Shown one piece after another: positions 1 through 64,000 of a stretch of DNA of 64,000 nucleotides. Position numbers and translations under genes: made by a program. Source of the stretch: Sclerodactyla briareus (Eukaryota > Echinodermata > Holothuroidea > Dendrochirotida > Sclerodactylidae); assembly GCA_026419785.1 (NCBI GenBank), contig JAODTK010001621.1:62001-126000 (forward strand), in the 5' to 3' direction. Within the stretch, counting starts at the first letter, position 1. Each line of letters begins with the position of its first letter. The notes below the pieces were generated by a model, which saw nothing but the letters and a program-made list of their open reading frames with translations, did not search any database and was not told where the DNA came from.

Positions 1-1428
1 CCCGACGCTACATAATACGCTACTTATAAAATAGCTACATGAAATTGTTCGATAAAACGCCCTGCCTGCCCACCGCGGGCCGCCCGCAAGTGCATGAAAC
101 GGCTCCCATTGGAAATAACGGTGAGCCGTTTTACCCCCGCCCGCCCGTGGTGTATGGGAACTCCAGCTTAAGGCCTACTACTCCAGTGACATAGCAGGGT
201 TCTTGGGCCTGTTTCAACAGTATAGGAGCGTTGGAATGGTCTAATGTCACATTTGGTATTGAACAGTGCCCCACACCAAGGAGCAACTTTCCCCTCTACT
301 TTCCGCACAGAACTGTAACATTCAGGTTATAGGACTTCCGAGATGGCAGTAAATAAGTGGTTGCATCCTCCGGCTAAAATGAAAGGGCTGACAGTCTCGG
401 TAGACCCTATCATCCAAAGTCACCAGTCATACCACAGCATGTTTCATCACTCTGCTCACAGGTAACACTTGTTTGGGATGGTTACAACAACTGTACCTTC
501 TCCCATGCACAGCAGGCTGCCCAATAACAATTCTGTTCCACAAAGACAAATGCTACATTGGTACATGTTTTTTCCTGCATACTAAGTTCCGATTGGCTAT
601 TTGGATTAATTATATTATATTATTAATTTGGCATGGCGAAGGTGGCCACCTCCCGTCCATACAATGTATACCATATCTAGCTAGCTGGTAAGTGGCATAC
701 TCCACAGGTTATTGGTGGAAATTGAAGTGCGCTTGACAAACAAGTAATCGTCCCTCTTTGTCGTAAAATTCAGTGCATTCAATGATGTCAGCAATTCTGT
801 TCCACAAAGACAAATAGCATGTTGGTAAATGTTTTTTCCTGCATACTAAGTAATTTGGAGGTTGAAATTTATCAGTAAATTGCTGTAAATTCCTGAACAT
901 CCCATAGATAGCACTTGTCAGTGCTATCTGAACAATATTATAAATTCAACCTAATCTATAGAAGGTGTATTTTGCAATTTGTCAAATGATGCACTTTCAG
1001 GAAGGCCCCCCTATCGTAATTATTGAAACACTCCTACCACCTACCACACTAACACTAAGTCTATGAAAGTTTGGAAGTGCTGCATTATAGTAAGTTTTCA
1101 AAATGACAGCTCATTTGCCCCTAATGACCTTTGCTATGAGAACCAGTAGGTAACCCGCTATTCAATGATACGCTAAGACCCGTGCTGGTATTGGAAGACT
1201 TGCGATACCGGGTCTTCCAAAGACTTCTTCGCCACCGCTTGACTCAATCATCGAACACAGGCACCTCCCTAGATCATCATGGAAGGAATTTGAATACCGC
1301 CTACTCTTCACAGAGCTGCTGTGAGCATCGAATAGAGTGTTTCCCCAGAGGGTTTTTCAGCCCCAAAAACAGGAATCCGGTGTGTCCCCCAAATGTGCAC
1401 GTCATGACGCGGTCACATGTATATTAAC
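1..1428. other. Non-coding: intron downstream of the last visible Abl exon
   Basis: On the minus strand this lies after the exon that ends at the VAVK lysine, so it should be the next Abl intron. The following kinase exon would encode the alpha-C helix and the HPNLVQLLG-type segment. I looked for it on the minus strand and did not see it, so it is probably off the left edge. The first 150 bases are GC-rich and contain an inverted repeat, AAACGGCTC at about 98 with GAGCCGTTT at about 123. A second short inverted repeat, TTGGAAGAC / GTCTTCCAA, lies near 1190-1220. No coding sequence is supported. Confidence 0.55.
524..851 (+). repeat. Two partial direct copies of a 64-bp segment
   Basis: Positions about 524-587 and 788-851 share AATTCTGTTCCACAAAGACA and then GTTTTTTCCTGCATACTAAG. 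They differ by a few substitutions and are 264 bp apart. This looks like a local duplication inside intronic DNA, with no coding sense. Confidence 0.6.
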
Positions 1429-1714
1429 CGCAACGTCCTTGACAGCTAACGATCCTGTTGTTTTCTCTTCCAGCAGCCTCGTGACCTCGCCATTTTCCCC
1501 CCTCCCAGCTTGCTCTTCATCACATGTCCCTGTCGGTCTCCACATCCCAGCTCCACCCTGGGGGGATATCCCGTAGACGGTGGGGCTTTGTTTCAGCTTG
1601 GGGGCGGGGTAACCGCAGCGTTGTGATCAACCCGTCACCTCCTTTGCAGTGGTGGCGGACCAGCCGGCCACCGAGTTGAAGACAACACTTCTACTTCTCG
1701 TTGGTGACAAAGAC
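1429..1714 (-). CDS. ABL: Abl tyrosine kinase exon (a4-like): end of SH2, linker, start of kinase domain
   Basis: Abl kinases are cytoplasmic tyrosine kinases, held inactive by SH3-SH2 docking, that act in actin and growth signalling. On the minus strand the acceptor is good: a pyrimidine run ends in GAGACAG before GTCTTTGTCACCAACGAG (VFVTNE). The SH2 end follows, with LVRHHC and DGLITTLR, then the linker with SPTVYGIS. Next come the kinase start KLGGG, a glycine loop readable as KYGEVYEA once two missing bases are allowed, and IVAVKTLR with the ATP-binding lysine. The domain content and the break after VAVKTL match vertebrate ABL exon a4 as I recall it. At least six single-base indels break the frame, and fixing them restores consensus residues. 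The donor is uncertain: GTTAAT at 1428 is weak and may contain an error. Partial gene; the rest of the kinase is outside the window. Confidence 0.9.
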
Positions 1715-3378
1715 CTGTCTCAGGAGGAAACAAGGAAAACCATGACACAGGCAGAAACAAACACAAAACAGAATGCAAGGCTCAACATTAAGAATGCCAT
1801 ATCGAGTCGTTTTGGTCTCAAAGGGGATAGCCATATCTACGATTCGAGAGTCCACTCGTGCACTGTCAATCTTCCTGCAACGTTTACGTGAGGGCTGGCA
1901 TGAACGGAATGACATAGTGCCACACCCTAGTTTAAAGGATATGCCGATCCCATGGCTAGTCAGTGGGTTAAACTGCAACGGAAGTGGTAAAAAAGTAGTC
2001 TCATCTGCGCATCACTTTTAGGCTCATCTAGCAACCATAAGGTGTGGTCGTAGATGATCATGAATAGCTTGCCTTCTCTCATAACATCCCAGTGCTAATA
2101 GACTTTACTCTGTGGACCGCCATTTAGCATACCCATTTGACAGAAAAGTTTGGGAATGCTAGTCTTCGGGACACTTCCTACAATGAAGGAAAGTATATTG
2201 AATGCACTCACAAATGAACATTATCTGAAAAGTTGAATTGGGAGAAATTCATTGTACCCCTGACTAGCAAAATACGGTAACAGTTTAGAGGGGGAGTGTG
2301 GGGTAATTCAAACAAGCATTGCAACACAAGCCGCACTGCCTAGTCCCCTAAGGAGGGCTCCCACAAACTTCCCTAGTTGGTTAATCTTTTAGCAACGTAT
2401 ACTACTTATCAGATAAGACCCCCATTCTGGTCACCCGACCCCCGCCCTGCCAGTCTGTCTCTGGCCGTCTAAAAAATCTTGCTCCTTCGTGGTACCCACT
2501 CGCACAGTGTAAAAGGTGTTGAATACTTGAGGTCATTCCTCATACACGTCAAGTTTTGCCATGCAATGGCAACAACTGCCAACATCATAATCATATCGGA
2601 CCAGAAATCATGTACCCAGCTAGAATTTTTAGTTTTAGTTTTAGATCACCCTCCATTTTTTTAACGTAGGTCAACCAACACAATGGTTCAAATTTTCAGC
2701 CCAGGTCCAATTTCTGTGTCAATTATAATAACATAAAGTGATTTTTACTTCAACAACAGATCAATTACAACACCAAGAGCTTGTTTATTGAGTGTCCTGA
2801 AAAGACAAAGCCTGTTATTATTCCAATGAGTGTGGTAACTTAGGCCCAAGGAATGAAATGGCCACTCTAACACCTGGCCTGATGAAATTGGCCATCTCTA
2901 ACAAACTGGCCTGACGATTTACCTGACAAAGAAACGTTTTAAGTACAATACAAATAATGATGTTACAACCCGGGGACTCTATTCAATTGTCCGAAGTCCG
3001 AAACCTTATTTCATACAAATGTTCAGTATGGAGAGTTATGGCCTTTAAAGTTTGGTCCATTATACAGGGAAATTAGGGAGACTCACTAATTTTCAAAGTG
3101 GAATTGATTGTACATTTCCATAGGAAACACAGAAATTTTGCAGGGATGCTTTTTCAAACAACCTTGTACAATACAACATAGCACCTACTTCAAGGCCTTA
3201 AACTCTGAACCAAGTCATAATGAACGTTGGGTTTTGACTGATGCATTCAGTTCTTTTCCCAGCTCTTATATTAACCTCTTCCTTTTGATCTAATAAATAC
3301 CCACAATGATCTCATACTTACACAGCACCCTTCCCTCCAGTTCTTCCCTTCTGAGCATTCTTGCAATTTATTGCTTAC
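1715..3378 (-). other. Abl intron between a4-like and a3-like exons
   Basis: The 1.66-kb intron is bounded by GTAAGC at 3378-3373 and the pyrimidine-rich acceptor ending at 1715. It joins GATGGGAAG to GTCTTTGTC, which reads DGK-VFV in phase 0, the same place as in vertebrate ABL. It contains one copy of a dispersed repeat near 2967-3092. I see nothing else of note. Confidence 0.75.
2967..3092 (+). repeat. Dispersed repeat, AAAGTTTGGTCCATTA family, copy 1
   Basis: The core AAAGTTTGGTCCATTA is followed by an AGGGAAATTAGGGAGA-type segment. Related sequence occurs on the plus strand near 44158-44315 and on the minus strand near 46070-46235 and 50814-50975. The copies share order and spacing of several blocks but differ by many substitutions, so the family is old. 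No coding sequence or clear ends are visible. Confidence 0.6.
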
Positions 3379-3685
3379 CTTCCCATCGATACCATTGCTT
3401 ATCCCTGTAATGGTAGACCCCCGCCCATCGGAGCCATGGATATCGAAATCTGGCCGGGGACTACTTTCGCTGTCCCTGACGCGGAAGCTCCATCAATGCC
3501 GCTGGCTCATCAGATACGCGGCGGTGTTGCGAGCGAATCCGCCCGGGGTACCAGAGTGCTTCTCTAAGCTGCTAGAGGGGGTCACGTAGGTGGATGGAAC
3601 CCACCTGTCTTCCCCCGTTGGCTGACCTTCTGGAGCTCGAACCAGTCTCCAGCCTTGTCGTATGACGAATCCGGACATCTTCCGC
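3379..3685 (-). CDS. ABL: Abl tyrosine kinase exon (a3-like): end of SH3 and most of SH2
   Basis: On the minus strand the acceptor is CCCTCATTCTGCAG after a pyrimidine tract, and the donor is GATGGGAAG followed by GTAAGC. Different frames read in turn GDWFELQKVSQRGKTG (SH3), WVPSTYVTPSSSLEKHS (SH3 end and SH3-SH2 connector), RNTAAYLMS, SFRVRDSESSPGQ (SH2 phosphotyrosine-binding strand, arginine kept) and VYHYRISNGIDGK. The vertebrate counterparts, from memory, are WVPSNYITPVNSLEKHS and SFLVRESESSPGQ, so the identification is firm. About ten single-base indels split the frame; the missing T in TCTGGTACC, for example, removes the W of HSWY. Splice sites are intact and conserved residues return on correction, so assembly error is likelier than pseudogene decay. 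Length is 307 bp, against about 296 bp for human a3. Confidence 0.93.
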
Positions 3686-4349
3686 CTGCAGAATGAGGGA
3701 AGAAGAACACTCACAGATTGCTTGGATCCCTCTATGGACACTGACTGACCCTTACCGCTGCGACTGATACCGTCGCTGTTATCGCACTAGTTTACTGGCA
3801 CTTCTACTAACTTGTAGTACCAGGCTGCTGCCACTCTTTTCACCGCACTGTCCCCTCTAGTGGCCCGATTGGATCGTGCCCGAATGTAGGAAGGTCAAAA
3901 AATAGTGAGGAAGAGAAACGGTCGCAAACCACAGTGTTGGGGAGTTTGGTTGACCCAGAGGTAAGTAGGTAGGCAGTCAAAAGCAAAAATAAAGCCAAGG
4001 AAGAAGTTATAAATCAAGACTTCATAACAAGTTTAGAGTGGTCATGACCCCCCTAATCCACCCCCTACCTCCTCATCCTAGCAGAGGCTGTGCCCTTGAT
4101 CATTAATTTTTTTTGACTGTTGAAGTGAACAGTGTACCAGGACAATCAACAATCGAATAAGTGACAAATGCCAGGAAAATATATCAGTTCAATTAATTGT
4201 TGTGATGCTCGTATCCATGTGCATACCTAAAAGTATTCAGGCAAAGCAGTATCTGATGGTCATAATGGTGGGAGCTGGAGCCATGGTCTTCTAAGAAGGC
4301 ATGTGTGGAAAGTTACTTTCAATTCGTCAAATAAACCACATCAACTGCC

Positions 4350-4492
4350 CGTGGGGGGAGGGGGGGTGTGGGGGGGTGGGGGGGGGGTGGTGGGGGGTAC
4401 ATGCAATGGACACGTGCATTATAGGGGTGGGGGGGGGTGGGGGGGGTGGGTGGGTGGGGGTGGGGGGTGGGGGGTGGGGGGTGGGGTGGTCA
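4350..4492 (+). repeat. G-rich tract with quadruplex potential
   Basis: About 140 bases are nearly all G with scattered T. Two copies of CATGCAATGGACA (near 4391 and 4490) bracket part of the tract. Runs of three to nine G at short spacing could form G-quadruplexes. It sits on the antisense strand of the Abl intron, so the pre-mRNA here would be C-rich. Lengths of the G runs are probably unreliable. Confidence 0.8.
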
Positions 4493-4862
4493 TGCAATGG
4501 ACAAGTGCAATGGTCTCTATAGTTTGTCTATGGCGCTACAGGGTCTTCCTTTGGGTGCCATCTGCCGCTGACTTCATTCTAAGAAGCCCCAGGGGGAAGA
4601 GGGCCATATGTAAGAACCCAGTTACCCAGCTGCTCACCTATGGCGAAGAGCAAGCTCCAGTTCACATGACTGTGGAAAAGGAGGTTCAGTTTTCTTATGA
4701 TCTATTTCAAAATAAAGGGGACTACCCGAACTGAGGGCCAGGGGCACGTTAAATCTATATGTTTTAAATCTATGTGGCTGACAAAAAACTTCAGCACAAA
4801 GACCCAAATTTTTGTCAGAATATAGAGATTCAGAAATAGATAACTTCAGTTAGTATCTTTAT

Positions 4863-5288
4863 TTGGACACCTATTTGTCCGACAAACTCTATAGCGACTT
4901 CTCCGATGTTCAGAAAATCTCTATGTACCGACAAAACAATTCGTACCGATGTCACGATGATAAATGTGCTTTGCGCAGACAAATGGACATTGTGACGCCG
5001 GAACATTTTATAGACATATCGTGCAATAGGTCTCGCGGTCGGCTGGGAGCAGTCGCGTCGAATCTTACGCTCCTCCAGGTTCTGAGAAAGTGGTCAGGTC
5101 GGAGTTCACGGGATCGTCGTCGGATGGGGGACGTTAAAAATGCTTGGTCCCAGGAGCAGGGTTGGGTCATCCGCATCGCGATATCATCTGAGCACCGGCG
5201 AGAAGAGAAGGCGGATTTGGCGCCGGTGGCTCATCCACGATCACCATTCGGTTGGGGTTCCACGATGAGTCGAATTTTGGAGTCCTGA
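4863..5288 (+). other. GC-rich intronic patch with a 141-codon open frame, no known family
   Basis: The patch is clearly more GC-rich than its flanks between 4980 and 5280. An open frame covers it on the plus strand and shorter frames exist on the minus strand. The translation is rich in R, S and K, with no domain I recognise and no splice sites or Kozak context. It may be a mobile-element remnant or a chance frame in GC-rich DNA. Confidence 0.25.
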
Positions 5289-5298
5289 ACCTGTAGCA

Positions 5299-5321
5299 AT
5301 CAAATCAAATCAAATCAAATC
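5299..5321 (+). repeat. (AATCA)n microsatellite
   Basis: Four to five perfect tandem copies of AATCA, directly after the GC-rich patch. Confidence 0.9.
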
Positions 5322-5424
5322 TTGTCGGTACCAAAGCACCAATTATATGACGCGCCCAAAGACCATTTTAATCGCGCTCTGAGGTACATTTGGATCAGTA
5401 CTAAAGGTACTATCTGACGTGGAA

Positions 5425-5548
5425 CATCGAGACGTTGGACTTGAGAGACCTTGGAACCATAGGGTTGTCGGAACCAAGAAAATGTAATACAGGGATGTCT
5501 GAACCTAAGACGTCGGAATATGGGGACGTCGAAACCTAGAGACGTCAG
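5425..5548 (+). repeat. Degenerate short tandem repeat with GACGTCGGAAC-like units
   Basis: The segment has repeated variants of GACGTCGGAACCTA, seen as GACGTTGGACTT, TTGTCGGAACC, ATGTCTGAACCTAA, GACGTCGGAATA and GACGTCGAAACCTA. Spacing is about 20-30 bases. It looks like a decayed minisatellite. Confidence 0.55.
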
Positions 5549-8542
5549 ATGATGATGAGATGTCCCCAGTGAGCACATTTGAACCTCTGGTTACAAAGTT
5601 CATGCCCTAATCTTTCAGGTAATCTTCTTTTATGCCACTTCCTGTTTTCCCAGAAAAACTATGACGACAGAATGCTCAAGCTACGGGATTATACTCAGTG
5701 ACAGGTATCTTAGAGACCTGTTATCTGTTGCAGTAACAGACATTAATGGTTTTATAAATCAAATATATCTCATAATTGCAGCCTAATGATTTCCTGATTT
5801 TCCTGGGTATAGTCATAAGATGGTTATTTTTGTATGAGTACGAGTCTCAGTATTGCCGAACATGATTAGTCTTGTTGAAAGGGGTCGTTACCCTGGCAGG
5901 AGGAACTAACTGATCCTCAAAACATTTAACAAACATGAATGGACTCCACATTGTTACTGACCATCCTCATAAGTCTGGAGTTAGCTTCCCCTATGAAGTC
6001 ATGTTATAAATCTGGTGAAGAGGTTTCCCAGAAATGAGTTTCATAGAGACAGCAATAATTAAAGGGGGGGTATTGGCCTTCCAAGAACCAGGGAAAAATA
6101 TTTCTACCAACCTGTAGAAAGGCTACGAGGACCTCAATATAGACAGTCTATATTACCATTGGTGGTATTAGTATGGGCCAAGTTTAATGTAGCCACCATT
6201 AACTTATCAATCTGTGATAAGGTTACAGGAAGAAGATGACCTGTTACGAGCAGTCAATTAACGAAAACTACACGCCCGGCGGATTGCCCATTGGCATCAT
6301 AATATTAACAATCTTGTATTTCAGGTGAAGACAATCTGTTCTGTACTTGAATTTTCTACATCAAAAATGACGTGTCTTTCGTGGGACAAGGACAACACTT
6401 CAACACATTCACAAATTGATTCCCAATTCCAACTGCTGAGGGAATCGAGACAGGGATCTAGCCGGGCAAAATGTCAAACCGGGGGGGAGCTAGAGATGGC
6501 AAACTTTGCACCTCATTCAGTAAGTAACAAAATTGCCATTTAAAATCATTGATAGGTCAAGTGTAGGTTACATGACTGCTGCACAGCGCAAGACACTTTA
6601 TACAAAATTAGCATTGGGGTTATGGGTCTGTGGTCAAATGCGGGTCGTTATAAGTTGCAAACTTGCGACGTGGGGTGAAAAGTGCTAGAGATAACAGAAA
6701 TGAGTGACTGCTTCTGTGAAGTCTAGTTTGTCCCATGACTCTTGCTTGAATTGAAATGACTTACTCGCACCATATTTGGGTGATTATGACAGCTTTGAAA
6801 ACATATTTAAATGAATTGTTACACGAATTGAGAATCATTAGTGTAACATATTCAGACTAACATTGAATTTGGAGACTGAAATCAAACATGTGCTGCCATT
6901 GTCAAACCAGGTGCTAAATATTTCAATAACAGGAGGTGAACTGATAATCAAATTGACAATGGGTGCAGCTCCATTTCGAGTGCTTTGCTGGGACCCCACG
7001 ATGTTTGTTTAAGGTTGATTTAGGCATAGATGAGGGCCCACCACCATGCATATAGCAGGCTTAGAACACACAAAGGTTTGAAAGAACATCTGGGGATTAT
7101 GACCAGTGTTGTTGTTAGGAGGCTCCTAACATCGTTGACCTAACCTCAATTTTTGACCTCGATGAACCCAATGACTGGTGCACAAGATGGAGGGAGCTCC
7201 ACTCGAGGAACCTCATAACTGAATTTCAAGGAAACTCTGCACTATTTGCAACACGTTATGTGACTTTACCTTGATTGGCCTCGTAAAGTGGTTGACCTAT
7301 CGAGTCAATGAACACTGTATCCCTTCTAGGGAAGCATCATGCGGGCACATGTCAAACATGCATGTTTTTTGAAGCTCCTTCAGCCTTCAAGAAATGAGCA
7401 TCAGTTATATGAAAATGAAATGCCGCATTCTAATACCTCATCTTCACGGTGAAGTTCAAAATTACAGCACTAACAATAACCCCATTGGACAAATCTAATT
7501 CATACAAGAACAGGCAATTGTTTCTGGGTGAGCATGTGCGCTTGTACATGTTACCTATAGCATAAATCTGCTTGATAGTCCTCATAGCATTTTTTGGGGA
7601 ACTTGGCCTTCATGAATAAAATGGCAGAGCTACCACGTTGCATTCAATCAATCAATATGCTGGTCTTTATATTCTCACAAAGTAGCAGCCTGCATACAAT
7701 GATAAACATAGGCAGTGGGGAGGGGGGGAGGGGAACGAGGGCACTAGGGAAGGAATGGGGGCAATATATTTGTCAAGTGCAGCCGCAAAATATAAATGTG
7801 GAAATACCTATTGTTAAAAAAAAAGTTGGATTTCTCCAGAGCACCAGCAACCCAAAGACTCCCATTGTTTTTGTAACATATAAATTGCTGCCTTCACTGT
7901 AAAACAATAGGTGTTTTTCTGTTAGCCCCAGGCAATTTCAACAGAATGGCATATGTTGAGGGGGTTATCGGCCCAGTAAAACACTATTGTCAGGACTCGT
8001 TCCCTTCATTAGGTGGCACAAAAGGGAATCATGTGAGCTTCCCCTGGCTGGGTGAATGAGAAGAAGTGCTATGGTTGGAATGTGCCTGTAGACACATCCA
8101 GTAAGGGAGCAGGCCACAAACTCTAACAATATCAATATCATGTAGTACAGTACTGAGGAAATTTGATGGCAAACATAACGAATAGCTAATACACAGAAAT
8201 GTTGCAGGTGGAAGAATTCTCAAGGTTGTTTCTATTTTACCAAAATTAGATTTCTCTGCAAAGTAGAAAAGTCAGGTTACATGGAACATCTTCGGTTTTG
8301 GTACCACTATAAAAATCCTATCTATTGTATGAGAATTTAAAGTTAAGAGGATTTAAAGGTTAAAAAATAACCAAATAGCGGAAATATTAATTCCAAAATT
8401 TACATTTAAAAAACACATTCGAAATATTTTTTTTAGTGGCTTAATACAAGTTTTTGGGGTCTACTTTTTGCAATCCGAATGAATTATGACCCAGTGGATG
8501 TATTTGAATGAATGCCTATCCTTTCAATGTTTATGTGTGAAA

Positions 8543-10338
8543 TGTCCTGTCCGTCACAAAAAAAAATATGAAAGTTCTTTTTTCATTTAAGGATAGTCTG
8601 GACCTAAGCCAAGTCAATATACTATAGAGCTACCCAACATCCAGAAAGCAAAAATGAAATTGTGGTTGATAGTGAGGTGCTAAGAATATGCCAAAACTAA
8701 ATTGTCCATCCGTCACACAGTGTCCTGTCCGGTCACATGTGTTTCCGTCCGTCACACAATATATTCAGTGTGTCCTGTTCACTTCTATTATGAAAATCAT
8801 ACAGTTTATATCACAAAACATTATTAAACAGTCTGTTTTTACCTGTAGTCAATTCAAGTTACCCTTCAGGTACAGGGCTTTGAGACCATCCCGGAAAAAC
8901 TGTTAACCCCTGGCCACAAAGCAAAAAAGCATACCTATCTCTTCAGATTGAGGCAAGTGTGTCAGCAGTTCATACGTCACCGTCCCAGGATGTGCAACCA
9001 ACCATACTCCAGCAAGCCTCCTGGTCCCATAACAACTTATATCCATCAGAGAAAAACATCCAAGTGTAGGTACATGGGTTAAAGTCATGTATGAGGAGGG
9101 CCTATAGGCATAAACCACGGGCAAAAAAATGTATGTACTGTAAATAATTGATTGAAGTGTGGAAGCCTACAATTTTGAGCAAGAAAGAGGTGGTAGTATT
9201 TGGTACAATGTAGATGATTTGTAGATCCAATGGAACATGTTCACCAGTTGATACTTTAGGACTATAGCTTATGTCTAATAATTGGCCTAATTCATACACC
9301 CCCCCCCCCCAACCCCGGTGTGCTGTAATTTTAGACTACAGTTGGCCATTAAATTGAACGGGACATCCATCCCAAAGCTAAGGGGTGGGTAAGTAAATGA
9401 GCATGATCATGATTTCAGGAAAGAGAAGTCATTCATTTTCTCAGGTCCTTCACAATGGTAATCAAAAGTGTCAGAATCACTTCACTCCACCTTCTCTGGA
9501 AACACTTCATAGATTTCTTCCCTCTAATATCGCCCTCAACTCTCCCTCAATAATCCAACCCATATGTCTCAAGGGAAGTTACGATATCAAAAAGGATGTA
9601 GCTATTTCACACGCATGGTTTTTAGACTCTTTCTCGGGTTTGTATGTTAGCGTCAATGGGTGCACCATGTGGTGGCCACAAGTACTTTGAACTGTTGCAT
9701 TGAAAATGAAACTGGAAAAACCTGGTACTAGAGTCCCGTCCCAGTCCATCAGGTCCCGTCTGTTCACATTCCTGTCAGTCACATTTTCTGTTTGGACGGA
9801 TCAGAGATTTTTCACAATCTTTGTTTTTGTGGTCGTGAGCCATTGTTATTCATTTAGCCATTGATTTAATACCTCGATAATGAAAAATTGATAGCCTAAA
9901 ATTTAACTTGAGGGTAAAAAAAAAATGATAAAAAAGTGACAAAAATGTCCCGTCCATTCACGTCCCATCCGTCACAATTTTGACATCCCCTGTTTTACAA
10001 GGTAAGCTTATTATTTTTAAGTTTAGTTCTATTTTTTTGTTGATATTCATATACCAATAAGTAATTTGCATGATTGTTCAAGCAACTTGAATAACAACAG
10101 ATAGCTTTTCGAAAAATTATGTTTTTCAGAAAATGAGGTTTGTTTTTGTCCCGTAATCACACTTAATTCCAAATTGGAAGCATGAAGCACATGAATCACC
10201 CTCTTCCTTTTTTTTTGTTTCTAATTGAAATGTTATGTATTGTTAGACTTCAAGCATGTAACATTGTTTAATACACCTGTTAATAGTTTGTAGACAGGCT
10301 TCGGAAAAAAAGAGTAGTCAAATGTCCCGTCCGTCACG
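8543..10338 (+). repeat. Cluster of TGTCCCGTCCGTCACA motifs
   Basis: Variants of TGTCCCGTCCGTCACA occur at about 8543, 8703, 8721, 8741, 9752, 9771, 9946, 9962 and 10323, all on the plus strand. Intervening DNA is AT-rich and not obviously repeated. The motif is 16 bases and most copies differ at one to three positions. This is either a decayed tandem array, a repeat-element core, or a protein-binding cluster; the sequence does not say which. Confidence 0.6.
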
Positions 10339-10459
10339 CTTGAGTTAGCCACATTTGACGTACGTTATGGAAATTAAATATGTACGTGTCAATTGGCCTG
10401 ACGTGCCCGTTGTAACTACCTCAGACAAGGTGAGTTGTCGCATTTTATACATGGTTTAA

Positions 10460-10881
10460 TACTGGTATAATATGACCCCACCCCTCAATTCAACACCCTC
10501 AATCACCCCTTGGTTGTGCCTGACAATCATGAACAGGCGGAACAACCCACAAGTCACTTCAGCGCCCAAAGACCATACTTTGGGAAGTTGCCAAAGGTCT
10601 ACTTACGTGACCCTCTGTGCTTTAATTCTCAACATGAACACAACCCCAGCCTATGTTTTATAATACCAGGGGTGCATCTTAAGGATTATGCAGGCATAAA
10701 ATTGGCTTTGAGCCTGTATAGTGCAAGTGAAGTACACGAGACCACATGCCTCATCGACCCTACAGACGTTGAAGAATTTCACGCCTTAATTTCTGACCGG
10801 CTGGGTATTTTGCACTCTTCATTGTATGACACTGACCGCGAAGTTCATCAAAGGAGGGTCCCTGCTATTCTTTGTACATAA
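10460..10881 (+). CDS. Unidentified open frame in the Abl intron, antisense to Abl
   Basis: The frame from about 10460 to the stop at 10881 gives some 130 residues with balanced composition, for example PGVHLKDYAGIKLALSLY and TDVEEFHALISDRLGILHSS. That is more protein-like than most frames here. I do not recognise a family. There is no clear ATG, and splice sites are not obvious. It could be an exon of a nested gene on the plus strand, a fragment of a mobile element, or chance. A dispersed repeat begins just after it, at 10885. Confidence 0.25.
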
Positions 10882-10884
10882 TCC

Positions 10885-11070
10885 GGGTAGATTGACACAC
10901 CCCAGGGTCACGTCTTGGACTGACCATCCAGGGAAAGTGACACCCATGTGAGTCACTTATGATCTATGACCCAACTCGACCTGACCCAAGGGCCAGCCCT
11001 GTCCTGGACCCCCCAGTGGCTTGCGCTTTTTGACTGAAACCATGTCCAGGGTTTGGGGGTGCATCATGCG
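10885..11070 (+). repeat. Dispersed repeat, ACACCCCAGGGTCAC family, copy 1
   Basis: It shares blocks with 21147-21290: GACACACCCCAG, then GTCAC, then TGGGTCACT, then CCCAGG and GGGGGTGCAT. The two copies are in the same orientation and clearly related, though diverged. Confidence 0.6.
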
Positions 11071-11079
11071 ATTGGACGA

Positions 11080-11265
11080 AATCTTGACGGTGAAAATTCC
11101 TCAGGAATTTCTAAGCCAAGATGCTCGATTGTAGACAAACGTCTGGCTGAAAATGAGAAGGGTGATGGGTGGCCAAACCCCGGACTTTTGTACATTGTCA
11201 AAGTTTCAATGGCGCGGGGGTGGGGTGCAGGTCCAGTACAAAGCTGAGTTGAAATCCTGAGATAG
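11080..11265 (+). repeat. Dispersed repeat, GGTGGCCAA / TGGGGTGCA family, copy 1
   Basis: It carries AATTTCTAAGCCAAGAT, GATGGGTGGCCAA and CAATGGCGCGGGGGTGGGG. The same blocks are seen reversed at 39421-39635 and 63264-63385, and the right part is seen at 11573-11686 and 16695-16832. The full element probably ends with a GTCCATGTGGGGTAAGTTGA segment. Confidence 0.55.
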
Positions 11266-11572
11266 ATTAGTACATCAAGAGCACTGGATCTTCTTCTCTC
11301 CAACAGATGCAAACACAGAGCTCAAGACAAATGACAGTGGGTATGAAAGTATAAGGTGTTCATTTCATTGGTTCCATATAGTCCCATTTGAGAGAGCTGG
11401 TATTGATCTGACCATCCAAAGCGGACCGTACCGGGAGAAATAATGTTAGGCCCCTCAATCTCCGAATATGGGCATTTCCATGGTGACAGACGTCTGAATT
11501 GATATCTCATTTGTGAAGCTTTATTAGTTTTTACATTTAAAATGCATTTCCAATGAACAACATTTTGTTTTT

Positions 11573-11686
11573 ATGGGCGGGGGAAAGAACCTCTCTAGAA
11601 CCTGTATCTGTAATATCCCAAACGAACATGAAGTGGGGGGGGGGTGCTTAGTCCATGTGAGATAAGTTGAATAAATGAGTCGATTT
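11573..11686 (+). repeat. Same family, right-hand part
   Basis: GGGGGTGCTTAGTCCATGTG is followed by AGATAAGTTGAATAA. This matches the end segment of the 16695-16832 copy. Confidence 0.5.
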
Positions 11687-12479
11687 TGTAATATATATAC
11701 CTGAAAATAAAACATGAATGCTGGAACTTATTCCTGCGCCTATTACCTATCTAGCCTCAAACAGATTGAAACAGGTGCTGTACAAAATTAGACATCAACA
11801 TCAATAATATCATCAGTGTTTCAGGCATGAGCTCCAGCTCTGTCATTTAAGGCATCCAAGAATGGGCAAGAAAGGGCCTTGAAAACTGACACACTCCCAA
11901 AGCCAACTTCACACAGTAAGTTCACAGCAATGGAGAAAACCTGATCTGAGATGGTGTCAGAACTGATAAGGCTGTATGGCACCTGATCCGCCAAAGTGAT
12001 GGGCTCCTCCGCACCATGGTGTCAACTGTAAATTGCTGCAATCAGGTGGCAGGCTAATAACGTATGCCGCACGACTCATGTGACTTAGTCGACTGGACTG
12101 CGCAGACACCATCTCTGCAAACAGAGGCCTAATAATCCCAGGCCACAGTGATGGCGAGTGGACTGTTGATGGGTTCGTAAGTTTTGATAGTTGGAAAGAT
12201 TCCAGATCTGGATCTTTTGAAAATTTTGCAGGATCTGACTTCGAATTACCTCCACTTTTGTTGGGTTTTATGCGCCCGGTCTCGGTAGAATTTCTGTGTC
12301 TGGCTACGCTAACCCTAATCCCATTCTCCAACCATACAAAAGATTTAATAGCTACAATACAGTACTACTAGCCAATCAGAAAATACCTACAAAAGTAGGA
12401 TCAGCTGCTTCTGTTAGGACCAATCCAAATCCACATCAACCAAGTATTGTTTAATTGAAGAAAAAAAACTTTTCACAAA

Positions 12480-12740
12480 TGCGACTTCAGGTGACCCCAA
12501 AATGGCCACCATTTCCACTGGGCCCAAATGTAGTCTACATCCACCAGTTTTATTTAAATCCCAGAGGTCGATCAGGCCACTACCCCATCCATATGTATGA
12601 CTCCAACCCATGTGCCCCAAAATGCCCCCCATTTTTGTCAGGCCCAAATGTGGTCCCATCCACCAAGTTTTGTTTAAACCCAGTGATCAATCGAACCCCT
12701 ACCCCTGTCCAACCGCTGTATCATGTCTATCATCGCTAGT
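12480..12740 (+). repeat. Two tandem copies of a ~125-bp dispersed repeat unit
   Basis: Each copy contains CCCCAAAATG, then GGCCCAAATGTAGTC or GGCCCAAATGTGGTC, then ATCCACCA(A)GTTTT and TTTAAA(T/C)CC. The ATCCACCAAGTTT block recurs at 14933, 50277 and in the 56-61 kb repeats. An open frame across both copies is a by-product of the repeat. Confidence 0.6.
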
Positions 12741-13084
12741 CAGTCAGGAGAGACTGGAGCTCAGCATATTCTAAATGGGGGGCCCATCCATTTAAGATAC
12801 ATACAACTTGTTCAAATGGGAACTTGACTGCGCTCAATAGAGGCACAGAGAGTTCGGTGTCTGCCTGACGAAGCACCGTGCAAACACCCAGAGTGACCCG
12901 GCCTGCATTCTACAATCAATGCTGATGCCCACCGAGCGTTTAACAGGCCCCTTACCAGCCGTGAAATTTGTAGCACCTCTCCAAGAGAGTCTCACCCTCC
13001 CTTGGGAAGGAGGGGGTGGAGAGGATGGCTGAGGGTGACCTGGGTCCACCCCTTCCTGGTCAATCGATCAAATCAAGAACGTAC

Positions 13085-13287
13085 CTTTTCGAACCGAGAT
13101 CTGGTTCTCAGCATCACCACTGAAGTCAAAGAGGACCACAAAGAGGTCTGGGTCCCGCGTCTGTGCCCCCAAAAAAAGGACGTCTTCGCTGGAGCTCCAC
13201 CCGGTCAGGTCGCTGGGGTGGGGGGGGTCCATGGAAGGGGGTGCTGGGCAGAGGTCGAGACTGGATTCACCTCCTGGTGGAAGTTGT
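13085..13287 (-). CDS. ABL: Abl tyrosine kinase exon (a2-like): pre-SH3 segment and first half of SH3
   Basis: On the minus strand the acceptor is TGCACACAG and the donor is CGAAAAG followed by GTACGT. The frame reads WSSSEDVLFLG, then DPDLFVVLFDF (the SH3 ALYDF-type strand) and ENQISVRK. From memory, vertebrate ABL has RWNSKENLL, DPNLFVALYDF and NTLSITK at these places, and its exon also ends in phase 1 just before the GEKLRV strand. Here the next exon supplies G-E-D-V-R-I. From the conserved tryptophan to the donor the frame is clean. Upstream, a run of eight C near 13225 probably hides one miscounted base, which would link this frame to the phase-1 exon at 33239. SH3 binds proline-rich partners and the SH2-kinase linker. 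Confidence 0.92.
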
Positions 13288-13580
13288 CTGTGTGCAAGAT
13301 TTAGGAGATAAATATGGATAGATAAATTTTGTGCAAGTGAAGTGGAAATTCAACTGATGAGTTCATGCAGGTGGGAATAGCAGTTACAGCTGTTGAGCCA
13401 ACATGGTCTTGGTCTGGTGAATATGCTTGGATTCTGGAGGTAGTGGGGTTTGCGACCCACGGAGGAGGCATGATGGTCCTCTTCTTCAAGCAAGAAGAGT
13501 CAAGTCGATTGCCAGGTAGTCTGAGTAATTGGGAAAAATTGGCTGGGCGCAAACTACCGATCATCGTCACTATATACCGA

Positions 13581-13735
13581 GTGGCTTGGTAAGTTGGTAG
13601 AGCTTCGGCCTTCCACACCCGGAGACCAGGGGTTCTGATTATCGGTCGCCGTCGTCCCAAAGACTTTAACAAGGCGATCGCCAAAAAGTGCCTCGTCCTG
13701 GTTGCACAATCTGTGGTTTCTATTCACCACACTAC
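13581..13735 (+). mobile_element. tRNA-derived SINE head (degenerate)
   Basis: GTGGCTTGGTAAGTTGGTAG resembles an A box, and GGGGTTCTGATTATC, about 30 bases on, resembles a decayed B box. The spacing fits a tRNA-like RNA polymerase III promoter. The following text (CCCAAAGACTTTAACAAGGC) recalls the body of the 41.5-kb SINE, which has CCTTGGCAAGGTACTTT at a similar place. No clear tail is seen. Confidence 0.4.
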
Positions 13736-14310
13736 ACACTATACCAAACCAACTAGTTTTCATGCAGACCATCGTCATGTCAAACGAACATCACATTTTC
13801 ACATGTAACACATAAAAAGTCCTAAATTAACTGACCAATATTGTTTGACTCTTATTACAAAAGTCCCTCAATTGCTTTTTTCTTCTTCTTAATGGGCACT
13901 CTTCTCTCCATAAATACCAAATTTGAATGAAGTTTTATCACTCAGTCGACTCATTTCTTTGACCCAAAATCCAACTTGAAATGTTCTAAATCCCCTTAGC
14001 AGCCCAGGCTTTTGCCTTTTAAAATCATTTCCTTCATTATTCATAGTTGCCTTTTATTTTCCACGCAGCCAGGACATGCCATCCCCCCCCCCCCCCCCTG
14101 CCAGGCAGCGAACACCCTCCCCCGCCTCCCCCACACACCAACAAACTATCCCCACGCAGCAGTCAAGAATGTCCAAAATATATCTTTGGGAACCTCCACA
14201 TTTGTCCCCAGACAAGAAGAGAAGGGGAAAAAACTGTTCCGTATTTTCTTAATGTCTAATCAACCTAATGAAATTGGTTTGGGATAAGAGAGGGTTTGCT
14301 TGTGGGCAGC

Positions 14311-14715
14311 TTATAACGGCACAATTGTCACAGGATCTATGGTTTCTCATGGTTTAACTCGTTCCTCAGTGCTTATTATAACAGAAGCTATTATATGATG
14401 GGATTCAATCAAATTCATGAACATCATCAAACACATCAGATTCAGAAAATGTTAACAGACCATACCTACTGAGTTTGGCGGAATTCTTACCAATTGGAAT
14501 TGGAATAAATTATGCAAATACGGCCCCTGACAATTAGCTTATACAGCAGTAAAATTGTCCACAGGAGCTATGGTTTCCTCGTTCCTCAGTGCTTATTATA
14601 ACAGAAGCTATTATATGATGGAATTAAAATTCCTGAACCCCACCCTCAGATCCCGAAATGTTAACGACCCATACCTACTGAGTTTGGTGAAATTCTAACC
14701 AAGTTGGAAATTGAA
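14311..14715 (+). repeat. Tandem duplication of a ~205-bp unit
   Basis: GTTCCTCAGTGCTTATTATA and then ACAGAAGCTATTATATGATG occur in both copies (near 14363 and 14579). Each copy continues with a CCATACCTACTGAGTTTGG segment. The copies differ by indels and substitutions. Confidence 0.75.
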
Positions 14716-14789
14716 AATATCTTATTGCAAATTGGCCATACAATGGCGCTCCACTGGACCCAGCTGACCTCCAACTGATCTGGATAAGG

Positions 14790-15300
14790 TGGATGCACGA
14801 TATCTACCAAGTTTGTGGAAATCCAACAAACTTTCAAAAATTGCACAAAAATATGCAAATTAGACACATTAAATGACCTCCAGTGACCCCGACTTCACTT
14901 TTAAATTTCTCGGGAACCATGTCGACCGCATCCACCAAGTTTCATGAAAATCCGACACATCTTGGAAATTTGCACGAATTCTGCATTAGACCACTTAAAT
15001 TATAGCATATTCAGGCTGAAATCTAATCAGTTCATCTACCTGTCATCCGGTCCTTTCATGCCACACTACAACCTCACTATCGCACATATGGTCTTGCGTA
15101 TCTTGCTACGACTTCACATAAATTACATAAAATATGCAATGTAATCCAAACGTTAATGACTTTTAGGCTTGCCCAACAATACTGACTCAGGTTCGTGGAC
15201 ACCACAACTCACCGGTGTACATAACATTTTGTCCATAATCCGGCCTTACATTGTAAGAAACCTGCTAATGAGGAAGTGTGACATACACACACACACACAC

Positions 15301-15369
<69 letters not shown>

Positions 15370-15475
15370 ACACACACACACACACCACACACACACACAC
15401 ACACCACACACACACGCCATAGTGACCACTAAGTCTCTTCCTGAATTTCATTCAGGCGAGACAAAAATGGAACCT
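14790..15475 (+). repeat. Dispersed repeat with conserved 3' tail, copy 1 (interrupted by CA expansion)
   Basis: Blocks CCACCAAGTTTCATGAAAAT (near 14933) and CAAATTAGAC lie in the same order as in the 58.8-59.3 and 61.1-61.5 kb copies. The tail AGTGACCACTAAGTCTCT...GGCGAGACAAAAA at 15421-15468 is shared with 47.8, 59.3 and 61.5 kb. The CA microsatellite lies exactly where the other copies have a short CAGACAGACG...CACACACACAA stretch. Confidence 0.65.
15281..15415 (+). repeat. (CA)n microsatellite
   Basis: There are about 135 bases of CA repeats with occasional CC or AA interruptions. It sits just before the conserved tail of the dispersed repeat. Confidence 0.98.
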
Positions 15476-16694
15476 GTTGCGTTTTCGCTAGGCGCTCAGC
15501 CTTATTCCGTGTACCAGGTGAAGGATTAGTCCGCTGACAATTATGTGGCAGTAGCCGTCTGCACCCCCCGACGCCGGGCCGTGTGATCGGATTGCATCCT
15601 CTGCTTGGCAAATTCTGGCTGCTGGTGATCTCATTCCCCCTCAGCAGTGATGCACTGGCTCGGTCGCCAGGAAATCAAAATCTGAGGTAGGTTAGGGCCT
15701 CATCAACATTTCCCATCTGCTTGTTTATTTTCCTCTGACCCTCCAGCAGATTGAAGCAGTAGTATCATCTGTACTAGCACGCTTGCATGATGTCACAGCA
15801 AAATATAGTCTCAGTGCAGTTATCGTCACTATGGCATGTCAATGCAACAAATATTTTGATGTGCCTTGGGGTAGGACCATTGTGAAGATTTACAAGTGGC
15901 AGGGTCCATTTTTCACATTCTGCACGACAATATATTTGCCAGGCAGTGGACTGGAAAAGAGGATTCAGAAGGCACAGAGAGAGAGATCCATGGAAACCTC
16001 AGGAAGATGCCAACATACTGCAGCCACAGTATGCTAGTAGTCGGGTGTAGACCTAGTGAATGACTCTAATGGGGTTAACTAGTTTTTCAACAGAAAAAGC
16101 CCCAAATTCTTCTCTGCTAAATTGTACCTAAGGGAAATGGTTTTTATAAAGACATACAGTGTACTTGTACTTACAGTAAGTTATCTATATACCTCAGAGT
16201 CACTTGAATAGATACATGCATTCAAACGACCTTCTGGAGGGCCTTAGATGCCTTCAAATTCACTCCAAGTGTTGATCATAGCCAGCCAGCAAGGGAATAA
16301 AAATGTTCTGGGTAGCTGGGGATTAATGGCATCAATTACAGCAACATGACATGATATTCCCTGGGGTTGTGCACATGTTAACATCCAGGGCCCCCTGGAG
16401 GAGGGAGGGATGTCTGAATCCATTTAATGCACTTATAAATCTTTACTACCATGACTGAGCATGTGAGTGGGGGCAAACATATCGTATAGCATGGAACAGA
16501 ACGGTTTATAATGACTTACAGTCGGAAGACATGTCAATGGACAGTGCAATGGGATTCCTTCACTAAACTACTGACGAAAGGTGTCGAAACACTGACAAAT
16601 TCCAGCGAATATAATATAAGTAAAGATGGTAGGAAGCCAGAAAAACGCTACTAGGAACGATTTTAATATATCTTAGAGCAAAAAACCTGGTGAA

Positions 16695-16832
16695 CTAGTC
16701 AACTAGCCTGGCAAAGAAGAAGGGCAATGGGGTGGCCAACCCGCATTTGTGTAATTGCCAGAAGCTTGACGGGCAATGGGGTTTGGTGCATAGTCCATGT
16801 GGGGTAAGTTGAATAATGAGATAGATTTCCTT
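16695..16832 (+). repeat. Dispersed repeat, GGTGGCCAA / TGGGGTGCA family
   Basis: GGGCAATGGGGTGGCCAACC, then GGGGTTTGGTGCATAGTCCA, then TGTGGGGTAAGTTGAATAA and AGATAGATTTCC. This copy has the left and right blocks in one orientation. Confidence 0.55.
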
Positions 16833-19015
16833 CACCAAACTACTGACGCCTTTGAGTAACCATGAAAAAATCCTGAGCCCACTCGTAACTGAAGAGACAT
16901 AAAGCCCTTGTGCATCTGTCTGTGTGTTCATTTCATTGCATGGGTATAGAGGGGTACTTAACAGTTAACAACATTTGGATTCCTTAACTGCATGTTCTGC
17001 ACGGTAAATATTGGATCTAAATCTGAAAGATTCGAAGAGAGGCGATTCGCTTGTTGACAGATAACATCAGAATCCTTAAAGCATCATAGGGAGGCAGTAG
17101 TTGGCCAGCCCATAGGCGACTCACTTTATACATATACAGTTTACACTGTATAGCCTAATGGCAACTTGAAACCGTTTCAAAGTACTTTAAATGCATTGGG
17201 ACTGAATATTGACAGGTTTCCACGGTCCCCAAGTACATTGGGTATTGCATAGTCGAGAAGATCAGTACATGGTAGCAATTGTGCCCTTTCTTAAAGCATC
17301 TTCACAATCACACTTTCCGAAATTCAGTCTGAGGTTTAGTTTATTTTTGTGATGTAATAACTCAATGGTACATAAATCGATGGGGGTCCAAATTTTGTAC
17401 CTTTATTACATTTGCGAACCGTCGTTAGTGACTACATAAAGAAACTCACAATTGTGTCTTGGTTATTTTGCCATCTTTTTCTTCAGTCTGTTATCCCGCA
17501 GAACACAAGTTACAGAGTCTTTGTCCTCCAGCGGAAAGTTGGCGGTGCATTCCGATACGCATTAAACTCGATTAGGGTCCGAATTCCGTTACAATAAAAC
17601 TTATGGCGCTATTCTCTTTAAACCCAATCTGAATCATAAATCCTGGGCTTTATAAGAGTCAAGACTTCAGCTTCTCACATGGAACACCAATTTGTCCACA
17701 ATAATATAGAACAACAACAAATATGCATGGAGAGTGACTGTAACAAATCGGTTAGTCAAAATTTAACGCGATTCTTCTTGCCCGTCACAGTGAATGAAGC
17801 GTGTAGTCCGCGTCGTTCAAAAGATTCCATTGCGTATTGTTAGCTCATCAGCTGCAGCGCACGTCAGTTACAAAACATGTGCATCTAGGATCCCAGTTAT
17901 GCGAAAACTGCTGGTAACGACATTCGGTCCACTACAAAAATTTGGACCCTTCCCTATACCAGAAGAACCAAACTCAAAAGTCATGTTTATAGGACCATCA
18001 CCTCTCATGTGATGTGGGGTGCCAGATGGGCGAATACCATTTTCTGTCCTCACCTAGATATTACTTAGGCACATAGTGAAGGTAATAGTTGCCATATTTG
18101 TGAGCAGCGACCACATTTTACCACATTTTTTTTTGGGGGGGGGGGGAAGGGGCATATGCTGCCTCACAGTTAGACAATTCCTGTCCAATGTGAGCTGGTG
18201 GAAGAATGCCAGAGTAACATCAGTGATGCTTTGCAGGCAAACGTCCCGGGTCCAAACCAGCGTTACCGGAGGCTTTTCCCCTGGTGGTTGTCATGCAGCT
18301 GCCAATGAGGCAAAGTCCTTATTAGTATTTCAATCATATTTGGGAAGTAATGCAAAGGTTTTGTGCAGGGTTTTTTAGGATTGGTCTCTAAGTTATTCAC
18401 AATAAATCTTGTCGGTCGACAGTGAGCATTCACGTTGGAATGAATCTTCCACTTCTCCAGGGTTCTGTGAGTTTTGGGGGGGGAAAGCGGCCGAAAGCCG
18501 GATTCTGACGTCGTCCTTTATGAGACGTGAAATGGCAGTTGGGGATGGGTAAACCTCTGCCTCGGTATCATCTGTGCACTAGTCAAGAAGTGGCTGCAAG
18601 TTATCGCCAATGCTCATCCACAATCAATACAATGCCAGGGGTTCTTGATGGGCCTCACTTGGCTTCTGAAATGTAGAATCAGGACAAAGTTGAAGTAATC
18701 AGAGATGCCATATGGGACCGGGCAGTATGGAACGGTATGGTTTGGGAGTTGGGATCACCTGCATGGAGGACCATGATTAGGGGTGGACGAATGTGGCTAG
18801 GCATGTGCGCCCATGGGTGCTGCCGTGAGGACTTTGTGTACCGGTTCAGCGCTGACTGCGGTTAATCACTGAATCATCAGCCACGGACATCCATATCTTG
18901 GCCTACTAATGTATGCTACAGTAGATGGGCATCACCTCCCAACCCATGGGGGGAGCCAACCAGGAATCCAGCACACTCTTTATTTTCGGATACCTCCTAA
19001 CAAATCAGCAGTGAC

Positions 19016-19041
19016 ATCTGATGAGACGTGTCTCATCAGAT
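19016..19041. repeat. Perfect 12-bp inverted repeat
   Basis: ATCTGATGAGAC, a two-base spacer GT, then GTCTCATCAGAT. The arms are perfect. A stretch related to one arm, ATGAGACGTGAAA, occurs near 18521. It could be a binding site or the end of a palindromic element. Confidence 0.85.
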
Positions 19042-20391
19042 TAATTGCCAGGTCCCACATTGGCAACTGGCTATAATTATCTGTGCCAACTTGTGGGTTC
19101 CTGATTAAGTAGGCTTTGAGCAATTTTGATGCGGGGTTGTAAAAGTCGCTCAGCTGGTGGTACAGTGATTAACATGGTCATAGGGTGCATTAATATGAAT
19201 GGCACTGGTATATATTTTGAGTGCAGCAGGCAGCATCCCTGTTACAGCTAGCTCCGGAGCAGACAGGGGCATGTTAAATGATCAGGAAGGGAATTGTAGA
19301 GGCGACCCTATTTTATGAGGGCATGACCTCGTGGATGGGGATGAGTTGGGGGCATGTATCCGACCGGGTAGAGGAATTTAAGACACACATAGGAGCTTAT
19401 CTTGATTGCTACTTTTGGAGCATACCCAAGCGAGACTAGATTCATTAGTTCATTGGGAAAGGAGGGGGGGTGGGGGGGGGGGGGGGATGGATCCATATTA
19501 TATATATAGGGGGTGATTAGAAGCCCAACTGATGTTAGGAAGGGGTCCGGTGGAAATTCCCCCAAAATGTGACGCAGGGAGAAGTGTCCTTTAAACCTTG
19601 CAACCCTCGATCAGGGCATAGTTCAACTGGATCACTATTTACCATAGCAGTTTACTAGTCAAAATGACATGTTTGCTAGTCATTTCACTCAGTTGAAACA
19701 ATAAACATGACAAGTTCGAGAAATCCAGTCCTTATTTTCATTGGAGTGTGCTATAAATCAAAGAATTTTGCTCAAATTTTCACTGCGTTCTATTGACGAG
19801 TGAAGTTGGGGTGACGTCAGAAGTATTGCTCAACCGACTACCTTCGGTCCCAGTATATTCACTCACTTGGTTTTGCAACGTCGCTTCAGCCCAAAACAAT
19901 TCACAGTTCTCTATTGAAGAGCTTTTGGTGCTCGCAAAAATTGTCTGGGTGCCCAAGAGACGCACTGGAAACTGCCTGAATATTGACTGGAACATGGACA
20001 GCCTTTCGCCTTCTACTTCCACGTGTATGTCTACGCATGCAGCAACCACTCACTTGAAACCAGTAACAGTCTGTGATGAAGTTGAACACACTGTATTGGC
20101 AGCATAGTCCCCAGACAATATTACCTTTAATCACATACTTTGATTCCAGCAGTCCGATGAACTAGGTCACGGAGGTGCTGTTCCAATTACTCTACAATGC
20201 TGTCAATTGTAAACAGAGAGGGTATTACTGTGTACTCATTTGCAAATTATTTAATCAGAGGGAAATCTGGAGAAAGAATTAAGAGGAGAGCATGAACAGA
20301 GCTTCGTAGCCAGAGAGTAGCGGTGCGGCTATTAATCGATTTGATAATATAACAGGGAGAGGTGGGGGGGGGGTGAGGCTGTCTGCAGGTA

Positions 20392-20491
20392 TGTAGTCGA
20401 GGCCGGCCAAGACGAGGCCGGACACATTTCTTGAGTTTGTACACTGTATGTATGGCGGCCTCGAGCCAAAACGAGGCCAGCCTCGACTACA
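20392..20491. mobile_element. 100-bp palindromic element (MITE-like)
   Basis: It begins TGTAGTCGAGGC and ends with the reverse complement GCCTCGACTACA. Inner arms also pair (CGAGGCCGG with GGCGGCCTCG and nearby). The short GGCTGTCTG lies on both outer sides (near 20378 and 20497), which may be coincidence or a duplicated target. No coding sequence is present. Confidence 0.55.
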
Positions 20492-20644
20492 ACACTGGCT
20501 GTCTGATCTGAGTGCAGCAGTAGAAAAAGCAAGAAGGGTATAGTATTCACAGAGTATTAGGTTCCTATTCAGTGGCCTTCAATTGCATACATGTATCAGC
20601 TGATATTTAGTCCGATTCCAGTGTAGGAATTATGCAGTTTGTCA

Positions 20645-21053
20645 ACTGAATGATGCGCTCCCCTAATCCTTGGCATGGTGAGTCATTGTCAAGGGTGGGT
20701 CATGCAATCCTTGTATATTGATGGTACTGAATGATGCGCTCCCCTAATCCTTGGCATGGTGAGTCATTGTCAAGGTTGGGTCATGCAATCCTTGTATATT
20801 AATGGTACTGAATGATGCGCTCCCCTATCCTTGGCATGGTGAGTCATTGTCAAGGGTGGGTCATGCAATCCTTGTATATTGATGGTACTGAATGATGCGC
20901 TCCCCTAATCCTTGGGCATGGCGAGTCATTGTCAAGGGTGGGTCATGCAATCCTTGTATATTGATGGTACTGAATGATGCGCTCCCCTAATCCTTGGCAT
21001 GGTGAGTCATTGTCAAGGGTGGGTCATGCAATCCTTGTATATATTGATGGTAC
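20645..21053 (+). repeat. Tandem repeat, five copies of an 81-bp unit
   Basis: Units start ACTGAATGATGCGCTCCCCT at about 20645, 20726, 20807, 20887 and 20969. Copies are almost identical, so the array is young or homogenised. Most differences are single-base indels, such as CCCTATCC for CCCTAATCC and TTGGGC for TTGGC. That fits the error pattern seen in the Abl exons. Confidence 0.97.
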
Positions 21054-21146
21054 CTCTCAATCACTTAGATTACTTACAATTCCTCAGAAATGACCCTCTA
21101 GTAGGCTAGTTTCTTCTATTATAAACTGCACATTCCACGTAAAATG

Positions 21147-21290
21147 ACACACCCCAGAGTCACACTTGTGACTGACTAGTTGGGAAAAAAGACGTACATG
21201 TGGGTCACTTTGGATGTGCAATGACCCACACTGACTGACCATGCCCAGGAATTTTTTGGGGGTGCGTACCATGCAGTTGGCAAGTGCATT
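21147..21290 (+). repeat. Dispersed repeat, ACACCCCAGGGTCAC family, copy 2
   Basis: It contains GACACACCCCAGAGTCACAC, GTGGGTCACTTTGG, CAATGACCCACACTGACTGA and GGGGGTGCGTACCATGCAGT. Compare 10885-11070. Confidence 0.6.
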
Positions 21291-21426
21291 ATTAGGTACT
21301 GAAATACCACCAGTCATATTTACATGACCATTATACTCTAGTAAAGGAGGCTTGTAGCTCAAGAGTCAATGTGTACTCACTGCCACTTAACATTTCACAG
21401 GTTCTTCTACAGAAGGCAAGAACTTG

Positions 21427-21672
21427 ACTCTACACTGTACAACCTTCTGAATGCTATACATTGTCTCTACACTGTACAACCTTCTGAACTCTATACAACT
21501 GTCTCTACACTGTACAAATTTCTGAACTCTATACACGTCTCTACACTGTACAACCTTTTGAACTCTATACACTGTCTCTACACTGTAAAACCTTCTGAAC
21601 TCTATATACTGTCTCTACACTGTACAACCTCTGAACTCTATACAGTCTATACATTGTACAACCTTCTGACTC

Positions 21673-21706
<34 letters not shown>

Positions 21707-22840
21707 ATCACTGTCCTACACGTAAACCTTCCGAACTCTCTACACTGTCTCTACACTGTACAACCTTCCGAACTCTCTACACTGTCTCTACACTGTACAC
21801 CTTCTGAACTCTATACACTGTCTCTACACTGTACAACCTTCGAACTCTATACACTGTCTCTACACTGTACAACCTTCCGAACGCTATACACTGTCTCTAC
21901 ACTGTACAACCTTCCGAACTCTATACACGTCTCCACACTGTATGACCTTCTGAACTCTATACACTCTCTCTACACTGTAAAACCTTCTGAACTCTATATA
22001 CTGTCTCTCCACTGTACAACCTCTGAACTCTATACCACTGTCTTACACTGTACAACCTTCTGAACTCTATACACTGTCTCTATACACTGTACAACCTTCT
22101 GAACTCTATATACTGTCTCTACACTCTACAACCTTCTGAACAGGAACATAGAAAGAGTGCATTTCCTCATGCCTTGGGGCGTTTCAGGTAGGTAGGTTTT
22201 GTATCTATACACTGTCTCTATACACTGTACAACCTTCTGAACTCTCTACACTGTCTCTACACTGTACAACCTTCTGAACTCTATATACTGTCTCTCCACT
22301 GTACAACCTTCTGAACTCTATACAGTCTATACATTGTACAACCTTCTGAATTCTATACACTGTCTCTATACACTGTACAACCTTCTGAACTCTATACACT
22401 GTCTCCACACTGTACAACCTCTGAACTCTATACACTGTCTCTACACTGTACAACCTTCTGAACTCTATATACTGTCTCTACAACTGTACAACCTTCCGAA
22501 CGCTATACACTGTCTCTACACTCTACAACCTTCTGAACTCTATATACTGTCTCTCCACTGTACAACCTTCCGAACGCTATACACTGTCTCTACACTGTAC
22601 AAATTTCTGAACTCTATACACTGTCTCCACACTATACAACCTTCTGAATGCTCTACATCGTCTCTACACTGTACAACCTTCTGACTCTATACACTGTCTC
22701 TACACTGTACAACCTTCGAACTCTATACACTGTCCTCTACACTGTACAACCTTCTGAACTCTACACACTGTCTCTACACTGTACACCTTCTGAACTCTAT
22801 CACTGTCTCTACACTGTACAACCTTCCGAACTCCATATAT
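21427..22840 (+). repeat. Minisatellite, ~37-bp unit, about 35-38 copies
   Basis: The unit is CTGAACTCTATACACTGTCT followed by CTACACTGTACAACCTT. Copies vary by substitutions (TTCTG/TTCCG/TTTTG) and many single-base indels. The array is broken by 30 A residues at 21676-21705 and by a 64-bp unrelated insert at 22141-22204. Open frames on both strands here are only the repeat. Confidence 0.97.
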
Positions 22841-23757
22841 TTGACACTATACACCACACAAAATAATGTGTTTACATTTAGATATAAACTAGTGACACAG
22901 TGCTCTTTGACAAAAACATGCCATGGTATCTTTATAGGTGTTTCAAAACTAAGACTGAGATATTCATGCAACAAAAAGGGAGAATTCTTCCTTCACAATA
23001 AAGTACAAAACTGCCTATAATCCAATAAAGATGTGGGATTTCTGACACCCAAGTCCCATACGGGCCCTCATGAGTATGATTCTACTAGAACACCATGCCG
23101 GGGACTGCTGAATTCTTGACGCTCTCCTGAACGCCTCCGGAGACACTATCGGGGGAATCTTCCTGCCGTCGCCGTGTGAGCTCAATTAGGCATATCGTTA
23201 GTCGAGCTGGCGAACAGTACATAGGACACCATCTAACTCCTCTCGTGGATATCCCATGCAATTATTGAACCAAGGCCGCACGTGTGTGGACTTGTGTGTG
23301 ATGATTCAGATAGCTAGCATACAGGACACGCAACATGTCTAAACTAGGATTAGCTCTGGAGTGGATACCTGGCATCAAAACGCTAATGTTGAAGTATCAG
23401 AAGTAGTTGGGGAAAATGAGAGAAACTGATTCAGAATAATAACCAGAGAGACAGCAAAGAGACGGACTGACAGATGGTCAGTATATTACTAATCGTATCG
23501 TCATGGAAATCCTACAAACCATAGATTGTTGGTTGGCATAAAGCTGATGACTGATGACAAACCAGCCTTCTTGTAACAGGCCACAATAATGCTCGCCTGG
23601 AGGCATGGGTTCGCCATCCCCATAATCTGCAGGAGCATTTAATTATAAGCCAGAAAACTATCGGACACCTTTTTTTGCTGACCTACAACCTGTTCATTAT
23701 TGTTGTAACTTTCATTAAAATGGCATAAATGCAGTCATGTAGGGCCTGAATGCAGCC

Positions 23758-23804
23758 GGTATATCATAAGGTATATCATAAGGTATATCATAAGGTATAT
23801 CATA
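23758..23804 (+). repeat. Four copies of GGTATATCATAA
   Basis: A perfect 12-bp tandem repeat, with the last copy one base short. Confidence 0.97.
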
Positions 23805-25894
23805 GTTTGAATGTTAGTTTCGAAACCAATTTTTTGACTGTATGTGTTCTTATAAAACTTGCTAAGAGGTGTATAAACAATAGAAAGTCTTGCCTATGTC
23901 TTTAGTACTCTTTACAAGGACAATAAAATTGCACAAACACAGCAAAAATAGGTTTTAGGAGCCAAAATCATAATAGTTTGACATCAATCAATCACCAAGT
24001 TAGTCACCACCTCCACATAGCCACCCACAAAAACACTCAATTCACTGTCCACTAACAAAAACATTCCCATGTATTGGAGGGATATTAACTAGGCCAGGAA
24101 ATTGATGCTTCCTGCAGACAGTGTTAACCTCAAACGGGCACCACGGATCTGCACAGTGGCCCACCGCTACCCGCTCCTCCCTTCCTCCATTTCAGCCCCC
24201 CACTCCCCTCGCGAGAGCCCAGCCCCTGTCAACTACTAATGTGGAGATGATCCTGAACATCAGGGGTATAGGAACGAAGACAACTTCCTGCCCAATTCGG
24301 ATGTAACAATTAGGACGCTGTTAAATGAAGGAGAAATGGATATGGCTAGCTGGCACAGCAAGGTCGCAAGAGCAAATTTTGGGAGTTACAGCACAGTACA
24401 TAGGGATGAAGCCTAATGGACTGAGCTTTGCTGCAGGGGCGGCAGCAGGAGGGTACTGTCCTACAGGAGGGCCATGGGGAGGGGGAGTACTGTATGCTCA
24501 ACATGCGGACCACACCCAACCCCCTCACCATCAATAGTATCCTCAGCCAAATATTTTTAATTTCTTTTTCAAAGTTTTGCAAAATTTCCAAACTTTCAAT
24601 GATTCACCTTGATCAGGACCTGCGAAAAGGTGGTAGGGGGTGGTGGGCAGATGATGATTAGTGCCCGTTGTGTCCCTGTGAAGTGTTCGTTTTGAACTCC
24701 TCCAACTCATGACAGAGTCATTATTCCCCAATGTAGGTACCTGCATTCACAATATCCACCTGAAATAAGGATTAATAGCAAAAAATCTTCAAAAGATCCC
24801 CAATTTGTTCCCAGATGGGAAGGGGGGGAGGGCAGAGCTCCTGGACAAGGAGGATCACGTGCCCCCTGCCCACACCTGCTGGTGCCTGGCTTTCCTCTAT
24901 TGGTACAGTGATAACACCTAAAGCAAAACAACACGGCCACTTCCAGGTTGCAAAGTGTTGCACACCAGGGTGAATACAGTGTATGTGTTTCCTAGACATG
25001 GAATCCATGTCAGCAGTCAGTGGCATAGCAAGATTCATTTGGGGGAATGAGGGGGGGGGGGGATGTGGTCAGGACCCACACAGGTAATGCATTCTCGCTC
25101 CCATATTAGCAAATGAATGACCGATCCTGGGTCGAAGTCCCACAAAATGGTGCAATGAGTGTGCAAAAACAGCTGCCAAAAACTTTCCATGAACATGTCT
25201 AATTAAAGGTTTCTGATTCCTTCCTTTTGTGGGTATGTGAACATACTTCTTGTCATCAAAATTAGGGCTGTGCCCTCACGATTAATCCATTAATCAATAA
25301 TCAATTTCGAAAACAACCATCAATAATCAAATTATTTTGTATTTGTTCTGATAGGTGCATTGTATGTATTACACGGAGGGCTGAATCAGCAATTCTCCTG
25401 CACATTAATTACATGTATCAATCACATATTAAAGAAGGCTGTCTGGTTAAGCTTTCTCTGTCACAATTATCCAGTGGGGGTGGTCTACAGTCTGAGCACT
25501 GGACAGAACAGGAAAGAAGCATGAAGACATTGTATTTATAAACTCTGATCAAGTTGGAACATGATATCTCAATCGCACTTAATCATTGTGAAAATAATGA
25601 TTGATTCATCTTTCTGCACAGCCCTATAATCAAGATATCTAATGCAAGCATACAAGTCCAAATTAAGTGTGTGGCTTGCACATATAGTGAGAATGAACTC
25701 AATTGTTTTTGGTGTTGGGTCATTCAATGTCGTTTAGAGGGCAAACCGCAAAAGTTTTTCATCATGATATCCAGCAATGCAAGCATGTGCAATTACTTCA
25801 AATTAGGTGTGCAGACCAAACACTTGAAGAAAATAAACCCATTTAGTTTTTCGGCAGTAGGTTCCCCAAAACTTACTGGTTTGGGTATTAAGTA

Positions 25895-26393
25895 GCGACC
25901 ATACTCACCTTTTAAGTGCATCTAATTAGCATTTGCCCTAGTAACACTCTACATCTATGGGCTGTTTTCTACAACCCCGCCCTCAACGTACGTATAATCG
26001 GCACTGAACAGAGCCCCTCATTCTTGTTTCGCCCGATATACGAACAAGACGTCTTAGTTGAAAATAAACGTACTCAGCCGATACCTTAAGAAATCTTTGT
26101 GAGAAGAATAATCCACAAGAAATTCCTTACACAATTCGTAAATATACACCGTTAAATCCGTATAATCCAGGGAAATCCAGGAAAGTCCAGATAAAAGTAT
26201 TGATACAATAAGTATTACGTTGCGAGCAACTAGACGTCTTGTTCGTTCTCAGGCGAAACCATATGAGGGGGCGTCCTTTCAAGTGCCAATTATACGTACG
26301 TTGAGGGCGGGGTTGTAGAAAACAGCCCATAGATGTAGAGTTACTAGGGCAACTGCTAATTAGATGCACTTAAAAAGGTGAGGTATGGAGCGC
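25895..26393. mobile_element. Foldback / MITE-like element with long terminal inverted repeats
   Basis: The left arm has AAGTGCATCTAATTAGCA, then CTACATCTATGGGCTGTTTT, then CTACAACCCCGCCCTCAACG, TACGTATAAT, CCCCTCAT and GAACAAGACGTCT. The right arm is the reverse complement, about 140 bp outermost plus further matches inward. The arms differ at only a few sites. The middle (about 26060-26200) is AT-rich and has no transposase. Length is about 0.5 kb. I could not settle a target-site duplication. Confidence 0.85.
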
Positions 26394-29098
26394 AGTGAAT
26401 TGAGGTTATCCAAGGATCCCAACCCGCGGAGGCTGATTATATTTAACGAACTTTCTTTTTCATCGCAGTTTGGACATTTTGGAACATCGCGACCATCTTG
26501 GAACCAACTTCAATTTCAAGTTGTCTGTAACATACTTACTAATTTGGCCTGTCACAAAATTAACCTGGAGACCCTTAGGCCTACAGGAAACTTTGACAGA
26601 ACTTTCCGCACACCACAACTTGGGGTCCATGGGATACTCTGATATCAAATGAATTGACTGTCGCCCACACTGATTGATCGAAACTGGGGATATACACGTT
26701 GGCAGTTCACCCGCCTGTGGATGTCTTGTGCTAAGCTCTGTGAGCTACTAAACAAGGTTGGTCAGAAAAACTGAATTCAATAGCCTGTGATCACCTAATA
26801 TATTTACAGGTCGGGATCAATACAAAATGGGTTGGTTTTTGTGAACAAGTCACTGGATGACTGGAAGTTGTTAATCTGGCTTTTAATAACTAATGCCTAT
26901 ACTGGAATGAGGCAAATATGCATGAAACATTGCACAGTACATTTGGGCACTATAAAAAGGTTCTACCCTATTTGGGTTCAGTCATCGACTTAAATTATCC
27001 ATATTCATCTTTGATCCACTGTGTCACTGAAACTTATACTGACCAATCTCGATATAACAAAGACGTTACTCATGCACCATAAAAAAAATTCTGCATATGT
27101 TTCACAAGGCACACCCACTGAGGGAAAGGGATTCTCAATTTTCATGACTTCCACATACATCGATTCCACCCACACAAAACAATTGCAAAAAAACATCTCT
27201 GCTTCAGACCCCCCCCCCACCCCCCACAATTGCTATTGACCTCCCAGCAGTGCTCCAGTGCCTTTGAGCATCAAGATGCAGCAGATTTACAATTCATTCC
27301 ATCTCCAAGAGTGCCCCGACAACACAGAGCCCCTTTGAGCCATTGTTTAGGGGCTGTACGTAGAAGTATCCTTGAATTTCAATGAATCTGTCCATATAGT
27401 GTGGATGCATACAGATCACGGGGGCAGATCGAGAATTGGGTTTGTACAAGGTCCCAGATGCAAATCTGGTGCTATACATTTGTCATTTCTCGCAATAAAA
27501 TTTTGTCAGGAATTTACATTTAATTTGGGAAAAATGTCAGTTTTTTTTCACATACCTCATATTCAATTACGGGGCACACACCCGCTTGGGATGCGCACCT
27601 GCCCACTGCAGTACAGCAGTCATAGTTGACACTTTGAGCTTATATTGCTTTATGATATACTCACCTCTTGGCAGGAAACGTGAGAATGTTGACAACGGCA
27701 TTTGCTGCATCTGACCATGGTTACGACTCATGCGGCAATCGTCCAATCGTTACACATACCTCAATTACAGGGATGATGCCAAATTTGACACTGTCAGTCT
27801 AACATTTGCAAGTATATAAATCCATGTGAATTTTATCTATAAACTCCAACTGTGTTTTATCCATCTACTCCAGAAGTCTGGGTCGGAATTTTGTGCCTCC
27901 GCAAAATTTCTTTTGCTTTGTTCTCATTTCCTTTTTTCAATGGGAGCATAGGCTGTCCCGTCTCATTTCTCCAGCAATCACAATAGAATTCCCAAATTCC
28001 AGAATTCGAGAATTCCATTCATCCAACCAAACTCCATTAGTCCTGAATCCTTTATGATTCTGGGGATGATTTGAATACATCCCTTTGTACATACAATAAA
28101 TGGCACCATTGATCATAGATATCCAACTCACACCTCCACCTCCCAGCGTCCTCCTAATTAATGAAATTCAGCTCAACCAACTGTCACTGTACTGACACTC
28201 CCTATTAACAATGAAGCTGGCCTCTCTCCACCTGATCATATAATATTCTACCACAGATGACTTCCAAAGTTACAAGAGCTTGCCCTCTAATTCACATAAT
28301 AGCACTGTAGGGATAAGCTGTGTCATACTACTCTCACGTAGTGCTTTCACTTTGGTACCCCAGGGAAGTTGGTCTAGACTCCTTGGTCTAACATGTGTCA
28401 GTAAGCTGGCATACATAATTTATGATCCCTAATCTAAGCATGACCAGATACTGTGACCACTAATCTGCAGGTGCCAACTCCAAGGAAGAAACACAGCAGA
28501 CTGTGGGAGAGGGTGACATTTTTTTTTTTCGTATGCAAATACACTACAAAACATTTTTTTTTTGCTGAACAAGGCAATCATCTAGCAAGAAAATCAGGAG
28601 ATTACGAGCGTACATGTGAAGTCGTCAAGAGATGATTTTGATTGGAAAGCGTATAAGTGCAGCAGTCTATTTACCTGTGCCTCCACTCCCAGAAATACTG
28701 TTCATCTTCAATTGCAAAGAGCATCATCAGCCACAGATGGCTCATGTATGGATATGGATCATAACACAAATGAAATACACTACGTGTTTTGTGGAGTGAC
28801 TTTCTGAAGATCACAATACAAAAATCTTCCGATTTACTAGCGAGAAGAAAAATTGCAGAACAGGAAGTGTAATTAGTGCCACAGATTTGAAACCACCAAT
28901 GAGGCAGAGCACTCATTGATGACATCATAAAGCAATTATTTGAGCCTTCCACAGTCCCCAGGAGAGGGGGTGTGTATACAACATGAGGCTGTAGGAAGTA
29001 ATCTACCCCACAGGGAGAAAATTACTGGCAGTCAGAAGGTACTCCTGCTTCTTCTCATTGGGCATAAATTACAGGGATTGAAGTGAACTAGCAGTACA

Positions 29099-29218
29099 AT
29101 GACAAAATATAAAATTCAGATGGGAGCAGCAAACACATGGCACATAAGAGTAGATGAGCAGGCTATTATAGATTTTAGACAGATAGAGGAAATGGAGAGG
29201 GATATCAGTTTATTCAAG
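29099..29218 (+). CDS. Weak candidate exon, 40 codons
   Basis: ATG at 29099 opens a frame of charged residues (IEEMERDISLFK) that meets AAG-GTACATG at about 29218, a possible donor. The upstream frame is stopped. It might be a first exon of the plus-strand sequence at 31.4-35.3 kb, but nothing ties them together. Confidence 0.15.
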
Positions 29219-29630
29219 GTACATGTACTCAGTCACACAAATAATCGGGGTGGGAATGGGCATAGGATAGAAGCTGGAATTGATATGGGATTGTATTAAT
29301 GGGATGAGGGTGGCAATGAATTGAATCTAGGAAAGGTATTCATAGGGAAGACTAACCATCCAGCTGGGAAAACAAACAATCCAGTGATTGCGAAGGGGAA
29401 ATCTAAGGGGGGAAAAACATTGCTATTATTTCTTTTCTTCTCACAAATCTCTCAGTTGGCTATCTTGTATTCACTCTCTTATGATTATATCATCATCATT
29501 AGAAATTCTCATTATCACCCATTCTTTCCAGATAATTAGTAAGATTCTACTATGGGTCAAGCCAAATCCTGCATTGCACATAAACAATGGTTAATCTGGC
29601 AATACAATTGCATTAGGCAATTGTGGGGTT

Positions 29631-30009
29631 GATCAGCTCATCCAGTGGTACTCTAGACTGCAAAACTATTGATAGCGAGTTCGGAGCCCATTGGAAGACT
29701 GAGGACTTCTCCGCAGTGCCATTGGACAAGGCATGCCTCCTGAAATGTCCAATGCTTACCCACAGGTAAAAGTGGGTCACGACATGTGATTGTGAAGAGT
29801 AAGTGAGAGCTGTATGTGCTACCTATTGGAAGTCCCCTAGGCGGACATGATGAAGTGACATACTGAAAGGTGCGTCGGGAAGTGAACAAGCAAAAATGGG
29901 GGCTGCTCTAGTACAGGCGTGATGAATCACTGATGATCAGGGGTAATATTCGCGAAGCGCTCTGAGCAAGTGGAAAAAGCGCTCTATAAGCACTGGAAAA
30001 TATTATTAT
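29631..30009 (+). mobile_element. tRNA-derived SINE, about 380 bp
   Basis: An A-box-like ATCAGCTCATCCAGTGGTAC at 29632 is followed by a B-box-like GCGAGTTCGGAGCCC at 29675. The body ends in AAGCGCTCTATAAGCACTGG and then an ATTATTAT tail. The tail module is close to that of the SINE at 41461-41802 (AAGCGCTATATAAGCAGCAG, then ATTATTA). The element would have been moved by a LINE recognising that tail. Confidence 0.7.
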
Positions 30010-30880
30010 CTCATCGGCCCGAAGGGCCAGATGAGAAATTGTAGTCACTTTGCCATTTCACCTATATTTACTGTAGCTGGTTGCCATAGAAACGGTGCCT
30101 CTGGGAACCATAGTGGTGGTTGGGTACTATCCACTGAGGGGTACACATTGGTGGGGTACCGTGGGTGCCGGGTGATCCAGCAATGAGGTGCACTTGCGAA
30201 GTGACGTTGGTGTGTGTGCGTATGTGTGTGTGTGTGTGTTGCGTTTGCGGTCGTCAAGAGGTTTGATGGTTTCGCAAATATCTCCATTTTGGTGTGCTGA
30301 ACAAAGTGAAATTTCGTACACGCTTCAATAGTCACTAAACACATTATTGCTCTCAAAATTAGACAATATATCAAAATTGGGAAATTCAGGAGGCAAAAAG
30401 ACAAATTTGGGCATTTCTAATTTTACAAGTGTGTTCCCATTTTAAGATATTCCCTTATTCCGATGGCCGAATGATTTCAAACTTTGTAGCAATGGTCAAA
30501 AGACACAAAAAACAACTTTCCCCATGCAATCAGCCAAAATCACAAAAAATGTCAATTTCAGGGGAAAAAATGGATTTTTGGCCAAATTTGAGAATTTCTG
30601 AAATCTGTTCAGTTTCTGGTTATACTTAGAGATTGGGAGGACTGAATTATTCCAAATTCCAGAAGAAGGTACAAAGTATCAAAGCCAAAGGTTCCCGCAT
30701 TTATGAGTATATTAACTGAAATTTTCATGAATATGAATAATTTTGGGGGAAATTGCTGTTTTCAGACATATTTTGATAAATTTTGTCCATTTGCAACTCG
30801 GAAAGGTAGCAAGAAGAAACAAATGAAATTCCACATTTGCCGATGAGATCCTGCAACTCCGGGGAGTGCCCTCTTGTTAA
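30010..30880 (+). mobile_element. Dispersed element starting with a 26-bp near-palindrome
   Basis: CTCATCGGCCC-GAA-GGGCCAGATGAG at 30010-30035 is a near-perfect inverted repeat. It directly abuts the ATTATTAT tail of the SINE. About 850 bases of AT-rich DNA follow, with a short TG run at 30211-30240, and end near GCCGATGAGATCCTGCAACT. Repeats opening with a CTCATC...GATGAG hairpin are, to my recollection, common in marine invertebrates. No protein is encoded. Confidence 0.4.
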
Positions 30881-31380
30881 TATTGTCAATAGCATGGTGC
30901 ACCCTCACCTCACTATCACGGACAAGACATCATGGGTCAGGTAACAAGGGCAGGGTGACGTAAAGTAAGTCTTGTACTGGGTTGTCGATTGATAAAGTGA
31001 CTGACGTCATTGTAATAGTCAAGTGTTTCAATCTGTACAGCAGAGTATAGTCTTCGTCTCTGCGTGATGTGTCATTTTCCAGAATATGACAGTCACCAAA
31101 GTGGTGCATCCAGTGGTGGGTCATTGCACCCAGTTTGTTGACCCACCCAAGTGCAATGACTCACCTAATTCGGGGTGAATCTTGCAATTGCCATTTGACC
31201 TTTTTAAGATTTTCCCAATGCCTGGAGTGGCGTTACAGAGATTACGCTCTCAGAATCGTATATTACCACTCACGATATAACTTGTTCACTTCCCGAAGAA
31301 CCGAAATTATAATTAGATCACACTTATAACCAGTTTCCCCCCAACAATCCCCCTGGTTCCTACACCTAGCTGTTTACCAG

Positions 31381-31750
31381 GGTACAGCAGGAAGGGAGAT
31401 CAAAGGGCAGAGAAAATGATACCCTGTAGAGGATATTCTGAACCTCAACTGTATTCAACATGGATAACACAAGCAGGAGTAAAATCATATGAGGCCTACT
31501 GCATAAAACGGGAATAAATTCACTGACAGCACATGCATGGTCCGATGGGAGCGCAGGAAAGAGTGACACAAATCGTCCACGAAAACAGGATGGATCGGCG
31601 TAATACAGGATATGGTCCTGTGTATGTTGTGTGGCCAGAGTGGATACATTACACCGTGGGAGTCCAGCACATATATTACAACGAAACAAGACCGAAAGGT
31701 GATGTGTATGAAGTAAATCAAAATACTAATCAGCACTTGACAGAAGGGTA
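31381..31750 (+). CDS. Candidate exon of an unknown, possibly extracellular-domain gene (frameshifted)
   Basis: The acceptor is good: CCTACACCTAGCTGTTTACCAG ends at 31380. The plus strand then shows successive open stretches in shifted frames: IPCRGYSEPQLYSTW and VKSYEAYCIK; KFTDSTCMVRWERRKE; then YGPVYVVWPEWIHYTV and GVQHIYYNETRPKGDVYEV. The C-x-V-x-W, the Y-T-V-x-V and the N-E-T sequon are what a fibronectin-III or cytokine-receptor-like fold would have, but I cannot place the family. The donor is probably GAAGG-GTAGGA near 31751. The need for one or two frame corrections matches the error rate in the Abl exons. It could belong with the 33.9-35.3 kb block. Confidence 0.4.
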
Positions 31751-31802
31751 GGATCTGAGCAGAGGATCTGGGCCACCAGGTCTTGAAATTGGTAAAATAG
31801 CC

Positions 31803-32395
31803 CTCGAAGGTGGAGCAATGAAGGCAATTGTCATCTACATGTAGGTGCCTATACTTTATAGGAAAGACCCTAGTTTCCAGAGACTGCAGTTTTCAACCAA
31901 TCAGCACAAACATTGCCCTTGTCACAAGGGCACAATCAATGGAGGGGGGGGGGGAGTGGTAGGCATCCTGACCCAACTTATTATGGGGGCATCTAACATA
32001 CCATGGGTCTCTGCTGCTGTGTCCCCCCCCCACTTCAGAAGTGGTTGCACCCTAGGACCCCCAACATTTCATGACACATGTAAAATAAACATAGCTCTCA
32101 AAGGTGGAGCAATGAAGGCAATTGTCATCTACATGTAGGTGCCTATACTTTATAGGAAAGACCCTAGTTTCCAGAGACTGCAGTTTTCAAGCAATCAGCA
32201 CAGAAATTGCCCTTTGACACGGTGCAATCACAATGGGGGGGGGGGGATCAGAGGGGGGAGGCATCCTGACCCAAACTTATTATGAGGGCATCCATACATA
32301 CCATCTTTCACCCAAACTGTGGGGTCTCTGCTACTATGTCCCCCCCCCCCCCCACTTTAGGCAAGTGGTTGCACCTTATGGACCCTCCAACTTTC
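31803..32395 (+). repeat. Tandem duplication of a ~294-bp unit
   Basis: Both copies contain GGTGGAGCAATGAAGGCAAT, TGTCATCTACATGTAGGTGC, CTATACTTTATAGGAAAGAC and a G run, then GGCATCCTGACCCAA. The copies begin at about 31803 and 32097. Copy one ends in a single AAGTGGTTGCACCCTAGGAC unit. Copy two runs into the minisatellite of that same unit. Confidence 0.93.
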
Positions 32396-32803
32396 AGCAA
32401 GTGGTTGCATGTTATGGACCCCCCAATTTATAACAACTTTCAGCAAGTGGTTGGACCTTATGACCCCCCCCCCCTTATGGATCCCCCAACTTTTAGCAAG
32501 TGGTTGCACCTCATGGAACCCCCAACTATCAGCAAGTGATAGTGGTTGCCCCTATGAACCCCACAACTTTCAGCAAGTGGTTCCACCTTATGGACCCCCA
32601 ACTTTTAGCAAGTGGTTGCACCTTATGGACCCCCTAACTCATAGCAAGTATTCCACCTTATGGACCCCCAACTTTTAGCAAGTGGTTGGACCTTATGGAC
32701 CCCCAACTTTTAGCAAGTGGTTGCACCTTATGGACCCTCCAACTTTCAGCAAGTGGTTGCACCTTATGGACCCTCCAACTTTCAGCAAGTGGTTGCACCT
32801 TAT
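32357..32803 (+). repeat. Minisatellite, ~36-bp unit, about 12 copies
   Basis: The unit is CAAGTGGTTGCACCTTATGG followed by ACCCCCCAACTTTTAG. Copies differ in C-run length and by substitutions; two have lost part of the unit. It follows the second copy of the 294-bp duplication. Confidence 0.95.
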
Positions 32804-33238
32804 CGCCAGCCAAGTATTTTGTTTCTTTCTTGCTGAAACGGAACCTCCTCCTTAATCATTACACTGAGGCTCCAGGGAAGGGGGCGATTGGACATGTTTG
32901 CTGTTCCAGCATTAAAACCTACTAAACCTCCTACAGGATTCTAGACTGAACAGACTGCAGTACTTAACAGCAGGGAAAATAGAGTAGGTATAGATAACAT
33001 TTCATGACACACTGATTCATCTGTGATGTAAGGTTGAAACGGAGAAGAGAGAGGCAGGCTTGGGAACGAGACTGGCCCCAATTCTGTTCCTGCTCCAATT
33101 CTGCCTTCTCTTATTCTCCCCTAATAACACACGCTACACAGAGGAGTAGTCAACTCTAGGCTACTGTATCTGCAACGCACCCATCCCCTCCACTCTTTAC
33201 CCCTAAAGTCCCTCGATTCCACCCCTGCTGTCACTCAC

Positions 33239-33386
33239 CTGTATCCCCCTCCTCCTCCTCCTTGGATCTTTTCTTGGTGCGAGTTGATCGCCTTTGGCTC
33301 CTCCTAAGCTTGCTCACCCTGTCAATCAAGAAAGACTTGCCCACGAGGTAGCCAGATGGTGCCAGACTATAGCAGCACAGAACCAT
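33239..33386 (-). CDS. ABL: Candidate Abl first coding exon
   Basis: On the minus strand ATG at 33386 lies in a strong Kozak context (AACCATGG). The frame stays open for 49 codons and ends at a consensus donor, ACAG-GTGAGT. The peptide starts MVLCCYSL, then turns very basic (SKLRRSQRRSTRTKKRSK) and ends in EEEEGD. The donor is in phase 1, as is the vertebrate ABL exon 1-2 junction. Joining it to the a2-like exon at 13287 needs one base added in a C run to reach the conserved frame. Abl first exons are poorly conserved, so homology cannot confirm it. Vertebrate ABL1a also has a short, non-myristoylated, lysine-containing first exon. It could instead belong to another minus-strand gene. Confidence 0.5.
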
Positions 33387-33886
33387 GGTTTGTAATCGAG
33401 ACACACGATCCTTGCATGAATTCCCTTTTGAAGTTCAAATTTTCCTTCTCAAAACCTTGTAGGTTATATAAGGATTGAGATGGAGCTTGGGTTTTCACAG
33501 CCAAACTTTTTCAGTAATTCTGCACTTTCTCTGATAGTGGTTCCACTCCGGCTACAGTATGTCTTTAGAAGGCTGACGTGGTTCAGCATGTACCTCATTA
33601 CTACATAGGGCACACCATGTTACGTCTCACCACACAAAGGTGAGTGGGCATCTCAAAATAATGACTTCAGATCCGACTGAACATCAGCAGAATAATTACC
33701 CGTGGCACAGGTAACAGGTCAGAATGTGAACTCTTCTTTTCATAATTAGATCTGCCATCCACAATAGGCATATTAGCAGTTACAGGCTCGTTTAGGTAAT
33801 CAGAACAAGCAGGTTCCCAGCCAAGCCTAAGTTTCATCTAATCCCGCCTGGGTATGCAACAGAATGATACAAAAGGCACCTGTCAG

Positions 33887-35288
33887 CAGGAGGAAGAATT
33901 AATTTTCGTAAAAAGGAAGCAGGTGTTCCCAGAAGAATATCCAAACAGAATCTGTAGAAACACTGAGGACACATTGTGATAAGCATCCATTAATGCTATA
34001 TACAACACAGCAACTAAGAAGTGGCCAGCATTCTTGAAGTTGAAAATGCTAGATGTTCCACATGAATTACTGTATGAATATGGCGACAGCAATGTCCACA
34101 GATATGAGCCTAGCCGGGGTCTGTCTCCAGAGTCAGAATTTCTTGGGCTGGTGGACTCGATCAATTATTACGAATTTGAATAAGATACCTTCATGTCGAA
34201 ACACATAAACACGATTAGCACTGACGATGATACAGTAGGCCATAGTCAATGGCAGTAGGACAAGTGATGATAGTCAGTCTTGTAGAATTCATTCACAGGG
34301 CAGTGAATGATAATAGTAGTACCAGTAGCCTATATGGCCTGGCATACCACAGTTCTCACAATGAGGGCAGCGAGGGTTTCATGTCAAATATTGACTGTCA
34401 AAGCCACAACAGGGACCATGAATAAAGCTGGCCACGGTACACCATTAATACAGCAATCCAACAACAACACCCTCCCCCAAGGGGAGCCTCCACACCTGAA
34501 TGGTTTGTGTTAGTATTACCAAGCACAGTTACATCCAGAATGAACCTACACAAACTTTGCTACACTTGCAGAAGAGGCCGAACATGTCAGTCTGAAAAAT
34601 GTGGAGTCTACCAGGAATTGGAATTGGGAAATAAGTTGGCTGGTCAGTGTTGCAGTTTGACTGGCAGGAGAATGAAGATATCACGCATTATGGTTGGTAA
34701 CCAATTCACCCAGAAAACAATCCTACGAATGAGTGGACCCACAGGACAGGTCAACAATCCTGGACAATAAAAGAAGTCGACTAAGTAAGTAATGCAGGCA
34801 GAAGTCAACACTCTCTGTCCTTCATATGACAAGTACAGTATTACCAAACATCGAGATGTCCAAAGCATATACGAAGTGAAACCACCTGTGTTAAAGTTGA
34901 CGAACTGTCAGAGTTGAGCAGTCACAGATAATGACATGCTGTGAAGGATGTAACAGCCCCCACACATGCGGTCTTTTATTCGAACAGTGAAGAAGTTGTA
35001 TTGTTCAGTGCCCACGTGGCTCGCAATCCCACGATATCACAACCGCAAAACGCTAATGGAACGGGGCTCCAGTGACGAGAACCGTTGGTACTGGTAAACT
35101 CTCAGATGCGAAATTCCCTTGCCCACAGAAAAAGTACCCACTTGCAGGAATATTATGAAAGAGATCAGGCTTTCATTTCTTGTTCTGAGATCAAAACACA
35201 TAAGTATCGGGTTAATTCCTGTATTAGGACCCATGACAGCAGCCCACTAGGACAGGCGGATGTTTCACTTTGCAAAACCAACTCGTAA
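33887..35288 (+). CDS. Frameshifted coding block, Tyr/Ser/Asn-rich, unknown family
   Basis: After a possible acceptor (CACCTGTCAG) the plus strand gives a chain of long, charged, protein-like stretches in changing frames. Examples are EEELIFVKRKQVFPEEYPNR, DVPHELLYEYGDSNVHRYEP and LSPESEFLGLVDSINYYEFE. Others are SSLYGLAYHSSHNEGSEG, YTNFATLAEEAEHVSLKNVE, YSITKHRDVQSIYEVKPPV and HLQEYYERDQAFISCSE. The last frame stops at 35286-35288, and AATAAA follows at 35367. Antisense frames are hydrophobic, as expected opposite a charged protein. Many tyrosines sit in Y-x-x-hydrophobic settings, so a receptor tail is one guess. If the frame changes are assembly errors, this is one long last exon of about 460 codons; otherwise it is a decayed gene. 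No homologue recognised. Confidence 0.45.
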
Positions 35289-35366
35289 ATTCTTGGGGTT
35301 CCAAAGCCATCTCTCCACAGTTGTCCACAACTATTCAGGTTTGATACAGAAATTAAGCAAGAAATG

Positions 35367-35372
35367 AATAAA
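35367..35372 (+). terminator. Polyadenylation signal AATAAA
   Basis: AATAAA lies 79 bases after the stop at 35286-35288, a normal distance for an animal gene. It supports reading the block to its left as the 3' end of a plus-strand gene. Confidence 0.4.
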
Positions 35373-35671
35373 ACCATTGTCTCATGAATGGAAAGCCTAG
35401 CAAGCAGTTGTGAGCCAGTAAACGCGAAGAGCCAACGATCTCATCAGGCTGTATGTTCAAGGAACTGCGGTTTAGGAATAACCGAAACTGGCATTGGGCA
35501 ACGACATCTACAGTGTTCGGACAAATAAATAGGGGACAAAGGCTTTGGGTCAATTCATTGAATCTGTATTGAAGAGTATGTAAAATTTGTATAAGAAATA
35601 TGGAACAAATTTCACGGTTATATGACTGTGGTTAGTGAGGTATGTGAACCATTGCGAACTAATTGGGCCTC

Positions 35672-35937
35672 AAAGTACTCACCGTATGAATTGGGTCCCC
35701 GTGGATGACCAGTCATGGCCAGTGATGTCGGAATCGGCTATATACGCCGGAACTGTTACATCGTATAGTTGCTCCATGCACACCCTCCGATCACAACCGG
35801 AGCGATACGCCTTGTGGTTGGCGCGCCTTCCCCCGGTCAACAAGACATACTGGTCACAATAGTGCTGAAACACTACAAAGTTTGGGTCGTGTATCGGCGA
35901 GCACAAATGCCTACCTATATTGACATCGCACCCTAAT
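35672..35937 (-). CDS. Candidate internal exon, Cys-containing protein of unknown family
   Basis: On the minus strand one clean frame runs about 88 codons to a consensus donor, CATACG-GTGAGT at 35672. Readable parts are NCGKLGCDVNIGRHLCSP, NFVVFQHYCDQYVLLTGG and YRSGCDRRVCMEQLYDV, then DSDITGHDWSSTGTQF. Six cysteines suggest a secreted or extracellular domain. Acceptor choices are TTTGCCAG near 35960, TAAATTAG near 35930 or TCAATATAG near 35919. No in-frame stop or frameshift is seen. It lies on the Abl strand, upstream of the candidate first exon, and may belong to a neighbouring gene. I do not recognise the family. Confidence 0.45.
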
Positions 35938-36760
35938 TTACCACAATTGAAGAAACTGGCAAATTAATGTGATGCGCTCCATCTGGCACGCAAAAACAGA
36001 GATAGTGACTGGAATTTGTATTACTCCTATTTATTACATTATGGAGGCAAAACCCTCAGACCAATTCTCAGCGAACCCAAGAGTGCCATAAGATAACAAC
36101 AGATATTGTGTGAAACCCCTGTGCATGACGTCACAGTAAACTGTGGGTCCCTGAACGACTAGGTCAACAACTTCAACAAAAACTTTCAGAACCATGCAAC
36201 AATCGAAAGGAAGGGGCTCTGAATAGAAATTGCAAAATTGTTCGAGATATACAAAACATCTAATTCAAAATTTAATGGGATACTTCTCCAATTCCTGTTA
36301 ATTACAGAGGCACCAAAATTGCAGTATATATGTGTAGGTAGTGTCCATGCGGCAGCCTTGCAGGGCTTGTCTGCGCCACCCACCCACCCCCTTCTCCCTG
36401 GAATCACAATTTTCTAAAGTCCCTCAAAAGTAAATAGGCAATTATTAACTCACAGGCAACATGGAACCTCCTAGCACTTGTGTGACAGGTTTTTTTTCAA
36501 AGGACATGTGTCACAATGACTTGTATTAGAAGGATCCCCCCCCTACTACCCCAGCCAGAGTTCGGCTAAAAGGTTATTCAGTAAGGGGTGCCAGAAAAAA
36601 GGCAAGAATCAATTTGTGCTCATCACAATCAACTGACCTTACGCGAGCAGAGCAAGCGGAGGATAGTTGGTCCATAAGGTATATTATTAACGGTGCTCAT
36701 TCCTTCAACACCACCAGATTTACCTTCTCTCGGCCTCGTCGGCGCCACAAGTCAAAGCCC

Positions 36761-36769
36761 TTTTATATA
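36761..36769 (-). promoter_or_regulatory. Possible TATA box for a minus-strand transcript
   Basis: TATATAAAAGGGC on the minus strand is followed within 40 bases by a GC-rich segment and GAGAAG-GTAAAT, a possible short first exon with donor. It lies 0.8 kb upstream of the exon at 35672-35937. This is positional inference only. Confidence 0.2.
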
Positions 36770-36899
36770 TCCTGGAAAAATGGGGCCCTCTCAGCTTTAA
36801 AAAAAACATCCGAGTGTCAACGTGTGATTCCTGTACAGACTGGGCACACAAGGTAAATTTGTACAGGCCTGAGGTGAGACCATGCTGGACTGTTGCAGA

Positions 36900-39400
36900 G
36901 AAATCAGACCACAAGATGTCCAGGGCATTGTTGATAGTATGGTAGTAGTCGAATGCTTGAATCAGGTCACTGAGAGTGACCTATTATAAAATGGAGCATG
37001 TATGTTAGCAAAGGGTGAATGATGATTATAATCCGGGAGTGACCTAGCCTGTTAAAACCAGCGTTTGAGGTTTTCTGCTCTGGAGGTTTTCTGCCTTGTA
37101 TAGAGTTTATCATATAAACAGGAATGACGTAATACGTGATCAGTGGTGGCTAATATTACAATGATGTGTGGACTTTCTTTGTTCCATTAAATTGCTCCTG
37201 GTCAGTATATGAATATCCACACACTATTGGCCCGGCTCATGGGCAGAGCCCAAATTTCAAGGACGCAGTGGATTAGTGATATTGCAAAACGGGGATATAA
37301 TTGACAGCTAGTCACAAAGAAGAATTATAATTAGACTCCAATTTTTTTTTGGATGTCAACGTAAACCTGCAGATGATATGTTGAGCATCGTGCAGAAATA
37401 GTCCCCACTATTGTTAAGGGATGGCTCTCGCATATCGTCCACTTTTAGCAGGCTAGGGTGACCACCCTCTTAACAGAGGCCACCCACAGGGCACACTGCC
37501 ATTTTCATTTCAATATGGGCAACACATACCATAACATCAGATTATGAAATCAGAGTTAAAATGCATGTAAGTGGCAAAGAATAATCAAGTTAAAGGATGG
37601 GGGTTGAAGCAGCTTCAGAGCAGTAGATAGGTAGGATACATTCAGAGTCATGAGGAAGAGAATCAATTCTGAACAAATCACAAAAAACCAAAAAAAAAAA
37701 ACCTTTTTTAACTGGTGTGATCTGTGAAGTATGAATACTTTACCCATATTGGACCAGGCACCCACCAGCTCCGAAAAACACGGGGGCGGAGGGCGAATTA
37801 GCCCCTCGAAAGTTAAAAAAGAGCTCTCGAAATCACATAAGGGGACCGAAAAAAATATCAAACTATTGGGAAAGTCGCCCCTGAAAAATTCTTCATTTGG
37901 CATTGGTATTTACAACCAAAGCGACTTCTGATTCCGCGCCAAATACCAATCGCAAATTTTAGGATTTCTGTGAATCATGATCGTTAGTAGACCACTGTTT
38001 CACATTATAATCAGGTACTCATTGAAATATCCGTGAGTCACAAACATTGGGTAACTGCTTAGAACCCCAATGCTGCCCCACCATATTATACACACGAACT
38101 ACGTTACACTCGCAAACGATGCAGTGGCCGCTCAGATTCGATCGCGATCGACAGTCGAGTCGAGTCATTAAATACCCAATTTAACCAGAACACAGTGTTT
38201 TGCCGGAAAGTTCTCAAATTTAGTTTGGGGTTTCTTAGCATGAATTATTTAATCGTAACACTGCCGACAACATGTGAAATCATTAGAATTCCTTGCAAAA
38301 AAGGTTGAGTGCAGGATACAAGCTGATTTTTGCAAAATCAAACCTAAAACCCCACAATTTAATGAATTATGACCACACTTTCGAAGATTGCTTGGGTTGC
38401 CTATTGTTTAAATTTTGCCTATCTTACATGTGTAGTTAGAATACACTTTTTCGAGCTTGATTTTGAGCTCATGTCCCTACTTGTCACCTCCAAGACATGT
38501 AGCAAGTATGACAGGATTAGCACATGGACACGTTACTGGCACTTCAGAAACTAGAATATATTGATTTTTGAGTGAAAATCTCACAGAGCGACCTCAAAAT
38601 TAATTGGTTAGGTTTTGGGAGTATCTTAGGTTTTGGAGTGTCTAGGCTTCAGTATCCCTAAATAACAAAACAAGCAGTGCCTTATTCTTTGGCCCTACTG
38701 CCACAGGTGAGGTCAACTGCTACCAATCATGATTGGAAACTTGCAAGCCAAGAAGCACATTTACAGCATTTAGTACCGCCTAGGCACAAGAGAGGCGTCC
38801 CTTGCTCTAGATGGGTGTGGGGGGGGCCTGCATGGGCATAGTTCCCCCCAAAAGTTGAGAATCAAATGGAGGGCATTTTCTTTGTTTTTCCAGGATTGCC
38901 ACTCCCTGCCTACAACAACCCTGTAGGCAGAGATCACGCTTTTTTTTATCATTATACCATAATTAATAAGTAGCACTTCTGAAATAGCACCCAAATGATT
39001 GGGAGGGTCATTTTTTCTGACAAATAATACCCAAAATCGCGACAATATTTCGACCCTGACAGAACATATTTCATTGTTTGCGTGCGATTTATGTGTAACA
39101 TTGCAGGTTCGCTAACGAAGGACCACATGAGCCTGGAAAGCCATGTCCTACCCTCCGCAGTCTCCGCTTCCAATCACACCGCCTCTGGCCAAGAGACAAA
39201 TTTCCTACACCCCCTCCTTACTGAAGGCTATCTATGACTCAACCACAGTGGCATTAACATCATGCAGTTTCGTAGCCATTTCGAGGGTTATTTCGAACAC
39301 ATTAATGTTTTATTTCAGTAGCCCCCGAAAGCTCTCAGTAGCCCCCTAAAATCAGTTTTTAAGGGGTTGCGATTTTTTTTTCAAAATACCCCCGAAGTGA
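36900..39400. other. Non-coding stretch
   Basis: Mostly AT-rich DNA without repeats I can match. One possible plus-strand terminal exon follows the acceptor TGTGTAACATTGCAG at about 39106 and reads SLTKDHMSLESHVLPSAVSA onward to a TGA near 39237. It is short and unsupported by neighbours. Near 37790 and 39320 there are GCCCCT/GCCCCCTAAA-rich pieces that look like remnants of one repeat family. Confidence 0.4.
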
Positions 39401-39420
39401 AAAAGTATTTCGCCCCTGAC

Positions 39421-39635
39421 CCCACCCGCGCACCATTGAACATCTGGCCAATACCACAAAAGTCTGGGTTGGCCACCCGTCGCCTTCCGCTTTTGCCAGA
39501 CAGTTTGCGTCATACAATGAGAAATCTTGGCTTAGAAATTTGTCAGGAAATTTCACCTTCAAATTATGATTAGTCTGTCACTGGGCGGGGGTGCGGAGTG
39601 CATGGTCAATATGGGGTGAAATAGATTCATGTTGT
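39421..39635 (-). repeat. Dispersed repeat, GGTGGCCAA / TGGGGTGCA family, reversed copy
   Basis: CCACCCGCGCACCATTGAAC, then GGTTGGCCACCCGTCGCC and AAATCTTGGCTTAGAAATTT match the reverse complement of 11080-11265. A forward GGGCGGGGGTGCGGAGTGCA segment and GGTGAAATAGATTC follow at the other end, so the element may itself be partly palindromic. Confidence 0.55.
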
Positions 39636-39862
39636 CCTATGAATTTTTCATGAACGCACCTTATTGCCAAAAATACAAGAGAGCTAAGATTCATAAAGAG
39701 TGAGTTAGTATCTAAAAATAGGGTATGCTGTGAAAAATGTGACATTAGACCATTGGTTCGGGAAAACGCCAAATGATAATGGTGTTGTCAATACTAGAAA
39801 ATTGCCTGGAGTGGCTTAATGAGAGATGGGTGGAATAAGAAACGTACGCTTTCGCTTAGTGA

Positions 39863-39889
39863 ATAGCTTATGAGGGAAGCATAAGCTAT
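39863..39889. repeat. Perfect 10-bp hairpin
   Basis: ATAGCTTATG, loop AGGGAAG, then CATAAGCTAT. The context is non-coding. Confidence 0.85.
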
Positions 39890-39899
39890 GAATGACCAA

Positions 39900-41450
39900 G
39901 AAATATTATTGTATAAACGCAAAAATGCATGCGTTATTGCAAGTCATGCAGTAGTCGACAGTGGAGCATGTCTAGAAGGAAATTTTTCTATGACCATATG
40001 AAACCTACCTTATTAACTTGTTTGTTCTGCAGGCTATATTTACCACAACCCACCTAAGGTAGAAACACGTTAAGGCCAATCAAAGAAGATAGAATAGGCT
40101 TTACTAAGAATTGTTAGTGTATGAATAGGGGTAAGTAGAGTTGTTGAAATAGATTTACGGTACCCCAAGCCCAGGAGAGAAGAGGCAAGTCAAAAAAAAA
40201 AAAGTAAAAAAAAAAGGTCACACAACAAACGAGTTCCTACTTGACAAAACCGTGAAATCGGAGGGGGCAATGATGCAATGACAGAGTGTCTTCCCAATAA
40301 ATGACTCCCTCCAACCCATCCCCGCGTGATTAAAATGCAGACAAATCTGAAGACAATATTGTAAAATAAATACTTTGGGGATTTTGAGGATGCACACGTA
40401 TTAAGGCTTCCTATGGAATGAACAGTGAGTGGAAATAGCTGGACAGTAGGGCACACTCGCAGGAACACAGATGTATATTAAATCCACTAATCAGAGCTCA
40501 AATTAATTTGCAATACATGTAAAATTAGGAGCAAGACGGTTCCTTACTGACAAAAACACTTCATAGATTTGATTTGGTTTGTACTGGTTAGGAAGCCAAA
40601 TATAGCTTCATCTAGGAACCCCTGGCTATATTGAGCATGATGACACCGTAAAACTGCCTCTCTTCTTCTTCGACTAGTGCTCAGATTTATCAAGGCAGGG
40701 TGTACGCCAATCCCAACCTGCTCCAGGACCAACCATTTACTTCCTATTCCTAAGGACTTTCTTGGGAACCTGGAGGAGCAGAATTTCAAGTTCGATGTGA
40801 CTGCTCACAGCCGACACTTATTGCAAATATCCCGTAACAAGACCCAGAAACCCCATGAAATCCACTGCATTACGCGGAACCATAGAAAGACCGGATCTCA
40901 CCAATCCCAAACTGCGAGTACAGCCACCTAGAGAACCCGTCCGGTGACTCCTGGATTTCGAACCTGGATTATTTGCTTTGTAAGTATGTCACACTGATAC
41001 CCCCTGACCATTCTCCTGCATCTACTCCTGACCCCTGGAGTAGTCAGTTTTAATAGACCAGGTACGTGTGCATCTCATGCACATCATTTGATACATCCCG
41101 ATTGAACACTATGTAAACACCCTGATGGAATTTTTGGGTGTTTTACAGTACAATGGATTTTGAAGCCAGTATTTCATTCAGCAGATTTGCATTAACTAGC
41201 ACAGATGGAAAGAGGACATATGGAAGGAACCTCCCCCCCCGAATTTCGAGGTTCTGCCATGTTGCTTTGTTGCGACATTCCAGTTTACTTTTTGAGAAAT
41301 CCCAAAAAACAGAGGAATCTATTACATCATGGGGGGCACGATACAAAGGAAGGCCGCCCATAGACCCTACAGATAAATGTGCCTTATGGCGCCATGATAA
41401 CAGGATGACGAAAAGGTATTTAATTCAGAAATAGAGTGATTATTCTCTAG
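39900..41450. other. No gene identified; ambiguous open frames
   Basis: Around 40544-40930 both strands have frames with plausible composition (plus strand, for example, PKDFLGNLEEQNFKFDV), and neither shows a family or paired splice sites. At about 40920-41010 the minus strand has a B-box-like AGGTTCGAAATCC without a convincing A box. The frame at 41138-41434 is also unassigned. Confidence 0.3.
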
Positions 41451-41460
41451 TAATATATCC

Positions 41461-41802
41461 GAGATCGGATTAGCTCGGTCTGCTGGTAGAGCTTAGGACT
41501 GGCCGGTGATCGGAAGGGTGCGAGTTCGAATCCCAATGAACAATCAGCTTTTCCTGTGTAACGAACCTTGGCAAGGTACTTTGTCTCCATTGTCTCTAGC
41601 CCAACCCGGTACTTGACCCCGATTTAAAAAATTGGGAACCTGTGAGGACTTTGGAGTACAATCTTGCGCCTGCAAGAGTAGCAACTTATACTCTCCGGGA
41701 TGGCAGGAACGTAACGGTTCCTGTGATTGGGGTGGTATCTGTAAATCGCTTCGAGAATTATGACGTTGGAAAGCGCTATATAAGCAGCAGGTTCTATTAT
41801 TA
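41461..41802 (+). mobile_element. tRNA-derived SINE, full length (~340 bp)
   Basis: The head carries an A box (TAGCTCGGTCTGCTGGTAGA) and a B box (GCGAGTTCGAATCCC) at tRNA-like spacing. The body has CCTTGGCAAGGTACTTT, and the 3' module is GAAAGCGCTATATAAGCAGC with an ATTATTA end. It is not a functional tRNA: no matching acceptor stem is present. It shares the 3' module with the element at 29631-30009. Confidence 0.85.
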
Positions 41803-41879
41803 GAAAAATTTTGTAGGTTTTTAATTCGGTCCCATCTATAACTTGTTCGTACAGATTTCCCCAAGAATGTTTACAATGA

Positions 41880-43660
41880 CCTTAGTATTATCGGGGATCA
41901 TGCAGTTCCCCGTGATGTCACAGGCAAATTTTGCAGTAGCTGACTGTGGCCTTATCGGTAACTTGACTCGGCTGACATTTGGTTTTCGGCTGTCATAATG
42001 TAATGAATAGAGAGTACTCCACTGTCCAGCACTCATATTTATTTGACCATTGGCCTCTAAGGGCTGCAGTGTTGGTGTTATAGCTTTCTAATCTAGGAGG
42101 GAATTCCCCTTAGCTTATTTTAGAGGGATTTTTGGAGTAAAGAGGTCTCACATAGCATAACCCTAAACAAAACCCAGACTTCAAACATTTGGAAGGGAAT
42201 GTCCCTAACTAACATATTTTTTGAGGGATTTAGCATTAGCAGGAAAATCTCTCTCTCTCTCTCTCCCTCTCCTTAGTGCCACATGAAGGGCTGTGTCTAT
42301 TATCATGCACTCTTGAATGAGTTGTAATCTAAGTGCATTAATCGTTGTGTCTTCCCCCCCCATTCTCATGTGGCCAGTAGATATTCACACAGAATCCAAA
42401 TGCAAACTTTTATATCACAATAAAACGAGATGTGATTCACATCAGGGTATGGTAGATGACACTGGCCCAAAACAATATTGTAGCCCAAGGCTTTGATTAC
42501 ATAAGCCCCTGAACCAGATAATCACTCTCAGGGCAACACGATCGCTTCAAGCCGTCACGTACTGCTGGCCCATTGCTTTGGGTTCTCAGAAACTGTAAAA
42601 TATTGATTTCCAAAAGACATGTTTTACTTGACTTTGTATTTATAGGGATCATGCAGTTTTTCCTCGTTGTGTCAGCAGGGCAAATTTTGTCAATATTGTG
42701 CCTTATCATACACCGAATCCGGTTGAAATTTGGTTTGCAGTTTCGGCTGTCATAAAGTTAATAATATAAGTACCGAGTTCCCGTCATATTTACATGACCA
42801 TGTCCTCTAAGGGGGGCCCCTTTGGTCCCCCACCCTTAATTGTACAGTGCCTCTTGGAATGAGTTGTAATCTACGTGCATTTAAAGCGTTGGTGTTGTAC
42901 TCCCGATTCTCATGTGACAGTAGATTCAAACAGGAATCCAAATGCAACATTTCCATCACTACATTAACGAGTGTGATTCACAGCCGTTTATGGTACGAAT
43001 GAACCTGGCCCAAAACAAATGTGAGCCCAAGGCTTTGATTAACCACATACTGCCAATGCCACAGAACAAGTAGCACTCTCTGGCACACTAGAGCTCAAGC
43101 CGTCACGTACTGCCATTGCTGTGTCTCAGAAAACCTTTAAAATATTGGATTCCAAAAGTCAATGTTTTACGACGACTTTGTATTATTAGGGATCATGCAG
43201 TTTCCTCGTGGTGTCACAGGGCAAATTTGGAATATTGTTCCTATAGTACACTCGAATCGGCTGGAAATGGGTTTGCAGTGTTTCGGCTGTCATAAAGTAA
43301 TAACTATAAAGTACCGATTTCCAGTCCATATTTACATGACCATTGCCTTCAAGGGCTTCTATTATCAGTGCACTCTTGGACATGAGTTGTTCTCTGAGTG
43401 CATTTAAGCGTTATATACTCTTCCATTCTCATGTGGACATAAGTTTCAAAGATGAATCCAAATGCACATTAATCACTCATTAACAGATGTGATTCACAGC
43501 AGGGTATGGTAGAATGACACTGGCCACAAACAAATATTGAGCCCAAGACTTTGATTATCATATGCCACGAACAAGATCAGCACTCTCAATCACCCTATGC
43601 TTCAAGCCTTCCCGTGCTGTCCATTGCTGCGGTTCTCAGAAAACTGTGAAATATTGCTGT
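41880..43660 (+). repeat. Tandem repeat, about three copies of a ~540-bp unit
   Basis: Ordered markers recur. GGATCATGCAGTT occurs near 41893, 42648 and 43191. GAGTTGTAATCTA(A/C)GTGCAT occurs near 42316 and 42859, with a variant near 43384. CAAGCCGTCACGTACTG occurs near 42546 and 43094, with a variant near 43607. Spacing of complete copies is about 520-545 bp; the first interval is longer because of extra sequence that includes a CT run at 42247-42271. No coding sequence is evident. Confidence 0.9.
42247..42271 (+). repeat. (CT)n microsatellite
   Basis: CT repeats interrupted once by CC, inside the 540-bp tandem repeat. Confidence 0.95.
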
Positions 43661-44157
43661 GTCACATTCGTAAACCGCAATTCCGCTGCGACGCGGCTCA
43701 GTAATGAACCTACATGATACTTTGGAGACCTAATTAACATCTGGGAGACCAGATGCAATAAGTCACGCGCCAGCCAATAAAATCGTGGCATAATTAAATA
43801 GACCTCAACTGCATGCCTACATCGAGCACTCCTCTGGGCATTGTGTCTTCAGACAGAGCGCTAAAACCCCAGTGAGAGGAACGCCGGCTCACTCCGTTCA
43901 GACACCGTACGTCTCCTGGCGAGAATCAGAAATTCGATGGAATCACCTGACGTGTGTGGGGGGGTCGACCGTACAACTTGGTGAAATCCTTGTCAACTGC
44001 CAGCATCACTAGTACCATATCCCGCTGGAATCCTCATTTAACGATCTGATCATGTTTTAAAAAATCTCAAACCTTACAGTGGGCAGAAAAAAAAATTTGC
44101 TGTCATGCATGTCATAGTCATGGGGTGAGAGTGCACGTATGCTCAATTGACAACTGC

Positions 44158-44315
44158 AGGGCTTTGATACACCAGAGGGATTATATCGTGGAGAATGCAA
44201 AAACGTATCTGTAGTTTCCAAACCCCATTTCAATGCGATATTCCTATGTGGATTATTAGGCCTTTCAAAGTTTGGTCCATTAGGCAGAGAATTGGGGAGA
44301 ATCCTCATTGCATGC
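44158..44315 (+). repeat. Dispersed repeat, AAAGTTTGGTCCATTA family, copy 2
   Basis: It holds GATTATATCGTGGAGAATGC, CATTTCAATGCGAT, CTTTCAAAGTTTGGTCCATT and GGGGAGAATCCTC in the order expected from the reversed copy at 50814-50975. Confidence 0.65.
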
Positions 44316-44879
44316 AATAATGCATCTGTCACGATGTGGACAACCTGGGAAGTTATGTCATGTCTTTCATTGTTTATCATTTTGTTAATAAGTCAACATT
44401 TAGCCAAGAAGTTATGATGTCCTTTCTCTCACCAAGTAACCATCACCACCACCCACATCACTACGCAATTTTTCCTCCCATAGAATAAATGCTCTTCAGA
44501 GTGAAAATACTGTTGTATTTAATAGAAAACAATATTGTATTGCAGGGTTTTTTGCACACGTATGACATCAGTTATTATTGCATGATGGGATGCTTTTGGA
44601 TCTTGTGCGAAACACATGCACAAACTTCAAAGGAATCTAACTCTAACAAGTTTGTGATAAGAAGAGGAAGAACCCAAGATTGCTTTTGTTACCAGTTACA
44701 GGTTGTCATGGTCAGGGGAGACAAATTCCTGATAAGCCTTGTAACACAATACCTGAAGAATGATAACATTGATCAATTTCAAATTATATGTGATATATGT
44801 AGCATGGCAGAAGAACCCCATCTATTCCAGTGTCAAGGTTGGTCATAGTGTACAGTAAAGTTTGGATTATCGTAATACA

Positions 44880-45290
44880 AATTTGGCAAGATCACTACAC
44901 ACCACCGTGTCTTCGTTGACTGTCCGTGCATTAGCAGAATACGGCACCCAGCGGCCCGCACATCCTCTATGAAAACACAAATGGCAAGCCTCATGGCAGA
45001 ACTATTTGAAAGAGCCACCTCCAACTGGCCTGTTTGCAAGCTACGTGAAGGAAGCCCTGCACAAGCTTCACCCAGCCCTCAATGATGCACCGGAAATGTG
45101 CCCCGACTTTGGAATACCCAAATTAACCTGGACTAACCTAGCACAAGTCAGCGAAAAAAGAAAGATAACAATCAAAGCAGCCGGAAGGTCAAGATGGGCC
45201 AGACGATCGTTACAGCCTTCATTTCTCGCTGTGGGGCACTGAGATTTATCTGTACATGTTACTATCCTGTGAGTATCTAATAAAAGATGA
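44880..45290 (+). other. Possible remnant of a coding or retroelement 3' end
   Basis: Two plus-strand frames look protein-like. One has HHRVFVDCPCISRIR then MASLMAELFERATSNWPVCK; the other has YVKEALHKLHPALNDAPE and TWTNLAQVSEKRKITIKA to a stop at 45242. An AATAAA lies near 45280. The H-x-V-F-V-D-C-P pattern recalls the cysteine/histidine segment near the end of some non-LTR element proteins, and a C-x2-C-x6-H-x3-C pattern lies just upstream near 44800. The evidence is thin. Confidence 0.25.
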
Positions 45291-45299
45291 AAAGTATAA

Positions 45300-47700
45300 C
45301 ATAACACCGTACCTAATGGAAGCTCAAAAACTAATTAACTAAAATGAACTAAAACGATTTAATTACATTAAATGACCAGAACCCCCGGGCCCTGTTATGG
45401 CAATCTATAAGCGAGAAGGAAGGAGTCAAAGTTTCACACTTGAGATGAGGTTAAAAAGTGACACCAAATGTCAATAATCAAATAAAAAGGCCTCACCAAC
45501 TGTCTAAGCATCGTAATGTGTCCAAAAGTCAAGATGTTAAGTAAGAATATTAGGTCCAGCAAATAACCTAAATCCAATTTCGGCAACTTGTACTTGTTTC
45601 AGCTGGCATGAACAAAATGGCAGGGTGACCACCTCTGTGCTTGAGGAACAAGCCAGATTCTGGTAGCTATAGGCTAGCGTCCTGCAGATGTCAGTGTTAA
45701 AAGTTAAGTGATATCCGCACAATAAATTGATGATGGTTGTGTAGACACCTCTCTGCTCTGATAAGTTTTGTGCATGTGTATTGCGGAAATGCGCAAGATC
45801 GAAAAGCATCCATCTGCATAATAAATAATGAATAGATACTGTACAACCTGACAAATTCTTTGTTTCCCTAAAATTACACATCAATTTCAATTTGAAGAAT
45901 AACTATTTTTTAGAGATGATTGCTTGTATGAGTGGGGAGGTTGGATCAAAACTTTGTTGAGAGAAAGACAACTGCCCTTTTTTTTTTTTTATTTTTTATT
46001 ATTTGACACAGAAAACAATGGAATACATAATTATCTGTGTTGTTCAACTGTGATGTCATGCGTTTTATTTGCACGATAATAGGGATTATCCCTATTTAAA
46101 GAGCTGCATGATGGGGCCAAATTTTAAGGCTGATAAACTTCCACAAGAATAGGAACAGATATTAGAGTGGTTTGGACCTTTAGATATAGTTTTCCATACC
46201 TTACGATATAAACACCTATGTATCCAAGCTGCAGTGCACGGCAACCAACAACATAATGTGTTAGTTACATACTCATTATTACACTAACAGAAAAGTTTAC
46301 AGAACATGTTGATACGTGTGCTATTAACTGTTTAGGACTATGCAGTATGCAATAATCGCAGCCCTTCTAAGAAATCTGATTGTCACACAGGTTTCTACTG
46401 TGAAACGTTCTGCCTGACGAGGAGAGCAAATTATACCTGGGAGAATGAGTCATTGTCAGGGCTGTATTTCCCGGATAAGTGGGGCCGACATACTCTATCA
46501 TAAACATGAAGGACTTACCGGAGCCTATCAAACATTTAACTTGATCAAAGGTTGCACTGAAAGAATGATTACCAGGAAAGCCTACAGTCACTACTGTCAT
46601 GGGCCTAGTGGACTTATACACTAACACACCACTTCCACAAAATTGGTAGCTGATAGTACTCCCACTCCACTAACACTACAGACAGGGTGAAATATTTTGA
46701 ACATAGCAGGTTTGTGTTCAGAGCATAATTAAAGTGGTAGGAACTGTGAGATTCCAGGATGCGTGTTATTCATTGCCATGAGCCTTCAGTGGTCACATGA
46801 TTAATTAGAAGACCAATTCACAAATCACAATCATAACTGAGTGCTGAGGAAACAACTGGTGTACATGTAAATAATTCAATCCTAACCGCCAAACCCCACC
46901 CCCATTCCACCCCCATTCCCACAACACTGAACCAACCCACCTACCCCCCCCCCTCCCCTCACGCACATTGAAATACCTCTTATTCAACTGATTACAACAA
47001 GCCTATATAATATTTTAATGATTATTAGTAATTGAGCCAATAAAGCTTATACCTGCTAGCATTATACCTTCAGTATAATATAGTGGAAGTTTTGAAAGCC
47101 AATTTAAAACCAGGACAAGACACTTATAATCTGGCATTTTTCGAAAGTTTCATTTTCAGGAGAGAAAAAATGTGCAACCTGGATGGTTAATAAATCAACA
47201 TGACGACGACAGCTATTATTTTGTCTGACGCCAGGTTGTAAAATCAGTGGTTTCTACCCAAGTTAATCACCACACAAACAACCCAGGAAAGAATTCACGT
47301 AGTTTGCATGGTAGGATCTGCTAGACGGACCAGCTACGCAGGCTTATAACAAAGTGCCCCCAGGATTATGATTGATAAAATTCATGAAAATCATCACCTA
47401 TTTGGAAGGACTTCACATTGTATTGCTATTTTTGTCAGATTCATTCCTATTATGTGAGATTAACATGTGTGATTTCCCTTAGGCTTTCCTACCTATCAAT
47501 TAGACGGTTCCATTATACAGCAGAGGGATTTTTCAGAAATACAATCATATTACTATTCTGCTGTCTGCTGGGTTTTTTTATCAGGCTAACCAAATGTTCA
47601 TTTGGACTAGTGGTACTGTTGGTTGAAAGCCCGAAGTACTAGTGATGCTGAGGTAGACATTCCTAGCACTGCCTCTAGTGACCCAGACTTTACCGCATGG
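45300..47700. other. Non-coding stretch with one dispersed repeat
   Basis: Apart from the repeat at 46070-46235, I see only AT-rich DNA, an unusual pyrimidine-rich segment at 46890-46960 and unassigned short frames. Confidence 0.5.
46070..46235 (-). repeat. Dispersed repeat, AAAGTTTGGTCCATTA family, copy 3
   Basis: On the minus strand GCACTGCAGCTTGGATACAT, GTTTATATCGTAAGG, then TTAAAATTTGGCCCCATCAT and GGGATAATCCCTATT align with the other copies. Confidence 0.65.
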
Positions 47701-47704
47701 GAGC

Positions 47705-47813
47705 GTTCACGGTTCAGGAGACAGATAGTCAGACAGACAAACACACCCACAACAAAACAAATTGACCACTGTGTCCCTCCTTGAACAAAGTTCATTCAGT
47801 TGAGACAAAAATG
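47705..47813 (+). repeat. Conserved 3' tail of the dispersed repeat, isolated copy
   Basis: GTTCACGGTTCAGGAGACAG, CAGACAGACAAACACACCCA, then TTGACCACTGTGTCCCTCCT and TTGAGACAAAAATGA. The upstream half of the element is not obvious here. Confidence 0.75.
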
Positions 47814-49072
47814 AGTGAGATCCAACAACGATTGACAATCTACCTGTGATGAAAGCATCTACCAGCAGGGCGATCTATTAGGGGAGGATATGCTTAAGAC
47901 CGTATTCATTTAATAGAAGATCATGCCCTAATAGAACAAACATGGAATTTGCAAGATTTAGTGATTTGTACCTCAAAGAGGCCACCTTTGAGAATGGTCG
48001 AACACTAATTATACACTGACAAATACTTTTGGTAGGAATAAATGCGAGGTGTGATGCTGGAAGTTGGGGGCAAGGGGTCAGTCAGAAGAAGCATAGAAGG
48101 AGGGGAGTGTCGGCAAACCTTCGTTGCGGGAGAGGGGGGGGGCGGGGAGGGAACATGCGCAAAAAGGCCTCAAGCATTAACAATCTAGAGAGTAGTTTCA
48201 GAATCGCTTACAAGATTGTGTTAGTATTTGTAAACAGTCCATCACTTTTTGACTGATTTCGCTGCACATGGTTGTCCGTAGATGATCGAAAGGTAAATTG
48301 AGCACTCCAGGCTAGACTTTTGTGGTATCTGTGGTGATAGCATCACTTAACATGTGGACCAGTTTCCACGAGATGACCGTCCTAATAAATGAGCACAGTG
48401 TTTTTCCGATTTGCCCATTTGTGCATGCGCTCTATTAGAATGAATTCGGTATGAAATTTGCACTGTTATTGAAGTATTCTGGAGTACCACTTGGAGTAGG
48501 TCCAAGTGCACAGACTTACTAAATATCGTTAATAATCAAGCCATAAAAAAACTGTCAATCAGGTTAGTTCAACAGGATTGATTTGTGTGAACACTTTAAA
48601 CAAACATGCCTTCCGTGTTTTCAAGTAGACCAACATGCCATAGGTCACTCATTTATGTAATAAAATTCAAAATTGAACGTGACTCACCATGGTCGAATGC
48701 TTGAATTGGAATTTCATGAGTTGTACTACCAACAGGATTAATGAGATCGTGCTGTGCGCCTACCCAGTCCAACAAATTGAAATTCATGTGCGCTCCGCCA
48801 CGGGGACTATGCTACGAACAAATATGCAATAATTCTTGATGGATACGAGTTGGGGTACAGGTCATCCCAACTGGTTCACTGCCTGGAGGCGGCAGATAAT
48901 CAAAGCAGTAGGTTGTGCCGTCCAGGCATGTGCTCCAGACATGAGTCGGTCAGTGAGTAAAGTAGTCATCACATCTCTCCCCGCCCCCCCATTCCCTTCC
49001 CCACATTCCCTCTCTCCCCCTCCCCCCTCATCCGAAGAGTACTAACTGTAGGTTTATACTATCCCATGGCAT

Positions 49073-49333
49073 ACCCAGTGGCGTACACAGGGGGGGGGTG
49101 TGGTTTGGGGGTCAGAACCCCCCCCATGACCCCAGTGATCATACATTTTTAACACAAAAACGGAGTTTTTTGCCTCAGTAGAAGTTTTGCTGCTGTATTT
49201 TCAAATATTGCAGCAGCATTTGTCCAGGGGCCCATCACGTTTATTATTTGCCAATAGGGAGGGTGATGCCATTTATAGGGTGCACCTCCCTTGGTTTCCG
49301 ACCTCAAGCCCCCCCATGACAAATCTCTACGTA
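49073..49333 (+). repeat. Dispersed repeat, CCCAGTGGCGTAC family, copy 1
   Basis: CCCAGTGGCGTAC, then GGTCAGAACCCC, TTGCCAATAGGGAGGGTGA and CCTTGGTTTCCGACCT. It is matched block for block by 51824-52101. A CAGTGGCATAGCAAG piece near 25017 may be a further start of the family. Confidence 0.85.
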
Positions 49334-49617
49334 CAGCTCGAACTATACCGCCTGCACATGCCAAACCATGTACTCAGGGGTACGCAACAGCATAGTAGGA
49401 GATTTGTCTTGAAATGCAAGAGATGATGTTGGGACCCATAGGGTAAGGCACTCTCACACTGTAACAATGAATACAATGATAGCGATACAATTGGAGCGGT
49501 CATACCAGTGATAAAGAGCCCAAGCAACAGCAGATGGGAGCCGAATATGCTGTGAGGTTAAATTATTCAACATTCCCCTCAGTGAACAGTTTGTATCGTT
49601 CAAGTTTATCAGGTAGA

Positions 49618-49700
49618 TTATCGCTCACGGTCCACGTTATCGTTCATGTGTGATCGGCGGCATCAGGCTTGTATGTGAGCGATAACATATATATATATAT
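49618..49700. repeat. Inverted repeat TTATCGCTCAC / GTGAGCGATAA followed by (AT)n
   Basis: The 11-bp arms lie at 49618-49628 and 49675-49685, with a further GTTATCGTTCATGTG variant between them. A 15-base AT run follows. This could be a small palindromic element or a protein-binding site pair. Confidence 0.7.
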
Positions 49701-50276
49701 TGTTATGGTTACAGGGTGATGGGACCCAAATGATCTAACAACAAACCCCCCCCCTCCCTCCTATAGACATGAATGCACTTATGACATAAACTGGTGCAAT
49801 ATTTGGACCACTAAACAGGTCAAATATTTAGTGTTGAAAATTTTGTTGGTCACATGGGTCTGATTCCTCTGAAGGTTGAACCCCCGAAACTCTTCCTGTG
49901 GCAATGTGAACTCACTTCCATGTACAAACATTAGAATCTTAACCATGCAAATAACCACTATCAATTTTGCAATTGATTGCTATTGTGCAGGTCAAAAAGC
50001 ATCCATCATGTATAAAAATTATGTCATACTTGCCATGGAAAACCCTAAAATAACAATTTCAACTTGAAGATAACTAGTTTTTGAGAGAGGATTACTGTAG
50101 TGGGTTTGGCATTGTAGGTGTTGATTGTGGGATAGCTTGAAAGACACAAACCACTTTTGCAGAACGTCGAGATATTTGACACCTTAAAACCAGCCGGGAT
50201 ACACACATAACATGTGTAGGCGGGAAACTGCCCACTGTATATCCGCCACTTCTGAGCAATCATTGGGGAGAAGTAT

Positions 50277-50590
50277 CTAAACCTCCACCAAGTTTTGTTT
50301 GTAAGCTATGGAAGTTACAAAGAAAGTCACATAAATCAAGCAAATTACCCACAACGACCTTGAAATGACCCTTTAATAAACTTTGCAGGAACAATTAGCC
50401 CCATCCACCAATTTTTGTTCAAATCTGACAAAGTTAATTAAATTGCTTAAATTATGTCAAATTTGACCTCTGAGGACCTTTGAAATGACCTCCACATTTT
50501 TTGGGATCACTATAGTCCCCTACCCACCAAGTTTCGTTCAAATCCGACTACGAAAAATTTCGCGTGAATTATGCAATTAGCGGCCCCCAT
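50277..50590 (+). repeat. Dispersed repeat, CCACCAAGTTTCGT family fragment
   Basis: Three successive blocks read CCACCAAGTTTTGTTTG, CCACCAATTTTTGTTCAAAT and CCACCAAGTTTCGTTCAAAT, each followed by a CTGAC/CCGAC stretch and a TGACCT-rich stretch. They match units within 56.5-61.5 kb. Confidence 0.65.
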
Positions 50591-50813
50591 CATCCAATGA
50601 TGGTCGCACTTTCGAACTCACCCGAGATTTCACTAGGGCGTACGCTTGTACATTTGTCCCCGTTTCAGATCAATAATATAAAGCGTTGAAGAGATATTCG
50701 CTAACGCTAAAGTTCCCACGGCGGAGCCTGGGACGCGGCGGCAGCGCAGCTATACCCGTGGATATAATTTCTGTGTTCTTCACCTGTGAACGTTATTTGG
50801 GATTGCACTGTTT

Positions 50814-50975
50814 TTTGCACAATAGGGATTCTCCCTAATGTCTCTGCATAATGGACGCAACTTGAAAGGGGGCCAATAACTCCACATCCCACGAACTTGT
50901 GATGGAAATTGGGTTTGAACCTATAGTTCTCCATTCTCCACGATATAACCTCCTTGTATCCATGCCTGTAGTTGT
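50814..50975 (-). repeat. Dispersed repeat, AAAGTTTGGTCCATTA family, copy 4
   Basis: On the minus strand it reads GGAGAATGGAGAACTATAGG, then GGAGTTATTGGCCCCCTTTC, TGCGTCCATTATGCAGAGA and TTAGGGAGAATCCCTATTG. Confidence 0.65.
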
Positions 50976-51823
50976 CCTTGAATAGCAGAAGCACCTAAAT
51001 GAGATAGAAATTTGGGAAAATAACTGTTACCAACCATGTTACAGTTTTGTCCCTTGGTCTTCAGTAGGTACATACTCCGTTTTGCTGGTATGTGACAACA
51101 GCCCCACAGATGGTAGCACTATGTCATGGGCTAAGAGTATTCTAGATGCCAGCGAATGAGTCATACAAACCCTGATATAGTTCCATTAACTGATGCATAG
51201 GGCAGGGTTCACGATAAGGGGGGCCGCCCAGGACTATTAGCCCCTAGAATACATAAATGACCCCATTCCCAATGAAATTGTATAAATCAGGGGCTATTTG
51301 GAGGGGGGGGGGGCAAAAACCCCTGGGTTCTCCACTTGGTCACAATCAGGTGGGCCTTCAATAAATGCAGCAAGCACTATTTTCAATGAAAGATTCCACG
51401 AACCAGGGGCTCTTTCTTTTGTAAGTATCCCCTGGACTCTGATCCCTTATTTCGAACCCTGGCATAGGGCATAAACAGGCAGGGTTGATCAAGTACAAGA
51501 TTTCCCTAGAGATATTCGGACACAGAAAATGTATGACACAATACATGTTTATCTCCCTGGAAATGGGATGTGGGGGGTGGCCAAAATTGCCCCTGGATTG
51601 ACTTTGCCTATGTTTTTTTTGGGGTCATATATCCTTCTTTCTATCTGAATACCGTCGCTTATTTTTAATCATATCGCTTGAATAGACCACTCAATGGGCT
51701 GAACGCTGAAGCAATTCTTCAAGTTGACAAAACAGTGACCAATCATGAAACAAATTTTTCAACTTTGTCGAGAGTTGACTTGAAACGCATTCCAACTCGG
51801 GGCTCCACTTTGTTCACACACTG

Positions 51824-52101
51824 TACCCAGTGGCGTACCCCGGGGAAGGGGAGGGGGGGTTTGGGGGTCAGAACCCCATGATCCAAGTGACCAATAAATT
51901 TTCAACACACAAACTGATTTTTTTTTGGCGGTTCAGTAGAGGTTTTGCAGCTGTTATTAGCAATATTCGCAGCATTTTCTAGGAACCCTCAATATTATTT
52001 GCCAATAGGGAGGGTGAGGCTTTTATGAGGGGGCCACTTTCCCTTGGGTTCCGACCTTCAACACCCCCCCCCCCCCAAAGACGAGTCTCTTAGTACGCGC
52101 C
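51824..52101 (+). repeat. Dispersed repeat, CCCAGTGGCGTAC family, copy 2
   Basis: See 49073-49333. The copies are 2.75 kb apart in the same orientation and differ mostly by short indels, G/C run length and scattered substitutions. Confidence 0.85.
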
Positions 52102-55100
52102 TGACTGTACATGGCCTCAGTGTGGAGAGTGGAGACCAGCCAATGTCAAGTAATGACCAATTGTAAAGATAACAGAGAGGGTAGATAGGCTGCCTTATTA
52201 CTCCATCTCTTAGTTATGATGGATGCCCGTGATTTGGTACAACGCTGTAGCAGGCAGTTCACATCAGATGCATAGTATGAGTCACACACACTAGTAGTCT
52301 GCTTCTGCAATCAGTTTAATACCAAATGGCACGATACACAGTCCGCACACTTCAATCACTCAATCTGACGTACGGGGGGGGTGCAAGACATTGTACGGCT
52401 CTGCTGGTAGTATTCCGGTGTGCTGTATCAGAACAGTAATTCCCACTTGGTCAAGACCCGCGATATTTAACATGCCCTACAATAAAATAACAGCCTCCCT
52501 GAAGCACTCATTCAGAAGTTCCAAAGGGCTAATAGAGAGATGAAATTTCAGTCTTTTCTTCAAGAGTGAAAGACTGATATTGTAATTTGGGAGGAACAGA
52601 GGTGCCAGGATGAAGGGGCAGGGGGTGATGCTCCCAATGACTTACAAGATCAAACTATATTTCTCTGGAATTCAAGAACCCAAAGCCCACTTTCTCGCAA
52701 AGCAAAAGTCTCTTTGCCCTGAGGTAACTGTACCATAGCTTCAGAAAAGAACAATCACCAAAAAGTCTGTTCATGGTAACCGCTAATGAGATGATAATGC
52801 GATAGTGTCAAAGGTCATCGGGGTACACTGTCTGCTCAACATTGCACAAACACTGTACAGTGTGCACAACAATAACAACCCCCCCCCTCCCCCCCCCCCC
52901 CCCCCCCCGGACGAAAGCTACACATCCTACCTGCACAAATCGTCACAGATTTCCCCCATATATACTTACCAACAATAATATCCAAAATGAGATGAATTGT
53001 TGCGTTCCCACGTTCCCACAGAAAGGTGACGGTTTGAATATAGGCAGTAATGATATAGAGCTATGGGGGGAAACTTTGTCTACAGTATATCCTCAGCTGT
53101 TTAGTGTTGGGCATACGCACTCACAACCAAGAAAAAACTTATTGATTTACTTGATGTTAAAGATGTAGCCTGCGGTAAGTGAAAGCATTGAGAACTGCCA
53201 CATTATGACACTGGTACACTGTACACATTGATACACTTCTGAACCAACATGCACTACAGGCAGCAGATTCCAGAGGCATTTGTCCTGAAACAATGGGTTC
53301 ACTCTATAATAGACACAAGAATCTTACCCATTTGGAAGGTCACATCCACAGGCTTCCTGAAATTTACTCCTAGCAAAGTGCATGAAAAGAATTATTCCTG
53401 TTTCCTGAGAGTGGAAAACAGAAAATGCCTTGAAACTACTTCCTAGGAGCAGGACCCGTGCTTGCTTCATTATATGAATATGATTTAGCTATGGAAGTAA
53501 AATTTCAGGATTCCTTTTCAACAGCAGGGCAAAACTGTCACTTGGATATCCATGTAGGTTTTTTTTTTTTTCATTTAATAGTTAAAACACATATTACTCA
53601 CTGTCATGACTTATAATACAGTAAGTGTCCCATCTGGTAGGGAATAAAAAGTTGGACCACCAGGGTATCCATTAATTGGTTTTTTGGGGCAAATGTTGGC
53701 AGACTGAATTCTATGGTGGCCTACACTGAACGTTCCAATCTAAATAGATGAATTTTTAACCCACTGTCAGCTGACCGAAAGCAATTGAACCACATTTTAA
53801 GGCTTGAAATAGGCCCATTTTGTAACCTAACAGTCCCATTTTCGACCGAAACACCACATATTGTGCAGGAATTGAACCTAACGTGAAAATTGTAATCGCA
53901 TGGCAATGCCTTGCGGCTAAAAACCGAGTCATTGAAAAAATCTGCACGCAATCCCACTCGGTTAGAGCGGCAGAGCCCTAAAGGGTCTTTGAAACATTCA
54001 TGTATATTATGCCATGCCTTTTGACACCGCAATAGTAACCAATGAAATTGTCCCTGGGGACTGGAGTAGGTGTACTTTACTTGCAGCAATAAAATCATAG
54101 TGATCAATTTCATTAGTATCAATTCATTATGCTGTTGTCTCTGTGTCCTTTCTTTTACATTACCATCATCTATAAAGTACATCATACTCTCATTTATTTT
54201 TGCTAACTTTTACTCTTTCACCTTTCGAGACAGGTAAGTGAATGTCATGTCATATCAACTGTGTTGCATGTTTAGCCACGCCCCCTTCAGTTTGGATGGT
54301 TCATTTTATGACGAGGTGCAAACTCACAGAGTGTGTGACATTGGTAGCACTGTGTACTACATTTTACAGCTCATGTGTCAACCTTCAGCTGTTTCGGAAT
54401 TAATTACCTTAGCTACCAAACCCGGTACTAAATCAATTATGCATTTTCGCATCCAAGCCGCCGCCGCGTACATCGCAGCTCAATCCGCACCCTGTTGAAA
54501 ATGCTAAAACTGCCCCAGTGTGTTGCGACCTGTGTACTTTCATTATTTGCCAAATACCTGCTGCCACGGAAATCGCAGCTTTGTGGTAACGTAATGGATA
54601 AAACTGCTGCAAGCTATATGTTGCTTGCTTCTCGCCCTATGCTGTTGCACTAGTTTCTAGACTCGCCCTGTTTGGAAGACGTGGTCAATCACCTACTTAC
54701 TGTTCACTAAGCCTTCCTGACCAATGCATTCCCACTGATATGACAGTGCGTTACACACCTACCAAGTCCGGCCACTCCTATTATTTGGTACGGCCGCCGC
54801 AGGCAAACCTTTTTATCGCACCAATTAACATCTATGGAGTTTCTAACTGACTCTGTGATTAGTACTGAATTCATTCGCGATCGTCGATCCACTTCGATCG
54901 GCGATACTGCAATGTATTTTCGTGTGGGCGTACAATTCTATGAATGAATTATTGTGGATAATTGGGCAATTGGTGGAAAAAATGATTATACATAAAGGTT
55001 ACGCAGATTCGGTGGTTTTTTTAGGGCTGATTTTAGACTGTGCCGTGCCTTCAGTTTCTTGCTAAAATAATCCACAGTTAGGTTTGGGGCTTTGGGCTTA

Positions 55101-56450
55101 CTGCTAATTGCACAAGCGTCTGGTTTGTACTTGCAAGTGCAGCGCCGCGTACATAAATAGGTATATACGTGTAGAAGAATGTGTTTTTTTTTTTTTTGGT
55201 TTCGTTATTAACTGCACGTTGCATGTTTTAATAAAGTAAGACACGTGTATGATTCTCCGTGCAGTTTTTTGTAATTAATTGTTCATTCCCCCATATCATT
55301 ATGGAACAGCTGATTGGATGAAAAGATTGGCGCTGCATTTACACAGTGAAATATGTACTGACATAAATAACTATGGAGGGTAAACACTGCTGGATTTTAT
55401 CATCTAATGACATTAATTACTAATGAAGTCATGGAACCATCCATATGCAATCATGCTGAGTTGTTTTCTTATGATTTTTTTATTAGAATTACAATTAAGT
55501 ACTAACAAAATAATTCTAAGGGGTATACATATCTTTGGACTGTCGACACGGGACTCCTATTGGCGCCTGAAGTTAACACTCGCCCTCGGGGGGGCCGTGT
55601 TTGGGGTTCACGGAGCATACTCCCCCTTTGGCGGCACATACCTTTGTTGAACGGCATCGGTCAAAACCGAAAACAAGGCTAATCGCCCAGTGTCTCGCCT
55701 GGTTGTGTCGATCATTGATTTCTCCTTTTTGAGTCACCATCAAACAATCAGGCATTCCATATGTTGCTTTAATATCCCAATCCCTTTTAAATATTTCACA
55801 ACATTCATTGCCATCAATGACTACACCCCCTTGATCCTATCCTACTGGTACCCTCCATTATAAACAATACTTACTGAGTTAATAGTTCGCTTCAGATTAC
55901 TTGTAATGTCCAAACACTTAAAGGAACCCAATCTAATAAAGTGTATCCTATATATCATCAGAGAGTATGCCCCTTATACTCTACTTACTTCCATCAACTC
56001 CCATGGGAGTTCACACCCACCCCTCTCACACCCCCTGTCTAAGAGTGGAATAAGCCATCTATAGCTTCCCTGGCAGATTCATGCAGGCCCTACAGCTGAG
56101 TCTATGACTATATAAGTGATACAAGGAATTAACCCCCCCCCTATCTTCACACACCAGAGCTACGCAGGTGACCCTGACCCATTCATTCTTGAATAGGTGC
56201 CTGGGAGTTGGTAAACAAATGACTGAGGGGTTACACTTTATATGGTCAGGTCAGGGGGCCCAGAAGAGGTTATGACAGGCTGATGTGAACTTACGTAAAA
56301 AGGCAGGTTTTGACAATTGATGAAATCCTCGGTCTGGCACAGATGGGAATACTAGTTGGGATTGAATGGAAATAACATGCCTGAGGGGTTGAAATAGTAA
56401 AACATTTTGTTATTTATAGCATGCTAATCATAATAGTGATTTCAGCATCA
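52102..56450. other. Non-coding stretch, no gene identified
   Basis: It contains a 30-base C run at 52880-52908 and a T run near 53560. A minus-strand open frame at 53721-54185 contains a B-box-like GGTTCAATTCC near 53875, without a tRNA fold. A short GC-rich piece lies near 55560-55650. No splice-bounded coding sequence or repeat family was recognised. Confidence 0.4.
52880..52908 (+). repeat. Poly-C tract
   Basis: About 29 C residues with one T. The exact length is unlikely to be reliable. Confidence 0.95.
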
Positions 56451-56499
56451 TGCTGGTCACCTAGGGTTCCCCAAGACTAAACCATTCTTAAAAATGAGC

Positions 56500-59160
56500 G
56501 TACAGTCTCTGGACTTGTTGCAGTAATTTATTATTTGACATTTTTGGTCCATAATTTACCTTGAATGAACCTTTGAATGACATAAAACGGTTTTTTATGA
56601 AAAATGTTACCCTTGATCATATGCCGCATGTCCCGAAATTTCAGTTATCTAACCCACAGTCACAAAAATTGATTGGGCGAAATTGTTAATAGTTGGCAGT
56701 TTCTTGACCTCTGATGACCTTTGATGACATGAGGGTTTTTTATGAACCTGCTTCCTCAATGTGTGCACCAAGCCCAACAGCATAGGTCATCAGTTCACAC
56801 AATATGCTATCGCCAAAAGGTATTAAAATCAACCTTTAGTCCCCTTGTAACTTCAGACCAGTTGTCATATTGAAGCGGGAGTTGGTTCGTCTATGAGCAG
56901 ACATAGACTATCACATATCCAAAAATCGACAGTTTATTTCTTGGCCTGTAACTCCTAAAATAAGCACATTTTCTAAAACTTGACATTTTGACCTTTTGGA
57001 CCTTGCCTATAGATGTTGTTTGATACTGAACCCAAAAATGAGGCTCATACAAATCTCTACCAGCACCCTAGCTGCATTCATGCCAATTGTTCACTGGCCA
57101 TTTAACAAAATTCAAAAATTTTTTTTTTTTTGGGTTTACTTCTGCAAATTTATTCACATTAAATGACCTAATTGACCTTTACAAACTGTTGTTAAATTTT
57201 AGGATTCGCAATGAACAACAGCCTAATGTGATTGCGACAAAGCTATTAAATTAACACGTTGACCTCTTGTAAACTACCACGTATGCGTCCGAAAGATCGA
57301 AGCAGGAGTTGGTTTCCTTCCTCCATGAAGCACACAAAGGTCTATTCACATATCCAAAAATAACCATTTTTTTTTTTTGGCCCCTAACTCTTAAATAAGC
57401 ACTTATTCAAGACTCCACCTTTAAACCACATGACCACCTTACAGAGGTCAAATGTGAGGTCAGAGGTCACACACATGGGTGCATTTCAACATTAATATCA
57501 CAATGGTGAACCTTCCAGCCTTCACAGATATTCAATTCTCTGATCATGGCCAGAAAACATTTTTTGACCCTAGTGACTTGGATGACCTTTAATGACATGG
57601 CCGTTTTTTTTTATGAAAAGTAACCTCCCATGTGGATCATCCACTCCTAGGAGCATTTTACATTCTGATGACCATGCCCATGGCATTGCCAAAAAAGTAC
57701 TAAATCAGTTTTTTTACCCCAACGTGACTTTGATGACCTTCAATGAGCATGACGGTTTTTTTAATAAAAATTGTTACTCTCCATGTGATGCATCCAAACC
57801 TAGAAGCATTGCATTCCAATGATCACACCTAATGTTATTGCGCAAAGCTATTAAATTAAACTTTGTTCCCTTGTAGCTACCAAGTAATGCTCCGATCGAA
57901 GCGGGAGTTGGTTTCCTCCATGAAGCACACAAAGGTCTTATCACATATCCAAATAACAGTTTCTTTTTTTTTTTTGGCCCGTAACTCCTTAAATAAGCAC
58001 AATTTATTCAAGACTCACCTTTAAAACCACATGACCCCCCGACAGAGGTCAATTGAGGTCAGAGTCCCACACAATGCGGTCAACAATATATGACAATAGT
58101 GACCTTCCAGCCCTTCACAAATTATCAATTTTCTTCTCCGATTATGGCCATAAACAGTTTTTGACCCTTAATTGACCTGATGATGACCTTTAATGACATG
58201 GCAGTTTTCTATAAATTGTAACTCTCCATGTGATACATCCACTCCTGGAGTCCTTTGCATTCTGATTGAACATGCCCACGTGCTATTTGCCAAAAAGTAC
58301 TAATTCAGTTTTGGCCCCCTCAGTGACCTTGTGATGACCTTCAATGACATGTTGTTTGTTATAAAAATTGTTACTCGCCATGTGATGCATCCACTCCTAG
58401 AAGCATATTGCATTCCAATGAACACGCCCAATGTTATTGCGAAAAAGCGTATTCAATTAAACTTTGACCCCTTGTACTACCAAAGTATGCGTCCGATCGA
58501 AGCCGGGAGTTTGGTCCCCACTAAAGCACACAAAGGTCTATCACATACCCTAAAAATAACATTTCTATTTTTTTGCTGTACCATCCTGAATAAGCACATT
58601 TATCAAAGACTCAACCTCTAACCACATGACCACCCGAAAAAGGTCAAATTGAGGTTCCGAGGGTCACACACATGAGGTCAACAATTATATGTGAACCTTC
58701 CAGCCTTAACAGACATTCAATTCTCCGATTAGGGCCAGAAAACAGTTTTTGACCCTAAAGTGACTTTGAATGACAGATTAGTAACATTAAATGACCTCCT
58801 GGGGCCCTCGTCCCACTGTAAAATTCTTGGGGACTATAGATAAACCATCTCCACCGAGTTTCGTCACAATCCAACAAACTTCAAAAAATCGCAGAAATTC
58901 TGCAAAGTAACTACTTAATTAGCATATATCATGCAGATCTGATCGATTCAGTACTCTTCATAGTTGTTTATAGTACCCTACGGCAGCACCAGCATCTAAC
59001 CGATCAAGAGATATCTTGTACACAACTTCCGGCCAATGTTCATTAATATTCAAATTTATATGCAATGAGAATGGTCTTTTTGGGCCGAAAAGTGGATTCA
59101 CCAATGGCAACTCTTCAACCAGCGACCTCCACACGAAGGTCCAGCATGTGGCTTGCACGT
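56500..59160 (+). repeat. Block of ~600-bp tandem units rich in TGACCTTTGATGACAT
   Basis: A GAAGCGGGAGTTGGTT marker recurs near 56876, 57298, 57898 and 58500; the last two intervals are about 600 bp. Each unit then reads CACATATCCAAAAATAAC, a T run, TAACTCCTAAAATAAGCACA, CACATGACCACC, GAGGTCAGAGGTCACACACA and CATGTGATGCATCCACTCCT. Copies differ by many single-base indels. No coding frame persists. Confidence 0.9.
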
Positions 59161-59301
59161 TTCAGGAGATATCTAACCGCACATCTGACAGACAGACGGA
59201 CAGACATACAGCCAGACAGACAGACAACGAAAGACAGATCACCCCACAACAACGCGACCACTATGTCTCTCCTTGAACAAAGTTCACAGGCGAGACAAAA
59301 A
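58843..59301 (+). repeat. Dispersed repeat with conserved 3' tail, copy 2
   Basis: Ordered blocks are CCACCGAGTTTCGTCACAAT, AATTAGCATATATCATGC, AAGAGATATCTTGTACACAA, TTTATATGCAATGAGAATGG, AAAGTGGATTCACC and CAACTCTTCA. A CAGACAGACGGACAGAC run follows, and then ACCACTATGTCTCTCCTTGA...CGAGACAAAAA. The copy at 61077-61508 has all of these. Confidence 0.9.
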
Positions 59302-59399
59302 CGGTTTGACTCGTTAGGCAAATCGGAAACCGCCCGTTTTTTTGCTCAGGAACTAACCGTGGCAGCCCTTAGCTGTGGAGCTAGACTATAACCATTCTT

Positions 59400-61076
59400 A
59401 AATGGATAGCTGAGAGGGTAATAATATTATCAAAAAAATGTATGGAGTTTTAAGTTTAGTAGGGGCTATTTTACTCCTTTCAATACTTTTATGATTCTGA
59501 TAATTGGAATGGCCCTTTGATAACATAAAATTTTTATGAAATATTCCCATTATAATAGCACCTTGACTAAAATCAGCCATATCACATACAGTCTTTAGAG
59601 GCCTGTTGTCAGGAAAATGTTATTATTTGGCATTACTCTTGGTCGCAAAGTGAACGCTTGAATGACCTTTGATGACATTCCGGTTTCTTATGAAAAATTT
59701 ACCTTGAAATATGCTGTCATGTCGCCAAATTTCAGCCATATCACACACACAGCACTGGAGGCTGTGCGGAAAATGTTATTTCAACACCTCCCATCATGGC
59801 AACACCTCGCATCCATGAGATGTATTCAGATCGTGACCGACTTCAGTGTTCAATTTGATCGCCACAAGAGCAGACGGTTTCAATCCGCCTGCCTCTGTTC
59901 TTCCTGATTGTGTATTGTGTGCCCCGGGTTTCTTCGTACGCCCTCATTCATGGTAGACTTCAGTGGTCAGCATAGTGTGTGGATACAGTTGTACCGAGTG
60001 TTACTGGTTGTAATTGCTGCTAGTTGGGTGTATATTCAACGAAGTTGAACCATTTACCCGAGTTTACTCTGAGATCCCAGCTGTGTAATTTTTTTTCATT
60101 GGGTGTAGTTTGACAGTTGCTACTTTGTTTGTCGGTTGCCTCTGGCTTTATCCCGACTCTTGAAAGACCAATTGACTAACTAAAAAAACTCACCGGGGTC
60201 CTCGGACATAACCCCTCTTGTCTTTGGGCTAACGGGGCTGTTAATTATTTGGCATTATTTTGGTTCCATAAGTGACTCTTGAAGACTTGATGACAGTACA
60301 GTTCTTATGAAAAATGTTACCTTATCATATGCTGCAATGTCCCCAATTTCAGCCATACGCAACACCTAGTCCTGGAGGCTGTTGGCAGGAAATGTTATAG
60401 TTGGCATTATATATTTGGTCTGTAAGTGACCTTGAATGAACCTTTGATGACATGACGTTTTTAAAATCTTGCCTGATGGTGATGCACCAAGCCCCAAAAG
60501 CATTATGTAATCAATCAACATGCCCTAATGCTATCGCCCAAGGTCTCCAAATCGACCTTTGGCCCCTGTCACTTTGAAACCCGGTGGTCAGATCGCAGCG
60601 GGAGTTTGTTTCGTCTATGTATTCACACAGAGCTCCATCCATATCCAAGTTGACTGTTTTTATTTATTTGCCCTGTAACTCCTAAAGATAAGCACATTTG
60701 TCTTGAAGACTTGACTTGACCTCGTCTTTAGATGTTGTTTTTGAATCCCTGGAACCCCAAAATTACCATAACAATCTCTACAAGAACCCTAACGGCACTC
60801 ATTCCCATCGTTATTGGCCTTTACCAAACTTCCAACAATGGCATAATTTATGCAAATTATTCCACATTATTAACCTTACGTGACCTTTGCACTGTTTTAA
60901 ATTTATCAGATCAAAGGTGTAACCTCTCCACCAGTTTCATTTCATGAGGATTCAACCAACTTAAAAATCTGGCATAAATTATGCAAACTAGACTAGGTAA
61001 ATGCCCAATTGTACATTAAAGACCTTTGATACCTCGACCCTAGTACAATTTTATCGGAACTATAGGAGAAACCATC
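59400..61076 (+). repeat. Second copy of the 56.5-kb repeat block, interrupted
   Basis: AAAATGTTATTATTTGGCAT, ATTTCAGCCATA, AGCGGGAGTTTGTTTCGTCT (near 60597) and TAACTCCTAAAGATAAGCAC repeat the order seen from 56.5 kb. The block is interrupted at about 59785-60238. Confidence 0.75.
59785..60238. mobile_element. ~450-bp unrelated insert inside the repeat block
   Basis: Repeat sequence stops at GGAAAATGTTATTT and resumes with TGTTAATTATTTGGCATTAT. Between them is unique sequence with an unusual composition and a TTTTTTTTCATTGGG stretch. The flanks share a GTTATT/GTTAATT motif, which could be a target duplication. It might be a solo LTR, but I see no TG...CA ends. Confidence 0.35.
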
Positions 61077-61508
61077 TCCCTCCACCGAGTTTCGTCAAAA
61101 TCCAACGCACTTCGAATATATCACAGAAATCAGGCAAATGACGACTTAATTAGCATATATCATGCCAGGCCTCTATAGTTCGTGTACACTCCATATTTGT
61201 TATATACTCCGACGGCATCACCAATGATCTCCGATCGAATAGATATCTTGTACACAAGCTTCCGGGCCAATTTTCATTAAATATGCAAATTGATGCAAAT
61301 GAGTATGGTCTTTCGGGGAAAAAAGTGGATGCACATCGCAACTCTTCACCGACCGCGCACCCTCTACGAAAAGGTCCCAGCATGATGGCCTTTCACGGTT
61401 CAGGAGATATCGAACCGCACATCGACAGACAGACGGACAACAGACGACACACACACAACAAAGTGACCACTATGTCTCTCCTTGAACAGTTCAGGTGAGA
61501 CAAAAACA
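61077..61508 (+). repeat. Dispersed repeat with conserved 3' tail, copy 3
   Basis: Same blocks and order as 58843-59301, ending GTGACCACTATGTCTCTCCT...GTGAGACAAAAA. A short CACACACACAA lies before the tail, at the site where the 15.3-kb copy carries the long CA microsatellite. Confidence 0.9.
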
Positions 61509-61539
61509 ATGAGGGTCTTTTTTTTCAGCTTCAAAACTC

Positions 61540-62100
61540 CCACTTTCATTAATAAATTCAATTTTAGAGTGAACAATGACAGTCCTGACCTCCAGCCTGG
61601 GTAATGCATTACACAGTTTGGGGGCAACATCACTGAATGTCCATGTCCACCAAATTGAATTGTGGTGCAGTGCTGCCAGCTTGCAATTGTCCGGCTGTAG
61701 CGAGTCGGCGACATAGGCCTGATAAGTTCATAAGATCACAGAAAACTACTAGGGAGGGTTGATCCATGCATGAATTCGTATGTTGTAACAGCACCTTCAG
61801 AACTACTATGCGCCCCTCTACTGGCACTCAATGATGTTCATGCAGGATCAGTGTGATATGCCCTCTTCGCCTGTGACCATCAGAAGACCCGCTGCAGGAT
61901 TGGAGTTTAATGCCCAATACAATCAAACAAACCAGCAGAGAACTGATATACATCCAAGCTGATGTTATGTATGAGTGAATAGTAGCGGAGCTAGTATGGG
62001 TTGAGTGAGAATTTCCTGATTTTGGGGGTGTTTCTGAGGTGTATAAGGACGAATTGTAAGCATTGCTGACACGTCTCATAGCTGGGGGGCTGATCTGAGA
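61540..62100 (-). pseudogene. CR1/L2-like LINE, 5'-truncated, reverse-transcriptase C-terminal region
   Basis: On the minus strand, in shifting frames, it reads HLRNTPKIRKF, then a degenerate S-x-L-D-Y-type segment (ITSAWMYISSLL), GHITLILHEHH followed by PVEGRIVVLKVLLQHTNSC, and finally TFSDVAPKLCNALPRLEV. These match the usual order near the end of CR1/L2-type reverse transcriptases: LRNI-KIRKF, SRLDYCNSLL, HITPIL-LHWLPV-RI and FS-APKLWNSLP. Non-LTR elements copy their RNA into DNA at the target site. The catalytic YADD part is absent, so it is a dead 3' fragment. It directly follows the repeat tail at 61508. Confidence 0.85.
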
Positions 62101-62109
62101 TAACATAAT

Positions 62110-63260
62110 CATTATTATTACCTACCTACCTCTAAACTGTATTGACTGACACCCTTGTTCAGAACTATATTTTAGCCCAAACAGGAATCAGTTTCACTTT
62201 CATTCAGCCGAAGCATAAACGGAACTCCATCCCAGCCTTGATTTCAATGAGACAAACTCTTCAAATACTGGCAATAGTAGACAGGATACAGATTTCTCTG
62301 GGATATACAGTAGAGTCTATCATCGCATAAGAGGTATATAATTCGTACGTTAATAAATCAAGGCAGCAAGGCGGCTTTGTGTTACTTACGTCCAGCAGAT
62401 GAGCTATCAGCAGTCCTCATAATCATCATTTTTTCCTTGCACTCATAAAAGTGTCAAAAGTTTCCAGGCCGGTGAGGCCTCTGAATCACAAAAATGTCCA
62501 CATAGTTGCGGTCCGATTGACGATTCAATTTGAATGTATTTCTCAAAAAAATCTCTATCTACAATAGTTGAGATTATTTTCTCTGGTAGAAAGTTCAATT
62601 CCAGGCATGGTGAAAAAATCATTGCAGCAAACGGTCTCATGAATTGTTACAATTTCAGCATGTCCTTTGAAGGAGGAATTCAAACTCCCAGTTGCCTATA
62701 AACTGCCTGAAAAAAGTAAAAATGTCCGTCGCCTGTGGTTACCCAGCTAGAGTCCACTTCACTGGAGTAAATGAAAGTGGTTGTGACCCTTGCACAGATT
62801 TAGAGGTAGCTCCAGCGTATTCGATTCCGGACCGTAATAATGTGTATATTTGCAAATCTCAATGTTTAATTTTCATTCACTGAGGTCGCGCTAAATAACC
62901 TTATCACAATACTCTCCGCACGCATTATGCTACAGGTGTAGGAGGTGTCCTGCCGCCTAACAGTGAATTTGTTTTTTGACGACTGCTTTGTTACGGAATA
63001 TCATTCTGCATGAAATGGAATTTGACATATGTTGTAGATACTGTTTAGAGAAACTTGCTCTCATGACTTCCCAACTATAAGGCTACATGTGATTCCAGCA
63101 CAATCAATATTAGAGCCCACTCGAAAACTCAAATCAATTGGGGCCTTTTGTGTTTGCAGGTCAATGAGCCAAGCCAGAAACATCACGATATTTCACTTCA
63201 TTGTGGGTGTATCGCCACAAAATTCACAAAACTACTGGTTGTGAATCTGTGAACTACGAT
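62110..63260. other. Non-coding stretch, no feature recognised
   Basis: AT-rich sequence with short unassigned frames. No repeat family, splice-bounded frame or RNA gene was seen. Confidence 0.45.
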
Positions 63261-63263
63261 ACT

Positions 63264-63385
63264 TACTCCATATTGCACTTTGCACCCCACCCCGCGCCAT
63301 TGAACATCTGGCAAACTTTTTACAGTAGTCCGGGCTGGCCACCCTATCGTCCTTCCTATTTTTCGAGGCAGAGCGTCCAAGGATT
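63264..63385 (-). repeat. Dispersed repeat, GGTGGCCAA / TGGGGTGCA family, reversed copy
   Basis: TCCATATTGCACTTTGCACC, CCACCCCGCGCCATTGAACA and GGGCTGGCCACCCTATCGTC match the reverse complement of 11080-11265 and 16695-16832. A second end, CAACTTACCCCATATTGCAC, lies at 63539-63559. Confidence 0.6.
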
Positions 63386-63399
63386 GATGGGCTGAAGGC

Positions 63400-64000
63400 C
63401 CGCGTCTGACGAAGGAGGACGCCCCGTGATGGCCGGAAGTGGGGACGGTCAGGGGGTGTATGGTCGATAATGGGTAAGTATTCGTAGTTTCACAGATTCA
63501 CAAACCAGTAAGTTTTGTGAAATCTATTTCACTTACCTTCAACTTACCCCATATTGCACTTTGTGCAACCAGACTAGCACCGGGCGCACTGGGAGGTGGG
63601 TCCGTGCCGTCCGAACAGAGGTTGTTGTCGTTTGTGATGCAGAGCAGCCCGTCGTGCCGGCTATGCGAGACTGGTTGGAGAGCAGCATGAAACGAACGTC
63701 GTGTGGTAAAGCCCACAGACGCTCGCATACCGTCTCTCGAGGAAGCGTAGTTCGGCAGGACTAGGAGAGCCGACTCCCCAGGCTCGCGGTGCAACGAGGT
63801 AGTGCACATTGTGAACCCGAGCGAAACCCTGCTCAGAGATAGGCGTTCCTCGCCGAGGGGCTCTCTATCGCCACGGGATGAGAAAGCCTTCGATCCCGGA
63901 GAGAAAAGCTGACCACATAGGAAGAAGAGTTGAGGGCGTGACGCACCGGACACCCACACCTGACGCCATCCGTCCAACCGTGGCTAGAGATTCCTTCCGA
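63400..64000. other. GC-rich segment with a 160-codon minus-strand open frame, unidentified
   Basis: Composition shifts sharply to GC-rich after 63390. A minus-strand frame is open from 63977 to 63498; the leftmost part overlaps the repeat end at 63539-63559. Its translation (GDREPLGEERLSLSRVSLGF, for example) shows no family I know. A plus-strand frame of 68 codons lies opposite. It may be a CpG-rich promoter or 5' exon, or the 5' part of a retroelement cut by the window edge. Confidence 0.3.

Follow-up and report, generated by a model that had tools for sequence, protein, structure and literature searches.

Does an Abl kinase gene that can be read only by jumping between frames reflect decay of the gene, correction of its message by the cell, or the state of the draft in which it was found? 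The question is raised by the window, i.e. a stretch of 64,000 nucleotides of Sclerodactyla briareus DNA (positions 62001-126000 of contig C1605) in an assembly of 319 Mb and 3171 contigs. A sequence-only reading had seen here a conserved gene hidden by single-base insertions and deletions. We are highly confident that this is an ordinary, presumably functional Abl gene and that its breaks are uncorrected base errors of a patchy long-read draft.

Abl exons in the window and along contig C1605

The minus strand of the window harbors three Abl exons, which keep the order SH3-SH2-kinase. They are named a2, a3, and a4 after the human ABL1 exons that we take to be their equivalents, and their borders presumably coincide with those of human ABL1. 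The a2 equivalent (13085..13287, minus strand), comprising a linker and the start of SH3, was found by tblastn and alignment; the acceptor cacag precedes position 13287 and the donor gtacgt follows position 13085. The a3 equivalent (3379..3685, minus strand), found by phmmer and alignment, encodes the remaining SH3 and most of SH2 between the acceptor ctgcag, preceding 3685, and the donor gtaagc, following 3379. The a4 equivalent (1429..1714, minus strand), also found by phmmer and alignment, carries the end of SH2, a linker, the glycine loop, and V-A-V-K; the acceptor agacag precedes 1714, and the donor past ~1429 reads GTTAAT, which is not clean. The earlier statement that the exons keep their splice sites was correct for all three acceptors and for the donors of a2 and a3; the donor of a4 is unclear.

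Comparison with PDB sequences by phmmer gave ABL1 as the top match of both the SH3-SH2 piece (3379..3685; E 4.3e-7) and the SH2-kinase piece (1429..1714; E 0.0041), i.e. both are nearer to Abl than to any other tyrosine kinase in this comparison. The exon at 13085..13287 matched fly Abl in tblastn with E 0.006. Frameshift-tolerant alignment of the a2, a3, and a4 equivalents yielded scores of 68, 269, and 180 when fly Abl was the query and of 59, 244, and 204 when human ABL1 was used, as compared to maxima of 58, 77, and 47 for 20 shuffled human-Abl sequences per exon. Taken alone, the exon at 13085..13287 is weak; we accepted it on account of where it lies, its strand, and its splice sites. 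The domain order of Abl kinases (SH3, SH2, tyrosine kinase), which had been read from the three exons, was confirmed by phmmer, tblastn, and frameshift-tolerant alignment. When the four open pieces were scanned against Pfam, one had a sub-threshold kinase match (E 0.28) and the other three remained blank; SH3 and SH2 were missed, which itself illustrates how the Abl domains are masked. The window was also scanned with Rfam and for tRNAs, with no matches.

The remainder of contig C1605 was searched as well, and exon positions outside the window are given in contig coordinates. Abl exons follow each other in order on one strand over ~29 kb, through the kinase domain. Exon 6 (~50226-50048), exon 7 (~47826-47633), and the next kinase exon or exons (46422 to at least 46170), all on the minus strand, were assigned by alignment and order; these stretches needed 5 shifts in 197 nt, 3 in 201 nt, and 5 in 254 nt. 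A candidate for exon 5 (~54721-54632, minus strand) has cag and gtgagt borders. It scored 45 as compared to 31 for the next-best place with the human peptide, and 35 as compared to 32 with the fly peptide; on these scores exon 5 is tentative. Between them, the exons outside the window carry HRD, DFG, and the APE region and extend to where the kinase domain ends. The glycine loop, VAVK, HRD, and DFG were all found, with single-base shifts needed in places, and HRD is divided by the a6/a7 junction. Apparently, a real conserved gene is masked by indels, as had been proposed, for it continues in order outside the window.

A processed pseudogene would lack introns; these exons lie kilobases apart and have splice sites. 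That the locus is an unprocessed pseudogene of Abl in decay through indels is in our judgement very unlikely. The unclear donor of the a4 equivalent would suit it; against this, the series of exons from a2 to the close of the kinase domain is present in order, exon 5 tentatively.

In the intron after exon 6 (C1605 ~49281-50109; L010:9281-10000 and L011:1-109) we observed seeming degenerate tandem copies at a spacing of ~120 bp, the unit consisting of the end of exon 6 and the start of the intron. The best copy scored 95 as compared to at most 60 after shuffling; three further copies scored 67-72, close to the maximum of 68 obtained in the rest of the contig.

According to the sequence-only reading, an intact second Abl locus would make the gene an unprocessed pseudogene. 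A genome-wide search with fly Abl gave 27 matches, four of which are the exons on C1605. Five of the 23 others were compared with PDB sequences, and among these no second Abl locus, and hence no functional copy that a pseudogene could be set beside, was identified. The matches on C2454, C2342, and C3080 were rejected, being nearest to DDR, Trk, and PTK7, respectively. A match of 33 residues on C341 was also rejected; its nearest entry was a Src-Abl ancestor construct, followed by an EGFR entry and Src. The kinase match on C2800 was nearest to CSF1R and FLT3 with ABL1 close behind, and a stricter limit returned nothing. A DNA search with the exon at 13085..13287 found only the exon itself.

Frame breaks in the Abl exons and in other coding genes

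The claim that the a3 and a4 equivalents are unreadable in one frame was borne out: 23 single-base shifts (11 deletions and 12 insertions) were needed in 613 aligned nt with fly Abl as the query. Counted by exon, these were 0 in 63 nt (a2), 11 in 313 nt (a3), and 12 in 300 nt (a4). With human ABL1, 11 shifts in 319 nt (a3) and 14 in 290 nt (a4) were obtained; the a2 equivalent gave 3 shifts in 99 nt in an alignment overrunning the donor. The frameshift-tolerant protein comparison that had been suggested as a check recovered the exons with both queries, a2 weakly, together with the shifts in a3 and a4. The aligner was purpose-written for this analysis. On simulated clean coding DNA it introduced no false shift at divergences of 5% (3960 nt) and 20% (3951 nt) and two at 35% (3945 nt), overall 2 in 11,856 nt; therefore, it is not the source of the shifts. 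Repair had also been said to give the family consensus. The consensus is indeed restored in the alignments, partly by construction, because shifts are chosen for their fit, whether by an aligner or by a reader.

Frame breaks reaching 12 per 300 nt in an Abl exon would also be in keeping with the decay of a pseudogene. In that case damage should be confined to the locus, with functional genes intact; this was not observed. A search for the histone family gave 4 loci, each aligning best to H3, and H3 is broken at all of them, with 44 shifts in 1576 aligned nt (7 in 278 nt, 10 in 450, 14 in 421, and 13 in 427). At locus L002 the alignment is good over ~60 codons only, where 3 of its 7 shifts lie, and at locus L003 it requires 19 inserted residues. 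H3 is nearly invariant among animals and differs here at many residues; thus, substitutions are part of the error. Two beta-tubulin genes were aligned, requiring 28 shifts in 1265 nt and 60 shifts in 1274 nt. The tubulin search had internal stops in 24 of its 34 matches, several of which overlap in different frames; the other 10 were without an internal stop, including one of 204 residues on C2306. The expectation that further genes would be masked was therefore met by H3 and beta-tubulin, which are broken likewise on other contigs, and their similar damage speaks against a pseudogene.

The search for EF1A gave one region only (45-51% identity), which aligned as a distant relative with identity at 35 of 86 codons, needed 3 shifts in 266 nt, and was not counted as EF1A. 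Ubiquitin, searched with a query shared with tubulin and EF1A, had no match among those listed. A search for cytochrome oxidase found nothing and has no bearing on the frame question.

Breaks in several conserved genes would also be seen if the organism itself corrected its frames, by programmed frameshifting or insertion-type RNA editing throughout the genome. We consider this explanation extremely improbable. Insertions and deletions are similar in number (12 vs. 11), and substitutions occur alongside them; programmed frameshifting was rejected for this want of a consistent direction and for changes not confined to coding DNA, as seen in 5S rRNA.

The distribution of shifts within a gene argues against correction by the organism as well. 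In the beta-tubulin gene with 28 shifts, 25 lie outside columns 157-395, which leaves just 3 within these 239 columns; the bounds were picked after the shifts were seen. The longest shift-free run of this gene extends over 107 codons, and 0.5% of 20,000 random placements had a run of that length; codon identity is 102/107 in this run and 241/285 outside. The beta-tubulin gene with 60 shifts has them throughout, and the corresponding test gave no sign of patchiness (P 0.88). A draft can be expected to be patchy when parts of it have been corrected and the remainder is near raw reads.

Differences in non-coding and repeat DNA

The 5S rRNA family occupies at least 32 places, with lengths of 115 to 130 bases as compared to a model of 120 positions (best candidates scored). 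A tandem array is located on C2747 (L049), where adjacent copies are often ~0.5 kb apart. Eleven of the 13 copies listed there differ from their own consensus, which served as the reference, by 147 substitutions over 1309 nt; in addition, 40 bases are inserted and 20 are missing. The multiple alignment may inflate the number of substitutions, and real variants may be among the copies. The consensus would seem to resemble that of sea-urchin 5S rRNA, as would suit an echinoderm-like animal. Because 5S rRNA has no reading frame, neither decay of Abl nor frameshift decoding explains the pattern, and copies that differ in this way on another contig count against an Abl pseudogene.

A tandem histone repeat with H2A, H2B, H3, and H4 is present on C1362 and C2362 (L019-L022). 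Identity, as listed for 24 of 26 pieces, is 68-86%, and the comparison of the two contigs amounts to 3641 mismatches and 2421 gap events over 34,695 columns, overlapping pieces entering these totals more than once. The low identity suggests that C1362 and C2362 may be near raw-read quality. Both the 5S rRNA and the histone-repeat DNA are affected, and copies of a single tandem repeat are unlike one another, neither of which would be expected of frame correction by the organism. On that explanation the indels would be truly chromosomal, and cells would mend reading frames as well as RNA sequence across the genome, through editing or frameshift decoding; we give it next to no credence.

Within the window, a diverged direct-repeat region (56911..58833) was found by repeat alignment. 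One pair of ~0.6-kb copies in it shows 48 substitutions in 655 columns together with 52 indel events, of which 39 involve one base; neutral evolution usually yields far fewer indels than substitutions. A tandem array of five 81-bp copies (20645..21053), identified by copy alignment, is relatively clean with 3 substitutions and 3 indel events, the latter corresponding to ~0.7%. The copies had been described as differing mainly by indels; indels do occur, but substitutions are equally frequent and the rate is well below 3%. One pair from a 37-bp array shows 12 substitutions vs. 4 indel events. Since the 81-bp array, this pair, and the EF1A relative show few indels or shifts, the error rate is not uniform, and the earlier figure of ~3% indels throughout has to be given up for a rate that varies by place. 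Patchy consensus correction would account for the cleaner 81-bp array.

The array of 37-bp units comprises ~39 copies (window 21428-22837), and arrays of 35-36-bp units form two stretches (window 32347-32803). An inverted repeat (window 25946-26341) has 60-nt arms that are 98% complementary and separated by 276 nt, and it may be a small transposable element. It was left out of the rates together with a 127-bp and a 60-bp pair, as these were aligned with unlike flanks.

Tandem copies differ by substitutions too, and they may do so through real divergence. This would fit a mixed case in which most breaks are sequencing errors and a small number of indels or allelic differences, within the exons or close to them, are real; no observation requires such a case, and we hold it to be even less probable than the pseudogene, if somewhat less remote than frame correction by the organism.

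Origin of the breaks and known systems

The cause of the breaks is most likely sequencing or consensus error, as like differences occur in conserved genes and non-coding repeats on other contigs. The draft, probably built from long reads, would have kept uncorrected insertions, deletions, and some substitutions, which would make the frames of a presumably functional Abl gene appear broken. The errors most likely belong to the draft and not to the organism, i.e. the anomaly is probably not biological, and the gene itself is real. The biology of Abl is ordinary here. The assembly needs polishing before claims on gene absence, pseudogenes, or reading frames are made, and its frame-based annotation would split or lose genes.

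The gene shares the order SH3-SH2-kinase with the Abl kinases ABL1, ABL2, and Drosophila Abl, and ABL1 is the best PDB match of its SH3-SH2 and SH2-kinase pieces; it differs from them by apparent frame breaks, which we judge to be assembly error. Unpolished long-read assemblies likewise contain single-base insertions and deletions that break genes. Long-read errors are reported to bring frameshifts and stops that pseudogenize genes (PMC12007338); the genomes treated in that study are small, whereas the present case concerns a 319-Mb animal draft.
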